Of a DNA stretch of 44,943 nucleotides, positions 1 to 44,943 are shown piece after piece. Both the position numbers and the translations under genes were made by a program. Numbering within the stretch: position 1 is the stretch's first letter; every line of letters starts with the position of its first letter. This DNA comes from Gammaproteobacteria bacterium. GTDB lineage: Bacteria; Pseudomonadota; Gammaproteobacteria; Steroidobacterales; Woeseiaceae. The notes below the pieces were generated by a model that did no database searches, was not told where the DNA came from, and saw only the letters and a list, made by a program, of their open reading frames with translations. The stretch is taken from positions 1 to 44,943 of the forward strand of contig JAUHZT010000009.1 in assembly GCA_030425905.1 (NCBI GenBank), in the 5' to 3' direction.

Positions 1-1492
1 TTAAGACCGCCATGGAATTGAAGTCTGCATAGCGAATTTCAGCGGCGGGCACCAGGGTTCTTGCCGTATCCCACTTCACCAACAGCCGATCGACAACATC
101 CTGGTAGGCGACGGAGTCCTCGGTGTAGCTACCGTATTTGGTATGCCCTGAGCCGCGCGTAAAGTAGGAGCCTTTCGGGTGCACGCCGGGCAGGGTTCGA
201 TACGGAATACCGTCACCGTCTACGTCGAGGTAGCGATAAAACTTGTCCATCGACTCGAGCTCTGCCGCACTCAGCACCTTGCCTCGATCCGGTTCGTAAC
301 TTTCGTCCCATTCGAACTCGGGAATCATCCAGTCATTCATGCCGATATCCAGATCTGACAACACCAACACCGGGGTTTGCAGGCGTTCAGCGAGATCGAA
401 AGACGCAACCGCCATGTGGAAACACTCGCCCGGATCGGCCGGAAACAACAGAACATGTTTCGTGTCGCCGTGCGATGCATAAGCGCAACTGAGAATATCG
501 GACTGCTGGGTACGCGTTGGCATCCCTGTCGATGGGCCCGTGCGCTGCACGTCGAACACGACCGCAGGTATCTCCGCATAGTAGGCAAGCCCGAGGAACT
601 CACTCATCAGGGAAATACCGGGGCCACTTGTCGGCGTGAACGCGCGCGCGCCAATCCAGTTTGCGCCCAGCACCATGCCAATCGCCGCCAGCTCGTCCTC
701 AGCCTGCATCACGCAATAGGTATGCTTGCCGGTCTCAGGGTCTTTTCTATACTTGCGGCAAAACGCGTGGAACGCATCCATCAGCGAAGTGGACGGCGTT
801 ATCGGATACCAGGCGCCCACTGTCGCACCGGCATACATGCACCCAAGGCCCGCGGCTGTGTTGCCGTCGATAATGATATGGCCACTGGTTTTGTCGATCG
901 CCTCTACTTTCTTCGGCAATGGACAGACAAAGTTCTCGGTCGCGTAGTCATAGCCAAGCCGTATCGCCTGCATGTTTGAATCGATCAGGTGCGCCTTGTC
1001 CGCGAAAGTCTCTTCCAGCAGCCCGGTAATTATCTTGAGATCGATGTCGAGCAACGCCGCAATAACTCCGACGTAGGCGATATTCTTCATCAGAATACGT
1101 GCCCGGGCGCCGTCAAATGTCTCATTGCACATGCGTGACAAGGGCACGCCAAGCACCTTGATGTCCTCACGATCGAGCAGCTTGCTACGCGGCCAGGTCG
1201 AATCGTAAATCAACCAACCGCCAGGACTTACCTCGGCCATGTCCTGCGTGTAGGTTTGTGCATTCATGGCGACCATGAGATCGAGACGGTCCGCGCGCGC
1301 CTGGTAGCCATCGCCGGTCACGCGAATTTCGTACCAGGTTGGCAATCCCTGAATATTGGACGGAAAGTAATTCTTGCCAACGACGGGAATACCCATCCTG
1401 AAGATGGCTTTGCGCAGCAGGCCGTTGGCACTGGCCGAGCCGGTGCCATTGACAGTTGCGATCTTGATTACGACGTCATTGACGGATGCCAC
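1..1492 (-). CDS. 2-oxoacid:acceptor oxidoreductase, fused gamma-alpha subunit (3' end outside window)
   Basis: The reading frame starts at a GTG (1492-1490), preceded by GAGG about 7 nt upstream, and stays open to the window edge (about 497 codons seen). The N-terminal ~190 residues look like the gamma (POR) domain of 2-oxoacid:ferredoxin oxidoreductases. A thiamine-pyrophosphate alpha domain follows, with a TSGPG motif near the middle of the visible part. By family knowledge such enzymes oxidatively decarboxylate 2-oxoglutarate, pyruvate or branched 2-oxoacids to the acyl-CoA and reduce ferredoxin; the substrate cannot be told from this fragment. It lies 10 nt behind a flavoprotein/Fe-S gene, so both are probably one operon, and a beta subunit is expected beyond the left edge. 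The call as an OFOR alpha subunit is firm; KorA specificity is only a guess. Confidence 0.85.
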   Translation of the reverse strand, partial: MASVNDVVIKIATVNGTGSASANGLLRKAIFRMGIPVVGKNYFPSNIQGLPTWYEIRVTGDGYQARADRLDLMVAMNAQTYTQDMAEVSPGGWLIYDSTWPRSKLLDREDIKVLGVPLSRMCNETFDGARARILMKNIAYVGVIAALLDIDLKIITGLLEETFADKAHLIDSNMQAIRLGYDYATENFVCPLPKKVEAIDKTSGHIIIDGNTAAGLGCMYAGATVGAWYPITPSTSLMDAFHAFCRKYRKDPETGKHTYCVMQAEDELAAIGMVLGANWIGARAFTPTSGPGISLMSEFLGLAYYAEIPAVVFDVQRTGPSTGMPTRTQQSDILSCAYASHGDTKHVLLFPADPGECFHMAVASFDLAERLQTPVLVLSDLDIGMNDWMIPEFEWDESYEPDRGKVLSAAELESMDKFYRYLDVDGDGIPYRTLPGVHPKGSYFTRGSGHTKYGSYTEDSVAYQDVVDRLLVKWDTARTLVPAAEIRYADFNSMAVL

Positions 1493-1502
1493 TTGTTTTC
1501 CC

Positions 1503-3314
1503 TCAGGCCGCACTGCTTTTGTTCGCCGGCATCGCAAAGGTTTCATCGCTGGCGGTCGGCAAATGCAGGGTGGATTTCTGCATATCCCACGCGCCGGTCG
1601 GACAACGTTCTGCGCACAAGCTGCAATGCACACAGAGGTCTTCGTCTTTCACCATCACGCGCGCCGTTTGCGGAAGTGCGGCCGACACATACAGCGCTTG
1701 GTCGGTATTCTCGGCCGGTGCGGAAAGACGCGTACGCAGGTCCGCCTCGTCACCATTCACGGTAATCGTCAGGCAATTAACAGGGCAGATGTCGATACAC
1801 GCGTCGCACTCAATACACAGATCCGCCGTAAACACGGTCTGAATATCACAGTTCAGACAGCGCTCGACTTCCTTGATGGTCTGCTCGGCGGAAAAACCAA
1901 GTTCCACCTCGATATCGATATTCTTGAATCGGTTCTTTAGATCAACATGTGGCATCAACCGGCGTGAAGCGGCCTCGTAATCGTTAGAGTAGCTCCACTC
2001 GTGCATGCCCATTTTCTGGCTTGAAAGGTTCATGCCTGGCGGCAAGCGATCGTTAAGATCCTGGCCATGGCAATAGCGATGTATTGAAATTGCCGCCTCA
2101 TGGCCGTGAGCAACAGCCCAGATAATATTAAGCGGGCCAAACGCCGCATCGCCACCGAAGAACACGCCTTCGCGCGATGACATCATCGTGGTCTTGTCGA
2201 CAACCGGGCAATCCCACTCGTCAAACTCGATACCAATATCCCGTTCAATCCACGGGAACGCGTTGTCCTGACCGATGGCAAGAATCACGTCGTCACAGGG
2301 TATGATTACTTCGTCAACCGCCGTGCCACGGTCAATTCGGCCATTGTCATCAACGACATATTCCATCACGTCGAATTTCATGCCGGTCAGCTTGCCGTTC
2401 TCCACGACGAATTCTTTTGGCGAGTGATTGACGACGATCTCGACCTGCTCTTCTTCGGCGTCCTCCAGTTCCCAATCGGATGCCTTGAAGAAGCCACGCG
2501 GTTTACGCGCCATCACCTTGACGTCCTTCGCTCCCAGCCGGAGTGACGTACGGCAGCAATCCATCGCGGTATTGCCCACACCGATAATCAGGACTTTCTC
2601 ACCGATCGATTCGATATGCTCAAAAGCGACCGATTCCAGCCAGTCGATACCGATATGAATATTCTTCGTATCGTAACGGCCCGGAATCTCTAGATTCTTG
2701 CCCCGCGGTGCGCCGGTGCCAACAAACACGGCGTCAAATTCCTTGCTGTCCACAAGATCACGCAGGCTTTCGATCGGGTGCCCCAGTTTCAGGTCCACAC
2801 CCATGTCCGTGATGTAACCGATTTCTTCGTCCAGCACGCTGGGCGGTAGCCTGAAGCGTGGGATATTCGTGCGCATCAGCCCACCCGTGGTGGTCAACGC
2901 CTCGAAGATGGTGACATCGTAGCCAAGTGGGCAGAGGTCATTGGCGACGCTAAGCGAGGCACAACCCGCACCGATCAGTGCAACTTTCTTGCCGTTCTTT
3001 ACCTCGGGCGCCTGCGGCAGACGCGCCGTAATGTCTTCCCTGTGATCAGCAGCAACCCGTTTCAGGCGACAAATGGCGACCGGCTTTTCTTCGACGCGCC
3101 CACGCCGACAAGCCGGCTCGCAGGGACGGTCGCACACTCGGCCAAGAATGCCCGGGAAAATATTGGATTTGCGGTTTTCGATGTACGCATCGCCAAAACG
3201 GCCCTGCGCGATGAGTCGAATGTATTCGGGTACATCGGTGTGGGCCGGACAGGCCCATTGGCAATCGACTACTTTGTGAAAGTAATCGGGATTGGAAGTA
3301 TCAGTCGGCTTCAT
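1503..3314 (-). CDS. GltD-like FAD/NAD(P) oxidoreductase with C-terminal 2[4Fe-4S] ferredoxin domain
   Basis: 603 residues. The N-terminus carries the cysteine-rich Fe-S domain of GltD/DPYD-type flavoproteins (Cys near 19-23 and a CDRPCEPAC motif near 60). A dinucleotide fold starting GAGCASL follows near 115, an unusual form of the usual GAGPAGL. A second Rossmann fold (IGVGNTAMD) sits near 245, and the FAD-closing GGDAAFG near 390. The C-terminus adds two CxxCxxCxxxCP clusters (near 490 and 555), typical of bacterial-type ferredoxins. It probably passes electrons between the neighbouring 2-oxoacid oxidoreductase and NAD(P)H, instead of or together with free ferredoxin (inference from gene order). 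The ATG at 3314 follows GGTGA and a promoter about 50 nt upstream. A role as glutamate synthase small subunit is less likely because no large-subunit gene is adjacent and a ferredoxin domain is attached. Confidence 0.82.
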   Translation of the reverse strand: MKPTDTSNPDYFHKVVDCQWACPAHTDVPEYIRLIAQGRFGDAYIENRKSNIFPGILGRVCDRPCEPACRRGRVEEKPVAICRLKRVAADHREDITARLPQAPEVKNGKKVALIGAGCASLSVANDLCPLGYDVTIFEALTTTGGLMRTNIPRFRLPPSVLDEEIGYITDMGVDLKLGHPIESLRDLVDSKEFDAVFVGTGAPRGKNLEIPGRYDTKNIHIGIDWLESVAFEHIESIGEKVLIIGVGNTAMDCCRTSLRLGAKDVKVMARKPRGFFKASDWELEDAEEEQVEIVVNHSPKEFVVENGKLTGMKFDVMEYVVDDNGRIDRGTAVDEVIIPCDDVILAIGQDNAFPWIERDIGIEFDEWDCPVVDKTTMMSSREGVFFGGDAAFGPLNIIWAVAHGHEAAISIHRYCHGQDLNDRLPPGMNLSSQKMGMHEWSYSNDYEAASRRLMPHVDLKNRFKNIDIEVELGFSAEQTIKEVERCLNCDIQTVFTADLCIECDACIDICPVNCLTITVNGDEADLRTRLSAPAENTDQALYVSAALPQTARVMVKDEDLCVHCSLCAERCPTGAWDMQKSTLHLPTASDETFAMPANKSSAA

Positions 3315-3365
3315 TTATTCACCGCAGCAGGCTCCGCCGATGCGGTTCATCCCTTGTTGGGCGCT

Positions 3366-3393
3366 AGCATAACGGGATCGGCCGGAAAGTAAA
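3366..3393 (-). promoter_or_regulatory. Candidate sigma-70 promoter of the 2-oxoacid oxidoreductase operon
   Basis: On the minus strand a -35 box TTTACT (3393-3388) and a -10 box TATGCT (3371-3366) are separated by 16 nt, about 50 nt upstream of the ATG at 3314. It lies in the 135-nt gap behind the dihydroorotase stop codon, so the oxidoreductase genes can be transcribed independently of the upstream operon. Found by eye. Confidence 0.5.
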
Positions 3394-3449
3394 CAGTTGG
3401 CCGCACTTATGCGCTTTAGTGATGACATGAGCGCCGCTCGAGCAGGCCG

Positions 3450-4829
3450 TCAGCGCGCCCGGCTAAACTCCAGGGGCTGGCCGGCAATTGCACCGGTGAG
3501 CCGACCTCCCTCGTACACTATGTTGCCGTTGACGATGGTCGTATCGATACTGGATGAGAAGCGATGCCCGGTGAATGGCGACCACTGGCACTTACTGAGA
3601 AGATTCTTGTCAGTCACCTCATAAGAGGTGTCCGGATCGACAAGGACGAGGTCCGCATACCAGCCTTCGCGCACATAGCCGCGCTCGCCAACACCGAAAA
3701 TGTCGGCGGGCGCGTGACAGGCTTTCTCGACCAGCAACTCGTGGCTAATGGACCCGGCGGCTGCAAGATCGAACAGCGTCAGCAGCGCATGCTGGACAAG
3801 CGGCAGCCCCGCTGGGGCCTTGAAGTAATGCCGCGCTTTTTCCTCAGCCGTATGGGGCGCGTGGTCAGTCGCGATGACATCAATGCGGCCCGAATTGAGA
3901 GCGGCCAACAGCGCTTCACGGTCTTCCCGGCGCTTGATGGCCGGATTGCACTTGATGGCGGCGCCAAGTTCAGCGTAACGCGAATCATCAAACCACAGGT
4001 GATGGACACAGACTTCCGCCGTGATGCGTTTTTCGCCGCGCGGCGCGGCGGAAAACAAGTCCATCTCGATCGCCGTTGTCAGGTGCAGCACATGCAGCAG
4101 GGCATCGTGGCGCGTTGCAAGGTCAACGGCCATGGTGGAGGACTTGAGGCAGGCCTCGGCCGAACGGATATTCGGGTGTTCGCTGAAGGGAACGTCGTCA
4201 CCGTAGCGCTCTTTCGCCGCGGCCTCGTTCGCCCAGATCATCGGGGAATCTTCACAATGCGTCAGCACGATGACGGGCGCGTGCGCAAAAATCTGTTCGA
4301 GTGTTGCCGGGTCGTCCACAAGCATGTCACCCGTCGACGCACCCATGAATGCTTTGATGCCAGCACCCTCACCTACCTGCAAGGCTTTGATTTCTTCAAT
4401 GTTCTGGTTGGTAGCCCCGAGGTAGAAGCCATAGTTTGAGGTGCACCGGCCACGCGCCAGCTCGTACTTGTCGGCCAGCGCAGTTCGGGTCACCGTCAGC
4501 GGATTAACGTTCGGCATGTCCATGAAACTGGTGATGCCCCCAGCGGCCGCTGCCGCCGATTCAGTAGCGAGGTCGCCTTTGTGTGTCATCCCCGGTTCGC
4601 GAAAATGCACCTGGTCATCGATCATGCCTGGCATCAGGTATTTGCCTGCCGCATCAATAATTTGCGCGTCGTGCGGTGCGCTGATACCAGACCCTATCTG
4701 CGCGATCCGTTCGCCGTGCACTAACACATCGACCTCGCGAATAGCACCTTCGTTGATGAGTCGCGCATTGTTGATCAGTAGTTTTTTCATTCGCCCGGGT
4801 GTCGCGTCGGCAATGGCCGTGAGCTTCAT
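3450..4829 (-). CDS. pyrC: Dihydroorotase (class I-type amidohydrolase)
   Basis: 459 residues. It should interconvert N-carbamoyl-aspartate and dihydroorotate, step three of pyrimidine synthesis. The metal-site signature reads DDQVHFREPG (71-80): the first His of the usual HxH is Gln73, which from memory is normal for one dihydroorotase clade also found in Bacteroidetes. GIKAFMGAS supplies the bridging lysine, HCED and HLTTA the further histidines, and TDHAPHT the catalytic Asp region, so the site otherwise looks intact. The ATG shares the sequence TAATG with the stop of the exporter gene, implying coupled translation. A second possible start, MKKLL at residue 14, would match the usual N-terminus better; neither has a good ribosome site. 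Other cyclic amidases (hydantoinase, allantoinase) are less likely given the FREPG motif. Its place behind an export operon is odd. Confidence 0.85.
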   Translation of the reverse strand: MKLTAIADATPGRMKKLLINNARLINEGAIREVDVLVHGERIAQIGSGISAPHDAQIIDAAGKYLMPGMIDDQVHFREPGMTHKGDLATESAAAAAGGITSFMDMPNVNPLTVTRTALADKYELARGRCTSNYGFYLGATNQNIEEIKALQVGEGAGIKAFMGASTGDMLVDDPATLEQIFAHAPVIVLTHCEDSPMIWANEAAAKERYGDDVPFSEHPNIRSAEACLKSSTMAVDLATRHDALLHVLHLTTAIEMDLFSAAPRGEKRITAEVCVHHLWFDDSRYAELGAAIKCNPAIKRREDREALLAALNSGRIDVIATDHAPHTAEEKARHYFKAPAGLPLVQHALLTLFDLAAAGSISHELLVEKACHAPADIFGVGERGYVREGWYADLVLVDPDTSYEVTDKNLLSKCQWSPFTGHRFSSSIDTTIVNGNIVYEGGRLTGAIAGQPLEFSRAR

Positions 4830-6910
4830 TATGAGATTGTCGCCCGATAATTGCCATGTTGTGCGCTGACCAGCAACAGGGGCCGGCCACTCTGACGTAT
4901 CGTATTCTGGTCGTGCGCAATGCTGACGATCGTTATGTCGAGTTGTGCCATGTTGCCAAGTACCCGGTTCTGCATTCGTTCGTCCAGCTGATTACACGCC
5001 TCATCAAGCAGCAGGATGCGCGGCCGCCGATACAGGGCCCGGGCGAGAAATAGTCGCTGAACCTGGCCGCCGGACAGCCGTGCGCCGCCGTCCTGTACCG
5101 GTGTTTCGAATTTCATCGGCAGCGCCAGGATATCCTCCCAAATGCATGCCAGCCCTGTCACCTCGCGCAGCAGGGACATGTCGGGCGATGAGGAAAAGCC
5201 GCAGATATTATCGGCGATGGAACCCGAGAACAGCGTATCCGCCTGGCGCACGACGCTGAGTTGCGCTCGCAGTGCCTGCTGGTCCCATAGTGCGGCATCC
5301 AGCCCACTGAAGTTGACCGTCCCGCGCGCGGGGCACAACTCAGTCGCCAGCAGCCGCAAGAGCGTGCTCTTGCCAACCCCGGACGGACCGCAGACCACAA
5401 CTTTCTCGCCCGCCTCTATCTCACAGCTAAAGGCCTCGAAGACTGTGTCGCCGCCGCTATAGGCATAGGTCAGGTCATGGCAGGACACACAGCCATCAAG
5501 CGGCTCACGAAACGCGGCCGGCCCGGCACGTGGTTCCGGTGCTTCGACGAACAGGTCGGCAACCCGGTCGAGATGTGATCGCAGCAGGTACATCTCGCGC
5601 GCCGCTGCCAGCAAATTGACGACGGCGGCACCCAGACGCCCGCGCAAACTGACGAACGCAAACAGCACTCCCAGCGTAATGCTCTTGTTCGCAACCGATG
5701 CGATGCCAATGAACAGGAAAGCCAACTGATCGGCGGCACCGACGATACCGTGCCAGACCGCCGTGACGATGGCGAGACGGCCCTGCTCAGCGCGCGCATT
5801 AGTAGCCCTTGCAAAGGCCTGTCGCCAGTGATCTTTGCGGACAAGCCCGAGATCCAGTGTCCGCACCGAGGCAATTGCCCGCAAGGACTCGATGAGCGAT
5901 TGCTTTGCCTCTGCACTTGCCACGACCGCGTCGAGGTTGCGGGCTCGTGTTTTCGGCAACAGCACGGCTTGCGCAACGATCAGCAAGCCCAGCGCGAGTA
6001 ACGACAATGCGGCCAGAATCGGACTGTAGAAAACCATCAATGCCAGTGTCATCAGCACCGTTACCAGCTGCACCAGTGCATTGAGGGCGGTTTCAGTCAG
6101 CACGCCCTGAATAGGTTGCAGTGAATCAATACGGGACAATGTATCGGCCGCCGAGCGTCGCTCGAGCACTTGCACGGGCAAACTCAAGACATGCCGCACA
6201 GCCGCAGTTGCCGTGTCGATAGACATCCTGATGCCGGTATAGAGCACGAATTTTCGACGCAGTGTATCGAGCAGCAGCATTGCGAGCATGATGACTGCAA
6301 TGCCTGCAATTGCTTTGCCAAGCCAGGCGAGATTTCGCCCAAGGACAATCTCATCGATCAGAAGCTGGGTCGCCACCGGCACAGCCAGGCCAAGCAGCTG
6401 CGTTGTGAACAACAGGACGAGCATGGCAAGGAGGTAGCGACCGAGCCCTTTGAAGGCCGATAGCATTCGACCCAGCGTCAACGACTGTCGGCCATCCACA
6501 GGCGTGAAGTCGGCGCGCCGTGAAAATTCGACGGCAACGCCCGTAAATGCACGCGCAACAGCTTTGCGGCGCAAGCGTCGCCGCCCCGTCGCCGGATCGC
6601 ATATCTCGAACCAGCGCCTGCCCGCCGCCGCAAGGACCACGAAGTGCTTGAACTCCCAATGGAGAATGGCCGGCAACTCAAGCTGATCCAGCTCTTCAAG
6701 CGCGACACGCAACGGACGCGCCTCCAGGTCAAGCGCATCTGCCATTGCGAGCACACTGGCAAGAGTCGGTTGCGCATGCCGCGCGCCATGCGTGCGCCGC
6801 AGGCAGGCGAGATCTACATTGTGACCGTGATAGCGCGCCACCATCGTCAGCGCGGCCAGACCACACTCGGTCGTCTCTACCTGGCGCACCAGTTCAATTC
6901 GGGCTGCCAT
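4829..6910 (-). CDS. Peptidase C39-containing ABC exporter (bacteriocin/peptide type)
   Basis: 693 residues from the ATG at 6910; a longer frame would need a TTG at 6949 and overlap the previous gene. Residues 1-130 form a C39 cysteine peptidase with Gln10, Cys16 in the TTECG motif, His89 and Asp105, so the protease looks catalytic. A six-helix transmembrane domain spans roughly 150-430. The ATPase has Walker A GPSGVGKST near 505, signature LSGGQ near 610 and Walker B ILLLDEA near 628. Transporters of this type cut a double-glycine leader from a peptide or protein and export it across the inner membrane. The HlyD-type adaptor gene ends 1 nt before it, as expected for a type I secretion system. 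No outer-membrane TolC partner and no clear leader-bearing substrate lie nearby. The family call is firm; the cargo is unknown. Confidence 0.88.
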   Translation of the reverse strand: MAARIELVRQVETTECGLAALTMVARYHGHNVDLACLRRTHGARHAQPTLASVLAMADALDLEARPLRVALEELDQLELPAILHWEFKHFVVLAAAGRRWFEICDPATGRRRLRRKAVARAFTGVAVEFSRRADFTPVDGRQSLTLGRMLSAFKGLGRYLLAMLVLLFTTQLLGLAVPVATQLLIDEIVLGRNLAWLGKAIAGIAVIMLAMLLLDTLRRKFVLYTGIRMSIDTATAAVRHVLSLPVQVLERRSAADTLSRIDSLQPIQGVLTETALNALVQLVTVLMTLALMVFYSPILAALSLLALGLLIVAQAVLLPKTRARNLDAVVASAEAKQSLIESLRAIASVRTLDLGLVRKDHWRQAFARATNARAEQGRLAIVTAVWHGIVGAADQLAFLFIGIASVANKSITLGVLFAFVSLRGRLGAAVVNLLAAAREMYLLRSHLDRVADLFVEAPEPRAGPAAFREPLDGCVSCHDLTYAYSGGDTVFEAFSCEIEAGEKVVVCGPSGVGKSTLLRLLATELCPARGTVNFSGLDAALWDQQALRAQLSVVRQADTLFSGSIADNICGFSSSPDMSLLREVTGLACIWEDILALPMKFETPVQDGGARLSGGQVQRLFLARALYRRPRILLLDEACNQLDERMQNRVLGNMAQLDITIVSIAHDQNTIRQSGRPLLLVSAQHGNYRATIS

Positions 6911-6911
6911 G

Positions 6912-8156
6912 TCAGGCCGCGGAGTACCCTGAACGCAACAGCCAGCCAAGCAAGGTCCAGCGGTTGGTTACTACGTCGGCGCGAAAGGTGGCACCGGCCG
7001 TCAATGCACTTGAGAACTCTGCAGCCGTATTGGCGAGTCCAGCGCGAATCTCGATAACAGCACCCTGCAAACTCATCGGCAATTCAAGGTTCTCGGCCTG
7101 CAAGGGTACGGCCGAGACTTCGTACACGGTGGCCGACAGGGTTCCGTAGAGCTGGTAGGGAAACGCCCGCAATTGCAGTTCGATGCCCTGGCCGGGCGAA
7201 ATACGCCCGGCGTCATCGGCACTTATATATAGAAAAGCCTGCAAATCGGTGCCCGGCCGGAACAGGCTCATGAGCGGCTGCCCCGCCGTTACAGCGGTAC
7301 CGTCCTGCACCAGCAGTCCTGCGACCTGCCCGGCACCGGGTGCCGACACAATTGTCTTTAGCTGCTCATCAAGCAGGACCAGTTCGCGACCAATACGCTC
7401 GCGTGCCTGACGGGAACGCTGCTCTGTTGCACGCATCGAATCGACGCTACGTTGCAGTTCGTACTCGAGTTGCGTGCGCTCTTCCTGCAAAACGAACACC
7501 CTTTGCGCGGCAGCGTGCATGGCGGACTCCGCCTGCATAGCCTGCGAGACCTGTTGGTCAACGTCCTGCATCGATACCACCGCGTCGCCGGCCAGCAATG
7601 TCAGGCGCTCCGTTTGACGCTGCTCGAGGCGAAGTTGTTTCTCTCGCGTCTCGAGTTCGAGGTCGGCCGCTCGTTGCTTCTTGCGCAGCAGGTCTATACG
7701 CGCCTGCAATGCGATTTGCTGGTCCCTGGCCATGCCTTGTTCGCTTGCCAGCACATCCTCGACAAGCTGCAGTTCGCGGCGCAGAGAACTGGCGCGCTTC
7801 TCAACGGCTGACTGACGGTCCGCGGCTGGGCGTTGCTCACCGATCTCGAGCAGAACGGACCCGCTGCCAACCTGTTGACCTTCGCTGGCGCGCAGTCGAC
7901 TGATTACGCCAGCCCGCGGTGCGCGTACCGTGAGAATACGATCGGCGGGTAACAAGACGCCTGCCGCGACGATGCGTTCAGGCACCTCGATGGTTATCAC
8001 GGCAATGCATAGCAAGACGCAAGCCAATAGTGCGATGAAAACCACCGGCAATGCACCCGGCGCCTGTGCCACCTGCACTTCGCCGAGCCAACGATGCGCC
8101 GCTGCATCGACAGCCTGGCGACGAAACAGTTTCAGATGCAATGAGCGATTGGGCAT
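6912..8156 (-). CDS. HlyD-family membrane fusion protein (type I secretion adaptor)
   Basis: 414 residues. A cytoplasmic N-terminus is followed by one membrane helix (about 35-55), then a biotinyl-lipoyl-like half-motif (RAPRAGVISRL, near 80-90), a long Gln/Glu/Arg-rich coiled-coil region (about 110-280), the second lipoyl half (SAPGAGQVAGLL) and a beta-barrel domain. This is the architecture of adaptors that link an inner-membrane exporter to an outer-membrane channel. The stop is 1 nt before the exporter ATG, so the two are co-translated. The start ATG at 8156 has no strong ribosome site. No operon promoter could be assigned with confidence in the 249-nt gap shared with ilvA. Confidence 0.85.
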   Translation of the reverse strand: MPNRSLHLKLFRRQAVDAAAHRWLGEVQVAQAPGALPVVFIALLACVLLCIAVITIEVPERIVAAGVLLPADRILTVRAPRAGVISRLRASEGQQVGSGSVLLEIGEQRPAADRQSAVEKRASSLRRELQLVEDVLASEQGMARDQQIALQARIDLLRKKQRAADLELETREKQLRLEQRQTERLTLLAGDAVVSMQDVDQQVSQAMQAESAMHAAAQRVFVLQEERTQLEYELQRSVDSMRATEQRSRQARERIGRELVLLDEQLKTIVSAPGAGQVAGLLVQDGTAVTAGQPLMSLFRPGTDLQAFLYISADDAGRISPGQGIELQLRAFPYQLYGTLSATVYEVSAVPLQAENLELPMSLQGAVIEIRAGLANTAAEFSSALTAGATFRADVVTNRWTLLGWLLRSGYSAA

Positions 8157-8219
8157 CCGTGCATCGAACCATGCCAGCGCTGCGCGAGCAGTTTGCTAAA
8201 CACTGGCAATTACTAAATT

Positions 8220-8248
8220 TTGCGAGTCGTTACCGGGTATGCGATAAC
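8220..8248 (+). promoter_or_regulatory. Candidate ilvA promoter
   Basis: TTGCGA (8220-8225) and GATAAC (8243-8248) are separated by 17 nt, each four of six matches to the sigma-70 consensus. Transcription from here would give ilvA a leader of about 150 nt containing a terminator-like hairpin. Found by eye. Confidence 0.35.
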
Positions 8249-8333
8249 CCTAGCCCGGCTGCTCGCCTGCAATGCGGCAGCCGGCTCCACGGAGGCCACT
8301 TGTTTGCACATTCTCTGCCTGCAGCCGCGACGA

Positions 8334-8363
8334 GGCTGGCAGTTTCACTCGTGCCGGCCTTTT
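8334..8363 (+). promoter_or_regulatory. Terminator-like hairpin in the ilvA leader
   Basis: GGCTGGCA (8334-8341) pairs with TGCCGGCC (8352-8359) over 8 bp with one G-T wobble and a 10-nt loop, followed by four T. It lies 43 nt before the ilvA start. It may act as an attenuator, or it may simply be a stable leader stem: the T tract is short and no isoleucine-rich leader peptide is visible. Confidence 0.3.
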
Positions 8364-8405
8364 AGACGAAGACACTGAATTGAACACCGACAGGACGACG
8401 AAATA

Positions 8406-9935
8406 ATGGATCAGGACGACTACATCAGCAGGATTAACGACGCACAAGTCTATGACGTCGCATCCCGGACACCGCTTGAACTCGCGCACTCACTGTCGCG
8501 CCGGCTCGGTAACCGCATTCTGCTGAAGCGAGAAGACCTGCAACCGATTTTCTCGTTCAAGCTGCGCGGCGCCTACAACAAAATTGCATCGTTGTCCGAC
8601 CAGGAACTTGCCGCGGGCGTCATTTGCAGCTCAGCCGGAAATCACGCGCAGGGCGTAGCGCTTGCCGCCCGCAAGCGCGGCACCCGGGCCGTGATCGTCA
8701 TGCCGATCACGACACCGAAGATCAAGGTTGATGCCGTCCGGGCACTGGGTGGCGAAGTTATTCTGCACGGCGACAATTACGACGCGGCATTTGCACATGC
8801 AAAGAAACTCGAAGAAGAGCAGGCCCTCGTGTTCATTCATCCGTTTGATGACCCGTATGTCATTGCGGGGCAGGGAACGATAGGCAAGGAAATCCTCGAG
8901 CAAGCCGAACAGCAAAAAGAACAGCCGATCGATGCCGTCTTCGTGCCCATCGGCGGTGGCGGCCTGGTCGCCGGGATCGCGGCTTATATCAAAGCGCTAA
9001 ACCCGGAGATCCGGGTTATCGGTGTGGAGCCGGTAGACTCGGCCGGCATGTCCGCGTCGTTGGCGGCGGGCCAGCCCATTACGCTTGAGCGCGTCGGTAT
9101 CTTTGCCGACGGCGTTGCTGTGCGGCGGGTTGGCGACGAGACCTTTCGGCTTTGCCAGAAATACGTGGACGAAGTGATCACGGTGGACACTGACCAGGCC
9201 TGTGCGGCAATCCGCGATATTTTCGAAGATACTCGTTCAATCGTCGAACCGGCTGGCGGCCTCGCCGTGGCAGGCGCGAAGAAATACATCGCCAGGCATG
9301 AGTGCAGGGGCAAGACTTTTGTTACTTTAAATTGCGGCGCGAACGTCAATTTCGATCGCTTGCGCCACATCGCCGAGCGCGCGGCCGTCGGCGAACAACA
9401 GGAAATGCTACTCGCCGCCGAGATCCCCGAAACACCGGGCAGTTTTCGCCTTTTTTGTGATTCCATCGGGCGGCGCAGTATTACCGAATTCAACTACCGT
9501 TACAGCGACGATAAGAAGGCGCACATTTTCGTTGGCGTGCAACTAAACCGCGGTCTGGCCGAACGGCAGGAAATTCTTGATCGCATCGAAGCCAAAGGTT
9601 ATCCGGTCGTAGATCTCAGCGACGATGAGATGGCGAAATTGCACGTACGGCATATGGTCGGTGGCCGCGCGCCGAAAGTCGCGAATGAACGGCTGTTCCG
9701 TTTTGAGTTTCCTGAACGCCCGGGTGCGCTGCTCGACTTCCTGCTCGCGATCGGCACGGACTGGAATATCAGTCTGTTCCATTACCGTAACCACGGCTCG
9801 GATTACGGGCGGATATTAGCGGGCATTGACGTTGCACCCGAAGATGCCGACAAACTGGAAACCCACCTCAGGGACCTCGGCTACGCTCACTGGGAAGAAA
9901 GCGAAAACCCGGCCTACACAATGTTCCTCGCCTGA
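8406..9935 (+). CDS. ilvA: Threonine ammonia-lyase, biosynthetic (threonine deaminase)
   Basis: 509 residues, the usual length of the biosynthetic enzyme. It converts threonine to 2-oxobutyrate and ammonia with pyridoxal phosphate, the first committed step to isoleucine. Lys52 in FSFKLRGAYNK is the expected cofactor lysine. SSAGNHAQG and the glycine-rich GGGGL loop bind substrate and phosphate. The C-terminal ~170 residues contain two ACT-like regions (starting near 337 and 430) that in this family sense isoleucine and valine. The ATG at 8406 overlaps the stop of a 44-codon upstream frame as TAATG. The gene stands alone, divergent from the secretion operon. Confidence 0.96.
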   Translation: MDQDDYISRINDAQVYDVASRTPLELAHSLSRRLGNRILLKREDLQPIFSFKLRGAYNKIASLSDQELAAGVICSSAGNHAQGVALAARKRGTRAVIVMPITTPKIKVDAVRALGGEVILHGDNYDAAFAHAKKLEEEQALVFIHPFDDPYVIAGQGTIGKEILEQAEQQKEQPIDAVFVPIGGGGLVAGIAAYIKALNPEIRVIGVEPVDSAGMSASLAAGQPITLERVGIFADGVAVRRVGDETFRLCQKYVDEVITVDTDQACAAIRDIFEDTRSIVEPAGGLAVAGAKKYIARHECRGKTFVTLNCGANVNFDRLRHIAERAAVGEQQEMLLAAEIPETPGSFRLFCDSIGRRSITEFNYRYSDDKKAHIFVGVQLNRGLAERQEILDRIEAKGYPVVDLSDDEMAKLHVRHMVGGRAPKVANERLFRFEFPERPGALLDFLLAIGTDWNISLFHYRNHGSDYGRILAGIDVAPEDADKLETHLRDLGYAHWEESENPAYTMFLA

Positions 9936-10177
9936 GGAACGAATGTTGCAGTCGCAACTTCATAACAGGCATATAGGCCGCTCTTATTCTTTTTTGATTG
10001 CAACCAATCAGCGACCCGGCGCATCAAAGAAATAACACGAACACGGCAAGGCCATGAATTCTGGTTGCAAGAAGCGCGTCGATGCGATCAACACGGCAGT
10101 CGGTAGCGCCATCGGCAACCTGCGAGGTTAACGCAACAAACTGAAAATCCCTTATGCTGTTTGTTACGTAGCGACTG
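9936..10177. other. Intergenic stretch between ilvA and the terminator
   Basis: 242 bases with no recognised gene. It holds a short inverted repeat (GTTGC/GCAAC at about 9946-9959), another (GATTG/CAATC near 9997-10010), and a 25-codon frame starting at ATG 10054 and ending 10131, preceded by a weak AAGG. No tRNA-like cloverleaf was seen. It may be a long ilvA 3' untranslated region or hide a small RNA that ends at the terminator at 10178. Confidence 0.3.
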
Positions 10178-10207
10178 GGCGGTGACTTTTGTCACCGCCT
10201 TTTTTTT
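10178..10207 (+). terminator. Rho-independent terminator
   Basis: A perfect 9-bp stem GGCGGTGAC/GTCACCGCC with a TTTT loop is followed by eight T. It is oriented for plus-strand transcripts and lies 243 nt behind ilvA. Its T tract reaches into the stop codon of the convergent helicase gene. Confidence 0.88.
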
Positions 10208-12323
10208 ACCACATCTCGCGCAGCTTCGATGCCACGTCGATCCTGGTGCTCGAATGCGAGCGCAATTGTTTTCCTTCGCTCGCCTTGCGGCCACGAAAGC
10301 CCGGCTTCATCGTCGCCAACAACCGGTCTGTCAGGAACCGGCTGCGCGCACCGTAAACGTGTTTGTCACCGTCCCTGCGTTGCTGGGTGACATGAAACCG
10401 CAGTGGCGCCAGCAGGGACAATGAATACCGGGCACGCGTCATCGCGACATACATCAGTCGCCGCTCCTCTTCGAGCAACTCGGATTTCCCGCTGGCAAAC
10501 TCCGAAGGAAAACTTCCGTCAGTAACATTAAGAAGAAAAACGGCATCCCATTCCTGCCCTTTGGCCGAATGCACAGTGGACAGGATCAGGTAATCTTCAT
10601 CCAGCGAGGGATCGCCAGCCTGATCGCCCGACGCCGCCGGCGGATCGAGTGTCAGTTCAGTCAGAAAGCGTTCACGCGTAGCGTAGCGTCCGGCGATCTG
10701 TTCCAGTTGTTGCAGATCCGCTTCACGCGTTTCCACACTGTCATACAGTCGTTCGAGTTGCGGTTGATACCATTTCCTTACCGCGCTTATCTGTGCCTGC
10801 CAGCCTGCATCCGCGAGTTCCGCTGCGGCCAGGGAAGTCATTAAAGCGGCAAACTCCGGCCATGCACCGGCTGCTGCAGCTGGCGGCGTGAAACCCAGCA
10901 GTGAGGCGAAGTTGTAATCGTTGGCGGCCAGGGCTGCAAAACACTTTTGTGCCGTTGCCGGCCCCATTCCCTGCAGCAGTTTGAGGACCCGGAACGCCGC
11001 GACCTCGTTCTTCGGATTCTCGGCCCACTTCAGTATTGAGAGCAGGTCTTTTACGTGCGCCGCCTCCAGAAACTTCAGGCCGCCGTACTTAACGTACGGA
11101 ATGTCCCGCCGTATCAATTCAAGCTCAAGCCGGTCGCTATGGTGTGAACTGCGAAACAGCACCGCCTGCTCCTTGAGCTGCATGCCATTCTCGCGATTCG
11201 CAAGTACGGACTCGACCACGAATTCCGCCTCGGCATCCTCGTCTTCGACGCTCACGTAATCCGGCTTGGCACCGTCCTTCTGGGTCGAGTACAGGTTCTT
11301 TTTGTACTGGCGCTCACTTTCGGCGATCAGGCAGTTCGCGCTGTCGAGTATGGGTTGCGTCGATCGGTAGTTTTGCTCCAGCGTGATGACCCTGGCCGAC
11401 GGCATAAACTGATCCGGAAAACCCAGGATATTCTCAACATCGGCTGCCCGAAAAGAATAAATTGACTGCGCGTCATCACCAACGACCGTAATCCCATCGC
11501 CCTCGGGTTTGAGCGCCCTGATAATGTCCGACTGGACACGATTGGTGTCCTGGTACTCATCGACAAGCACATGGTCAAACCAGGCGCCAATCTCTGCCGC
11601 AAACTCGGCCTCCGCTACCAGGTGGCTCCAGTAGAGCAGCAAGTCATCATAGTCGAGTGCCTGCACCTGCTGCTTGCGGAGTACGTAATGACGAAACAGC
11701 TCTTTTAGCTCCGGCTCCCAGTCCACGCACCATGGATAGTGCAGATCAAGCGTATTTCGCAGGCCAGCCTGCGTATTCACAACTCTTGAATAGAGCGCGA
11801 GGCACGTGTCCTTCTTTGGAAAACGCCGTGCTTTACGGCTTAAACCGAGTTCGTGCCGGACAACGTCCATAAGATCGGCGGCATCACCTCTGTCGAGTAC
11901 CGAAAAGCCAGGGTCCAGGGCAAGGTTGTGGGCGAAGCGCCGCAACAGGCGATTCGCGATCGAATGAAAAGTACCGGACCAGGTCAGCTTGCAACCCGGG
12001 CGGATTGCGTCACGCTCCTTGAGCGTCTCACGTACGATCGTTTCGACGCGTCGCGTCATTTCCTGGGCCGCGCGCCGGGTAAAGGTCAGTAACAGGATGC
12101 GCTCCGGATCGACGCCTTCGACGATCATATGTGCCACCCGGTGCGCCAGGGTCATCGTTTTGCCGGTGCCCGCCCCCGCGATCACAAGCAAGGGTCCGGC
12201 ACGAAATCCCGCGTCGCCGTCCCGGCAACCGTAGGTCGCCGCCTGCCGCTGCGCAGGGTTCAGGCGTACCAGGTAGTCCTCGGCGCCGTTGTTGGCGCCC
12301 GCTTCTGCTGTCACTGGCTGCAC
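10206..12323 (-). CDS. UvrD/Rep/PcrA-family ATP-dependent DNA helicase (superfamily 1A)
   Basis: 705 residues from the GTG at 12323, which has GGAAGG 8 nt upstream; a longer frame from the GTG at 12332 would place the same site only 1 nt away. Motifs in order: AGAGTGKT (Walker A, near 45), TFTRRAAQEM, DEYQDTN (Walker B), VGDDAQSIYSFRAAD, QNYRST, STVHSAKGQEWD and RLMYVAMTRAR. It should unwind DNA 3' to 5' in repair or replication restart. A LexA box sits about 30 nt upstream, as known for uvrD of Escherichia coli. The C-terminus is short, arginine/lysine-rich, and I do not recognise a classical UvrD tail, so orthology with uvrD itself is not certain. Confidence 0.9.
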   Translation of the reverse strand: MQPVTAEAGANNGAEDYLVRLNPAQRQAATYGCRDGDAGFRAGPLLVIAGAGTGKTMTLAHRVAHMIVEGVDPERILLLTFTRRAAQEMTRRVETIVRETLKERDAIRPGCKLTWSGTFHSIANRLLRRFAHNLALDPGFSVLDRGDAADLMDVVRHELGLSRKARRFPKKDTCLALYSRVVNTQAGLRNTLDLHYPWCVDWEPELKELFRHYVLRKQQVQALDYDDLLLYWSHLVAEAEFAAEIGAWFDHVLVDEYQDTNRVQSDIIRALKPEGDGITVVGDDAQSIYSFRAADVENILGFPDQFMPSARVITLEQNYRSTQPILDSANCLIAESERQYKKNLYSTQKDGAKPDYVSVEDEDAEAEFVVESVLANRENGMQLKEQAVLFRSSHHSDRLELELIRRDIPYVKYGGLKFLEAAHVKDLLSILKWAENPKNEVAAFRVLKLLQGMGPATAQKCFAALAANDYNFASLLGFTPPAAAAGAWPEFAALMTSLAAAELADAGWQAQISAVRKWYQPQLERLYDSVETREADLQQLEQIAGRYATRERFLTELTLDPPAASGDQAGDPSLDEDYLILSTVHSAKGQEWDAVFLLNVTDGSFPSEFASGKSELLEEERRLMYVAMTRARYSLSLLAPLRFHVTQQRRDGDKHVYGARSRFLTDRLLATMKPGFRGRKASEGKQLRSHSSTRIDVASKLREMW

Positions 12324-12351
12324 GCTGCACACCTTCCATCCGGAGAAAGAT

Positions 12352-12367
12352 CTGTATTTTTATACAG
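12352..12367 (-). promoter_or_regulatory. LexA-binding SOS box upstream of the helicase
   Basis: The sequence has the form CTG-N10-CAG with an A/T-only centre (CTGTATTTTTATACAG), flanked outside by AT and TA, close to the classic gammaproteobacterial LexA operator. It lies about 30 nt upstream of the helicase start, where it would cover the promoter, and 13 nt before the 3' end of the neighbouring hydrolase gene. DNA-damage induction of the helicase is therefore predicted. Confidence 0.8.
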
Positions 12368-12379
12368 TACTGGATGAAT

Positions 12380-13300
12380 TTACAAGGCTCTAGCGAGGAA
12401 TGTTGTAATCAGGTCGGCGAGCTCGGCCGGGGCATCGAAATGCAGCCTGTGGCCCGCGCCGTCGATCAGCGACCGGCTGGCATTCGGGAATGGCAAACCG
12501 GCGAGCGCCGCATCCGCCGAGCCACCCATGCGCTGCACAATATCGCTGTCAGACCCCGCCACCAGCAATACCGGAGCGCGCACCGCGCGCCAGCAGGCTT
12601 CCGCTTCTTCGCGCCGGTACAGGACCGGATTGGGCAAACGGTGCAGCGGATCGGCGCGCAGCACTACCTCTGTCCCCTGCTGGACCCCCCAGCAACGCGC
12701 CACAAACTCGGCCCTGGCCCTGGAAAGACGCGGATTGCGGCTCTCGATCCGTGCCGCGAGTGCTGCGAAATCCGGATAGCGGCTGAACGCACTGCCTGTG
12801 CGAATAGCGCTGAGCCACTGACGATAGCGCTCCGGGGCCTCGGCGGGTTGCGCATCCGGCAGGCCAAAACCTTCCATATTGATGAAGGCGCTAACGCGTG
12901 AAGGCATTGCACCGGCGTACAGACCCGCTACGTTGGCGCCCATGCTGTGCGCCACCAGCGGCACGGCCGCGTCCGGGCTATAGATCGCCAGCAACCGGTC
13001 CAGGTCAGCCAGGTAGTCCGCAAACCAGTAGCCAGCGACGGACCCTTGCGAGTCGCCGAAACCACGCCAGTCAGGCGCGATTATGCGCCAGTCTGAACGC
13101 AGTTCATCGACGACGAACTGGAACGTTGCACCGGTATCGGCCCAACCGTGCAGATAGACCAGAATCGGCGCCGCCGGATCACCCCATTCCCGAACGTTGT
13201 AGTTAACTCCACGGATTGCATGTCGCGTCGTACGCGCGTGGGTGCGGGGCCGATAGATGCTGCTTTGCTGCATAGGGAAAGACCTGAACGGATCCGGCAT
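12380..13300 (-). CDS. Alpha/beta-hydrolase fold protein
   Basis: 306 residues. The HGWAD segment after the third strand forms the oxyanion region. AHSMGAN carries the nucleophile serine (GxSxG-like, with Ala in the first position). DSDIV and GAGHRLHF near the C-terminus supply the acid and the histidine. PDWRGFGDS between them is typical of this superfamily. It is likely an esterase or C-C hydrolase; the substrate is not predictable. The start could also be the ATG at 13273 (MQQSS); neither has a good ribosome site. The next gene downstream on this strand is the helicase, which has its own SOS box. Confidence 0.75.
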   Translation of the reverse strand: MPDPFRSFPMQQSSIYRPRTHARTTRHAIRGVNYNVREWGDPAAPILVYLHGWADTGATFQFVVDELRSDWRIIAPDWRGFGDSQGSVAGYWFADYLADLDRLLAIYSPDAAVPLVAHSMGANVAGLYAGAMPSRVSAFINMEGFGLPDAQPAEAPERYRQWLSAIRTGSAFSRYPDFAALAARIESRNPRLSRARAEFVARCWGVQQGTEVVLRADPLHRLPNPVLYRREEAEACWRAVRAPVLLVAGSDSDIVQRMGGSADAALAGLPFPNASRSLIDGAGHRLHFDAPAELADLITTFLARAL

Positions 13301-13471
13301 GCAAAAAGAGATTGTATAGCTTCAGTTTGCAAACGCATGCCGCAATCGCAAATAGTCTTGCGCAGGCAGTACGCTTTGCGTCAGCCGTCGCGCCAATCGC
13401 GGCGATCACTGGCATTCGACGGCAGGCTAAATGCGCGGTAACCTTCGTCGACCCGATTGCAGGTGGATTGT

Positions 13472-14695
13472 GTGAGTAAGGAGATTTTGATTGTCGGTGC
13501 CGGCCACGCGGCTGGCCAGATTGTAACCACGCTCAAACAACAAAAGTTTTCTGGCCAGATTGTCCTTGTCGGAGATGAGCCATACCTCCCTTATCAACGA
13601 CCGCCACTGTCCAAGAAATTTCTTGCCGGCGAAGTGCCGGCCGAGCGTTTACACGTCAAAGCGGAGTCTTTCTATGACGATCCGCAGATCGATGTTCGAC
13701 TCAGTACGCGGGTCACCGCGCTAGACCGTGCGGCCCGGGTTGCGACGACCGATAGCGGGGGCACGATTCACTACGACACAGCGATACTTGCGACCGGCTC
13801 ACGCGTGCGCAAGCTCCCGGGCCACGAGACCTTGCCTGGCGGCATCCACTACCTGCGCACCATTGACGACGTGCTCGCCATTCAGACAGATCTTGCAGCG
13901 AACGCAAGACTGGTGATTATCGGCGCCGGCTACATTGGCCTTGAAGTAGCTGCTGTCGCTCGGTCACTCGGCCTCGATGTCACGGTTGTCGAGATGGCTG
14001 ATCGGGTTATGAGTCGCGTCGTATCACCGGAGATATCGTCGTTTTACCAGCAGGAGCATGAACGACACGGCGTGCAGTTCAATCTGTCCACAGGTTTGCA
14101 GGACTTTCTGCTCAATGAGCAGGGCACCCGGGTTACCGGCGTGCTTACCGACAATGGTGAAACCATCCCGGCTGAGCTGGTCATTGTCGGGGTTGGCATC
14201 GTGCCCAATACCGAACTGGCGCAACAGGCAGGCCTTGAAGTAGACAACGGCGTTGTTGTGGACGAGTACTGTCGAAGCAGCGATGCGTCAATTTTTGCGG
14301 TGGGCGACTGTGCTTCTCACCCCAGCGAGATCTACGGGCGCCAGTTGCGCCTCGAGTCCGTCCACAATGCGCTGGAACAGGCGAAGACCGCCGCAGCCAA
14401 TGCCTGTGGCAAGTCTGTTACCTATTCGCAGGTACCCTGGTTCTGGTCAGACCAATACGACCTTAAGCTACAGATTGCCGGACTTTCCGAGGGCTACGAC
14501 AGTGTCGTTCTGCGCGGCGATCCCGCTGAGCGCTCTTTCTCTTGCCTGTACATGAGAAAAGGCAAACTGGTTGCGATCGATGCGATCAATGCGCCGCGCG
14601 ATTTTCTGCAGGCGAAGCCCCTGATCGCTGCCGGCACCAAGGTCGATGCCGGATCCCTGGCGGACAGCTCCGTGCCGCTTAAGGACTTTCTATAG
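13472..14695 (+). CDS. FAD-dependent ferredoxin/rubredoxin reductase
   Basis: 407 residues from the GTG at 13472, which has AGGTGG upstream; a TTG at 13457 would add five residues. The order is FAD fold (ILIVGAGHAAG), YLPYQRPPLSKKFL, NAD fold (IIGAGYIGLEVAA, near 150), FAVGDCASHP (near 280) and the C-terminal VPWFWSDQYDLKLQIAG. This is the pattern of putidaredoxin reductase-type enzymes that pass electrons from NAD(P)H to a ferredoxin or rubredoxin, often for a monooxygenase. No partner ferredoxin or oxygenase is adjacent. Its last 17 nt overlap the tail of a convergent gene. Confidence 0.85.
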   Translation: MSKEILIVGAGHAAGQIVTTLKQQKFSGQIVLVGDEPYLPYQRPPLSKKFLAGEVPAERLHVKAESFYDDPQIDVRLSTRVTALDRAARVATTDSGGTIHYDTAILATGSRVRKLPGHETLPGGIHYLRTIDDVLAIQTDLAANARLVIIGAGYIGLEVAAVARSLGLDVTVVEMADRVMSRVVSPEISSFYQQEHERHGVQFNLSTGLQDFLLNEQGTRVTGVLTDNGETIPAELVIVGVGIVPNTELAQQAGLEVDNGVVVDEYCRSSDASIFAVGDCASHPSEIYGRQLRLESVHNALEQAKTAAANACGKSVTYSQVPWFWSDQYDLKLQIAGLSEGYDSVVLRGDPAERSFSCLYMRKGKLVAIDAINAPRDFLQAKPLIAAGTKVDAGSLADSSVPLKDFL

Positions 14696-15416
14696 TTGCC
14701 GCTGCCTGATCCTGCGGGTCGGAACCAGCGACAACGCTGGTTCTTGGATCTGGCAGCTCGATAACGAGCCTTCCCTCAACAGCGACCGGCCCCAGGTCCG
14801 CCGAGTAGGCTTTCGCCGACACCATCTCAATCGCTTCTGCATCAACCCCGAGAAAGGCCCCGCTACCACCAAAGACCGCGGCCATGCCGAGCGCACCCGG
14901 ACCGACACTCATGGTTCCATGCCAGTTGCCTTTCCAGTTATCGCCCGCGCTCAGATGGGCAGGCACGACAATATCGCGCAAATAGCTCCAGTAATTCTCA
15001 GTCTGCTCAACCAGCATGGTGCCTTGCGTTGGCAAAACGACGTGCCATACCGAGTTAACCAGCGCTTCTCCGTTCAACAGCCGCGTCGATTCGGAGCGGG
15101 ATGAAAACTTGATACCAAAGCCAGCTGGATTACCGCGCGCATCATAAAACTCTGTCACCAGCGCTTCGGACTGCCGAATGGGCTCTTCCCATAACTCGGA
15201 TATTTTCTTCGGCTGCGGCTCGACAAGCGCATCACCATTATTGGTGTAAATAATTGCATCAGCCGCTACGGCCGAGTAGTTCAGATTGATCTGCGCACGC
15301 TGGCTGACCGAGAGCGGGGATACGGATTCCGTGCGCAAGGGATTGTAGTACAGCAATCCGGCTGCCAGCAGTATGCCGCTGAGTACGCCGAGCACGAGGA
15401 CGACAAGGAATCTCAT
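14679..15416 (-). CDS. Unknown membrane-anchored protein, second of a tandem pair
   Basis: 245 residues, family not recognised. One hydrophobic helix (about 3-24) is followed by a soluble, presumably periplasmic part. A central stretch (ELWEEP, EFYDARGNPAGFG, VNSVWHVVLPTQG) lines up by eye with the upstream gene product, suggesting that the two are paralogues. The C-terminal 100 residues are extra: a Gly-rich region around MSVGPGALGMAAVFGG and an Asp/Ala-rich tail. Its ATG overlaps the upstream stop as ATGA, so the two are translated together. The 3' end overlaps the convergent reductase gene by 17 nt. Confidence 0.7.
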   Translation of the reverse strand: MRFLVVLVLGVLSGILLAAGLLYYNPLRTESVSPLSVSQRAQINLNYSAVAADAIIYTNNGDALVEPQPKKISELWEEPIRQSEALVTEFYDARGNPAGFGIKFSSRSESTRLLNGEALVNSVWHVVLPTQGTMLVEQTENYWSYLRDIVVPAHLSAGDNWKGNWHGTMSVGPGALGMAAVFGGSGAFLGVDAEAIEMVSAKAYSADLGPVAVEGRLVIELPDPRTSVVAGSDPQDQAAATIESP

Positions 15417-16015
15417 TCGAACACCTCGTCGCCAACACTGCCGTCCGGCGCGGCCTGTGTCGCTGCAATATACGTTGTCAGCAATTCAATTTTTCCATCC
15501 GCCAGGCCCTCATCGGCCGAGTCGCTCGCTATCCATCGTTCACTCATTACACCCACCAGTTCTTCAAACTCACGGGTTCCGGTGCGTATGTCGCCCGAAC
15601 GACGGCCTTCGTCAGCAGCCGGATCAAGCGTTACGAACAGCGAGCCTCGCGCCGGTAAATGCAATACCCATTCGACAACATCGCCTAGTGACTCATTCTG
15701 GATCGCCACGCGGCTGGCGACGCCAATAACCGCGTCATTTGCATTTCGAAGTTTGAAAATTTCGGCGCGCGTACCTTCCATCAGGGCGTGCTCAGGCCAC
15801 AGCATGCCGGCAGGCAGTGGCTCACTTTGCCCTTGTGCGCCAAGCATAATTCGATCAGCCGGGATGTTGACGTAAAAGGCTTCCGAGTTTCCGCCATTTG
15901 GCGAAATCGAAATGATCGAGATTTCACGACTCAAGTCGACGGCTGGCACAAAGTGCAGCGCTGTAAAAACAGCCGCGACGCCGAGTATGATTCCGGTTAT
16001 AAAGGTCTTGATCAC
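15413..16015 (-). CDS. Unknown membrane-anchored protein, first of a tandem pair
   Basis: 200 residues from the GTG at 16015, which has AGAGAA about 5 nt upstream and begins directly with a hydrophobic helix (about 3-22). A TTG at 16057 would add 14 polar residues and is less likely. Behind the helix lies a soluble domain with MLWPEHA, EIFKLRNANDAVIG and VVEWVLHLPARGS, which matches the corresponding part of the next gene product. The C-terminus is acidic. No known family, catalytic motif or lipobox was recognised. The pair probably works at the periplasmic face of the inner membrane. Confidence 0.65.
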   Translation of the reverse strand: MIKTFITGIILGVAAVFTALHFVPAVDLSREISIISISPNGGNSEAFYVNIPADRIMLGAQGQSEPLPAGMLWPEHALMEGTRAEIFKLRNANDAVIGVASRVAIQNESLGDVVEWVLHLPARGSLFVTLDPAADEGRRSGDIRTGTREFEELVGVMSERWIASDSADEGLADGKIELLTTYIAATQAAPDGSVGDEVFE

Positions 16016-16166
16016 GCGATTCTCTGCAGGCACCGTAAGGTCGGACAACCATTGCAAGTCTAGTTAAATTGCAATTACCGGCCCAACGCTGCGTGCCAAA
16101 TTGTGACAGAGCGCACAACTCTGACTCTGATTCACAAAGGAAAACCCGATCAGCGAGAGGTTTTTG

Positions 16167-16904
16167 ATGAAACAGGTGCAAAACGGACCCATCTGCCTGT
16201 GGTCCGGACCGCGTAATGTATCCACGGCATTGATGTACAGCATGGCCGAACTTGACGGTATTCGCGTCATTGACGAACCACTCTATGGCCACTACCTCAC
16301 CGTCACCGGCGCCGATCACCCCGGCCGGGATGAAGTCATTGCGAGCATGAATTGTGACGCCGAAGCCATCATGGCCGATTTGCTGGCACAACAACGTGCA
16401 AAACCGAAACCACGCCTGTTTCTAAAACACATGGCACATCACCTGGTAGATCTCGATCTCGACTTTCTACAGCAGACGGTCAACGTGATGCTGATACGTG
16501 ATCCTCGCGAAATGCTGCCGTCGCTCAGTATTCAGCTACCGCATGCCGCGCTGGCTGACACGGGCTTGAAACGACAGTGGGAACTGTTCGAGTGGCTGCA
16601 AGCACAGGGGCAGTCGCCCATCGTTCTCGACTCCAGGGAGCTGCTGTTAAATCCGGCCCACGTACTCAAGGTCTTTTGCCGTGCGACGGCGTTAAGCTAC
16701 TCACCGCAAATGTTGAGCTGGGATGCGGGCGCACGAACCGAAGACGGCGTGTGGGCCAAGTACTGGTACCACGCCGTTCACAAAAGTACCGGTTTTGCGC
16801 CGTATCAGCGCAAGCAGGGTTTCCCCGAACGACTGCTGCCGTTGCTACAGGAATGCCAGCCGTGGTACGAGAAACTTTATTCACATGCCATTCGAAGCAC
16901 CTGA
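16167..16904 (+). CDS. Sulfotransferase-like protein
   Basis: 245 residues; the ATG at 16167 has GAGAGG 7 nt upstream. Near the N-terminus SGPRNVSTALM resembles the phosphosulfate-binding loop of sulfotransferases, followed by DEPLYGHYL. LFLKHMAHH and VMLIRDPREMLPS match the middle strand and the 3'-phosphate-binding region of the fold. The acceptor substrate, and even whether it transfers sulfate, is unknown. It lies 27 nt before a class IV aminotransferase gene. From memory, plant branched-chain aminotransferase-like proteins contain both domains in one chain, so this pair may be the two-gene bacterial version. Confidence 0.72.
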   Translation: MKQVQNGPICLWSGPRNVSTALMYSMAELDGIRVIDEPLYGHYLTVTGADHPGRDEVIASMNCDAEAIMADLLAQQRAKPKPRLFLKHMAHHLVDLDLDFLQQTVNVMLIRDPREMLPSLSIQLPHAALADTGLKRQWELFEWLQAQGQSPIVLDSRELLLNPAHVLKVFCRATALSYSPQMLSWDAGARTEDGVWAKYWYHAVHKSTGFAPYQRKQGFPERLLPLLQECQPWYEKLYSHAIRST

Positions 16905-16931
16905 GTTGCCAGAATCTGACAGGAGACTCGC

Positions 16932-17840
16932 TTGACCAAGGTTGACAAAAGAAACGCTGACATTCTGGTTGGCATCAACAATACGATCGTGCCACGCAAC
17001 GAAGCGCGCGTGTCCGTGTTCGACAGCGCAGTGCAAGGTGGCGATGCCGTCTGGGAGGGACTGCGCGTTTATCGTGGTCGTATCGCTGCTTTCGAACAAC
17101 ACCTTAAGCGCCTGCAAAACTCAGCCAAGACGCTTGCTTTTGCGGACGTGCCATCGAGCGAGACCATCGCGCAGGCCGTTTTTCGCACGCTGGAGGCAAA
17201 TGCCATGCGTGATGACGTGCATATCCGCCTGACCCTCACGCGTGGCGAAAAAATTACGTCGGGAATGAATCCAAAATTAAACCAGTCTGGTTGCACACTC
17301 ATTGTACTTGCAGAGTGGAAACCCTCGGTCTATTCCGACGCCGGCATACGCGTTATCACCGCATCAACGCGCCGCAACACGCCTGAATGCCTCGACTCCA
17401 AAATTCACCACAACAACCTGCTGAATAATATTCTTGCTTCCATCGAAGCAAATGTGGCCGGTGTGGACAGCGCTATCATGCTCGACGTGCATGGATTCGT
17501 TTCGGAAACCAACGATACCAATCTGTTCCTGGTGCACGACGGTGTCGTCCTTACGCCGCATGCGGATAGCTGCCTGCCCGGGCTGACGCGGCGCATGATT
17601 CTGGACATATGCCGGGCCGAGGGAATACCTGCCGAGGAAAGAAACCTGTCGCTCACCGAGCTCTACACTGCCGATGAGGTGTTTACCTCGGGAACTATGG
17701 GTGAATTGACACCGATTCTCGAAGCCGATGGACGGTGTATAGGCGCATTGAAAAATGCAACGGTTGGTCCGCTGACCCAAAAATTGCAGAAGCTGCACCG
17801 AGACTACGCCTTCGCAACGGGTACGCCGCTGCCATTCTGA
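16932..17840 (+). CDS. Class IV aminotransferase (branched-chain/D-amino acid aminotransferase-like)
   Basis: 302 residues from a TTG start at 16932 with AGGAG 7 nt upstream. It has the fold-type IV pattern: FDSAVQGGDAVWEGLR near 30, catalytic Lys157 in DSKIHHNN, GFVSETNDTNLF with the cofactor-contacting Glu, and SGTMGELTPI near the C-terminus. By family it could be a branched-chain aminotransferase, D-amino acid aminotransferase or aminodeoxychorismate lyase. The VWEGLR segment leans towards an IlvE-like enzyme, but normal IlvE order and context are absent. It probably acts together with the sulfotransferase-like protein encoded just upstream. Confidence 0.85.
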   Translation: MTKVDKRNADILVGINNTIVPRNEARVSVFDSAVQGGDAVWEGLRVYRGRIAAFEQHLKRLQNSAKTLAFADVPSSETIAQAVFRTLEANAMRDDVHIRLTLTRGEKITSGMNPKLNQSGCTLIVLAEWKPSVYSDAGIRVITASTRRNTPECLDSKIHHNNLLNNILASIEANVAGVDSAIMLDVHGFVSETNDTNLFLVHDGVVLTPHADSCLPGLTRRMILDICRAEGIPAEERNLSLTELYTADEVFTSGTMGELTPILEADGRCIGALKNATVGPLTQKLQKLHRDYAFATGTPLPF

Positions 17841-17878
17841 GACCCGGCCATGAAGCGTCCTGATTACAGGTAAAGCGA

Positions 17879-19459
17879 CTAATCGGCTGCGAAATACTGT
17901 TGCAGGTACTCGTCGAAGCTTACTGAATCCGTTGCCTCAATCTCGGCTTGTGCGGCAAGCGAGCGGCTTGCCTCCTCCTCCAACTGCTGGAGACGCTCTT
18001 GCGGCAACGGCGTGATCGAACGAAAGTACTGGCGGTGACTCTCGGCAGCCGCCATGGCAAAGTCAAAGAAACTGGTTTTCGAAGTGCGTAACTCCTGCAG
18101 TACCCGCGCCGACGGGGTCAATTCCGGTTCCGCCAGCAAACTGCGCATTTCGGACAATGCCTGTGCATGCGCCTCACCGCCGTCGGCATGATCGAGCAAG
18201 TCGGCAACCTCTGCGACGCGCTGAAGAATATCACCAGCCCATTCCTGCAGTAGCACGGGCACGCCGTTATTGCTCAGCTGTAAGCCCGGCTCCCGTCCAC
18301 GTTTCGCAGTCAATGCCTGATTCTGTTTGGTTTCTTCAAACTGCTGCGAGTCCAGTGGCGGACTGTCTTCGAGCACGCAGTAAACCAGGAACGCCTCGAT
18401 AAAGCGCATTGCATTCTGGTTGATGCCGCACGGGTCGAATACATTGATATCCAGAGAACGGATTTCGACATATTCAACGCCACCGCGCCGGAGCGCCATT
18501 GTCGGTCGCTCGCCCGAATTCGCAACGCGTTTGGGGCGCACCGGACTGTAGTATTCGTTCTCAATCTGCAACTGATTGGCGTTGAGCTGCCGGTAAACGC
18601 CATCGACTTTTACGCCAATTTTCTCGTAGGCCGGTTCCGGCGTCGATATCGCAGCGGACAGGTCGCGTATGTAGTCGCTGACACTGTTAAAGCAGATCTT
18701 GATGCGCGACTGACTCTGGCTGCTATAGCCGAGGTCACTCATTCGCAGTGATGTACCAAACGGCTCGTACCAGCTCGAGTTGTTAAGCGTCGGCATGTCA
18801 AGCTGCCGTGTACCCATAAAAGACTTGCACAATGCCGGTGATGCGCCGAACAGGTACAACAGAATCCAGCCGTAACGACGAAAGTTCCTCACCAGCCCCA
18901 TATACTGGTCGGATCGAAAATCTTCTTCACTGCGTGCGTCGCCGAGCAAGTCGCGATAGAACTCCCAGAACCCCACCGGCAGCGAGTAGTTAAAATGGAT
19001 ACCCGCAATAGTCTGCATATGCCGGCCATAGCGATAGCCTAGACCGCGCCGATAAACGGTTTTCATCTTGCCTACATTGGAGGTGCCATAGCGCGCCAGG
19101 GGGATTTCATCGTCGGCTGGTATGCGGCACGGCATGCTCGCTGGCCACAGTAGCTCATCGTCCAGATTGCGGTAAGTAAACTGATGTATATCGCAAAGCG
19201 TCCGTAACGCCTCCCAGGTGTGCGTGTAGGCCGGCGTGACAAATTCAAGCAAGGCTTCGGAGAAGTCCGTGGTGATGTACTGATTCGTTAACGCGGAACC
19301 GAGCCCGCGCGGATGTTCGCGAGTTGAAAGCAGACCCCTGGTATCGACGCGCAGGCATTCTTTTTCAATACCCTTGCGGCCACCTGCCAGTACTTTGGCA
19401 AGATCTGAGCGTTCAGCGCCCGCCAGGGCGCGCATGTGTTTCTTGTATGGAGTGTTCAC
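17879..19459 (-). CDS. gshA: Glutamate-cysteine ligase
   Basis: 526 residues, close to the Escherichia coli length. It joins glutamate and cysteine with ATP, the first step of glutathione synthesis. The N-terminal GIEKECLRVD is the family signature. TDFSEALLEFVTP, GIHFNYSLP and EYVEIRSLDINVFDP follow in the expected order and form the active site. The start ATG at 19459 gives MNTPYKKH. It is divergent from the bactofilin gene and convergent with the aminotransferase gene, and looks monocistronic. Confidence 0.95.
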   Translation of the reverse strand: MNTPYKKHMRALAGAERSDLAKVLAGGRKGIEKECLRVDTRGLLSTREHPRGLGSALTNQYITTDFSEALLEFVTPAYTHTWEALRTLCDIHQFTYRNLDDELLWPASMPCRIPADDEIPLARYGTSNVGKMKTVYRRGLGYRYGRHMQTIAGIHFNYSLPVGFWEFYRDLLGDARSEEDFRSDQYMGLVRNFRRYGWILLYLFGASPALCKSFMGTRQLDMPTLNNSSWYEPFGTSLRMSDLGYSSQSQSRIKICFNSVSDYIRDLSAAISTPEPAYEKIGVKVDGVYRQLNANQLQIENEYYSPVRPKRVANSGERPTMALRRGGVEYVEIRSLDINVFDPCGINQNAMRFIEAFLVYCVLEDSPPLDSQQFEETKQNQALTAKRGREPGLQLSNNGVPVLLQEWAGDILQRVAEVADLLDHADGGEAHAQALSEMRSLLAEPELTPSARVLQELRTSKTSFFDFAMAAAESHRQYFRSITPLPQERLQQLEEEASRSLAAQAEIEATDSVSFDEYLQQYFAAD

Positions 19460-19505
19460 CGAGACCTTTTACCATAAGAACCGTCCCGAAGTCCGCGTAA
19501 GGTCA

Positions 19506-19535
19506 CTGACATTATCGGCAAACTCTGGTTACTAT
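19506..19535 (+). promoter_or_regulatory. Candidate promoter of the bactofilin gene
   Basis: CTGACA (19506-19511) and TACTAT (19530-19535) are separated by 18 nt, about 40 nt before the ATG at 19575. The -35 box matches five of six consensus bases. Found by eye. Confidence 0.42.
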
Positions 19536-19574
19536 GCCTGCTTGCCTGCGATTCAAACCGGAGCTACCTGCACC

Positions 19575-19973
19575 ATGAACGAAACCCGATCAAGACGACT
19601 GCGCGACAAGTCCAGCGGACCGGCCACCCTGGTAAGTGAAGGCTGCAAGATAACAGGGGTTGTGAGCGGACGCGGAGACTTTCACCTGTCAGGAACAATC
19701 GAAGGCGACTGCGAACTTGAAGGCACTGTAACCATTGCCAAAGACGGCCACTGGAAGGGAACAATCAAGGCAGGAAACGTCATCGTTGCGGGCCAGGTCG
19801 AGGGCGACATTGTCGGTCACGGCCGCGTCGAGATTACCAATACGGCCCGCATCAGTGGAACCGTAACAGGCGAGGCAATCGCCGTTGCCGAAGGCGCTGT
19901 GGTTGAAGGTGTCATGAAGACCAGCGGGCCCGCGAAACCCACTGAATTCGTCGAAAAACGGGCCAACGACTGA
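19575..19973 (+). CDS. Bactofilin (polymer-forming cytoskeletal protein)
   Basis: 132 residues. After a basic, disordered N-terminus (SRRLRDKS) comes a run of short beta-helical repeats rich in Gly and Val (for example VSGRGDFHLSGTIEGD, GNVIVAGQVEGDIVG, ISGTVTGEAIAVAEG), the hallmark of bactofilins. By family these assemble without nucleotide into filaments that help to position cell-wall or polar machinery. The longer open frame upstream runs through the gshA promoter region, so the ATG at 19575 is taken as start, with GGAG about 11 nt before it. No M23 peptidase partner gene is adjacent. Confidence 0.85.
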   Translation: MNETRSRRLRDKSSGPATLVSEGCKITGVVSGRGDFHLSGTIEGDCELEGTVTIAKDGHWKGTIKAGNVIVAGQVEGDIVGHGRVEITNTARISGTVTGEAIAVAEGAVVEGVMKTSGPAKPTEFVEKRAND

Positions 19974-20167
19974 CCCCGGTGCGCTAGTGTTACCATATAC
20001 GGCATAAACAGTGTAGCCTTGCGTCGGGGGAGCGGTGTTACACTGAGGACACGGCGCATGGCACCTTTGCGGGTCGCAGTGGGTCCAAATAATAATGAGA
20101 AATTGCTTGCGGGCTGGAGATTGTCGCAACTGGCGACTCCGCAAAGCCCGACAGGACTCGACGGCAA

Positions 20168-22612
20168 ATGACTGGCAGTAAAATTCCGCGATACCTACTC
20201 TTTGGCAGCGTCCTCGGCGTCGCGGTCACAATCATTATGCTGTCGATGTTTTACGGGCAGTACCATCTGCTGGCGCGCAGCGTTATCGCGGACAGCTCCG
20301 CCGATCATGATGCATTCCTGCAACGGAATATGGAACGCCAGGCACAGGCGGACATGCAGCACATCGCCTACTGGTTTACGCGTCGCATCGCGGCCAGCGA
20401 CGCGCCAACCGTACAAGAGACACTTGATTCACTCCTGCTCGATCACGAATACCTGAGCGGCATCCAATATACAGACGTAAACGGGGCGAACCTGCAGGCG
20501 GGTCACTGGCCTTCCCGTTCCGATGAGACAGACCAGACCTGGCAGGACGAGTATCTCGTCGCATCAGCGCCGGTGCCAGACCAGTCCGGCAGTGCTGTGA
20601 GTGGCGCTTTCAGTCTTGCCGCTCTGCAAGCAGAATCGGCCGCCTTTACCAGCCAGCTTGAGCAGAACGAACTGGACCGACGACGCGTCAGTTACCTCTG
20701 GATCGGACTTGGCACCTTTGCAACCTTAATGGCATGCGCTGGAATTGTTGCATTGATCGCCCGTGATCAGACCCGACGAATCCGCGACCTAAAATACCAG
20801 GCACAGAAACTTCGCGATGCCGATTTTGGCGAGCCAATAGCCGAACGACGCGGCGACGAACTGGGTGCGTTAGCGGCCGTGTTTAACGAAATGCGCGACG
20901 AGTTGCGATCCACAACCATCAGTCGCGATTACCTCGACAATGTCTTATCCAGCATGAATGATGCAATCATCATCACGACCCATGAGGGCAAGATCAAGCG
21001 CATCAACAAGGCAACCACGCACTTGCTGGGTTACGACGAGAGCGAACTGGAAGATACCTCGATCGACTATATCGTCGACACGAAGAAGAGCGCTGCGCTG
21101 GCCAATGACTCGACCGCGGGCTTGCCAAAAGATGCGTTTTTTGAAAGCAAATTCGGCGAGTCTATTCCAGTCTCTTATACCTGCTCTATTCTCGAAGGCA
21201 CTGAATCGGAACCGGGCGATCGGATCTACGCTGCGCAAAACACTACCGAGCGGCGGCGCGCGGAACAGCGTATCCGCTATCTCGCGCGCATTGATGCGTT
21301 GACCAAAATCCCGAATCGGATGCAGTTCCAGCATTTGCTACAGCGTGGCATTGCTCGGGCGCGGCGCAGCAGCCGGTCCCTCTGCCTCTTTTACATCGAC
21401 GTCGATCATTTCAAGGAAATTAACGATACCTTTGGCCACCTGGCTGGCGATACAACGCTGGAAACCGTAGCCGAACGGCTCACGTCCGTGCTCCCACCCC
21501 GATCAATAATCGGACGGCTGGCCGGCGATGAGTTTGCGGTAATTGTTGACGGTGCAAGGTCTGATGCTGCCGGCAAGGCCGAAACGGACAAGCTCGCAAA
21601 AACCTTGCTCGCAAAGCTTGCTGATCCGTTTTTCGTGCAGGGACACGAAGTATTCATGACCGCGAGTATGGGCATTGCCTTTTATCCGCAGGATGCGCCG
21701 AATGTAATTGATCTGATCAGAAATGCCGATGCCGCCATGTACCACGCGAAGAAATCGGGCGGCAACCTCCACTCGTACTATGCGCCCAAGATGAATGAGG
21801 CCGCGGTTGAACGGCTGATGACCAAGAGCCGGCTAAAGCGCGCCTTCGAGCGGGACGAATTACTGGTTCACTACCAGCCCAAATACAATCTCGCGACCGG
21901 CGAAGTCTACGGCGCTGAAGCCCTGGTCCGCTGGGAGCTTCCCGAACGCGGTCTGATTCTGCCGTCGGACTTTATTCCGATTGCCGAGGAAACCAACCTG
22001 ATCATTGAGATTGGCGAATGGGTGCTCGACAAGGTTTGCGAAGATTTCCGTTACTGGCAACGCTCGGTATCTTCGCCTGGCCGGGTGTCAGTAAACCTGT
22101 CGCTCAAACAACTCAAGCAGAGGAATTTTACGCAACGCATCAGCGCCATCATGCGCAGTTATGAAGTTTCTCCGACGTCGCTTGAGCTCGAGATAACTGA
22201 AACAACACTGATGGAGAATCCGGAACGTACAATCAAATTACTCGACCAGCTCTATGCACTCGGCCTGCATCTTGCGATTGACGATTTTGGCACCGGCTAT
22301 TCATCGCTTAGCGCGCTACAGCAATTTCCCATTAGCACCCTCAAGATCGACAAGTCGTTTGTGCGCCATGTGGCTACCAACGCGGACGACGCCACGCTGG
22401 TGGGCACAATTGTCCAGATGGGGCGAAACATGAACATGGACGTGGTTGCCGAGGGCGTTGAGGAAACCGATCAATTGGCATTCCTGCAGTCGATCGACTG
22501 CACCTATGCACAAGGACTTTTGTTCGGAGATCCAATGAGTTCCGACAACTATCTGGAGTTGCTGCTGGCCCAGATGGAAGGCACAGACGCTTACCGCGCT
22601 CTTTTTGCCTGA
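20168..22612 (+). CDS. Membrane-bound HAMP-PAS-GGDEF-EAL cyclic di-GMP protein
   Basis: 814 residues. Helix one is at about 12-31, a periplasmic sensor domain at about 32-175, helix two at about 177-200, HAMP to about 250, PAS about 260-370, GGDEF about 385-545 and EAL about 565-810. The GGDEF motif reads AGDEF (near 454), and the upstream RxxD inhibitory site is missing. The EAL domain keeps all expected motifs: EALVRW (near 584), VNLSLKQL, ELEITETTLM, DDFGTGYSS, LKIDKSF, AEGVEE and QGLLFG. Phosphodiesterase activity on cyclic di-GMP is therefore likely; cyclase activity is uncertain. No cyclic di-GMP riboswitch was seen upstream. Confidence 0.92.
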   Translation: MTGSKIPRYLLFGSVLGVAVTIIMLSMFYGQYHLLARSVIADSSADHDAFLQRNMERQAQADMQHIAYWFTRRIAASDAPTVQETLDSLLLDHEYLSGIQYTDVNGANLQAGHWPSRSDETDQTWQDEYLVASAPVPDQSGSAVSGAFSLAALQAESAAFTSQLEQNELDRRRVSYLWIGLGTFATLMACAGIVALIARDQTRRIRDLKYQAQKLRDADFGEPIAERRGDELGALAAVFNEMRDELRSTTISRDYLDNVLSSMNDAIIITTHEGKIKRINKATTHLLGYDESELEDTSIDYIVDTKKSAALANDSTAGLPKDAFFESKFGESIPVSYTCSILEGTESEPGDRIYAAQNTTERRRAEQRIRYLARIDALTKIPNRMQFQHLLQRGIARARRSSRSLCLFYIDVDHFKEINDTFGHLAGDTTLETVAERLTSVLPPRSIIGRLAGDEFAVIVDGARSDAAGKAETDKLAKTLLAKLADPFFVQGHEVFMTASMGIAFYPQDAPNVIDLIRNADAAMYHAKKSGGNLHSYYAPKMNEAAVERLMTKSRLKRAFERDELLVHYQPKYNLATGEVYGAEALVRWELPERGLILPSDFIPIAEETNLIIEIGEWVLDKVCEDFRYWQRSVSSPGRVSVNLSLKQLKQRNFTQRISAIMRSYEVSPTSLELEITETTLMENPERTIKLLDQLYALGLHLAIDDFGTGYSSLSALQQFPISTLKIDKSFVRHVATNADDATLVGTIVQMGRNMNMDVVAEGVEETDQLAFLQSIDCTYAQGLLFGDPMSSDNYLELLLAQMEGTDAYRALFA

Positions 22613-22644
22613 ACCTGCGCTGAACAAGGCACACAATTTCGTAC

Positions 22645-22673
22645 TTCACTAAGGCGCGCATCCTGCTTAGAAT
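22645..22673 (+). promoter_or_regulatory. Candidate promoter of the small secreted protein gene
   Basis: TTCACT (22645-22650) and TAGAAT (22668-22673) are separated by exactly 17 nt, about 50 nt before the ATG at 22723. It lies behind the GGDEF-EAL gene, so the small gene can be transcribed separately. Found by eye. Confidence 0.55.
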
Positions 22674-22722
22674 AGTCCATCGTTCTTAACCCGGCCTTCT
22701 GGCCCGAACCCAAGAAGATTCC

Positions 22723-23082
22723 ATGAATAAACTATTGAAGACATCGATCGCCATTGCAATGCTCGCACTCGCTCCGTTTGCCTATGCCTGCGACTATCCC
22801 AAGAAAGCAGAACTTCCGGACGGTGCAACTGCCAGCAAGGAAGAGATGCTCGCCGGACAATCTTCCGTCAAGGCATACATGGCTGCCATGGAAACCTACC
22901 TGGCCTGTATCGAAAAGGAAGAACAGGACACGCTGGCTACGATGACGGACATTACTGAGGAAGAAAGCGCCACGCGAGATGCGGCGCTTACAAAGAAATA
23001 CAACGCGGCTGTCGCCGAGATGGAACTGATCGCAGCTCAGTTCAATGAACAGGTGCGTGCCTACAAAGCACAGTCAGAGTAA
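22723..23082 (+). CDS. Small secreted protein of unknown function
   Basis: 119 residues. A clear signal peptide (MNKLLK, hydrophobic core, cleavage probably after YA near residue 22) leads into a mature protein of about 97 residues that is helical and rich in Glu, Ala and Lys. Two cysteines (the first mature residue or next to it, and one near 62 in YLACIEKEE) could form a disulfide. The start has AAGAAG upstream. No domain was recognised. It has its own candidate promoter and is convergent with the Psp operon. Confidence 0.75.
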   Translation: MNKLLKTSIAIAMLALAPFAYACDYPKKAELPDGATASKEEMLAGQSSVKAYMAAMETYLACIEKEEQDTLATMTDITEEESATRDAALTKKYNAAVAEMELIAAQFNEQVRAYKAQSE

Positions 23083-23103
23083 TTCAAAGTGATAACTGCA
23101 CCG

Positions 23104-23331
23104 CTATAGCCTGTCGATCTCCTGCCGGAGATCGAACTTGTTTTCGGTGACAATGCGCTCGAGGACGCGAATACGCTCCTCGAGCGCCTTCAGCTCTTCT
23201 TTGGTACTGGCCGAGTCCTTGTCCGATAGCCCGCTGGCGGCTTTTGCCGCTTTTGCCTTGAAATAATCGCTGAATACGGCGGTTGCGCAAGCGATGGCGA
23301 CGATGCAAACGACGAAGAACATATTGCTCAT
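23104..23331 (-). CDS. Small Psp-operon membrane protein with C-terminal zipper
   Basis: 75 residues from the ATG at 23331, with AAGGGG at good spacing; a longer upstream frame is only a shadow of the previous gene. One N-terminal membrane helix (about 4-20) is followed by a helical region. The last ~20 residues (LERIVTENKFDLRQEIDRL) closely resemble the C-terminal zipper of the neighbouring PspC. The segment before it (ALEERIRVLE) also recalls PspB. It lies 23 nt behind pspC and is the last gene of the operon, where Escherichia coli has pspD, but it is not clearly PspD. Confidence 0.75.
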   Translation of the reverse strand: MSNMFFVVCIVAIACATAVFSDYFKAKAAKAASGLSDKDSASTKEELKALEERIRVLERIVTENKFDLRQEIDRL

Positions 23332-23354
23332 AGACTGCCCCTTATTGGTCTGGA

Positions 23355-23750
23355 CTATCGATGCCCCAGATCCTTGAACTCTTTGTCCAGCTGGTACCGG
23401 CTTGAAGTGACGTATTTTTCCAGCCGCGCCAGCCGTCTGTCCAGAGACTGAAAGCGTCGGCCAACGTCGCTCATGGCTTTCGTCGGCGCCGAACGAACAG
23501 ACTTCTTGAAGACCGGATCCGAATTTCTTGTGTCCAACTTGGTCGATTGCGATGGCACCAGCATTACAATTGCCAGGTAGGCGACTGCGCCCAGCAATGG
23601 ATTGACCAGAAAGCCGATTACAGCCAGGACGCGCGTAGCCTTGAGGTTGAAACCAAAATAGTCGGCCAGCCCTGCACAAACACCGCCCAACATCGCATTG
23701 TCAGCGCTGCGCGCAAAACGACGATCTGGCCCAACCGGTCGTTGACTCAT
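23355..23750 (-). CDS. pspC: Phage shock protein C (full-length type)
   Basis: 131 residues from the ATG at 23750, which overlaps the upstream stop as ATGA. The PspC domain (about 12-70) contains MLGGVCAGLADYFG and a membrane segment. The C-terminus is a helical zipper (SLDRRLARLEKYVTSSRYQL), matching the arrangement of canonical PspC. With PspB it should sense inner-membrane stress and release PspF from PspA. It is the second PspC-domain gene in this operon; its zipper makes it the better candidate for the signalling subunit. Confidence 0.85.
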   Translation of the reverse strand: MSQRPVGPDRRFARSADNAMLGGVCAGLADYFGFNLKATRVLAVIGFLVNPLLGAVAYLAIVMLVPSQSTKLDTRNSDPVFKKSVRSAPTKAMSDVGRRFQSLDRRLARLEKYVTSSRYQLDKEFKDLGHR

Positions 23751-24040
23751 GAATGTCTCCAACGGTCGCGCTGCTGCCGGCGCCAAAACTCATACTCGTC
23801 ATCTCTGCCTGAGTATACGAGTGGTTTTTCGCGGATCAGCAACGTCGCGGCTATATACACCGCCACAGTTAACCACGTGAATATCAGCAGACAAATGAAA
23901 ACAATGATCCGGACAGCGCCGAGGTTCAGGTTAAAACGGTCAGCGAGCCCTGAGCACACACCGAATATCCAGCTGTTCTCACGATCCCGGTAGAATCCAC
24001 GCAGTGGTCCATGATCACTGTTCCAGGTTCCACGACTCAT
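23747..24040 (-). CDS. PspC-domain protein, short form
   Basis: 97 residues from the ATG at 24040, overlapping the pspB stop as TAATG with GGAGG 8 nt upstream; the in-frame ATG at 24055 overlaps that ribosome site and is unlikely to be used. The PspC domain (about 20-75) has WIFGVCSGLADRFN and a membrane helix, followed by a charged Arg/Asp/Trp tail without the zipper of the next gene. It is probably an accessory membrane component of the Psp response, derived by duplication of pspC. Confidence 0.8.
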   Translation of the reverse strand: MSRGTWNSDHGPLRGFYRDRENSWIFGVCSGLADRFNLNLGAVRIIVFICLLIFTWLTVAVYIAATLLIREKPLVYSGRDDEYEFWRRQQRDRWRHS

Positions 24041-24264
24041 TATTTTTTCCTCCATTCCGGCGATTCATCGTCGAGAATTTTTTCCAGCGTGACGAGCCGC
24101 TCTTCCATTCGCTGTGACAAGGCATGCAAATCTTCAAGCAACTGTTCGTCGTCTCCTGAAATTTCCCGCGACTGTTTCCATTTGGTGACGAAGTGCAAAA
24201 CGATAAATAGCGGCGCTACGATCGTCAGCACCAGGATGATTGCTAGTGTGCCGATGGATCCCAT
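24040..24264 (-). CDS. pspB: Phage shock protein B
   Basis: 74 residues, the usual PspB length. A membrane helix at about 5-26 is followed by the cytoplasmic helix RMEERLVTLEKILDDESPEWR, the part of PspB that contacts PspA and PspC. It begins 3 nt after the pspA stop and ends within the start of the short PspC-domain gene. It is expected to work with PspC as sensor of membrane damage. Confidence 0.85.
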   Translation of the reverse strand: MGSIGTLAIILVLTIVAPLFIVLHFVTKWKQSREISGDDEQLLEDLHALSQRMEERLVTLEKILDDESPEWRKK

Positions 24265-24267
24265 CGC

Positions 24268-24948
24268 TCACTCTACCTCCGTGGCCCGCTCACCCTTCAC
24301 CCGGCGTTTCAGGTCGTCGAGTTCCTGCATGACCGACTCCTCCGCCTCCAGGCTGGCAAACTGATGATTCAGGTCTTTTGGCAAACCCAGGTCGTAGGCT
24401 TCGATCCGGCTCTCTACGTCATCGATGCGCCGTGTGTACTGCTCAAAGCGCACCATCGCATCATCAATCTTGTAGTCGTAGATTTTCTTGCGTGCCGCGA
24501 GACGGCTGCTGGCAGTCTTGTGCCGGGCCAGCAGAGACTTCTGTCGGCCTTTGGCATCTTCAAGCTTTGCTTCCAGGCGGGCGATGTCTTCGTTCAACTT
24601 GGCAAGCCCGTCGTCAACCGTAGCGTAGTCCCGTTTCAGGGCATCCCCTGCCGCTGCAACGCGTGACTTTTCAACCAAGGCCGCTTTGGCCAGGTCTTCG
24701 CGCCCTTTGCGCAACGCCAGCTCGGCTTTTGCTGCCCAGTCGTCGAGTTCGCGATCCAGCGATTCGAGTTTACGATTGAGGTCTTTCTTGTCAGCGATTG
24801 ATCGAGCAGCCGCGGAACGTACTTCAACCAGCGTGTCCTCCATTTCCTGGATCATCAATCGAATGATCTTCTCCGGATCCTCGGCTTTGTCGAGAATCGC
24901 GTTGATGTTGGAGTTCACGATGTCCGAGAATCTCGTGAATATGCCCAT
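24268..24948 (-). CDS. pspA: Phage shock protein A
   Basis: 226 residues from the ATG at 24948, with AGAGGA upstream; this gives the classical N-terminus MGIFTRFSDIVNSNINA. Nearly the whole chain is coiled coil, with the conserved EDPEKIIRLMIQEMED near 30. PspA binds stressed inner membranes as an ESCRT-III-like oligomer and inhibits PspF when membranes are intact. It is the first gene of the operon and lies behind a sigma-54 promoter controlled by the divergent pspF. Confidence 0.96.
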   Translation of the reverse strand: MGIFTRFSDIVNSNINAILDKAEDPEKIIRLMIQEMEDTLVEVRSAAARSIADKKDLNRKLESLDRELDDWAAKAELALRKGREDLAKAALVEKSRVAAAGDALKRDYATVDDGLAKLNEDIARLEAKLEDAKGRQKSLLARHKTASSRLAARKKIYDYKIDDAMVRFEQYTRRIDDVESRIEAYDLGLPKDLNHQFASLEAEESVMQELDDLKRRVKGERATEVE

Positions 24949-24987
24949 GGCAGGTCCTCTGTGTTTGGTGAATGTCGCTGTAGATAT

Positions 24988-25003
24988 TGCAGCATCCGTG
25001 CCA
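24988..25003 (-). promoter_or_regulatory. Sigma-54 promoter of the psp operon
   Basis: On the minus strand TGGCACG, four bases and CTGCA give the GG-N10-GC spacing required for RpoN. Only one base of the -12 element departs from the consensus. Predicted transcription start is near 24977, about 30 nt before the pspA ATG. A sigma-54 activator gene (pspF) divergent from it supports the assignment. Confidence 0.85.
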
Positions 25004-25087
25004 ATCCGGCGCATACCCTATAAACCATTGTTTTTTAATTACTTTCTCTCTATCTTCGCAGCCAGCCATAGTGCTTGAGTTGGTCTT

Positions 25088-25135
25088 TTTCACCATTTAC
25101 TGGTGTATTTCACCAGTTATAGGGATAATTCACCA
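25088..25135. promoter_or_regulatory. PspF enhancer (UAS) repeats
   Basis: TTCACCA occurs three times (ending 25095, 25115 and 25135), and TGGTG lies between the first two, so CACCA-N5-TGGTG and TGGTG-N5-CACCA palindromes overlap. The array is about 110-160 bp upstream of the predicted psp transcription start, a normal distance for an enhancer, and directly abuts the pspF ATG. PspF bound here could therefore also repress its own gene (inference). Confidence 0.65.
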
Positions 25136-26152
25136 ATGAGTACGAGCCGCCCTGTGCAGACAATCATCGGTGAAGCCCCGGTCTTTCTCGAGATGCTCGA
25201 ACATGTATCGCGCGCCGCACCGCTTTCCAAGCCAGTGCTGGTCGTCGGCGAGCGCGGTACGGGCAAGGAATTGATCGCGGCCCGGCTGCATTACCTGTCG
25301 GGGCGCTGGGAAGGCGGGTTCGTAAAGGTAAATTGCGCCGCATTGACCGAGTCAATTCTTGAATCGGAACTTTTCGGGCACGAAGCCGGGGCTTTTACAG
25401 GCGCGGCAAAAACCCACATTGGACACTTTGAGCGGGCGGACGGCGGCACACTGATTCTCGACGAACTCGCGACAATCAGCCTGCGTATGCAGGAAAAAAT
25501 CCTCAGGGTTATCGAATACGGCGAAATTCAGCGCGTGGGTGGCAACGAAACGCTGAATGTCGATGTGCGGATAGTTGGCTCCACCAATGCCGATCTGCGG
25601 GCGCTTGCCGCCAGGGGGCAGTTCCGCGAAGACCTGCTTGACCGCCTCGCTTTCGACGTCATTACGATCCCCCCGCTACGTGAGCGCGCTGAAGACATAC
25701 TCCCGCTTGCCTATGCATTTGCCGTAAATATGTCCAGCGAGTTACGCCGCCCTTTGTTTGCTGGTTTCGGACCGCGCGCCTCATCCTCGCTACTGAAGTA
25801 CGACTGGCCCGGCAATGTTCGCGAACTGAAGAACGCTGTCGAGCGTTCGGTTTATCGATCGCCGGAAAGCAACGAGGTCATCACAGAGATCGCTTTCGAT
25901 CCGTTTGACTCGCCGTTTACGCTGGCTGACACGAGCCGCAGCACAACAACGGCGACAGCCGCAAAGCAAGTGACGCCGTTGCTGCCAACGCACCTGCCAG
26001 AAAGGCTGATCGACTTCGAGAGGGATTTGCTGGACGCCGCGATGCAACGCGCTCGCTACAACCAGCGGTTAGCCGCTGAGTTACTAGGCCTCAGCTATGA
26101 CCAGCTTCGCGGGCGACTTCGCAAACACAACATCAAGACCAGTGCCGACTAG
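25136..26152 (+). CDS. pspF: Psp operon transcriptional activator, sigma-54 dependent
   Basis: 338 residues from the ATG at 25136. The AAA+ domain begins at once, with no receiver or other sensor domain, as in PspF. Motifs: GERGTGKE (Walker A, near 36), GAFTGAA (sigma-54 contact loop, near 86), GGTLILDEL (Walker B) and the arginine-finger region REDLLDRL. The C-terminal helix-turn-helix (RLAAELLGLSYDQLRGRL) binds DNA. It is divergent from pspA, and its enhancer sites lie in the shared gap. Confidence 0.93.
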   Translation: MSTSRPVQTIIGEAPVFLEMLEHVSRAAPLSKPVLVVGERGTGKELIAARLHYLSGRWEGGFVKVNCAALTESILESELFGHEAGAFTGAAKTHIGHFERADGGTLILDELATISLRMQEKILRVIEYGEIQRVGGNETLNVDVRIVGSTNADLRALAARGQFREDLLDRLAFDVITIPPLRERAEDILPLAYAFAVNMSSELRRPLFAGFGPRASSSLLKYDWPGNVRELKNAVERSVYRSPESNEVITEIAFDPFDSPFTLADTSRSTTTATAAKQVTPLLPTHLPERLIDFERDLLDAAMQRARYNQRLAAELLGLSYDQLRGRLRKHNIKTSAD

Positions 26153-26187
26153 CCCGGCCGACAAGCAACTCGCCGTTGCCAGGCCCG

Positions 26188-27105
26188 CTAGTAGCTCTCG
26201 TCCCGATAACGGCGCACATAAATAGCAGCCGTAACAAACAATGCGCAGACAATCATGCCCGCCCAGAGCGAAGGGCTGGAGATGAAACCGGCGAGATCCA
26301 GTTGCGCCAGTACGCTGAACGAATCCCCGCCCGGCATCGTCGGCAACTCGTTTGAGTCCCATGAAATGTCACCAAAACGCGCTATTGGCGGCAGAAAACT
26401 GCGTACGAATATTGCGTTGTAGAAGAAGTAGGTGCCGGTCGACATTTTCTCGAGCAGCGGAACAACAAACAGCGGCATAAAAGCCATCAGCAGCGGCGCA
26501 CGCTTGGTGAGTGCCGACACCAGCAGGAACCAGCCGATAAAAGGCGACAACCACATCGGCATGGCCACGGCGAGTACCAGGCTGGAAACCCAGGCATCGG
26601 CCAACGGCGCCGACGACCAGACAAGGTGCGACGCGTCGCCGCCCTGCATCATGACCCAGATACTGGTCATCACCAGGATCGCCAGATGAGTCGCAATTGC
26701 GATCAGCAGTGTTACCAGCGGTATAACGAAAAGCGCAGTGAGCAGTTTGGAAAGCACGGATTCCGCATCGGTTATTGGCAGTGACCGCCAAAACAGGATG
26801 CTCTTGTCTTTGCGCTCTGCATAGAGTGCATCAAGACTGTAGAAAGCCATGACAATCAACGCACCCAGTGCGAACAGTGTAGTAACAATCAGCAAGACAC
26901 CCGTGATTGCGGCAGTGCGCTGCAGCTCGGTACTGTTCTGCGCGATCACAATGCCAAAATCGACGGCTTCCCCAAACGCCGACACGGTGACCTGGCCGGT
27001 CAACAGCCCCAGCAGTACCAGCGCGGCGGTAGCCAGTGGCGCCACATAAATGGCCGGGTGCTCCCAAAGCTCGCGTCTTATCAGCGTCATTTGATGACCA
27101 ATCAT
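26188..27105 (-). CDS. ABC transporter permease (ABC-2 type)
   Basis: 305 residues with about six membrane helices (near 20-40, 65-90, 115-145, 165-190, 205-225 and 280-298). The conserved short segment YAERKDKSILFWRSLP after helix two is typical of permeases paired with YtrA-regulated ATPases. The ATG overlaps the ATPase stop as ATGA. It presumably exports a lipid, peptide or drug or acts in envelope stress, but the substrate is unknown. Confidence 0.8.
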   Translation of the reverse strand: MIGHQMTLIRRELWEHPAIYVAPLATAALVLLGLLTGQVTVSAFGEAVDFGIVIAQNSTELQRTAAITGVLLIVTTLFALGALIVMAFYSLDALYAERKDKSILFWRSLPITDAESVLSKLLTALFVIPLVTLLIAIATHLAILVMTSIWVMMQGGDASHLVWSSAPLADAWVSSLVLAVAMPMWLSPFIGWFLLVSALTKRAPLLMAFMPLFVVPLLEKMSTGTYFFYNAIFVRSFLPPIARFGDISWDSNELPTMPGGDSFSVLAQLDLAGFISSPSLWAGMIVCALFVTAAIYVRRYRDESY

Positions 27106-27959
27106 TTGCGCGCTCCTTTTACTTTAGCCACAAACAGGTCGGCAACCGATGGCGTGTGCAACTCACCAAATGCTTCCAGCCGACTGCGTTCGACGCCTTC
27201 AAACAGCATCACTGTTTTGCCAAACATTTCGTTCTCGGATATCGGTCCGAGCCCGCGTGCCGCATCAGCATGGCTCTTCGACGTCAGCAGTTGCGTGTAG
27301 GAATCGGCCAGCGCATCCATTGGCGAGTGCAATAGTATCCGGCCGTCGTCGATAAACATGATGTCGGTCAGCAAGCGCTCGATCTCCTCCACCTGGTGCG
27401 TGGTGATCAGGATCGTGCGTTCTTCATCGAAATAGTCGCTGAGCAAGTTCCCGTAGAACTCTTTGCGAAAAATGATATCGAGACCCAGCGTCGGTTCATC
27501 CAGCACAAGGAGCTTTGCATCGATCGCCATAATAATGGCCAGATGCAATTGCGTGACCATGCCTTTCGACAATTCGCGAACTTTTGCGGCCCGACGAACC
27601 TTGGTCTCGCTCAGCAACTTCTCGACGCGTTCACGCGAGAAATTTGGATGGGTTGCCTCGACAAAATCGAGCAATTGGTGAACGCGAATCCAGCGCGGCA
27701 AGACCGCCACATCCGCGATAAAGCTGATGTTCTGCATCAGCGCTTTGCGATCGCGAAACGGATCCAGCCCCAGCACGGACAACTCGCCCTCGCAATCTGT
27801 CAGTCCGAGCATAGCCTTCAGAAGCGTTGTCTTGCCCGCTCCATTTGGCCCTATCAGACCGAGAATTTTGCCTTTTTCGATCTCAAAGCTGACATTGTCA
27901 ACTGCCTTGAGCGACCCGAACGACTTTGAAACATTACGCGCACTAACCAGGCTAGTCAT
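27102..27959 (-). CDS. ABC transporter ATP-binding protein
   Basis: 285 residues from the ATG at 27959, with GGGGAG upstream and an 8-nt overlap with the regulator gene; longer upstream starts lie inside that gene. Walker A is GPNGAGKTT (near 40), the signature LSKGMVTQ replaces the usual LSGGQ as in many drug-type ABC ATPases, and Walker B LLVLDEPTLGLD precedes the H-loop TTHQVEE. It is co-translated with the permease gene. Confidence 0.88.
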   Translation of the reverse strand: MTSLVSARNVSKSFGSLKAVDNVSFEIEKGKILGLIGPNGAGKTTLLKAMLGLTDCEGELSVLGLDPFRDRKALMQNISFIADVAVLPRWIRVHQLLDFVEATHPNFSRERVEKLLSETKVRRAAKVRELSKGMVTQLHLAIIMAIDAKLLVLDEPTLGLDIIFRKEFYGNLLSDYFDEERTILITTHQVEEIERLLTDIMFIDDGRILLHSPMDALADSYTQLLTSKSHADAARGLGPISENEMFGKTVMLFEGVERSRLEAFGELHTPSVADLFVAKVKGARK

Positions 27960-28335
27960 TCTTTCTCCCCGCTTCTTCCTGTGACCCGGCGTCGCGGACC
28001 AGATCGCCCAGATCCAACTCAAGGCGATTAATGGTCTCGACTATCAGTGGCCATTCTTTCTCGATAAATCGTTGTCGCTCATCCTTAAGCAGTTGTTTGC
28101 GCGCACCCTCATTGATGTACATGCCGCGACCACGTTTTTTCTCGACCAGGCCTTCGTCGACAAGCTCCTGGTAGGCTTTCAACACGGTCAACGGATTCAG
28201 GCGATACTCCGCTGCGACGTTGCGCACCGACGGCAGCGCATCGCCATCTGCAAGGACGCCCTCCAGTAGCATCGCCACTACGCGATCGCGTAGCTGGCGA
28301 TAAATCGGCTGGTCTTCATTCCATTTCGGGTCCAT
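27952..28335 (-). CDS. GntR-family regulator, YtrA type
   Basis: 127 residues. The N-terminal winged helix (IYRQLRDRVVAMLLEG, LPSVRNVAAEYRLNPLTVLKAYQELVDEGL) is followed by only about 50 residues, the short effector part that defines the YtrA subfamily. Members usually repress the ABC transporter operon they head, often responding to cell-wall antibiotics; that role fits its position as first gene here. The ATG at 28335 is preceded by GGAA. Confidence 0.87.
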   Translation of the reverse strand: MDPKWNEDQPIYRQLRDRVVAMLLEGVLADGDALPSVRNVAAEYRLNPLTVLKAYQELVDEGLVEKKRGRGMYINEGARKQLLKDERQRFIEKEWPLIVETINRLELDLGDLVRDAGSQEEAGRKND

Positions 28336-28400
28336 ATACTGTTCCGTGTTTAGGTATTCATTGCCCTTTCAGCTCGCTAGCTTACCCATTTTGGAAAGCC

Positions 28401-28438
28401 AAAAAAAAACGCCGGCCCCGGGATAAAGAGGCCGGCGT
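28401..28438 (-). terminator. Rho-independent terminator of the 59-residue protein gene
   Basis: On the minus strand a perfect 9-bp stem ACGCCGGCC/GGCCGGCGT with a 12-nt loop is followed by nine T. It starts about 10 nt behind the stop of the small gene at 28449-28628 and separates it from the GntR operon. Confidence 0.9.
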
Positions 28439-28448
28439 AAGTCCGTCA

Positions 28449-28628
28449 TTAATGTAACTCGCCTTGTTGACGGAAATCGAGGGTAGTCTCGGTGATCGGC
28501 TCCGCTTGCGGCTTTGCTGCAGCGCGCGCAGTCGAGTTTGCTTGCCCGGCGACCAGGGCAATAATTAAAAGACCCATGAACGACAGACTGACTATTTCGT
28601 TCAGATACTGGGCGACACGTAACTGCAT
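28449..28628 (-). CDS. Small single-helix membrane protein, unknown
   Basis: 59 residues, MQLRVAQYLNEIV at the start, then a membrane helix of about 15-18 residues (near 14-30) and a polar tail ending DFRQQGELH. CGGAGA lies about 9 nt before the ATG, and a strong terminator follows the stop at once, so a dedicated transcript is likely. No family was recognised. It is divergent from the ECF sigma factor gene across a 26-bp palindrome. It could be part of the same stress response (inference). Confidence 0.6.
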   Translation of the reverse strand: MQLRVAQYLNEIVSLSFMGLLIIALVAGQANSTARAAAKPQAEPITETTLDFRQQGELH

Positions 28629-28690
28629 GACTAAATTCTCCGGATCGGCCCCGCCGAGGCTCTGCAGAGAGCCCGGCGGACCTAGTGAAC

Positions 28691-28716
28691 TGGTGTTGTA
28701 GTCAACTATAACACCA
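28691..28716. repeat. 26-bp near-perfect palindrome between divergent genes
   Basis: TGGTGTTGTAG and CTATAACACCA flank a four-base centre TCAA; only one position does not pair exactly. It lies 62 nt upstream of the small membrane protein gene and 71 nt upstream of the sigma factor ATG. A regulator-binding site is plausible; the site contains TTGACT on the minus strand, so it may also overlap a promoter. Confidence 0.45.
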
Positions 28717-28787
28717 AAGAATTCCGATGCAAGCTTTTTTTGCCCTCGAAAAACCCTCCGGGCGGCGTCGCTGCGTTTAGTTCTTAC

Positions 28788-29447
28788 ATGACCGAACCCG
28801 ATACTTGCACAGCCGATGTCGTCAGCCTTTCCACCGCTCGACCCGTAGCCTATGCTCCGCGGATGGAACACTTGCCGGACGACAGCGCGCTGATGCTGCG
28901 TTACCGTGATGGGGATGTCGACGCTTTCGAAACACTGTATCGACGCCACAATGACGCGCTGTATCGCTACGTTTTGCGTCTTTGCTATAACCGGGCCGCC
29001 GCCGAAGACATCTTTCAGGATGTTTGGGGGAAGATCATCAATGCGCGCGCCAGCTACCGGCCGACGGCCAAGTTCCGGACCTTTCTGTTTCGCGTGGCGC
29101 ACAATTGTTTCATTGACCATTTGCGCCGTCACCGGCGCCACGAACCCGGCAGCGACGTCGATCCTGACAGCCGTGCATCAGAGGGTGCGTCCCCCGAAGA
29201 TGAAACCGAGCGTGCGCTCGCCCGGCGCCGCCTGGACGCCGCTCTCGAAGACATTCCGCTGGAACAGCGCGATGCCTTCTTGTTGCACGAAGAGGCGCAC
29301 CTGAGTATCGAGCAAATCGCAGAAGTCACTGGCGTCAACCGGGAAACCGCAAAGAGCCGTCTGCGCTACGCCGTGAACAAGCTGCGTGCAGCAATGGACT
29401 CCGCGGGCGTTGATGCCACAAGAACTGATTCGGAGGCAGCCTCGTGA
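28788..29447 (+). CDS. ECF-type RNA polymerase sigma factor
   Basis: 219 residues from the ATG at 28788. A variable N-terminus of about 30 residues precedes region 2 (DAFETLYRRHNDALYRYVLRL, EDIFQDVW, FLFRVAHNCFIDHLRR) and region 4 (EQRDAFLLHEEAHLSIEQIA, NRETAKSRLRYAVNKLR). It lacks regions 1 and 3, as ECF factors do. Its stop overlaps the next gene start as GTGA, and that gene probably encodes its anti-sigma factor. A TTG at 28740 could give 16 more residues; no ribosome site supports it. Confidence 0.9.
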   Translation: MTEPDTCTADVVSLSTARPVAYAPRMEHLPDDSALMLRYRDGDVDAFETLYRRHNDALYRYVLRLCYNRAAAEDIFQDVWGKIINARASYRPTAKFRTFLFRVAHNCFIDHLRRHRRHEPGSDVDPDSRASEGASPEDETERALARRRLDAALEDIPLEQRDAFLLHEEAHLSIEQIAEVTGVNRETAKSRLRYAVNKLRAAMDSAGVDATRTDSEAAS

Positions 29448-30169
29448 GCGACCCCAGATCCGATGCCCAAAAGCAGACTGACCCGACCGTTGCACAGGCT
29501 TATCGGGACCTGGCGACAGAACGTGCGCCTGCCGCACTTGACGATCTTGTGCTGAACAAGGCCCGCAACGCCGCACCGTCCGGCTACGCCGGTTCCGTGC
29601 GCTGGTTGCGCCCGATGGCATGGGCAGCCACAGCCGTCCTGAGCCTTGCGATCGTTGTGCAACTGGCCGATATTCCAGTAGCAACGCCCCCTGCCAGCAA
29701 AACCTTGCGGGCAGACGATGCCAAGCGCGAGGCGTCGGCAGCCACGCTGCCGGACGCTGTTGATGAGCAAGAGGCATCGACGGGTAACGCATTGCCACCG
29801 CCCGCTTTGAATGGGCAAAAAAGTAGCTCGCAGGGCCGTGGCGACGCAGCCGCGCCCCGTCAGGCCTTCGTGGTATCTGAAGCGCCTATCCTGGAAGAGG
29901 CGGCGCAAATCGCGCGCATGCAAAAGAGCCCCAACCCACAAGGTGATCTGGCGTTTGCGCCCGCGCGCAGCGCGCCGCAGGCGTCGACTGACGGCCTTGG
30001 GACAGTATCCCGGCCCGCTTGCGAACCGCAGGCCAGGCGCGATGCCGAGCGCTGGTACGAGTGCATCATTGCGCTGGAAAAAGACGGGCTCGGTGACCTC
30101 GCCAAGCACGAGCGCCAGCAGTTCGACCGGGTTTTTCCGGACTTTGCGTGGCCGCTTGAGCACGACTGA
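29444..30169 (+). CDS. Putative anti-sigma factor (single-helix membrane protein)
   Basis: 241 residues from a GTG with GGAGG 7-8 nt upstream, overlapping the sigma gene by 4 nt. An N-terminal cytoplasmic part of about 50 residues is followed by one helix (near 55-73). Then comes a low-complexity Ala/Pro/Ser/Gln-rich periplasmic linker and a C-terminal part with ERWYECIIALEKDG. No zinc-binding ZAS motif (HxxxCxxC) is present. The anti-sigma role is inferred from gene coupling and topology only. Confidence 0.6.
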   Translation: MSDPRSDAQKQTDPTVAQAYRDLATERAPAALDDLVLNKARNAAPSGYAGSVRWLRPMAWAATAVLSLAIVVQLADIPVATPPASKTLRADDAKREASAATLPDAVDEQEASTGNALPPPALNGQKSSSQGRGDAAAPRQAFVVSEAPILEEAAQIARMQKSPNPQGDLAFAPARSAPQASTDGLGTVSRPACEPQARRDAERWYECIIALEKDGLGDLAKHERQQFDRVFPDFAWPLEHD

Positions 30170-30232
30170 CTGATTGTCGCTGTCAGCGGCGCAGGCAGGC
30201 AGATTGTGGAGGCTGACCCTGCCGAAAATGCC

Positions 30233-30272
30233 CCGGCGATGCTAGAATCGCCGGCCCCCGATGTTGTCGGGG
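30233..30272 (+). other. Two consecutive hairpins behind the anti-sigma gene
   Basis: CCGGCGAT/ATCGCCGG (8 bp, six-base loop) is followed at once by CCCCGA/TCGGGG (6 bp, five-base loop) and then CATTTT. They could form a weak terminator for the sigma operon. The loop of the first also contains the candidate mdh -10 box. Confidence 0.35.
30240..30248 (+). promoter_or_regulatory. Candidate extended -10 promoter of mdh
   Basis: TGCTAGAAT has the TGn extension followed by a five-of-six -10 box. No -35 box is visible at normal spacing. The transcript would begin near 30255, about 98 nt before the mdh ATG. Confidence 0.35.
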
Positions 30273-30352
30273 CGCATTTTGACGATTAACGCCGTCACCC
30301 GGGCCGCTCACGCGCCTGAGTGCCGCGACTCAAACACCGGGAACCCAAACTA

Positions 30353-31330
30353 ATGAAATCACCTGTACGCGTCACGATCACGGGCGCCGCTGGCCAGATT
30401 GGCTATCAACTCGCATTCCGTATCGCCTCGGGACAAATGCTGGGCAATGACCAGCCTGTCATCCTGCAGTTGCTCGAGATTCCGCCCGCGCTACCTGCGC
30501 TCAAGGGCGTCGTTATGGAACTGGAAGACTGCGCGTTCGGCACACTGGCGGGTATCGTCGCAACTGACGACCCGAATGTCGCTTTCAAGGACAGCGACTA
30601 CGCTTTGCTGGTTGGCGCACGTCCCCGCGGCCCGGGCATGGAGCGCAAGGACCTGCTGGAAGCCAATGCCGCCATCTTCTCAGTACAGGGCAAGGCGATG
30701 AACGACCATGCCAGCCGGGATATTCGTGTACTCGTGGTTGGCAATCCCGCCAATACCAATGCCCTGATCGCAAGCAGCAACGCGCCGGACCTCAACCCGC
30801 GCAATTTCACGGCGATGACGCGCCTGGACCATAACCGCGCCCTGGCGCAACTGGCTGCCAAGACGGAAAGTCACGTCAACGATATCTGCTGCATGACGAT
30901 CTGGGGCAATCACTCTGCCACCCAGTACCCGGACATCAGTCACGCAACGGTCAACGGCAAGCGCGCTTCCAAGCTCGTCAAGCAGGCCTGGCTCGAAGAG
31001 ACTTTCATTCCCGTGGTACAGCAACGCGGCGCAGCCATTATCGATGCGCGCGGCGCGTCATCTGCCGCATCAGCCGCTTCGGCAGCCATTGACCATATGC
31101 ACGACTGGGCACTCGGCACGCCACAGAACGACTGGGTCAGCATGGCGGTACCCGCCGATGGCAGCTACGGCATTGAAGCAGGTATCATCTACTCGTTCCC
31201 GGTGCGCTGCTCCGATGGCGACTACGAAATCGTGCAAGGCCTGAGCATTGATGACTTCAGCCAGGAACGCATGGATCTGACCGAGAAAGAACTGCGCGAA
31301 GAACGTGCAGCGATCGCTGAACTTCTCTAA
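30353..31330 (+). CDS. mdh: Malate dehydrogenase
   Basis: 325 residues from the ATG at 30353; an upstream start at 30320 would add 11 residues without ribosome-site support. The NAD fold starts [32 protein letters not shown] is the substrate-specificity loop with the two arginines that select malate, VGNPANTN follows, and TRLDHNRA and [11 protein letters not shown] carry the catalytic Asp and His. It oxidises malate to oxaloacetate in the citric acid cycle. This 325-residue type is typical of beta- and some gammaproteobacteria rather than Escherichia coli. Confidence 0.95.
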
Positions 31331-31409
31331 TCCGGAACTTCCCCGGTCGCATTGACGTCCACTCTCACATGGCGCTGTCTGGGTGCCGGTGTTAGGGTTT
31401 AGATCACGC

Positions 31410-31434
31410 GGCGGCGCCGTTCTGCGGCGCCGCC
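31410..31434 (+). terminator. Strong GC hairpin between mdh and fadE
   Basis: GGCGGCGCCG and CGGCGCCGCC form a perfect 10-bp stem with loop TTCTG, 79 nt behind mdh and 28 nt before the fadE start. No T tract follows, only CTTTTC after 9 nt, so it may be a weak terminator or a structure in the fadE leader. Confidence 0.4.
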
Positions 31435-31462
31435 CCATTCGACTTTTCAGGGGAAAATAACC

Positions 31463-34018
31463 TTGTCCAGTGTTGCTGTTTCACTTTTCTGGTTGCTGCT
31501 GTTCCTGGGCGGCGGACTCTATCTGGCCTACCAGCGTATTGATTTGCTAAGAGCAACAATCGCTGCGGGCGCCGCTCTCCTCGCGTATACGCTATTCGGT
31601 GACGGGGCCTGGTGGTGGCTGCTGATCCTGTGGCTGGGATTTGCCCTGCTGGTCGTACCCAACATCATTGAGCTGCGTCGCGAGAAAATCACCCGGCCAT
31701 TGCTCAAGGTTTACCGCACGATGTTGCCGTCGATGTCGGACACCGAGCGCGAAGCGCTCGAGGCCGGCAATGTCTGGTGGGACGGCGAGCTCTTTTCGGG
31801 CATGCCGGATTGGGAACGCCTGCTGTCCTACCCCGCACCAAAGTTATCCGAAGAAGAGCAGGCCTTTGTCGACGGACCGTGCGATGAACTTTGTCGCATG
31901 CTGGACGAATGGGAAATCGGCCACGAACTCGCCGATATGCCGAAACCTGTCTGGGATTACATTATCGAGAAACGCTTTTTCGCGATGATCATCCCGAAAC
32001 AGTACGGCGGCCTCGGTTTCTCTGCGTACGCCAATGCGGTCGTCATTCAAAAACTGGCCAGCCGCAGTGCCACTGCCTCATCAACCGTCGGCGTACCCAA
32101 CTCGCTCGGCCCGGCGGAGTTGTTGCTGCATTACGGCACAGAAGAACAGAAAGACCGCTACCTGCCAGGTCTTGCGGACGGCTCCGAGATCCCCTGCTTC
32201 GCGCTTACATCGCCGCAAGCCGGCTCGGACGCCGCGTCGCTGATCGACAGCGGCGTTATCTGCAAGGGCACTTGGGAAGGCGAGACAATCACGGGTATCC
32301 GCCTCAACTGGGACAAGCGTTACATTACGCTCGCGCCAGTCGCGACAGTACTGGGCCTGGCCTTCAAACTGTATGACCCCGACCACCTGATTGGCGATCA
32401 GGACGAGTATGGCATCACCGCGGCACTGATCCCGACGAATACCAAAGGCGTCGAACATGGCCGCCGTCATTACCCGCTAACGGTTGCGTTCCAGAATGGC
32501 CCAACCCGCGGCAAGGATGTTTTCGTACCGCTTGACTACATCATCGGTGGCCCGGAAATGGCCGGCAAGGGCTGGAAAATGCTGGTAGAACTGCTCTCTG
32601 TCGGTCGCGCCATCACGTTACCGTCGAGCGCTACGGGCGGCAGTCAAGCAGCAGCCTATGCAACCGGCGCCTACGCGCGCATCCGCAAGCAGTTCAATAC
32701 ACCCATCGCAAAATTCGAGGGTGTCGGCGAAGCGATCACCCGCATTGCCGGCTACACCTACACGATGAACGCCGCGGTCTCGGTTACCGCCGGGGCTATT
32801 GATCAAGGCGAAAAGCCCGCGGTGCCATCGGCTATTCTCAAGTACCACTGCACCGAACTTGGCCGTCAGGTCGGCAACGACGCAATGGACGTGCACGGTG
32901 GCAAAGCCATCATGATGGGGCCGAAGAATTACCTCGGCCGTGGCTACATGGCGGCGCCCATCGCCATTACGGTTGAAGGCGCCAACATACTGACCCGTAG
33001 CCTGATCATCTACGGCCAGGGCGCAATTCGCTGCCACCCGTTTGTGCTGCGCGAATTACAGGCGGCGGCCGACGAAGATCATCAGCGCGGCCTCGTCGAA
33101 TTCGACAACGCGCTGTTCGGCCATATTGGCTACGCTATCAGCAACGTAGCGCGATCCTTCGTTATGGCGCTTACCCACGCCAAGTTCAGCCGCGTGCCAT
33201 TGAATACGCCGACACGACGTTATTACCAGAACATCAATCGCTACAGTGCTGCATTCGCGCTGGCTTCTGATTTTGCAATGCTGACGCTGGGCGGCGGACT
33301 CAAAAAGCGCGAGTTGTTATCGGCACGCCTCGGTGACGTACTCAGCAGCATTTATCTTGCCTCCTGCGTACTCAAGCATTTCGAAAACCAGGGACGTCGC
33401 GCGACCGATCTGCCGCTGGTCGAATGGTCGATCCGCACACTCATGTACCAGGCACAGGAATCGCTGCACGCCTTCCTGCGCAACCTGCCCAATCGCTGGG
33501 CAGCCGCGCTCCTGCGAGTGTTTATTTTCCCGCGCGGCCGCACCTATTCGGCACCGGCCGATGAACTGGGTGAAAAAATCGTCGACCTGATCTGCACTTC
33601 TGGCGAGGCGCGCGAGCGCCTCTGCGAGTACGCGTACACAAGCTTCGAACCGGGTAACCCGCTCGGCCTGCTGCAGGAAGCGATGGAACTGGCCGAAGCC
33701 AATGCTCCGCTTGAGAAGCGTCTTCGTACGGCGCAGAAAGAAGGCAAGCTGAAGTCGGACTATCTCGGTACGCAGATTGACGAAGCGCTGCAAGCCGAGC
33801 TGATCAACGCAGACGAAGCCAAGGCCTTGCGTGAGTATCACGAGAAAGTTTCTGCATTACTCGCAGTCGATGATTTTGCACCTGAAGAACTTGTGCGTCG
33901 CCCCGCCGCCACAGACAAGGCGCCGGTCAAGAAAGCTGCGAAGCGCAAGACGACAGCCCGCAAGAAGAGCAGTAAAAAAGGCGTAAAAAAAGAGCAGAAC
34001 GCGGACCCGGCAGACTAG
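31463..34018 (+). CDS. fadE: Acyl-CoA dehydrogenase, FadE type
   Basis: 851 residues from a TTG at 31463 (GGGG upstream). It oxidises fatty acyl-CoA to 2-enoyl-CoA in beta-oxidation, with FAD. Two N-terminal membrane helices (about 5-25 and 35-68) anchor it, as in FadE. The dehydrogenase core contains MIIPKQYGGLGFS, CFALTSPQAGSDAAS, RIRKQFNTPIAKFEG and VTVEGAN-like TVEGANILTRS. The FadE-specific C-terminal domain follows. The last ~35 residues form a Lys/Ala-rich, histone H1-like tail absent from Escherichia coli FadE (about 814 residues, from memory). It follows mdh but is separated from it by a hairpin. Confidence 0.93.
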   Translation: MSSVAVSLFWLLLFLGGGLYLAYQRIDLLRATIAAGAALLAYTLFGDGAWWWLLILWLGFALLVVPNIIELRREKITRPLLKVYRTMLPSMSDTEREALEAGNVWWDGELFSGMPDWERLLSYPAPKLSEEEQAFVDGPCDELCRMLDEWEIGHELADMPKPVWDYIIEKRFFAMIIPKQYGGLGFSAYANAVVIQKLASRSATASSTVGVPNSLGPAELLLHYGTEEQKDRYLPGLADGSEIPCFALTSPQAGSDAASLIDSGVICKGTWEGETITGIRLNWDKRYITLAPVATVLGLAFKLYDPDHLIGDQDEYGITAALIPTNTKGVEHGRRHYPLTVAFQNGPTRGKDVFVPLDYIIGGPEMAGKGWKMLVELLSVGRAITLPSSATGGSQAAAYATGAYARIRKQFNTPIAKFEGVGEAITRIAGYTYTMNAAVSVTAGAIDQGEKPAVPSAILKYHCTELGRQVGNDAMDVHGGKAIMMGPKNYLGRGYMAAPIAITVEGANILTRSLIIYGQGAIRCHPFVLRELQAAADEDHQRGLVEFDNALFGHIGYAISNVARSFVMALTHAKFSRVPLNTPTRRYYQNINRYSAAFALASDFAMLTLGGGLKKRELLSARLGDVLSSIYLASCVLKHFENQGRRATDLPLVEWSIRTLMYQAQESLHAFLRNLPNRWAAALLRVFIFPRGRTYSAPADELGEKIVDLICTSGEARERLCEYAYTSFEPGNPLGLLQEAMELAEANAPLEKRLRTAQKEGKLKSDYLGTQIDEALQAELINADEAKALREYHEKVSALLAVDDFAPEELVRRPAATDKAPVKKAAKRKTTARKKSSKKGVKKEQNADPAD

Positions 34019-34075
34019 ACAGCGACCGCGTATCTACCCAGCAACGCAAGCGTGACCGGCTAAAGGACGGATGAC

Positions 34076-35227
34076 ATAGCAAGCTCGGGAACAAATTGCC
34101 TGAATTGCGGCGCCCCGCTGGCGGGACAATACTGCGGCCAGTGCGGTCAGCGTGCCACGTCGCGCCTGATCAGTGTCGTGGAATTGCTGCGCGACGCATT
34201 TGGCGACATGTTCGAACTGGATTCGAGGCTCTGGCGTACGCTGCTGCCCCTGCTGGCGAAACCCGGCCAGCTCACACAGGACTACCTGGAGGGCCGCCGT
34301 GCCCGCTACATGCCGCCGTTTCGCATGTACCTGGTATTCAGCCTCGTGTTCTTCCTCGTCGCCTTTTTTGATCCAAAAGACGACCTTGCAATCCTGTTTG
34401 AAGACGACCCCGCGGCACTCGTTGAGACGGATGACGTCACTGACGATACACGCCGCAAGGAAACGCAGGACGCGCTGAACACGCTCATTAGCGAAGGCGT
34501 TATTGACGAATCGATGGTGGGGCCCGGTCGCCTGATTGATCTGGGCCCTCAAAGCGCTGGAGCCGCAGCGCCTGAAGCGGCGGCAGACGGCTCCACGGCG
34601 GCATCGCAGGGCATCAACCTGACCGTGACAATTCCGGACGAAGCGGAGTCTGGCGCAGCGGAGCAGAAAGACGGTCTGCAGGTAAACCTCTTTGACGATG
34701 TCGGATTCGACTGCAGCGACAATTCGGTGAGTGTCGAATCGGCGCCTCCATGGGTGCAGAAGCGCCTGACGAAACCGCGCGTCAAGCGACTTTGCGAGCG
34801 CTGGCGGCTGGAGGGCGAGCAGGGCATCGGCGCGGCCATGCTGGACAAGGTCCCCGCCGCGTTGCTGTTACTACTGCCGTTTATGGCGCTGGTTATGAAG
34901 CTGCTGTACCCGCTGTCGCGCCGTTATTATGTCGAACACCTGCTGTTCTTCGTGCATTTCCACGCCTTCTGGTTCCTCCTGCTGACGCTGCAGGTGCTCT
35001 GGTCGCGGTTAATCACCTGGATCGGTCTCAACCAGGCCATTGCGGTGCTGCCCATCATCGCCACCTCTTTCTATGCCGCCGTGTACCTGTACCTTTCGAT
35101 GCGCCGCGTCTACGGCCAGGGCCGCATTCTGACCTTCCTGAAGTTCATTATCCTGAATATAATCTACACAATCGGATTCGCTTTCGTTTTGCTGGGCGCC
35201 TTGCTGCTTGCTGCCTTTGCTCTCTAA
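34076..35227 (+). CDS. DUF3667-type zinc-ribbon membrane protein with non-canonical start
   Basis: 383 residues if read from ATA at 34076. The first start of normal type in frame is the GTG at 34178, but the frame upstream of it encodes a perfect zinc ribbon (CLNCGAPLAGQYCGQCGQ), which belongs to this family from memory. Between the in-frame stop at 34061-34063 and the ribbon only ATA, ACG or CTG could initiate; AGGA lies 8 nt before the ATA. An ATG at 34071 is out of frame and meets TAG after two codons. After the ribbon come an amphipathic segment, a membrane helix (near 90-105), an acidic soluble loop, then four helices to the C-terminus. Function unknown. Confidence 0.7.
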   Translation: MASSGTNCLNCGAPLAGQYCGQCGQRATSRLISVVELLRDAFGDMFELDSRLWRTLLPLLAKPGQLTQDYLEGRRARYMPPFRMYLVFSLVFFLVAFFDPKDDLAILFEDDPAALVETDDVTDDTRRKETQDALNTLISEGVIDESMVGPGRLIDLGPQSAGAAAPEAAADGSTAASQGINLTVTIPDEAESGAAEQKDGLQVNLFDDVGFDCSDNSVSVESAPPWVQKRLTKPRVKRLCERWRLEGEQGIGAAMLDKVPAALLLLLPFMALVMKLLYPLSRRYYVEHLLFFVHFHAFWFLLLTLQVLWSRLITWIGLNQAIAVLPIIATSFYAAVYLYLSMRRVYGQGRILTFLKFIILNIIYTIGFAFVLLGALLLAAFAL

Positions 35228-35284
35228 AGCGCCTCTTGAGACCTGTTTCGTGAAAATAAAACCCAGGGCCAATGCAATAAGTAG

Positions 35285-35313
35285 TTGAGCAGATTGCCCC
35301 GGACCACTAAAAT
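35285..35313 (+). promoter_or_regulatory. Promoter of the HMG-CoA synthase gene
   Basis: TTGAGC (35285-35290) and TAAAAT (35308-35313) are 17 nt apart. Transcription would start near 35320, inside the short hairpin CCGGGC/GCCCGG (35317-35335), about 34 nt before the GTG at 35354. This rules out the TTG at 35285 as start codon. Confidence 0.6.
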
Positions 35314-35353
35314 TCCCGGGCTTGTTCTGCCCGGAACCTTAAGAAACACGCCT

Positions 35354-36826
35354 GTGCAAAAACGATCCATCGGAATCAGCGGCCTGGCCGCCTACGTACC
35401 GCCCTACCGGGTCTGGCTCGAAGACTGGTGCGACTGGACTAACAACCAGTGGGCCAAGACGCGTGAGGTTGTAGGGCGCAGCTTCCGTGTGCGCGGGCCG
35501 GACCAAAGCGTCTATACGATGGCGGCCACCGCCGTTTTGCGGCTGATTGACCAGTACGACATCGATCCGAAGCGCGTGAAGTTTCTGGGGCTGGGCACCG
35601 AGTCCAGCACCGACAACTCGGCCGGCGCGATCATTGTCAAAGGCATGGTCGATCGAGCTCTCCTGGCACGCGGCAAGGCGCCGATTTCGCGCAGTTGTGA
35701 AGTGCCCGAGTTCAAACATGCCTGCCTTGGCGGCGTCTATGGGATGAAGGGTGCTATTCGGCACCTGGCACTCGACGGGGCCGGCAGCCAGGCAATCGTC
35801 GTGTGTGCCGATATTGCCGAGTACGCGCGCGGCTCAAGCGGCGAACCCACGCAGGGCGCGGGTGCTGTAGCCATGCTGCTCGAAGAAGACCCGAAACTCG
35901 CGGTGGTGGATCTTGTCGGTTCGGGCTCCGCCTCTGATTACCGCATTATGGACTTTCGCAAGCCCATGCTGCGGTTCTGCGGCCAGGACCGTTCGGAATC
36001 TCACCAGGTACAGGACTTCCCGGTATTCAACGGCAAATACTCCACGACCTGCTACATTGACGAAACCCTGCACGCGCTTAACGACATGTATGAAAAGCGC
36101 AAGCTGAACCCGATCGACTACTTCCGTTCCCTCAAGACCGTGTTCATGCATCGGCCGTATCGCCGCATGCCAGAAACCGGTTTCGCCGTTTCCTACCTGT
36201 TTGCATTGAGCAGCGGTGACGCCGACGATAAGGCCGAGCTCGCGTCTTATTGCTACGAGGCCGGCGTCGATCCACACGCCGTTCGGGCCGAGATGCTGGG
36301 TGAGCCGGTGATCGCCAATTTTGCCAACGCCGAAAGCCTGAATATCGAAGCCTACCCGTTGACGATGGCGGCATTGCGCGCGTTCCGCGCGTCACGTCAT
36401 TACCGTCGCGAGATTCTCGACAAGCTGGCAAGCGGCAGCGACACAATGCTCGACCTGGGCAACCTGTACACTGCCGCCCTGCCCGCCTGGATGGCCGCCG
36501 GATTCGAGCAGGCGCTTGACGAAAATTCCTTGGCCATCGGTGAAGAAGTACTGACCCTGGGGTATGGCAGCGGGGATGCGGCTGAAGTAATTCCGTTCTT
36601 CATGGCGGAGAGCTGGCGCGAAGCTTGCGCGAAAATACGTTTCGCAGACGCCATGCAGCTGACCATCGACCTGAGCGAGGCGCAGTACCATGCGCTGCAC
36701 GACGGTCGGCGCGTTGAAGGGCTCGACTACGTGCCCCGCAATGAGTTCATCATTGACCGGGTGGGCGAGCACAACGAACGGCATTTCGCCGATCTTGGTA
36801 TCGAGTACTACCGCTACGTCGGTTAA
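35354..36826 (+). CDS. mvaS: Hydroxymethylglutaryl-CoA synthase
   Basis: 490 residues from the GTG at 35354. It condenses acetyl-CoA with acetoacetyl-CoA to HMG-CoA, the entry to the mevalonate pathway. IGISGLAAYVPPYRV opens the thiolase fold; LGTESS carries Glu83, HACLGGVYG the catalytic Cys124 and FMHRPYRRMP His266, the expected Glu/Cys/His set. It is about 100 residues longer than the enzymes of Gram-positive cocci, mostly at the C-terminus. Its stop TAA shares the palindromic TTAA with the stop of the convergent idi gene. A PksG-type enzyme of polyketide synthesis is an alternative, but the neighbours argue for mevalonate. Confidence 0.9.
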   Translation: MQKRSIGISGLAAYVPPYRVWLEDWCDWTNNQWAKTREVVGRSFRVRGPDQSVYTMAATAVLRLIDQYDIDPKRVKFLGLGTESSTDNSAGAIIVKGMVDRALLARGKAPISRSCEVPEFKHACLGGVYGMKGAIRHLALDGAGSQAIVVCADIAEYARGSSGEPTQGAGAVAMLLEEDPKLAVVDLVGSGSASDYRIMDFRKPMLRFCGQDRSESHQVQDFPVFNGKYSTTCYIDETLHALNDMYEKRKLNPIDYFRSLKTVFMHRPYRRMPETGFAVSYLFALSSGDADDKAELASYCYEAGVDPHAVRAEMLGEPVIANFANAESLNIEAYPLTMAALRAFRASRHYRREILDKLASGSDTMLDLGNLYTAALPAWMAAGFEQALDENSLAIGEEVLTLGYGSGDAAEVIPFFMAESWREACAKIRFADAMQLTIDLSEAQYHALHDGRRVEGLDYVPRNEFIIDRVGEHNERHFADLGIEYYRYVG

Positions 36827-37398
36827 ACCGTCCGGGTAAAATCCTTTAAACGCTCGCCGTGCGCTTCATTCAGCGCACGCCACTCCAGCTTGAACCAGGG
36901 CGTAAACTGATCCGGCGTGGCGTCCAGTTCCTGCTCCAGCAATCCCGTATCGACAAACCGCAGCGCTTCTATTTCTAGCTCATTCGCCTGCACCGCGTCG
37001 GGCACTCGCCCCAGGTACACGTGGCACAACTCGTGCTCAGCGCCTGCCGCTCCGAAATCGGCCTGGTAGGCAAACTTGTAGATATATTCAAGCTCGCTCT
37101 CGACGTTCAATTCGTCCTGCAATCGCCGACGCGTTGCCACCTCCATCGTTTCGCCACGTCGCGGGTGACTGCAACAGCTATTGGACCAGAAGCCGGGCCA
37201 CAGTCGTTTCGCCGCTGCACGTTTTTGCAGCAGCAGGCGCCCCGCTGAATCGAACAGGAACAGCGAAAAGGCACGGTGCAAAACACCATCGCCATCATGA
37301 CAAGCCGCCTTGCTCAGGTGCCCGGTTTCGTTGTCGTCGCGATCGACGAGGATCAACTCTTCTGCTTCCGAAGATACGATCCGATGCGCGTTGCTCAA
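36823..37398 (-). CDS. idi: Isopentenyl-diphosphate delta-isomerase, type I
   Basis: 191 residues. It interconverts isopentenyl and dimethylallyl diphosphate. The Nudix-like fold has the catalytic Cys76 in NSCCSHP and Glu123 in HELCHVYL; RRGETMEVATRRRLQDEL is the metal-binding Nudix helix region. The ATG overlaps the stop of the reductase-kinase gene as ATGA, so it is the last cistron of the mevalonate operon. An isomerase is essential when precursors come only from the mevalonate route. Confidence 0.95.
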   Translation of the reverse strand: MSNAHRIVSSEAEELILVDRDDNETGHLSKAACHDGDGVLHRAFSLFLFDSAGRLLLQKRAAAKRLWPGFWSNSCCSHPRRGETMEVATRRRLQDELNVESELEYIYKFAYQADFGAAGAEHELCHVYLGRVPDAVQANELEIEALRFVDTGLLEQELDATPDQFTPWFKLEWRALNEAHGERLKDFTRTV

Positions 37399-39608
37399 TG
37401 CTTTTTCCTTGTTTTCGTTTGTAATGCCAAAGTTCTGAAGCCCGCTTCATGCATCGCCCGGCTCACCGCCTCTTGTTTGCCCGGACACAATGCAACGATC
37501 GATCCACCACCGCCTGCGCCCGTCAGTTTCGCGCCGATCGCCCCACTGTGCCGTGCCAGCGCTACCATCGTTTCGAGTTGCGGCGTTGACACCTGCAGCG
37601 CGTTCAGCAAGCCATGGCACATATTCATCAGGCCCCCAAGCTCGGCGTAGTTGCTCGCAAGCAATGCCTCGCTACCGGCGACACTCAATGCATCAATCTC
37701 GTCAAACAGGGACTCGTAAAATGCTTCCTGCTGTTCGCGACGCGCGCGAACAGCCGCAACCTGTTCAATGGTCTGCCCGGCCTGGTCGCCATAAGCAATC
37801 ACCAGCGGCGGCGCGTGTTCGAGTTCCAGAGGTTGCGCCAGCAGCTGGTCCGTTCGTCGAAAGAGCATCGGCTCTGCAAAACAAGCCAGCGTATTGTCGA
37901 CACCGGACGGGGTGCCGTGCGCGAGTTTCTCGCACTCGAATGCAATGCGATTAACCTCATCGTCAGCAATGTCGACGCTGCAGGCGCGCGCAACCGCGCG
38001 TGTAATCGCGACGGCCATCGCAGCCGAAGAACCAAGCCCCATAGCACGTGGCAGCCGCGTGTGCAGTTGTATCGAGACGCGCGCGTCCGGCACACCGAGT
38101 TCAGTGGCAATCAAACGCACTGCGTGCGCGAGGCCGTTGCGCGCATCGGCGGCAACCGACTCACGAATATTCCACTCCGGAATCGTTATCTGCTCGGAAG
38201 AATCAGCCAGAGCCACCGCACTCACTGCGTTCGGGATAGGAATCGCGAGCGCGTGCCGACCATAAACCACCGCGTGCTCACCCAGCAATATGACTTTGCC
38301 TGCGCCCGGCTCACCGGCTTCCCGGACACTGTTTCGAGCTTGCACAATTTCACGCGCCTTCCATTCCTTTACATCACCGTCTTCGAGCAACTCGGCAACC
38401 ACGTCATCGAGCATATCCGGCGAGGCACCGGCGGAAGCCGCCACGCTGCGCGCATGCAGGCGCATGTGCCCAGCCTGGATACCGGCGCCAGCCAGGGCGC
38501 GCAATGCTGCAAAATTCTGCGCCAGCCCGACGGCCGCCATGAGTTCGGCAAGTTCCCGCGCGGAGCTGATACCCGTCATGCGCAAGCAGACCCTGGTTGC
38601 CGGATTGGCGGCGATGGTGCCGCCGACGACACCAGGCTTGAGCGGCACTGTGATCTCACCGACAAGGTCGCCATTCTCCGCACTCTTCCAGCATGTCAGC
38701 GAACGGTATTGCCCGTCGCGGCACGCGAACGCATGCGCGCCTGCTTCGATTGCACGCCAGTCATTGCCGGTCGCAATCACTAGTGGATCGATACCGTTCA
38801 TGATGCCCTTGTTATGGGTCGCCGCGCGGTACGGGTCTGCATGCGCGATCCTGTCTGCGAGTATGATCCCGTCGCGAATCACCGCCGCCTCGCCCGGATC
38901 GTCCGCCAGCACTTTGAGCGGTAGTCGCACGCCGGCTGTAACCAGCGACCTGTCAGTCAGGTTCGATAGAATGCGCAGCGCGATCCGGCCACCGGCTATT
39001 TCCGCAACCTGCGGTGCCAGCGCTTCGCACATTGTATTGACAAGATTGGCGCCCATGGCATCGCAGCTATCGACGTGCAGATGAACGACGAGCAGGTCGC
39101 TGCCGTCGTCCATGCAAAGCTTGCGTATTTCAATTTCCCGGGCGCCACCGCCACGCTCCAGCATCCTGGGGTGCACCGCGTTGGCCGCATCAAGCAGGTG
39201 CGCGGCAGCGCCTTCCAGTGCGGCTTTGGCCTTGTCGGCATCCGTCATTGCGCTAACGTGAATCTGGCCGGTCAACATGGCCGTCTCGGCTGCGGCCGTG
39301 AAGCCACCCGTGCAGCGCGCCATCCGTGCTGCCCCGCTCAGCGCCGCCACGATAGAAGGTTCTTCCACAACCAGCGGCACCAGTCGCTCGACACCGTTGA
39401 CGATAAAGTTCGGCGCGATAGCAAGCGGCAGGGCAAACGTTGCAATCACGTTTTCTATCATCGTGTCCGCCGCGGCGACCGACAGCAGGTGATGACCATT
39501 GCCCAGGCGCCTGGCATCTTCGGCACTCAGCCAGCCTCGCGACTCCAGTTCGCGAATGCGCGCCGCAATGCCCTGACGGTACAGTCCCGGTATGCGTGCA
39601 TCAGGCAT
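37395..39608 (-). CDS. Fused HMG-CoA reductase (class II-like) and mevalonate kinase
   Basis: 737 residues from the ATG at 39608, with GGGAG upstream and an 8-nt overlap with the phosphomevalonate kinase gene. Residues 1 to about 425 are HMG-CoA reductase: ENVIATFALPLAIA holds the catalytic Glu, CDAMGANLVNTM the substrate loop, THNKGIMNGID the lysine, GNDWRAIEAGAH the aspartate and GHMRLHARSVA the C-terminal histidine. From about 430 a GHMP kinase begins without any break: GKVILLGEHAVVYG, PRAMGLGSSAAMAVA and LTGAGGGGS are the three motifs of mevalonate kinase. No stop or good internal start separates the halves. One chain should thus reduce HMG-CoA to mevalonate and phosphorylate it. Confidence 0.93.
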   Translation of the reverse strand: MPDARIPGLYRQGIAARIRELESRGWLSAEDARRLGNGHHLLSVAAADTMIENVIATFALPLAIAPNFIVNGVERLVPLVVEEPSIVAALSGAARMARCTGGFTAAAETAMLTGQIHVSAMTDADKAKAALEGAAAHLLDAANAVHPRMLERGGGAREIEIRKLCMDDGSDLLVVHLHVDSCDAMGANLVNTMCEALAPQVAEIAGGRIALRILSNLTDRSLVTAGVRLPLKVLADDPGEAAVIRDGIILADRIAHADPYRAATHNKGIMNGIDPLVIATGNDWRAIEAGAHAFACRDGQYRSLTCWKSAENGDLVGEITVPLKPGVVGGTIAANPATRVCLRMTGISSARELAELMAAVGLAQNFAALRALAGAGIQAGHMRLHARSVAASAGASPDMLDDVVAELLEDGDVKEWKAREIVQARNSVREAGEPGAGKVILLGEHAVVYGRHALAIPIPNAVSAVALADSSEQITIPEWNIRESVAADARNGLAHAVRLIATELGVPDARVSIQLHTRLPRAMGLGSSAAMAVAITRAVARACSVDIADDEVNRIAFECEKLAHGTPSGVDNTLACFAEPMLFRRTDQLLAQPLELEHAPPLVIAYGDQAGQTIEQVAAVRARREQQEAFYESLFDEIDALSVAGSEALLASNYAELGGLMNMCHGLLNALQVSTPQLETMVALARHSGAIGAKLTGAGGGGSIVALCPGKQEAVSRAMHEAGFRTLALQTKTRKKH

Positions 39609-40506
39609 CGCTGACTCCCTGCGGATCGAGTTGCAGATCAAGTGGCAGGAAACCGGCGGCCCGTGCCTGCGCAACGAATTGATCAAGTATGTCGGTATCG
39701 TTCGACAGCGCTATGCCGATATCGCCGCCGCCAGCCCCACAGGGCTTGTAAGCCAGTCCCAGTGTCTCCGCCGCAATACACAGGGCATCGTGCCCGGCAG
39801 CAAAGACTCCGAGCTGATGGTCGCTGTCGAACTGGCGCAAAGCCGCAAGGTACTCGACATGCGCCGACAGGACGGCAGCACCATTGCCGCTCATCCAGCA
39901 ATCCGCCATCGTTTCGGCAACACTGGCCAACCGGGCCACGCTGTCCTTGTGTTCCTGTCGCTGCAGCTTGTCGATCTTGGCGACAGTGCTTGCGGCGACG
40001 CCGCTCCACAGCACTTTGTAGTGGAGACCGGACGGCCAGGCGAGCGAGCGCCTCCAAACCGGCTCGCGCCGATAACAAAGTAGCCCGCCGGTTACGCTGG
40101 TTGCGATATCAACGCCGCTACCCGCGTCGCCCTGAAAACGCCGGTGTGCGGCATGCGCCACTTGAAGAAGAGCGCCTTCTTCGATTTCGGCTGGCGCGAG
40201 CAACCTGCACAAAGCGACTGTCAAAGCCGCACTGGACCCGATGCCCAGCTTGCGCCCCGAGCGGTCTTGCGCAGAATAAAACGCGTCCGTGTCCTGCAGC
40301 ACGTTGAGTTCAGAGCGCTCGATTCCAAGTTCCTGGCACACCGACGCAAGCAATTGCGTGTCCGTTGCCGAAGGTTGTGGCGTGGTCACTATTGAAGCGA
40401 CGGCGCGACGATTTACGGCCATCGCGATGGCGGGCGCATTGCCCAGCACCGCGTACTCACCGGAAAGTACAATTTTGCCCGGCGCTGTCGCAGTCCCCGA
40501 ACTCAT
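39601..40506 (-). CDS. Phosphomevalonate kinase (GHMP family)
   Basis: 301 residues. It should phosphorylate 5-phosphomevalonate to the diphosphate. TATAPGKIVLSGEYAVL opens the fold, KLGIGSSAALTVAL is the phosphate-binding loop, GDAGSGVDIATSVTGG follows, and KPCGAGGGDIG is motif three. The sequence resembles the bacterial enzymes rather than the unrelated animal type. Its ATG overlaps the decarboxylase stop as ATGA, and its stop lies within the start of the reductase-kinase gene. Phosphomevalonate specificity is inferred: mevalonate kinase is already present in the fused protein. Confidence 0.85.
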   Translation of the reverse strand: MSSGTATAPGKIVLSGEYAVLGNAPAIAMAVNRRAVASIVTTPQPSATDTQLLASVCQELGIERSELNVLQDTDAFYSAQDRSGRKLGIGSSAALTVALCRLLAPAEIEEGALLQVAHAAHRRFQGDAGSGVDIATSVTGGLLCYRREPVWRRSLAWPSGLHYKVLWSGVAASTVAKIDKLQRQEHKDSVARLASVAETMADCWMSGNGAAVLSAHVEYLAALRQFDSDHQLGVFAAGHDALCIAAETLGLAYKPCGAGGGDIGIALSNDTDILDQFVAQARAAGFLPLDLQLDPQGVSDA

Positions 40507-41480
40507 GCGGGTGTCCGCGACTGGTTGCTGATGAGACCGGCTCCCGCGCCGAGTCCGCTTTGCATGAGGGCCTCAACACCGTCAGTTGCACGCAGTGCAG
40601 CGCAAACCCGCTGCTCGGCCTCCGCTGTACACACGGCTTTGACCTGTGGGCCTGCATCGACGGTAAAGAACACCGCTACACCCTCCGCCTGTAACTCGCG
40701 AATGGTTTGCAGGCAGTTCAGCGTTGCGGCATTCCAGTACACCATTGGCGGCCTCGACGCCCACATCACCGAGTGCATTTTCAGGCAGTTGTGTTCCGCG
40801 ATACTCGCCAGATCGCTGAAGTCACGCGTTGACACCGCGCTGCGCGCTGCTGCGAGGTCCTGCTCCTGTTCATCGACCCACCGCTGATAGAACGGCGAGG
40901 TCTTGCGGCTGATTTCCATGGCGTCGCCGGAACTGACTGGCTTCGCAGCCCTGGTGGTGATCGCCACCACCACGCGCAATGGCCAGTCCTCTGCCGCCGC
41001 GAGCGTCGTCACCGACACATCGTTGGCCTCGTTCGACAATTCCGCGAAACCACCGTACAGGGAACGCGCCGCGGAACCCGATGCGCGCCCGGCAAGGCTC
41101 GCCAACTCGGCGATGCTGCGTTCCTTGCCGCTTGCCGAACTCGCCGCTACCGTGAGCGCCGCAAACGCCGATGCGGACGAGGCAAGACCGGCCGCGACCG
41201 GAAAATTACAACGGCTTGCGACCCGTGCACAGAGCCTGTTGGCGCCGGCAACACTATCCAGCGTCCGGCTAATACGCGGCAGCATCGTAATATTGTCAGT
41301 ACCGTTAACCGTCAGCTTGTCGCTGGCCAGCGCCGCATCGAAACGCACGTCCATCTCGGTATACAGGTCAGCCAGCGTAATCGACAGTGAACCGACAGCC
41401 GGCAAATTCCGCGCAACATCGCGCTTACCCCAGTATTTGATCAGGGCGATATTCGGTTGTGCCCTGGCGGTGGCCTGCAT
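40503..41480 (-). CDS. mvaD: Diphosphomevalonate decarboxylase
   Basis: 325 residues from the ATG at 41480, with AGAGGG 7 nt upstream; a longer frame runs into the promoter. It converts mevalonate diphosphate to isopentenyl diphosphate with ATP. The diagnostic N-terminus QPNIALIKYWGKRD is intact. SSASAFAAL is the phosphate loop, GSAARSLYGGFAEL contains the active-site serine/arginine, and VDAGPQVKAVC is the C-terminal motif. It is the first gene of the minus-strand mevalonate operon. Confidence 0.94.
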   Translation of the reverse strand: MQATARAQPNIALIKYWGKRDVARNLPAVGSLSITLADLYTEMDVRFDAALASDKLTVNGTDNITMLPRISRTLDSVAGANRLCARVASRCNFPVAAGLASSASAFAALTVAASSASGKERSIAELASLAGRASGSAARSLYGGFAELSNEANDVSVTTLAAAEDWPLRVVVAITTRAAKPVSSGDAMEISRKTSPFYQRWVDEQEQDLAAARSAVSTRDFSDLASIAEHNCLKMHSVMWASRPPMVYWNAATLNCLQTIRELQAEGVAVFFTVDAGPQVKAVCTAEAEQRVCAALRATDGVEALMQSGLGAGAGLISNQSRTPA

Positions 41481-41516
41481 GCCGGACCCTCTGGCGGCGA
41501 GATCAAAAGGACGCGG

Positions 41517-41522
41517 ATTATA
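41517..41522 (-). promoter_or_regulatory. -10 box of the mevalonate operon promoter
   Basis: A perfect TATAAT on the minus strand lies about 37 nt before the mvaD ATG, in the 120-nt gap divergent from ispA. No convincing -35 box is visible at 16-18 nt, so an activator or weak promoter is possible. Confidence 0.45.
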
Positions 41523-41600
41523 GCCCATCAATCGCAGCACCCGGGCATCGTTAGCGGAGGCACGGCAACGCCGCGCAAATCGTGTAGGCTAGCAAGCCCG

Positions 41601-42509
41601 ATGGCAGCCAGGAACACCGCAGCATTGAGTTTCCACGACCGGATTGACCACTACCTCGAGCGCGTCACGCGCAAGCTGGACGCTGTTTTACCCAGTGAAA
41701 ACGAGCGCCCCGAGCGCCTGCACGAGGCCATGCGCTACGCAGTTTTCAATGGCGGGAAGCGCGTCCGCCCGTTGCTCGTCTATGCAAGCGGCGAATGCCT
41801 GGCCGTCGATGAACGCGTGCTGGATGCGCCCGCGGCTGCGATCGAGCTGATTCACGCGTTTTCGCTGGTACACGATGACTTGCCGGCCATGGACGACGAT
41901 GATTTGCGGCGCGGTAAACCGACCGTACATCGGCAGTTTGACGAGGCCACGGCGATCCTCGCAGCCGACGCCCTGCAACCGCTGGCATTTGCTGTACTGG
42001 CGGATATCGACGGCGTGCCCGCCGAGATTCGTGCCCGTATGGTGCGCCTGGTCGCCGACGCCTGCGGCTCCATCGGCATGACGGGCGGGCAGTCGATTGA
42101 CCTCGCGGCCGAGGGTCAGATCCTCGCAATCGATGAACTGGAGAACATGTACGCGCAGAAAACCGGTGCTTTGATACATGCGTCGGTAATGTCTGCCTGC
42201 CTGCTCAGGAGCGACCTGCCCGCCACCGAGCTTGCCGCGCTCGACGCCTTTTCCCGCGCCGTGGGCATTGCGTTCCAGATCCGCGACGACATTCTCGATA
42301 TCGAGGGCGAGACCGAAGTTATCGGCAAGCCTGTCGGCTCGGACGAAGGGCTGGCGAAAGCGACCTACCCCGGCCAGCTTGGCCTCGAGGTAGCCCGCAA
42401 GCGCTGCGCAGATCTGCTCGAAGGCGCGTTTGCCGAACTCGAGATATTCGGCACTCGTGCGGACTCGTTGCGCTGGCTGGCACGCTACATTGTCGAGCGC
42501 GCGTACTAA
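41601..42509 (+). CDS. ispA: Farnesyl diphosphate synthase (geranyltranstransferase)
   Basis: 302 residues from the ATG at 41601; longer frames run across the divergent promoter. It condenses dimethylallyl and isopentenyl diphosphates to farnesyl diphosphate. GGKRVRPLL is the first conserved region, LVHDDLPAMDDDDLRRG the first Asp-rich motif and FQIRDDILD the second. GMTGGQSIDL lies between them. In many gammaproteobacteria ispA is followed by dxs; here dinB follows 3 nt later, and the mevalonate operon diverges from it. Confidence 0.94.
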   Translation: MAARNTAALSFHDRIDHYLERVTRKLDAVLPSENERPERLHEAMRYAVFNGGKRVRPLLVYASGECLAVDERVLDAPAAAIELIHAFSLVHDDLPAMDDDDLRRGKPTVHRQFDEATAILAADALQPLAFAVLADIDGVPAEIRARMVRLVADACGSIGMTGGQSIDLAAEGQILAIDELENMYAQKTGALIHASVMSACLLRSDLPATELAALDAFSRAVGIAFQIRDDILDIEGETEVIGKPVGSDEGLAKATYPGQLGLEVARKRCADLLEGAFAELEIFGTRADSLRWLARYIVERAY

Positions 42510-42512
42510 ACG

Positions 42513-43727
42513 GTGACCGGGCGCTGCATTCTGCATGTCGACATGGATGCTTTTTATGCTTCCGTCGAACAGCGCGATGATGCAAGTCTGCGTGGCAAGC
42601 CGCTGGTCGTCGGTGGCGGTGAAAATCGTGGTGTCGTTGCGGCGGCCAGTTACGAAGCACGCAAATTCGGCATTCGCTCGGCGATGCCCATGGCCGAGGC
42701 CAACCGCCGCTGCCCGAACCTGCTGCGTGTCGCGCCGCGCATGGCGCAGTACAAACTGGAATCGGAAAAGATCTTCACCGTGTTTCGCGAATTCACGCCA
42801 GCCGTCGAAGGCTTGTCCCTTGATGAGGCTTTCCTCGATGTCACGGGCAGTCTGAAACTGTTCGGCAGTGGTGAAAATATCGCTCGCGAGATCAAGGCGC
42901 GGATTCGGGACCGAACAGGTCTTGCCGCCTCGGTCGGCGTGGCCGAGAACAAACTGGTAGCGAAGATTGCATCGGACCTCGAGAAGCCTGACGGGCTGGT
43001 CGTGATCAGCGCGGCAAACTGCCGCCACGTACTGGACCCTTTGCCGGTGTCGGTCATCCCCGGTATCGGCAAACAAACCTTACGCCGCCTGCACGCGATT
43101 GATGTTCGGACCGTACGCGATCTGCGCGTCGCTGAGGAGCGCCGGCTTGCTCCGATTTTCGGCCGCTACACTGACAGGACCCGCGCCCGGGCTGCGGGCA
43201 TTGACGACCGCCCGGTCAATTCGTCACGGGCCGACAAGTCTATCAGCGCAGAGGAAACCTACGATCAGGACCTCTCAGACCCGGCGCTGATGGAACGGGA
43301 ATTGTTGCGGCTGACCGAACGAACGTCACGACGACTGCAAAAGGCATCGCTGGCGGCCGGCACGGTACACGTGAAAATTCGCCAGGCAAATTTCTCGACA
43401 TTCACCCGTCAGTCCGCCCTCTCACCGCCGGGCAACGCCACCGACGCGCTCTTCCTGGTGGCCAGGAAACTGCTATCCGACTGGCTCCTTGATAACCCGG
43501 GAATCCGGGTGCGCCTGCTCGGCGTCGGCGGCAGCAAACTGGTCAGCGCCAACCAACCCGACCTTTTTTCAGGATTCGGCAGCGAAGAAAAAAAGCCCGT
43601 GGATTTCGCCGTGAATGATATTCGTGATCGCTTTGGCGACGCAGCGGTCAGCAGGGCGCGGACCCTGCGTTCCGCGCCGACGCCCGGCAATGACCGGCCG
43701 GCGCAAAAATCCGGCCGGCGGAAATGA
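42513..43727 (+). CDS. dinB: DNA polymerase IV (Y family)
   Basis: 404 residues from a GTG 3 nt behind ispA. It is an error-prone translesion polymerase. HVDMDAFYASVEQ carries the first metal-binding Asp, YEARKFGIRSAMP the finger region, and SLDEAFLDVT the second Asp/Glu pair. GIGKQTLRRLHAIDVRTVRDL is the helix-hairpin-helix thumb. The C-terminal little-finger domain runs to about 350; QPDLFSGF near 345 resembles a beta-clamp-binding segment. No LexA box was found upstream of ispA or dinB, so SOS control is not evident. Confidence 0.94.
   Translation: MTGRCILHVDMDAFYASVEQRDDASLRGKPLVVGGGENRGVVAAASYEARKFGIRSAMPMAEANRRCPNLLRVAPRMAQYKLESEKIFTVFREFTPAVEGLSLDEAFLDVTGSLKLFGSGENIAREIKARIRDRTGLAASVGVAENKLVAKIASDLEKPDGLVVISAANCRHVLDPLPVSVIPGIGKQTLRRLHAIDVRTVRDLRVAEERRLAPIFGRYTDRTRARAAGIDDRPVNSSRADKSISAEETYDQDLSDPALMERELLRLTERTSRRLQKASLAAGTVHVKIRQANFSTFTRQSALSPPGNATDALFLVARKLLSDWLLDNPGIRVRLLGVGGSKLVSANQPDLFSGFGSEEKKPVDFAVNDIRDRFGDAAVSRARTLRSAPTPGNDRPAQKSGRRK
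43694..43720. repeat. Repeated GC palindrome at the end of dinB
   Basis: CCGGCCGGCG occurs twice, 7 nt apart (43694-43703 and 43711-43720), with CAAAAAT between. Because CCGGCCGG is itself palindromic the two copies can also pair as an 8-bp hairpin. It covers the last codons of dinB and could end or stall the ispA-dinB transcript; no T tract follows. Confidence 0.35.
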
Positions 43728-43797
43728 GGTAGAATCGTGAGCCGGGCAAAGATCCGGCTGCCTCCCGATTAGCGGGGCTGCACGGCGGCGATAAGCA

Positions 43798-44943
43798 ATG
43801 TATACGAGTTTTTTCGGTCTCAATGAGAAGCCCTTTTCGATAACACCTGACCCGCGCTACCTGTTTATGAGCGAGCGGCACGGTGAGGCGCTGGCGCATC
43901 TTGTCTACGGGGTCACCGAGTCAGGCGGCTTTATGCAGCTGACCGGCGAAGTTGGCACAGGCAAGACGACACTCGTGCGAACGTTGCTGCTGAACCGAAT
44001 GCCCGATAACGCGGACGTGGCTGTTGTATTAAACCCGCAACTCTCGGCGATCGAGTTCCTGCAGACGATTGCCGAGGAACTGGGTGTTGAAGAACCCGCT
44101 GACAAGAACAGCATCAAGGCATTGATAGACGCCTTGAACCACTACCTGCTAATGGCACACGCGGAAGGCCGGCGCACCATTCTCATCGTTGACGAAGCGC
44201 AGAACCTCGCGCGCGATGTATTGGAACAGGTACGCCTGCTGACCAACCTCGAAACGTCGAAGCAGAAACTGTTGCAGATAGTCCTTATCGGCCAGCCTGA
44301 ATTACGCGAACTACTTGCGCGCAACGACCTGCGCCAGCTTGCACAGCGGATCACCGGGCGCTATCACCTGGAACCGCTGACGCGCGATGAAACCGCGGCC
44401 TATATTGAACACCGGGTCCGTGTTGCGGGCGCCGTCAATGACTTGTTCGATACCGGGGCAAAGAAGGAAGTCTTCAAATTATCGGGTGGCGTACCCCGCC
44501 TCATCAACGTCATCTGTGACCGCGCATTGCTGGGTGCTTATGGCCGCGAATCCCGCCGTGTTACCCGAAGCATGGTGCAGCGCGCCGCCGCCGAGATCTC
44601 CGGGCAGACATATACACCCACCTGGATGCGCTGGCTGATGCCGGCGATGGCCATCGCTGGCATAGCGCTGATCGCTTACGGGGCCTGGTCGGTCCTGGGT
44701 GCGGACATCCTGCGCATGCTCACTTCCGAGCCCATGGCGGCCACCCAGACTGTCGAGCAGCCCTCCTCTCCGAGCACTGACACAGACGCGGCTCCGCTTG
44801 AGCCAGCCGCAACGGTTACAGGCGACGAACTGACGGTGCAGGAACCGGCAACGGATGCGCCAGTACAGGCATCGCTCGACGAAGAACTGATCCTCGCCAG
44901 CGACCTCACGGACAGCAATGCAGCGCTCGCCACCTTGCTTGAA
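43798..44943 (+). CDS. ExeA/GspA-type AAA ATPase (3' end outside window)
   Basis: 382 codons are visible from the ATG at 43798. The N-terminus MYTSFFGLNEKPFSITPDP is the typical opening of ExeA/GspA-like ATPases. Walker A GEVGTGKTT lies near 48, Walker B ILIVDEAQN near 125, and the sensor region IVLIGQPEL near 160. One membrane helix follows at about 278-300, then a Pro/Ser/Asp-rich, presumably periplasmic region that leaves the window. In ExeA the periplasmic part binds peptidoglycan and helps to assemble the type II secretin; related proteins serve in pilus or MSHA (mannose-sensitive haemagglutinin) systems. Which applies here depends on genes beyond the edge. Confidence 0.85.
   Translation, partial: MYTSFFGLNEKPFSITPDPRYLFMSERHGEALAHLVYGVTESGGFMQLTGEVGTGKTTLVRTLLLNRMPDNADVAVVLNPQLSAIEFLQTIAEELGVEEPADKNSIKALIDALNHYLLMAHAEGRRTILIVDEAQNLARDVLEQVRLLTNLETSKQKLLQIVLIGQPELRELLARNDLRQLAQRITGRYHLEPLTRDETAAYIEHRVRVAGAVNDLFDTGAKKEVFKLSGGVPRLINVICDRALLGAYGRESRRVTRSMVQRAAAEISGQTYTPTWMRWLMPAMAIAGIALIAYGAWSVLGADILRMLTSEPMAATQTVEQPSSPSTDTDAAPLEPAATVTGDELTVQEPATDAPVQASLDEELILASDLTDSNAALATLLE

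Follow-up and report, generated by a model that had tools for sequence, protein, structure and literature searches.

The way in which PspB and PspC detect membrane damage and release PspF is unsettled in the studies considered here, partly because one PspC protein does several jobs. A psp locus of a marine, Woeseiaceae-type gammaproteobacterium, contained in a stretch of 44,943 nucleotides (hereafter, the window), raises the question of whether these jobs can be carried by separate genes, in which case they would be separable by single deletions. We addressed it by profile comparison of the operon's small proteins and by a survey of their occurrence in the Woeseiaceae and beyond.

Two complementary PspC proteins in one psp operon

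Judged by its sequence, the locus is a psp operon of the PspF/sigma-54 type. The divergent pspF, encoding the sigma-54 activator of the operon (25103–26152, forward strand; TIGR02974, 482.6 bits, above the cut-off), adjoins pspA and faces five genes on the reverse strand, pspA-pspB-C1-C2-Z. A predicted sigma-54 (−24/−12) type promoter of pspA, TGGCACGGATGCTGCA (24988–25003, reverse strand), reaches a score of 20.0, against a maximum of 21, under a hand-entered consensus and weights, and none of 200 mononucleotide shuffles equaled it. The promoter is followed by pspA (24268–24948; TIGR02977, 290.6 bits, above the cut-off), a canonical pspB (24040–24264; PF06667, 83 bits; TIGR02976, 76.4 bits), pspC1 (C1, 97 aa; 23747–24040), pspC2 (C2, 131 aa; 23355–23750) and Z (75 aa; 23104–23331), all on the reverse strand. 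The genes are tightly packed, with overlaps of 1 nt between pspB and C1 and of 4 nt between C1 and C2, and a gap of 23 nt between C2 and Z. Leftward of the 3′ end of the operon are genes for a bactofilin (PF04519; 19557–19973) and a HAMP-PAS-GGDEF-EAL protein (20168–22612), and a gene convergent with Z (22723–23082) encodes a protein of 119 aa that begins, as judged by eye, like a signal peptide and has no Pfam match at E ≤ 1.

The preliminary description of the locus had placed two PspC-domain genes and a 75-residue protein after pspAB, with the C-terminal tail missing from the shorter PspC and present in the 75-residue protein, and both statements hold. C1 and C2 pass the Pfam PspC (PF04024) cut-off of 25 bits, at 57.4 and 58.8 bits, respectively, and Z has no PF04024 match at E ≤ 1. 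Against the full-length PspC model TIGR02978 (NCBIfam; 121 positions, cut-off 104 bits), the tailless C1 reaches 67.9 bits over positions 2–81, without the C-terminal part, C2 falls narrowly below the cut-off with full coverage (positions 2–121, 97.0 bits), and Z matches positions 63–121, that is, the C-terminal half without the PspC domain (E = 2.4e-6, below the cut-off). The two peptides quoted earlier are present as LEKYVTSSRY in the tail of C2 (residues 110–119, 23394–23423; tail at 23367–23459, on the evidence of TIGR02978 coverage and hhalign) and as LERIVTENKF in Z (residues 57–66, 23134–23163).

This anatomy is a constant feature of the family. PspC is present in 43 of the 61 Woeseiaceae genomes, each of which has exactly two copies, lying in tandem on a single contig and no more than about 300 bp apart, and all 43 also carry Z (as a fragment at the contig start in genome G042). 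Among 40 family loci fetched by their PspC, a set that omits genomes G037 and G044 of the 43, C1 and C2 occur in every one and Z lies in the psp operon in 39, the exception, L064, stopping at the contig end. Across these loci and the window (41/41), C1 carries the FW of its KPLVYSG..EYEFWRR segment (23777–23827, reverse strand, coordinates counted from residue numbers) and no tail, and C2 carries the tail and no FW, which supports the duplication part of the earlier proposal, the two PspC copies having become complementary.

Pairs of a short and a tailed PspC also occur outside the family, in loci L019, L022, L111, L119, L125 and L192, and in every such pair the short copy lies upstream and adjoins pspB; locus L124 encodes two PspC domains in a single 241-aa protein with one tail. 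The PspCs of L130, L142 and L202 are tailed, though the tail pattern misses them. In a PspC-domain tree, weak at 55 domains and 66 columns, the short copies of the Woeseiaceae group with those of L019 and L022 (13 rows, support 94/84), the exception being the short copy of L052, which falls outside L019 and L022, and the tailed copies of the Woeseiaceae likewise group with the tailed copies of L019 and L022 (13 rows, 88/65). Since short copies thus cluster with short and tailed with tailed, the tree is most simply read as a single PspC duplication predating the family, of which C1 is the tailless product. The copies of L119 (99/98) and of L192 (98/93) each join one another and therefore point to separate duplications; the short copy of L125 groups with sphingomonads (94/95), and the L111 pair does not resolve.

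A linker element of PspC and the loss of PspB

Between the membrane part and the tail of PspC sits a linker element, [FY]-x7-P-x2-[TSAQE] (F-x7-P-x2-T), a pattern framed post hoc, after the loci had been seen. It is found in 80 of the 88 alphaproteobacterial psp loci sampled and, in the window, in C2 (F-x7-P-x2-[TSAQE]; 23463–23510, reverse strand, coordinates counted from residue numbers). In the Woeseiaceae, C2 proteins from loci with PspB keep the element, without the tryptophan, and those from loci lacking PspB have a variable, often arginine-rich linker. Canonical PspB (≥65 bits) is encoded by 31 of the 43 PspC-bearing family genomes; in the other 12, searches of the whole genome returned at most a weak PspB hit, which then lay on Z itself, so mere relocation of the gene is ruled out.

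The joint distribution of element and PspB was counted over 149 loci containing both PspA and PspC, with identical PspC ends dropped and with the proviso that one species may count twice. All 111 loci with the element have PspB, and none of the 25 PspB-less loci, 20 of which are from Woeseiaceae, has the element. The 25 include L189, a PspA-PspC locus whose genome, G847, has PspB elsewhere, so that this locus is not a true loss. No PspB turned up in whole-genome searches of G587, of G065, a genome only 62% complete, and of the two genomes, both Novosphingobium, to which L020 and L021 belong; the same search was positive in G351 and G847. PspB does not need the element everywhere, since 13 of the 124 PspB-bearing loci have no match to the linker pattern; three of these miss it narrowly (L033, L068 and L163) and one, L064, was misparsed.

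The same association was recovered with an HMM of the element built from 65 sphingomonad PspCs. Woeseiaceae C2 proteins from loci with PspB (n = 29) score from −2.1 to 18.3 bits and those from loci without it (n = 12) at most 0.8 bits (Mann–Whitney p = 1e-6, uncorrected for kinship); C2 of the window itself reaches only 1.4 bits. Because the PspB-bearing L038 sits within the PspB-less Woeseiaceae clade (support 85, in a tree that omits L032, which had too little sequence), the losses in this family would number one or two. In the sphingomonads, the tree indicates probably two losses, and a single loss is not rejected by the AU test (p = 0.114). The incomplete genome G065 adds one further candidate loss. 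The association between element and PspB thus rests on about three to five loss events.

From this joint absence, we infer that the linker element may serve PspB, and the element thereby becomes a specific, predicted contact site. Operons without PspB further suggest that some lineages can dispense with this protein. The rule is probably not universal. L103, an E. coli-like PspC, has no F-x7-P-x2-T element. Two-hybrid work in E. coli, which speaks against universality, located the contact of PspB within the membrane part of PspC (residues 40–68) and not in a linker (PMC3068692, in part).

Z, a small membrane protein with a PspC-type tail

Z, the last gene of the operon, encodes a one-helix, membrane-anchored protein with a tail (23107–23196, reverse strand) containing the LERIVTENKF signature. 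The likeness between this peptide and that of C2, on which the preliminary description had relied, survives profile comparison. Aligned with hhalign, Z and C2 match over the tail with a probability of 94.1% (E = 1.2e-7), Z and C1 with 0.7%, PspB and C2 with 18%, and Z and PspB with 94.5%; Z thus aligns with both the C2 tail and PspB and so connects the two. Against an HMM built from 85 alphaproteobacterial PspC tails, that is, from other taxa, the cytoplasmic half of Z scores 25.9 bits, equaled by none of 4000 permutations, 2000 of them free (maximum 8.4) and 2000 keeping the hydrophobic pattern (maximum 17.5), whereas PspB of the window scores 2.4 bits, which is noise (88 of 2000 pattern-keeping permutations were as good). 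Over the family, the 40 Z proteins score a median of 18.2 bits (10.1–28.1), the 41 C2 54.5 bits and the 29 PspB 1.0 bits, the 41 C1 lie at the floor, and the best of 1246 background open reading frames from the family loci reaches 10.6.

What the signature is called needs correction. The preliminary description had termed it a zipper; the peptide is indeed common to Z and C2, but in L103, a 119-aa PspC that we take to resemble that of E. coli, it falls within the 19 C-terminal residues. With L103 as the E. coli-like reference, the peptide common to Z and C2 is distinct from the published zipper and lies after it. That zipper was assigned to residues 77–98 of E. coli PspC (PMC3068692, in part). 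Low-confidence models predict helices at residues 3–32, 40–63 and 68–74 of Z (mean pLDDT 69.9) and, for the tail region of C2 (AlphaFold2), a helix at 91–115, a break and a helix at 117–129 (mean pLDDT 64.3). When solved structures were searched by sequence, the PspB profile had no match at E ≤ 1, the best match of the Z profile had E = 0.1, and the best 60 of the 123 hits of the PspC2 profile contained no solved PspB or PspC structure; the top matches of this last profile, to influenza HA2 helices, were set aside as coiled-coil noise.

Much about Z also resembles PspB, and a possible though doubtful interpretation is that Z is a second PspB, a duplicate that does the job of PspB and replaces it where it was lost. 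Z and PspB are alike in size and layout, Z aligns with nearly the whole of the PspB model TIGR02976 (positions 1–74, E = 2.2e-5), and among the 17 Z members tested at E ≤ 0.01, TIGR02976 is matched by 15 and PF06667 by 5. The Z family is common where present, yet Z of the window reaches no curated cut-off, staying below those for PspB (PF06667, 16.1 versus 25.6 bits; TIGR02976, 24.6 versus 51.7 bits), and just two of the relatives compared narrowly pass that of Pfam PspB (27.6 bits in G045 and 25.7 bits in G036). All 12 family genomes without PspB retain Z, and PspB duplicates in psp operons have already been reported (PMC11237479, in part). Against replacement, the C-terminal signature of Z and its score with the tail HMM are those of a PspC tail and not of PspB, PspB and Z occur together in 31 of the 43 family genomes and in 59 of 60 fetched sphingomonad loci, and the linker element of PspC vanishes with PspB although Z stays.

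Outside the Woeseiaceae, Z occurs in 7 of 274 genomes of Gammaproteobacteria (that of the window included), in 30 of 299 genomes across the phylum, and in at least 73 of the 79 genomes of the family of G351, which we call sphingomonad-type because the PspC of L158 equals that of Croceicoccus L016 over the compared part. Among 20 other alphaproteobacterial PspC stretches, covering 21 of 36 PspC matches, it was found in one (L192). The 60 sphingomonad loci (L125–L184) had been picked for a match to Z, and the presence of Z in them is thus by selection. In each, between one and seven distinct Z-like genes follow pspC, and a single PspC is seen in 59, the exception, L125, having two; the contig end truncates L183 on its upstream side.

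Such copy numbers would also suit an antagonist, with extra tails keeping C2 off or soaking up PspA and so damping the response, as pairing between tails would permit. PspB–PspC cytoplasmic contacts are said to silence the Psp response, judging from the title of a 2016 paper by Flores-Kim and Darwin, and we count this for damping. We nevertheless consider an antagonist unlikely, as the comparable E. coli fragment PspC40–119, a membrane helix plus tail, binds PspA when overproduced and induces psp without PspB (PMC3068692, in part).

Literal fission, in which the lost tail of C1 survives as Z, is highly improbable, although C1 and Z cover the PspC model in complementary fashion and share one operon in 39 of the 40 fetched family loci. 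A Z-like gene accompanies one full-length PspC, with no short copy, in 58 of the 60 sphingomonad loci and again in the gammaproteobacterial loci L113, L115 and L122, and short PspCs occur with no Z in the stretch read (L111 and L119). Z-like proteins form a family of their own, whose presence beside single full-length PspCs largely refutes fission, and Z is therefore most probably not the lost tail of C1; of the earlier suggestion that sensor and zipper functions were redistributed over three proteins, the tailless duplicate C1 stands and a tail transferred from C1 to Z does not. That Z is an unrelated small membrane protein with generic coiled-coil similarity can be dismissed, since, for all the spurious profile hits that occur (influenza HA2, E = 0.0098, among the best 60 of 123) and the invariance of EERIR.LE in alignment A4, which among the matches listed is partly due to selection, the peptide having served as the search pattern, the permutations and background reading frames reject a chance match and Z turned up in psp operons that had been fetched by PspC, not by Z.

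Some Z-like genes lie away from psp operons, in L081, L082, L085 and L089 (genomes of family f140) and in L080 (family f185); in L081, L082 and L085, the gene is flanked, by eye, by an apparent tadA on one side and an apparent transporter gene on the other. When the regions preceding Z in 16 non-psp loci were scanned for sigma-54 sites, those of L080, L082, L085 and L089 beat nearly all shuffles, as did one at the start codon in L093, the remaining loci having weaker sites or none. In L082, L085 and L089, the sigma-54-like site, TGGCAA-N6-TGC[AT], lies 142–290 nt upstream of the earliest start codon in the frame, and the genes may thus be orphan PspF targets, as pspG is. In one alphaproteobacterium (L188), pspABC is followed by a gene for an 80-aa protein with a PspC-type tail (3826–4068; TIGR02978 positions 82–121, E = 1.1e-6) and by a second PspB-like gene.

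Proposed division of roles and comparison with known systems

Our preferred reading, which we hold at about even chances of being right, is that of a psp operon with PspC taken apart, C1 acting as a sensor, C2 as a link and Z as an extra tail, and with PspB as a separate partner acting through the linker. C1 and Z match complementary parts of TIGR02978 (positions 2–81 and 63–121), and we propose the roles of sensor for C1, PspA dock for Z and link for C2 by analogy, because the contents of C1 and Z nearly match those of studied E. coli PspC fragments. The tailless PspC1–68 binds PspB and not PspA, reduces the proton-motive force and fails to induce psp, its counterpart being the inducing PspC40–119 described above, and zipper mutants of PspC lose PspA (PMC3068692, in part). 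The secretin stress signal is carried by full-length E. coli PspC only and by no fragment alone (same source, in part), so the split parts may not signal alone. The E. coli tail was also drawn as putatively periplasmic (PMC3068692, in part), which counts against the reading. In its favor, the C-terminal cytoplasmic domain of Yersinia PspC binds PspA in the on state (PMC5596341, in part).

Each binding step of the account is what we propose. C1, a PspC domain without the PspA-contacting tail, and C2, the tailed PspC, would most likely form a mixed membrane sensor, and Z would contribute one membrane helix and a free copy of the tail. The tails of C2 and Z may pair or share the docking of PspA, and under membrane stress they would remove PspA from PspF, with Z supplying more docking sites without more membrane-active PspC domains. 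PspB would act as a separate partner through the linker element of C2; in one clade it may have become dispensable, the element decaying there and Z staying. More speculatively, and with a good deal less confidence than we would need to press the point, Proteobacteria may, in several lineages, operate the Psp switch from separated components, Z tails being PspA docks, tailless PspCs pure membrane sensors, and PspB an optional partner that exerts its effect via the linker element and is lost along with that element, some lineages signaling without PspB through tails alone.

Searches of the open-licence literature returned no publication on phage shock in Woeseiaceae or on PspB in Sphingomonas, a weak negative, and pneumococcal matches for pspC2 with pspA. 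The pspF-pspABC systems of E. coli and Yersinia share with the window the divergent PspF, the sigma-54 type promoter, PspA, PspB and a tailed PspC, to which the window adds another PspC that has no tail and a tail protein encoded by its own gene. The E. coli constructs PspC1–68 and PspC40–119 come close to C1 and Z in domain content, but were made in the laboratory (PMC3068692, in part), whereas C1 and Z occur in nature, each as a gene of its own. The presence of several PspC domains in one genome is reported to be frequent (PMC9239133, in part); compared with that part, the Woeseiaceae have an adjacent, complementary pair inside one psp operon, fixed in the family as sampled. Besides the duplication of PspB within psp operons, Ravi et al. 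2024 (PMC11237479) described fusions in which PspC carries a divergent PspB at its C-terminus. Relative to the portion of that work compared, the family adds a short PspC in tandem with a tailed one, operons that retain Z without PspB, and the linker element. Given these published duplicates and fusions, the layout is a real variant of arrangement types already known, and the arrangement itself and the prediction that follows from the linker element are new.
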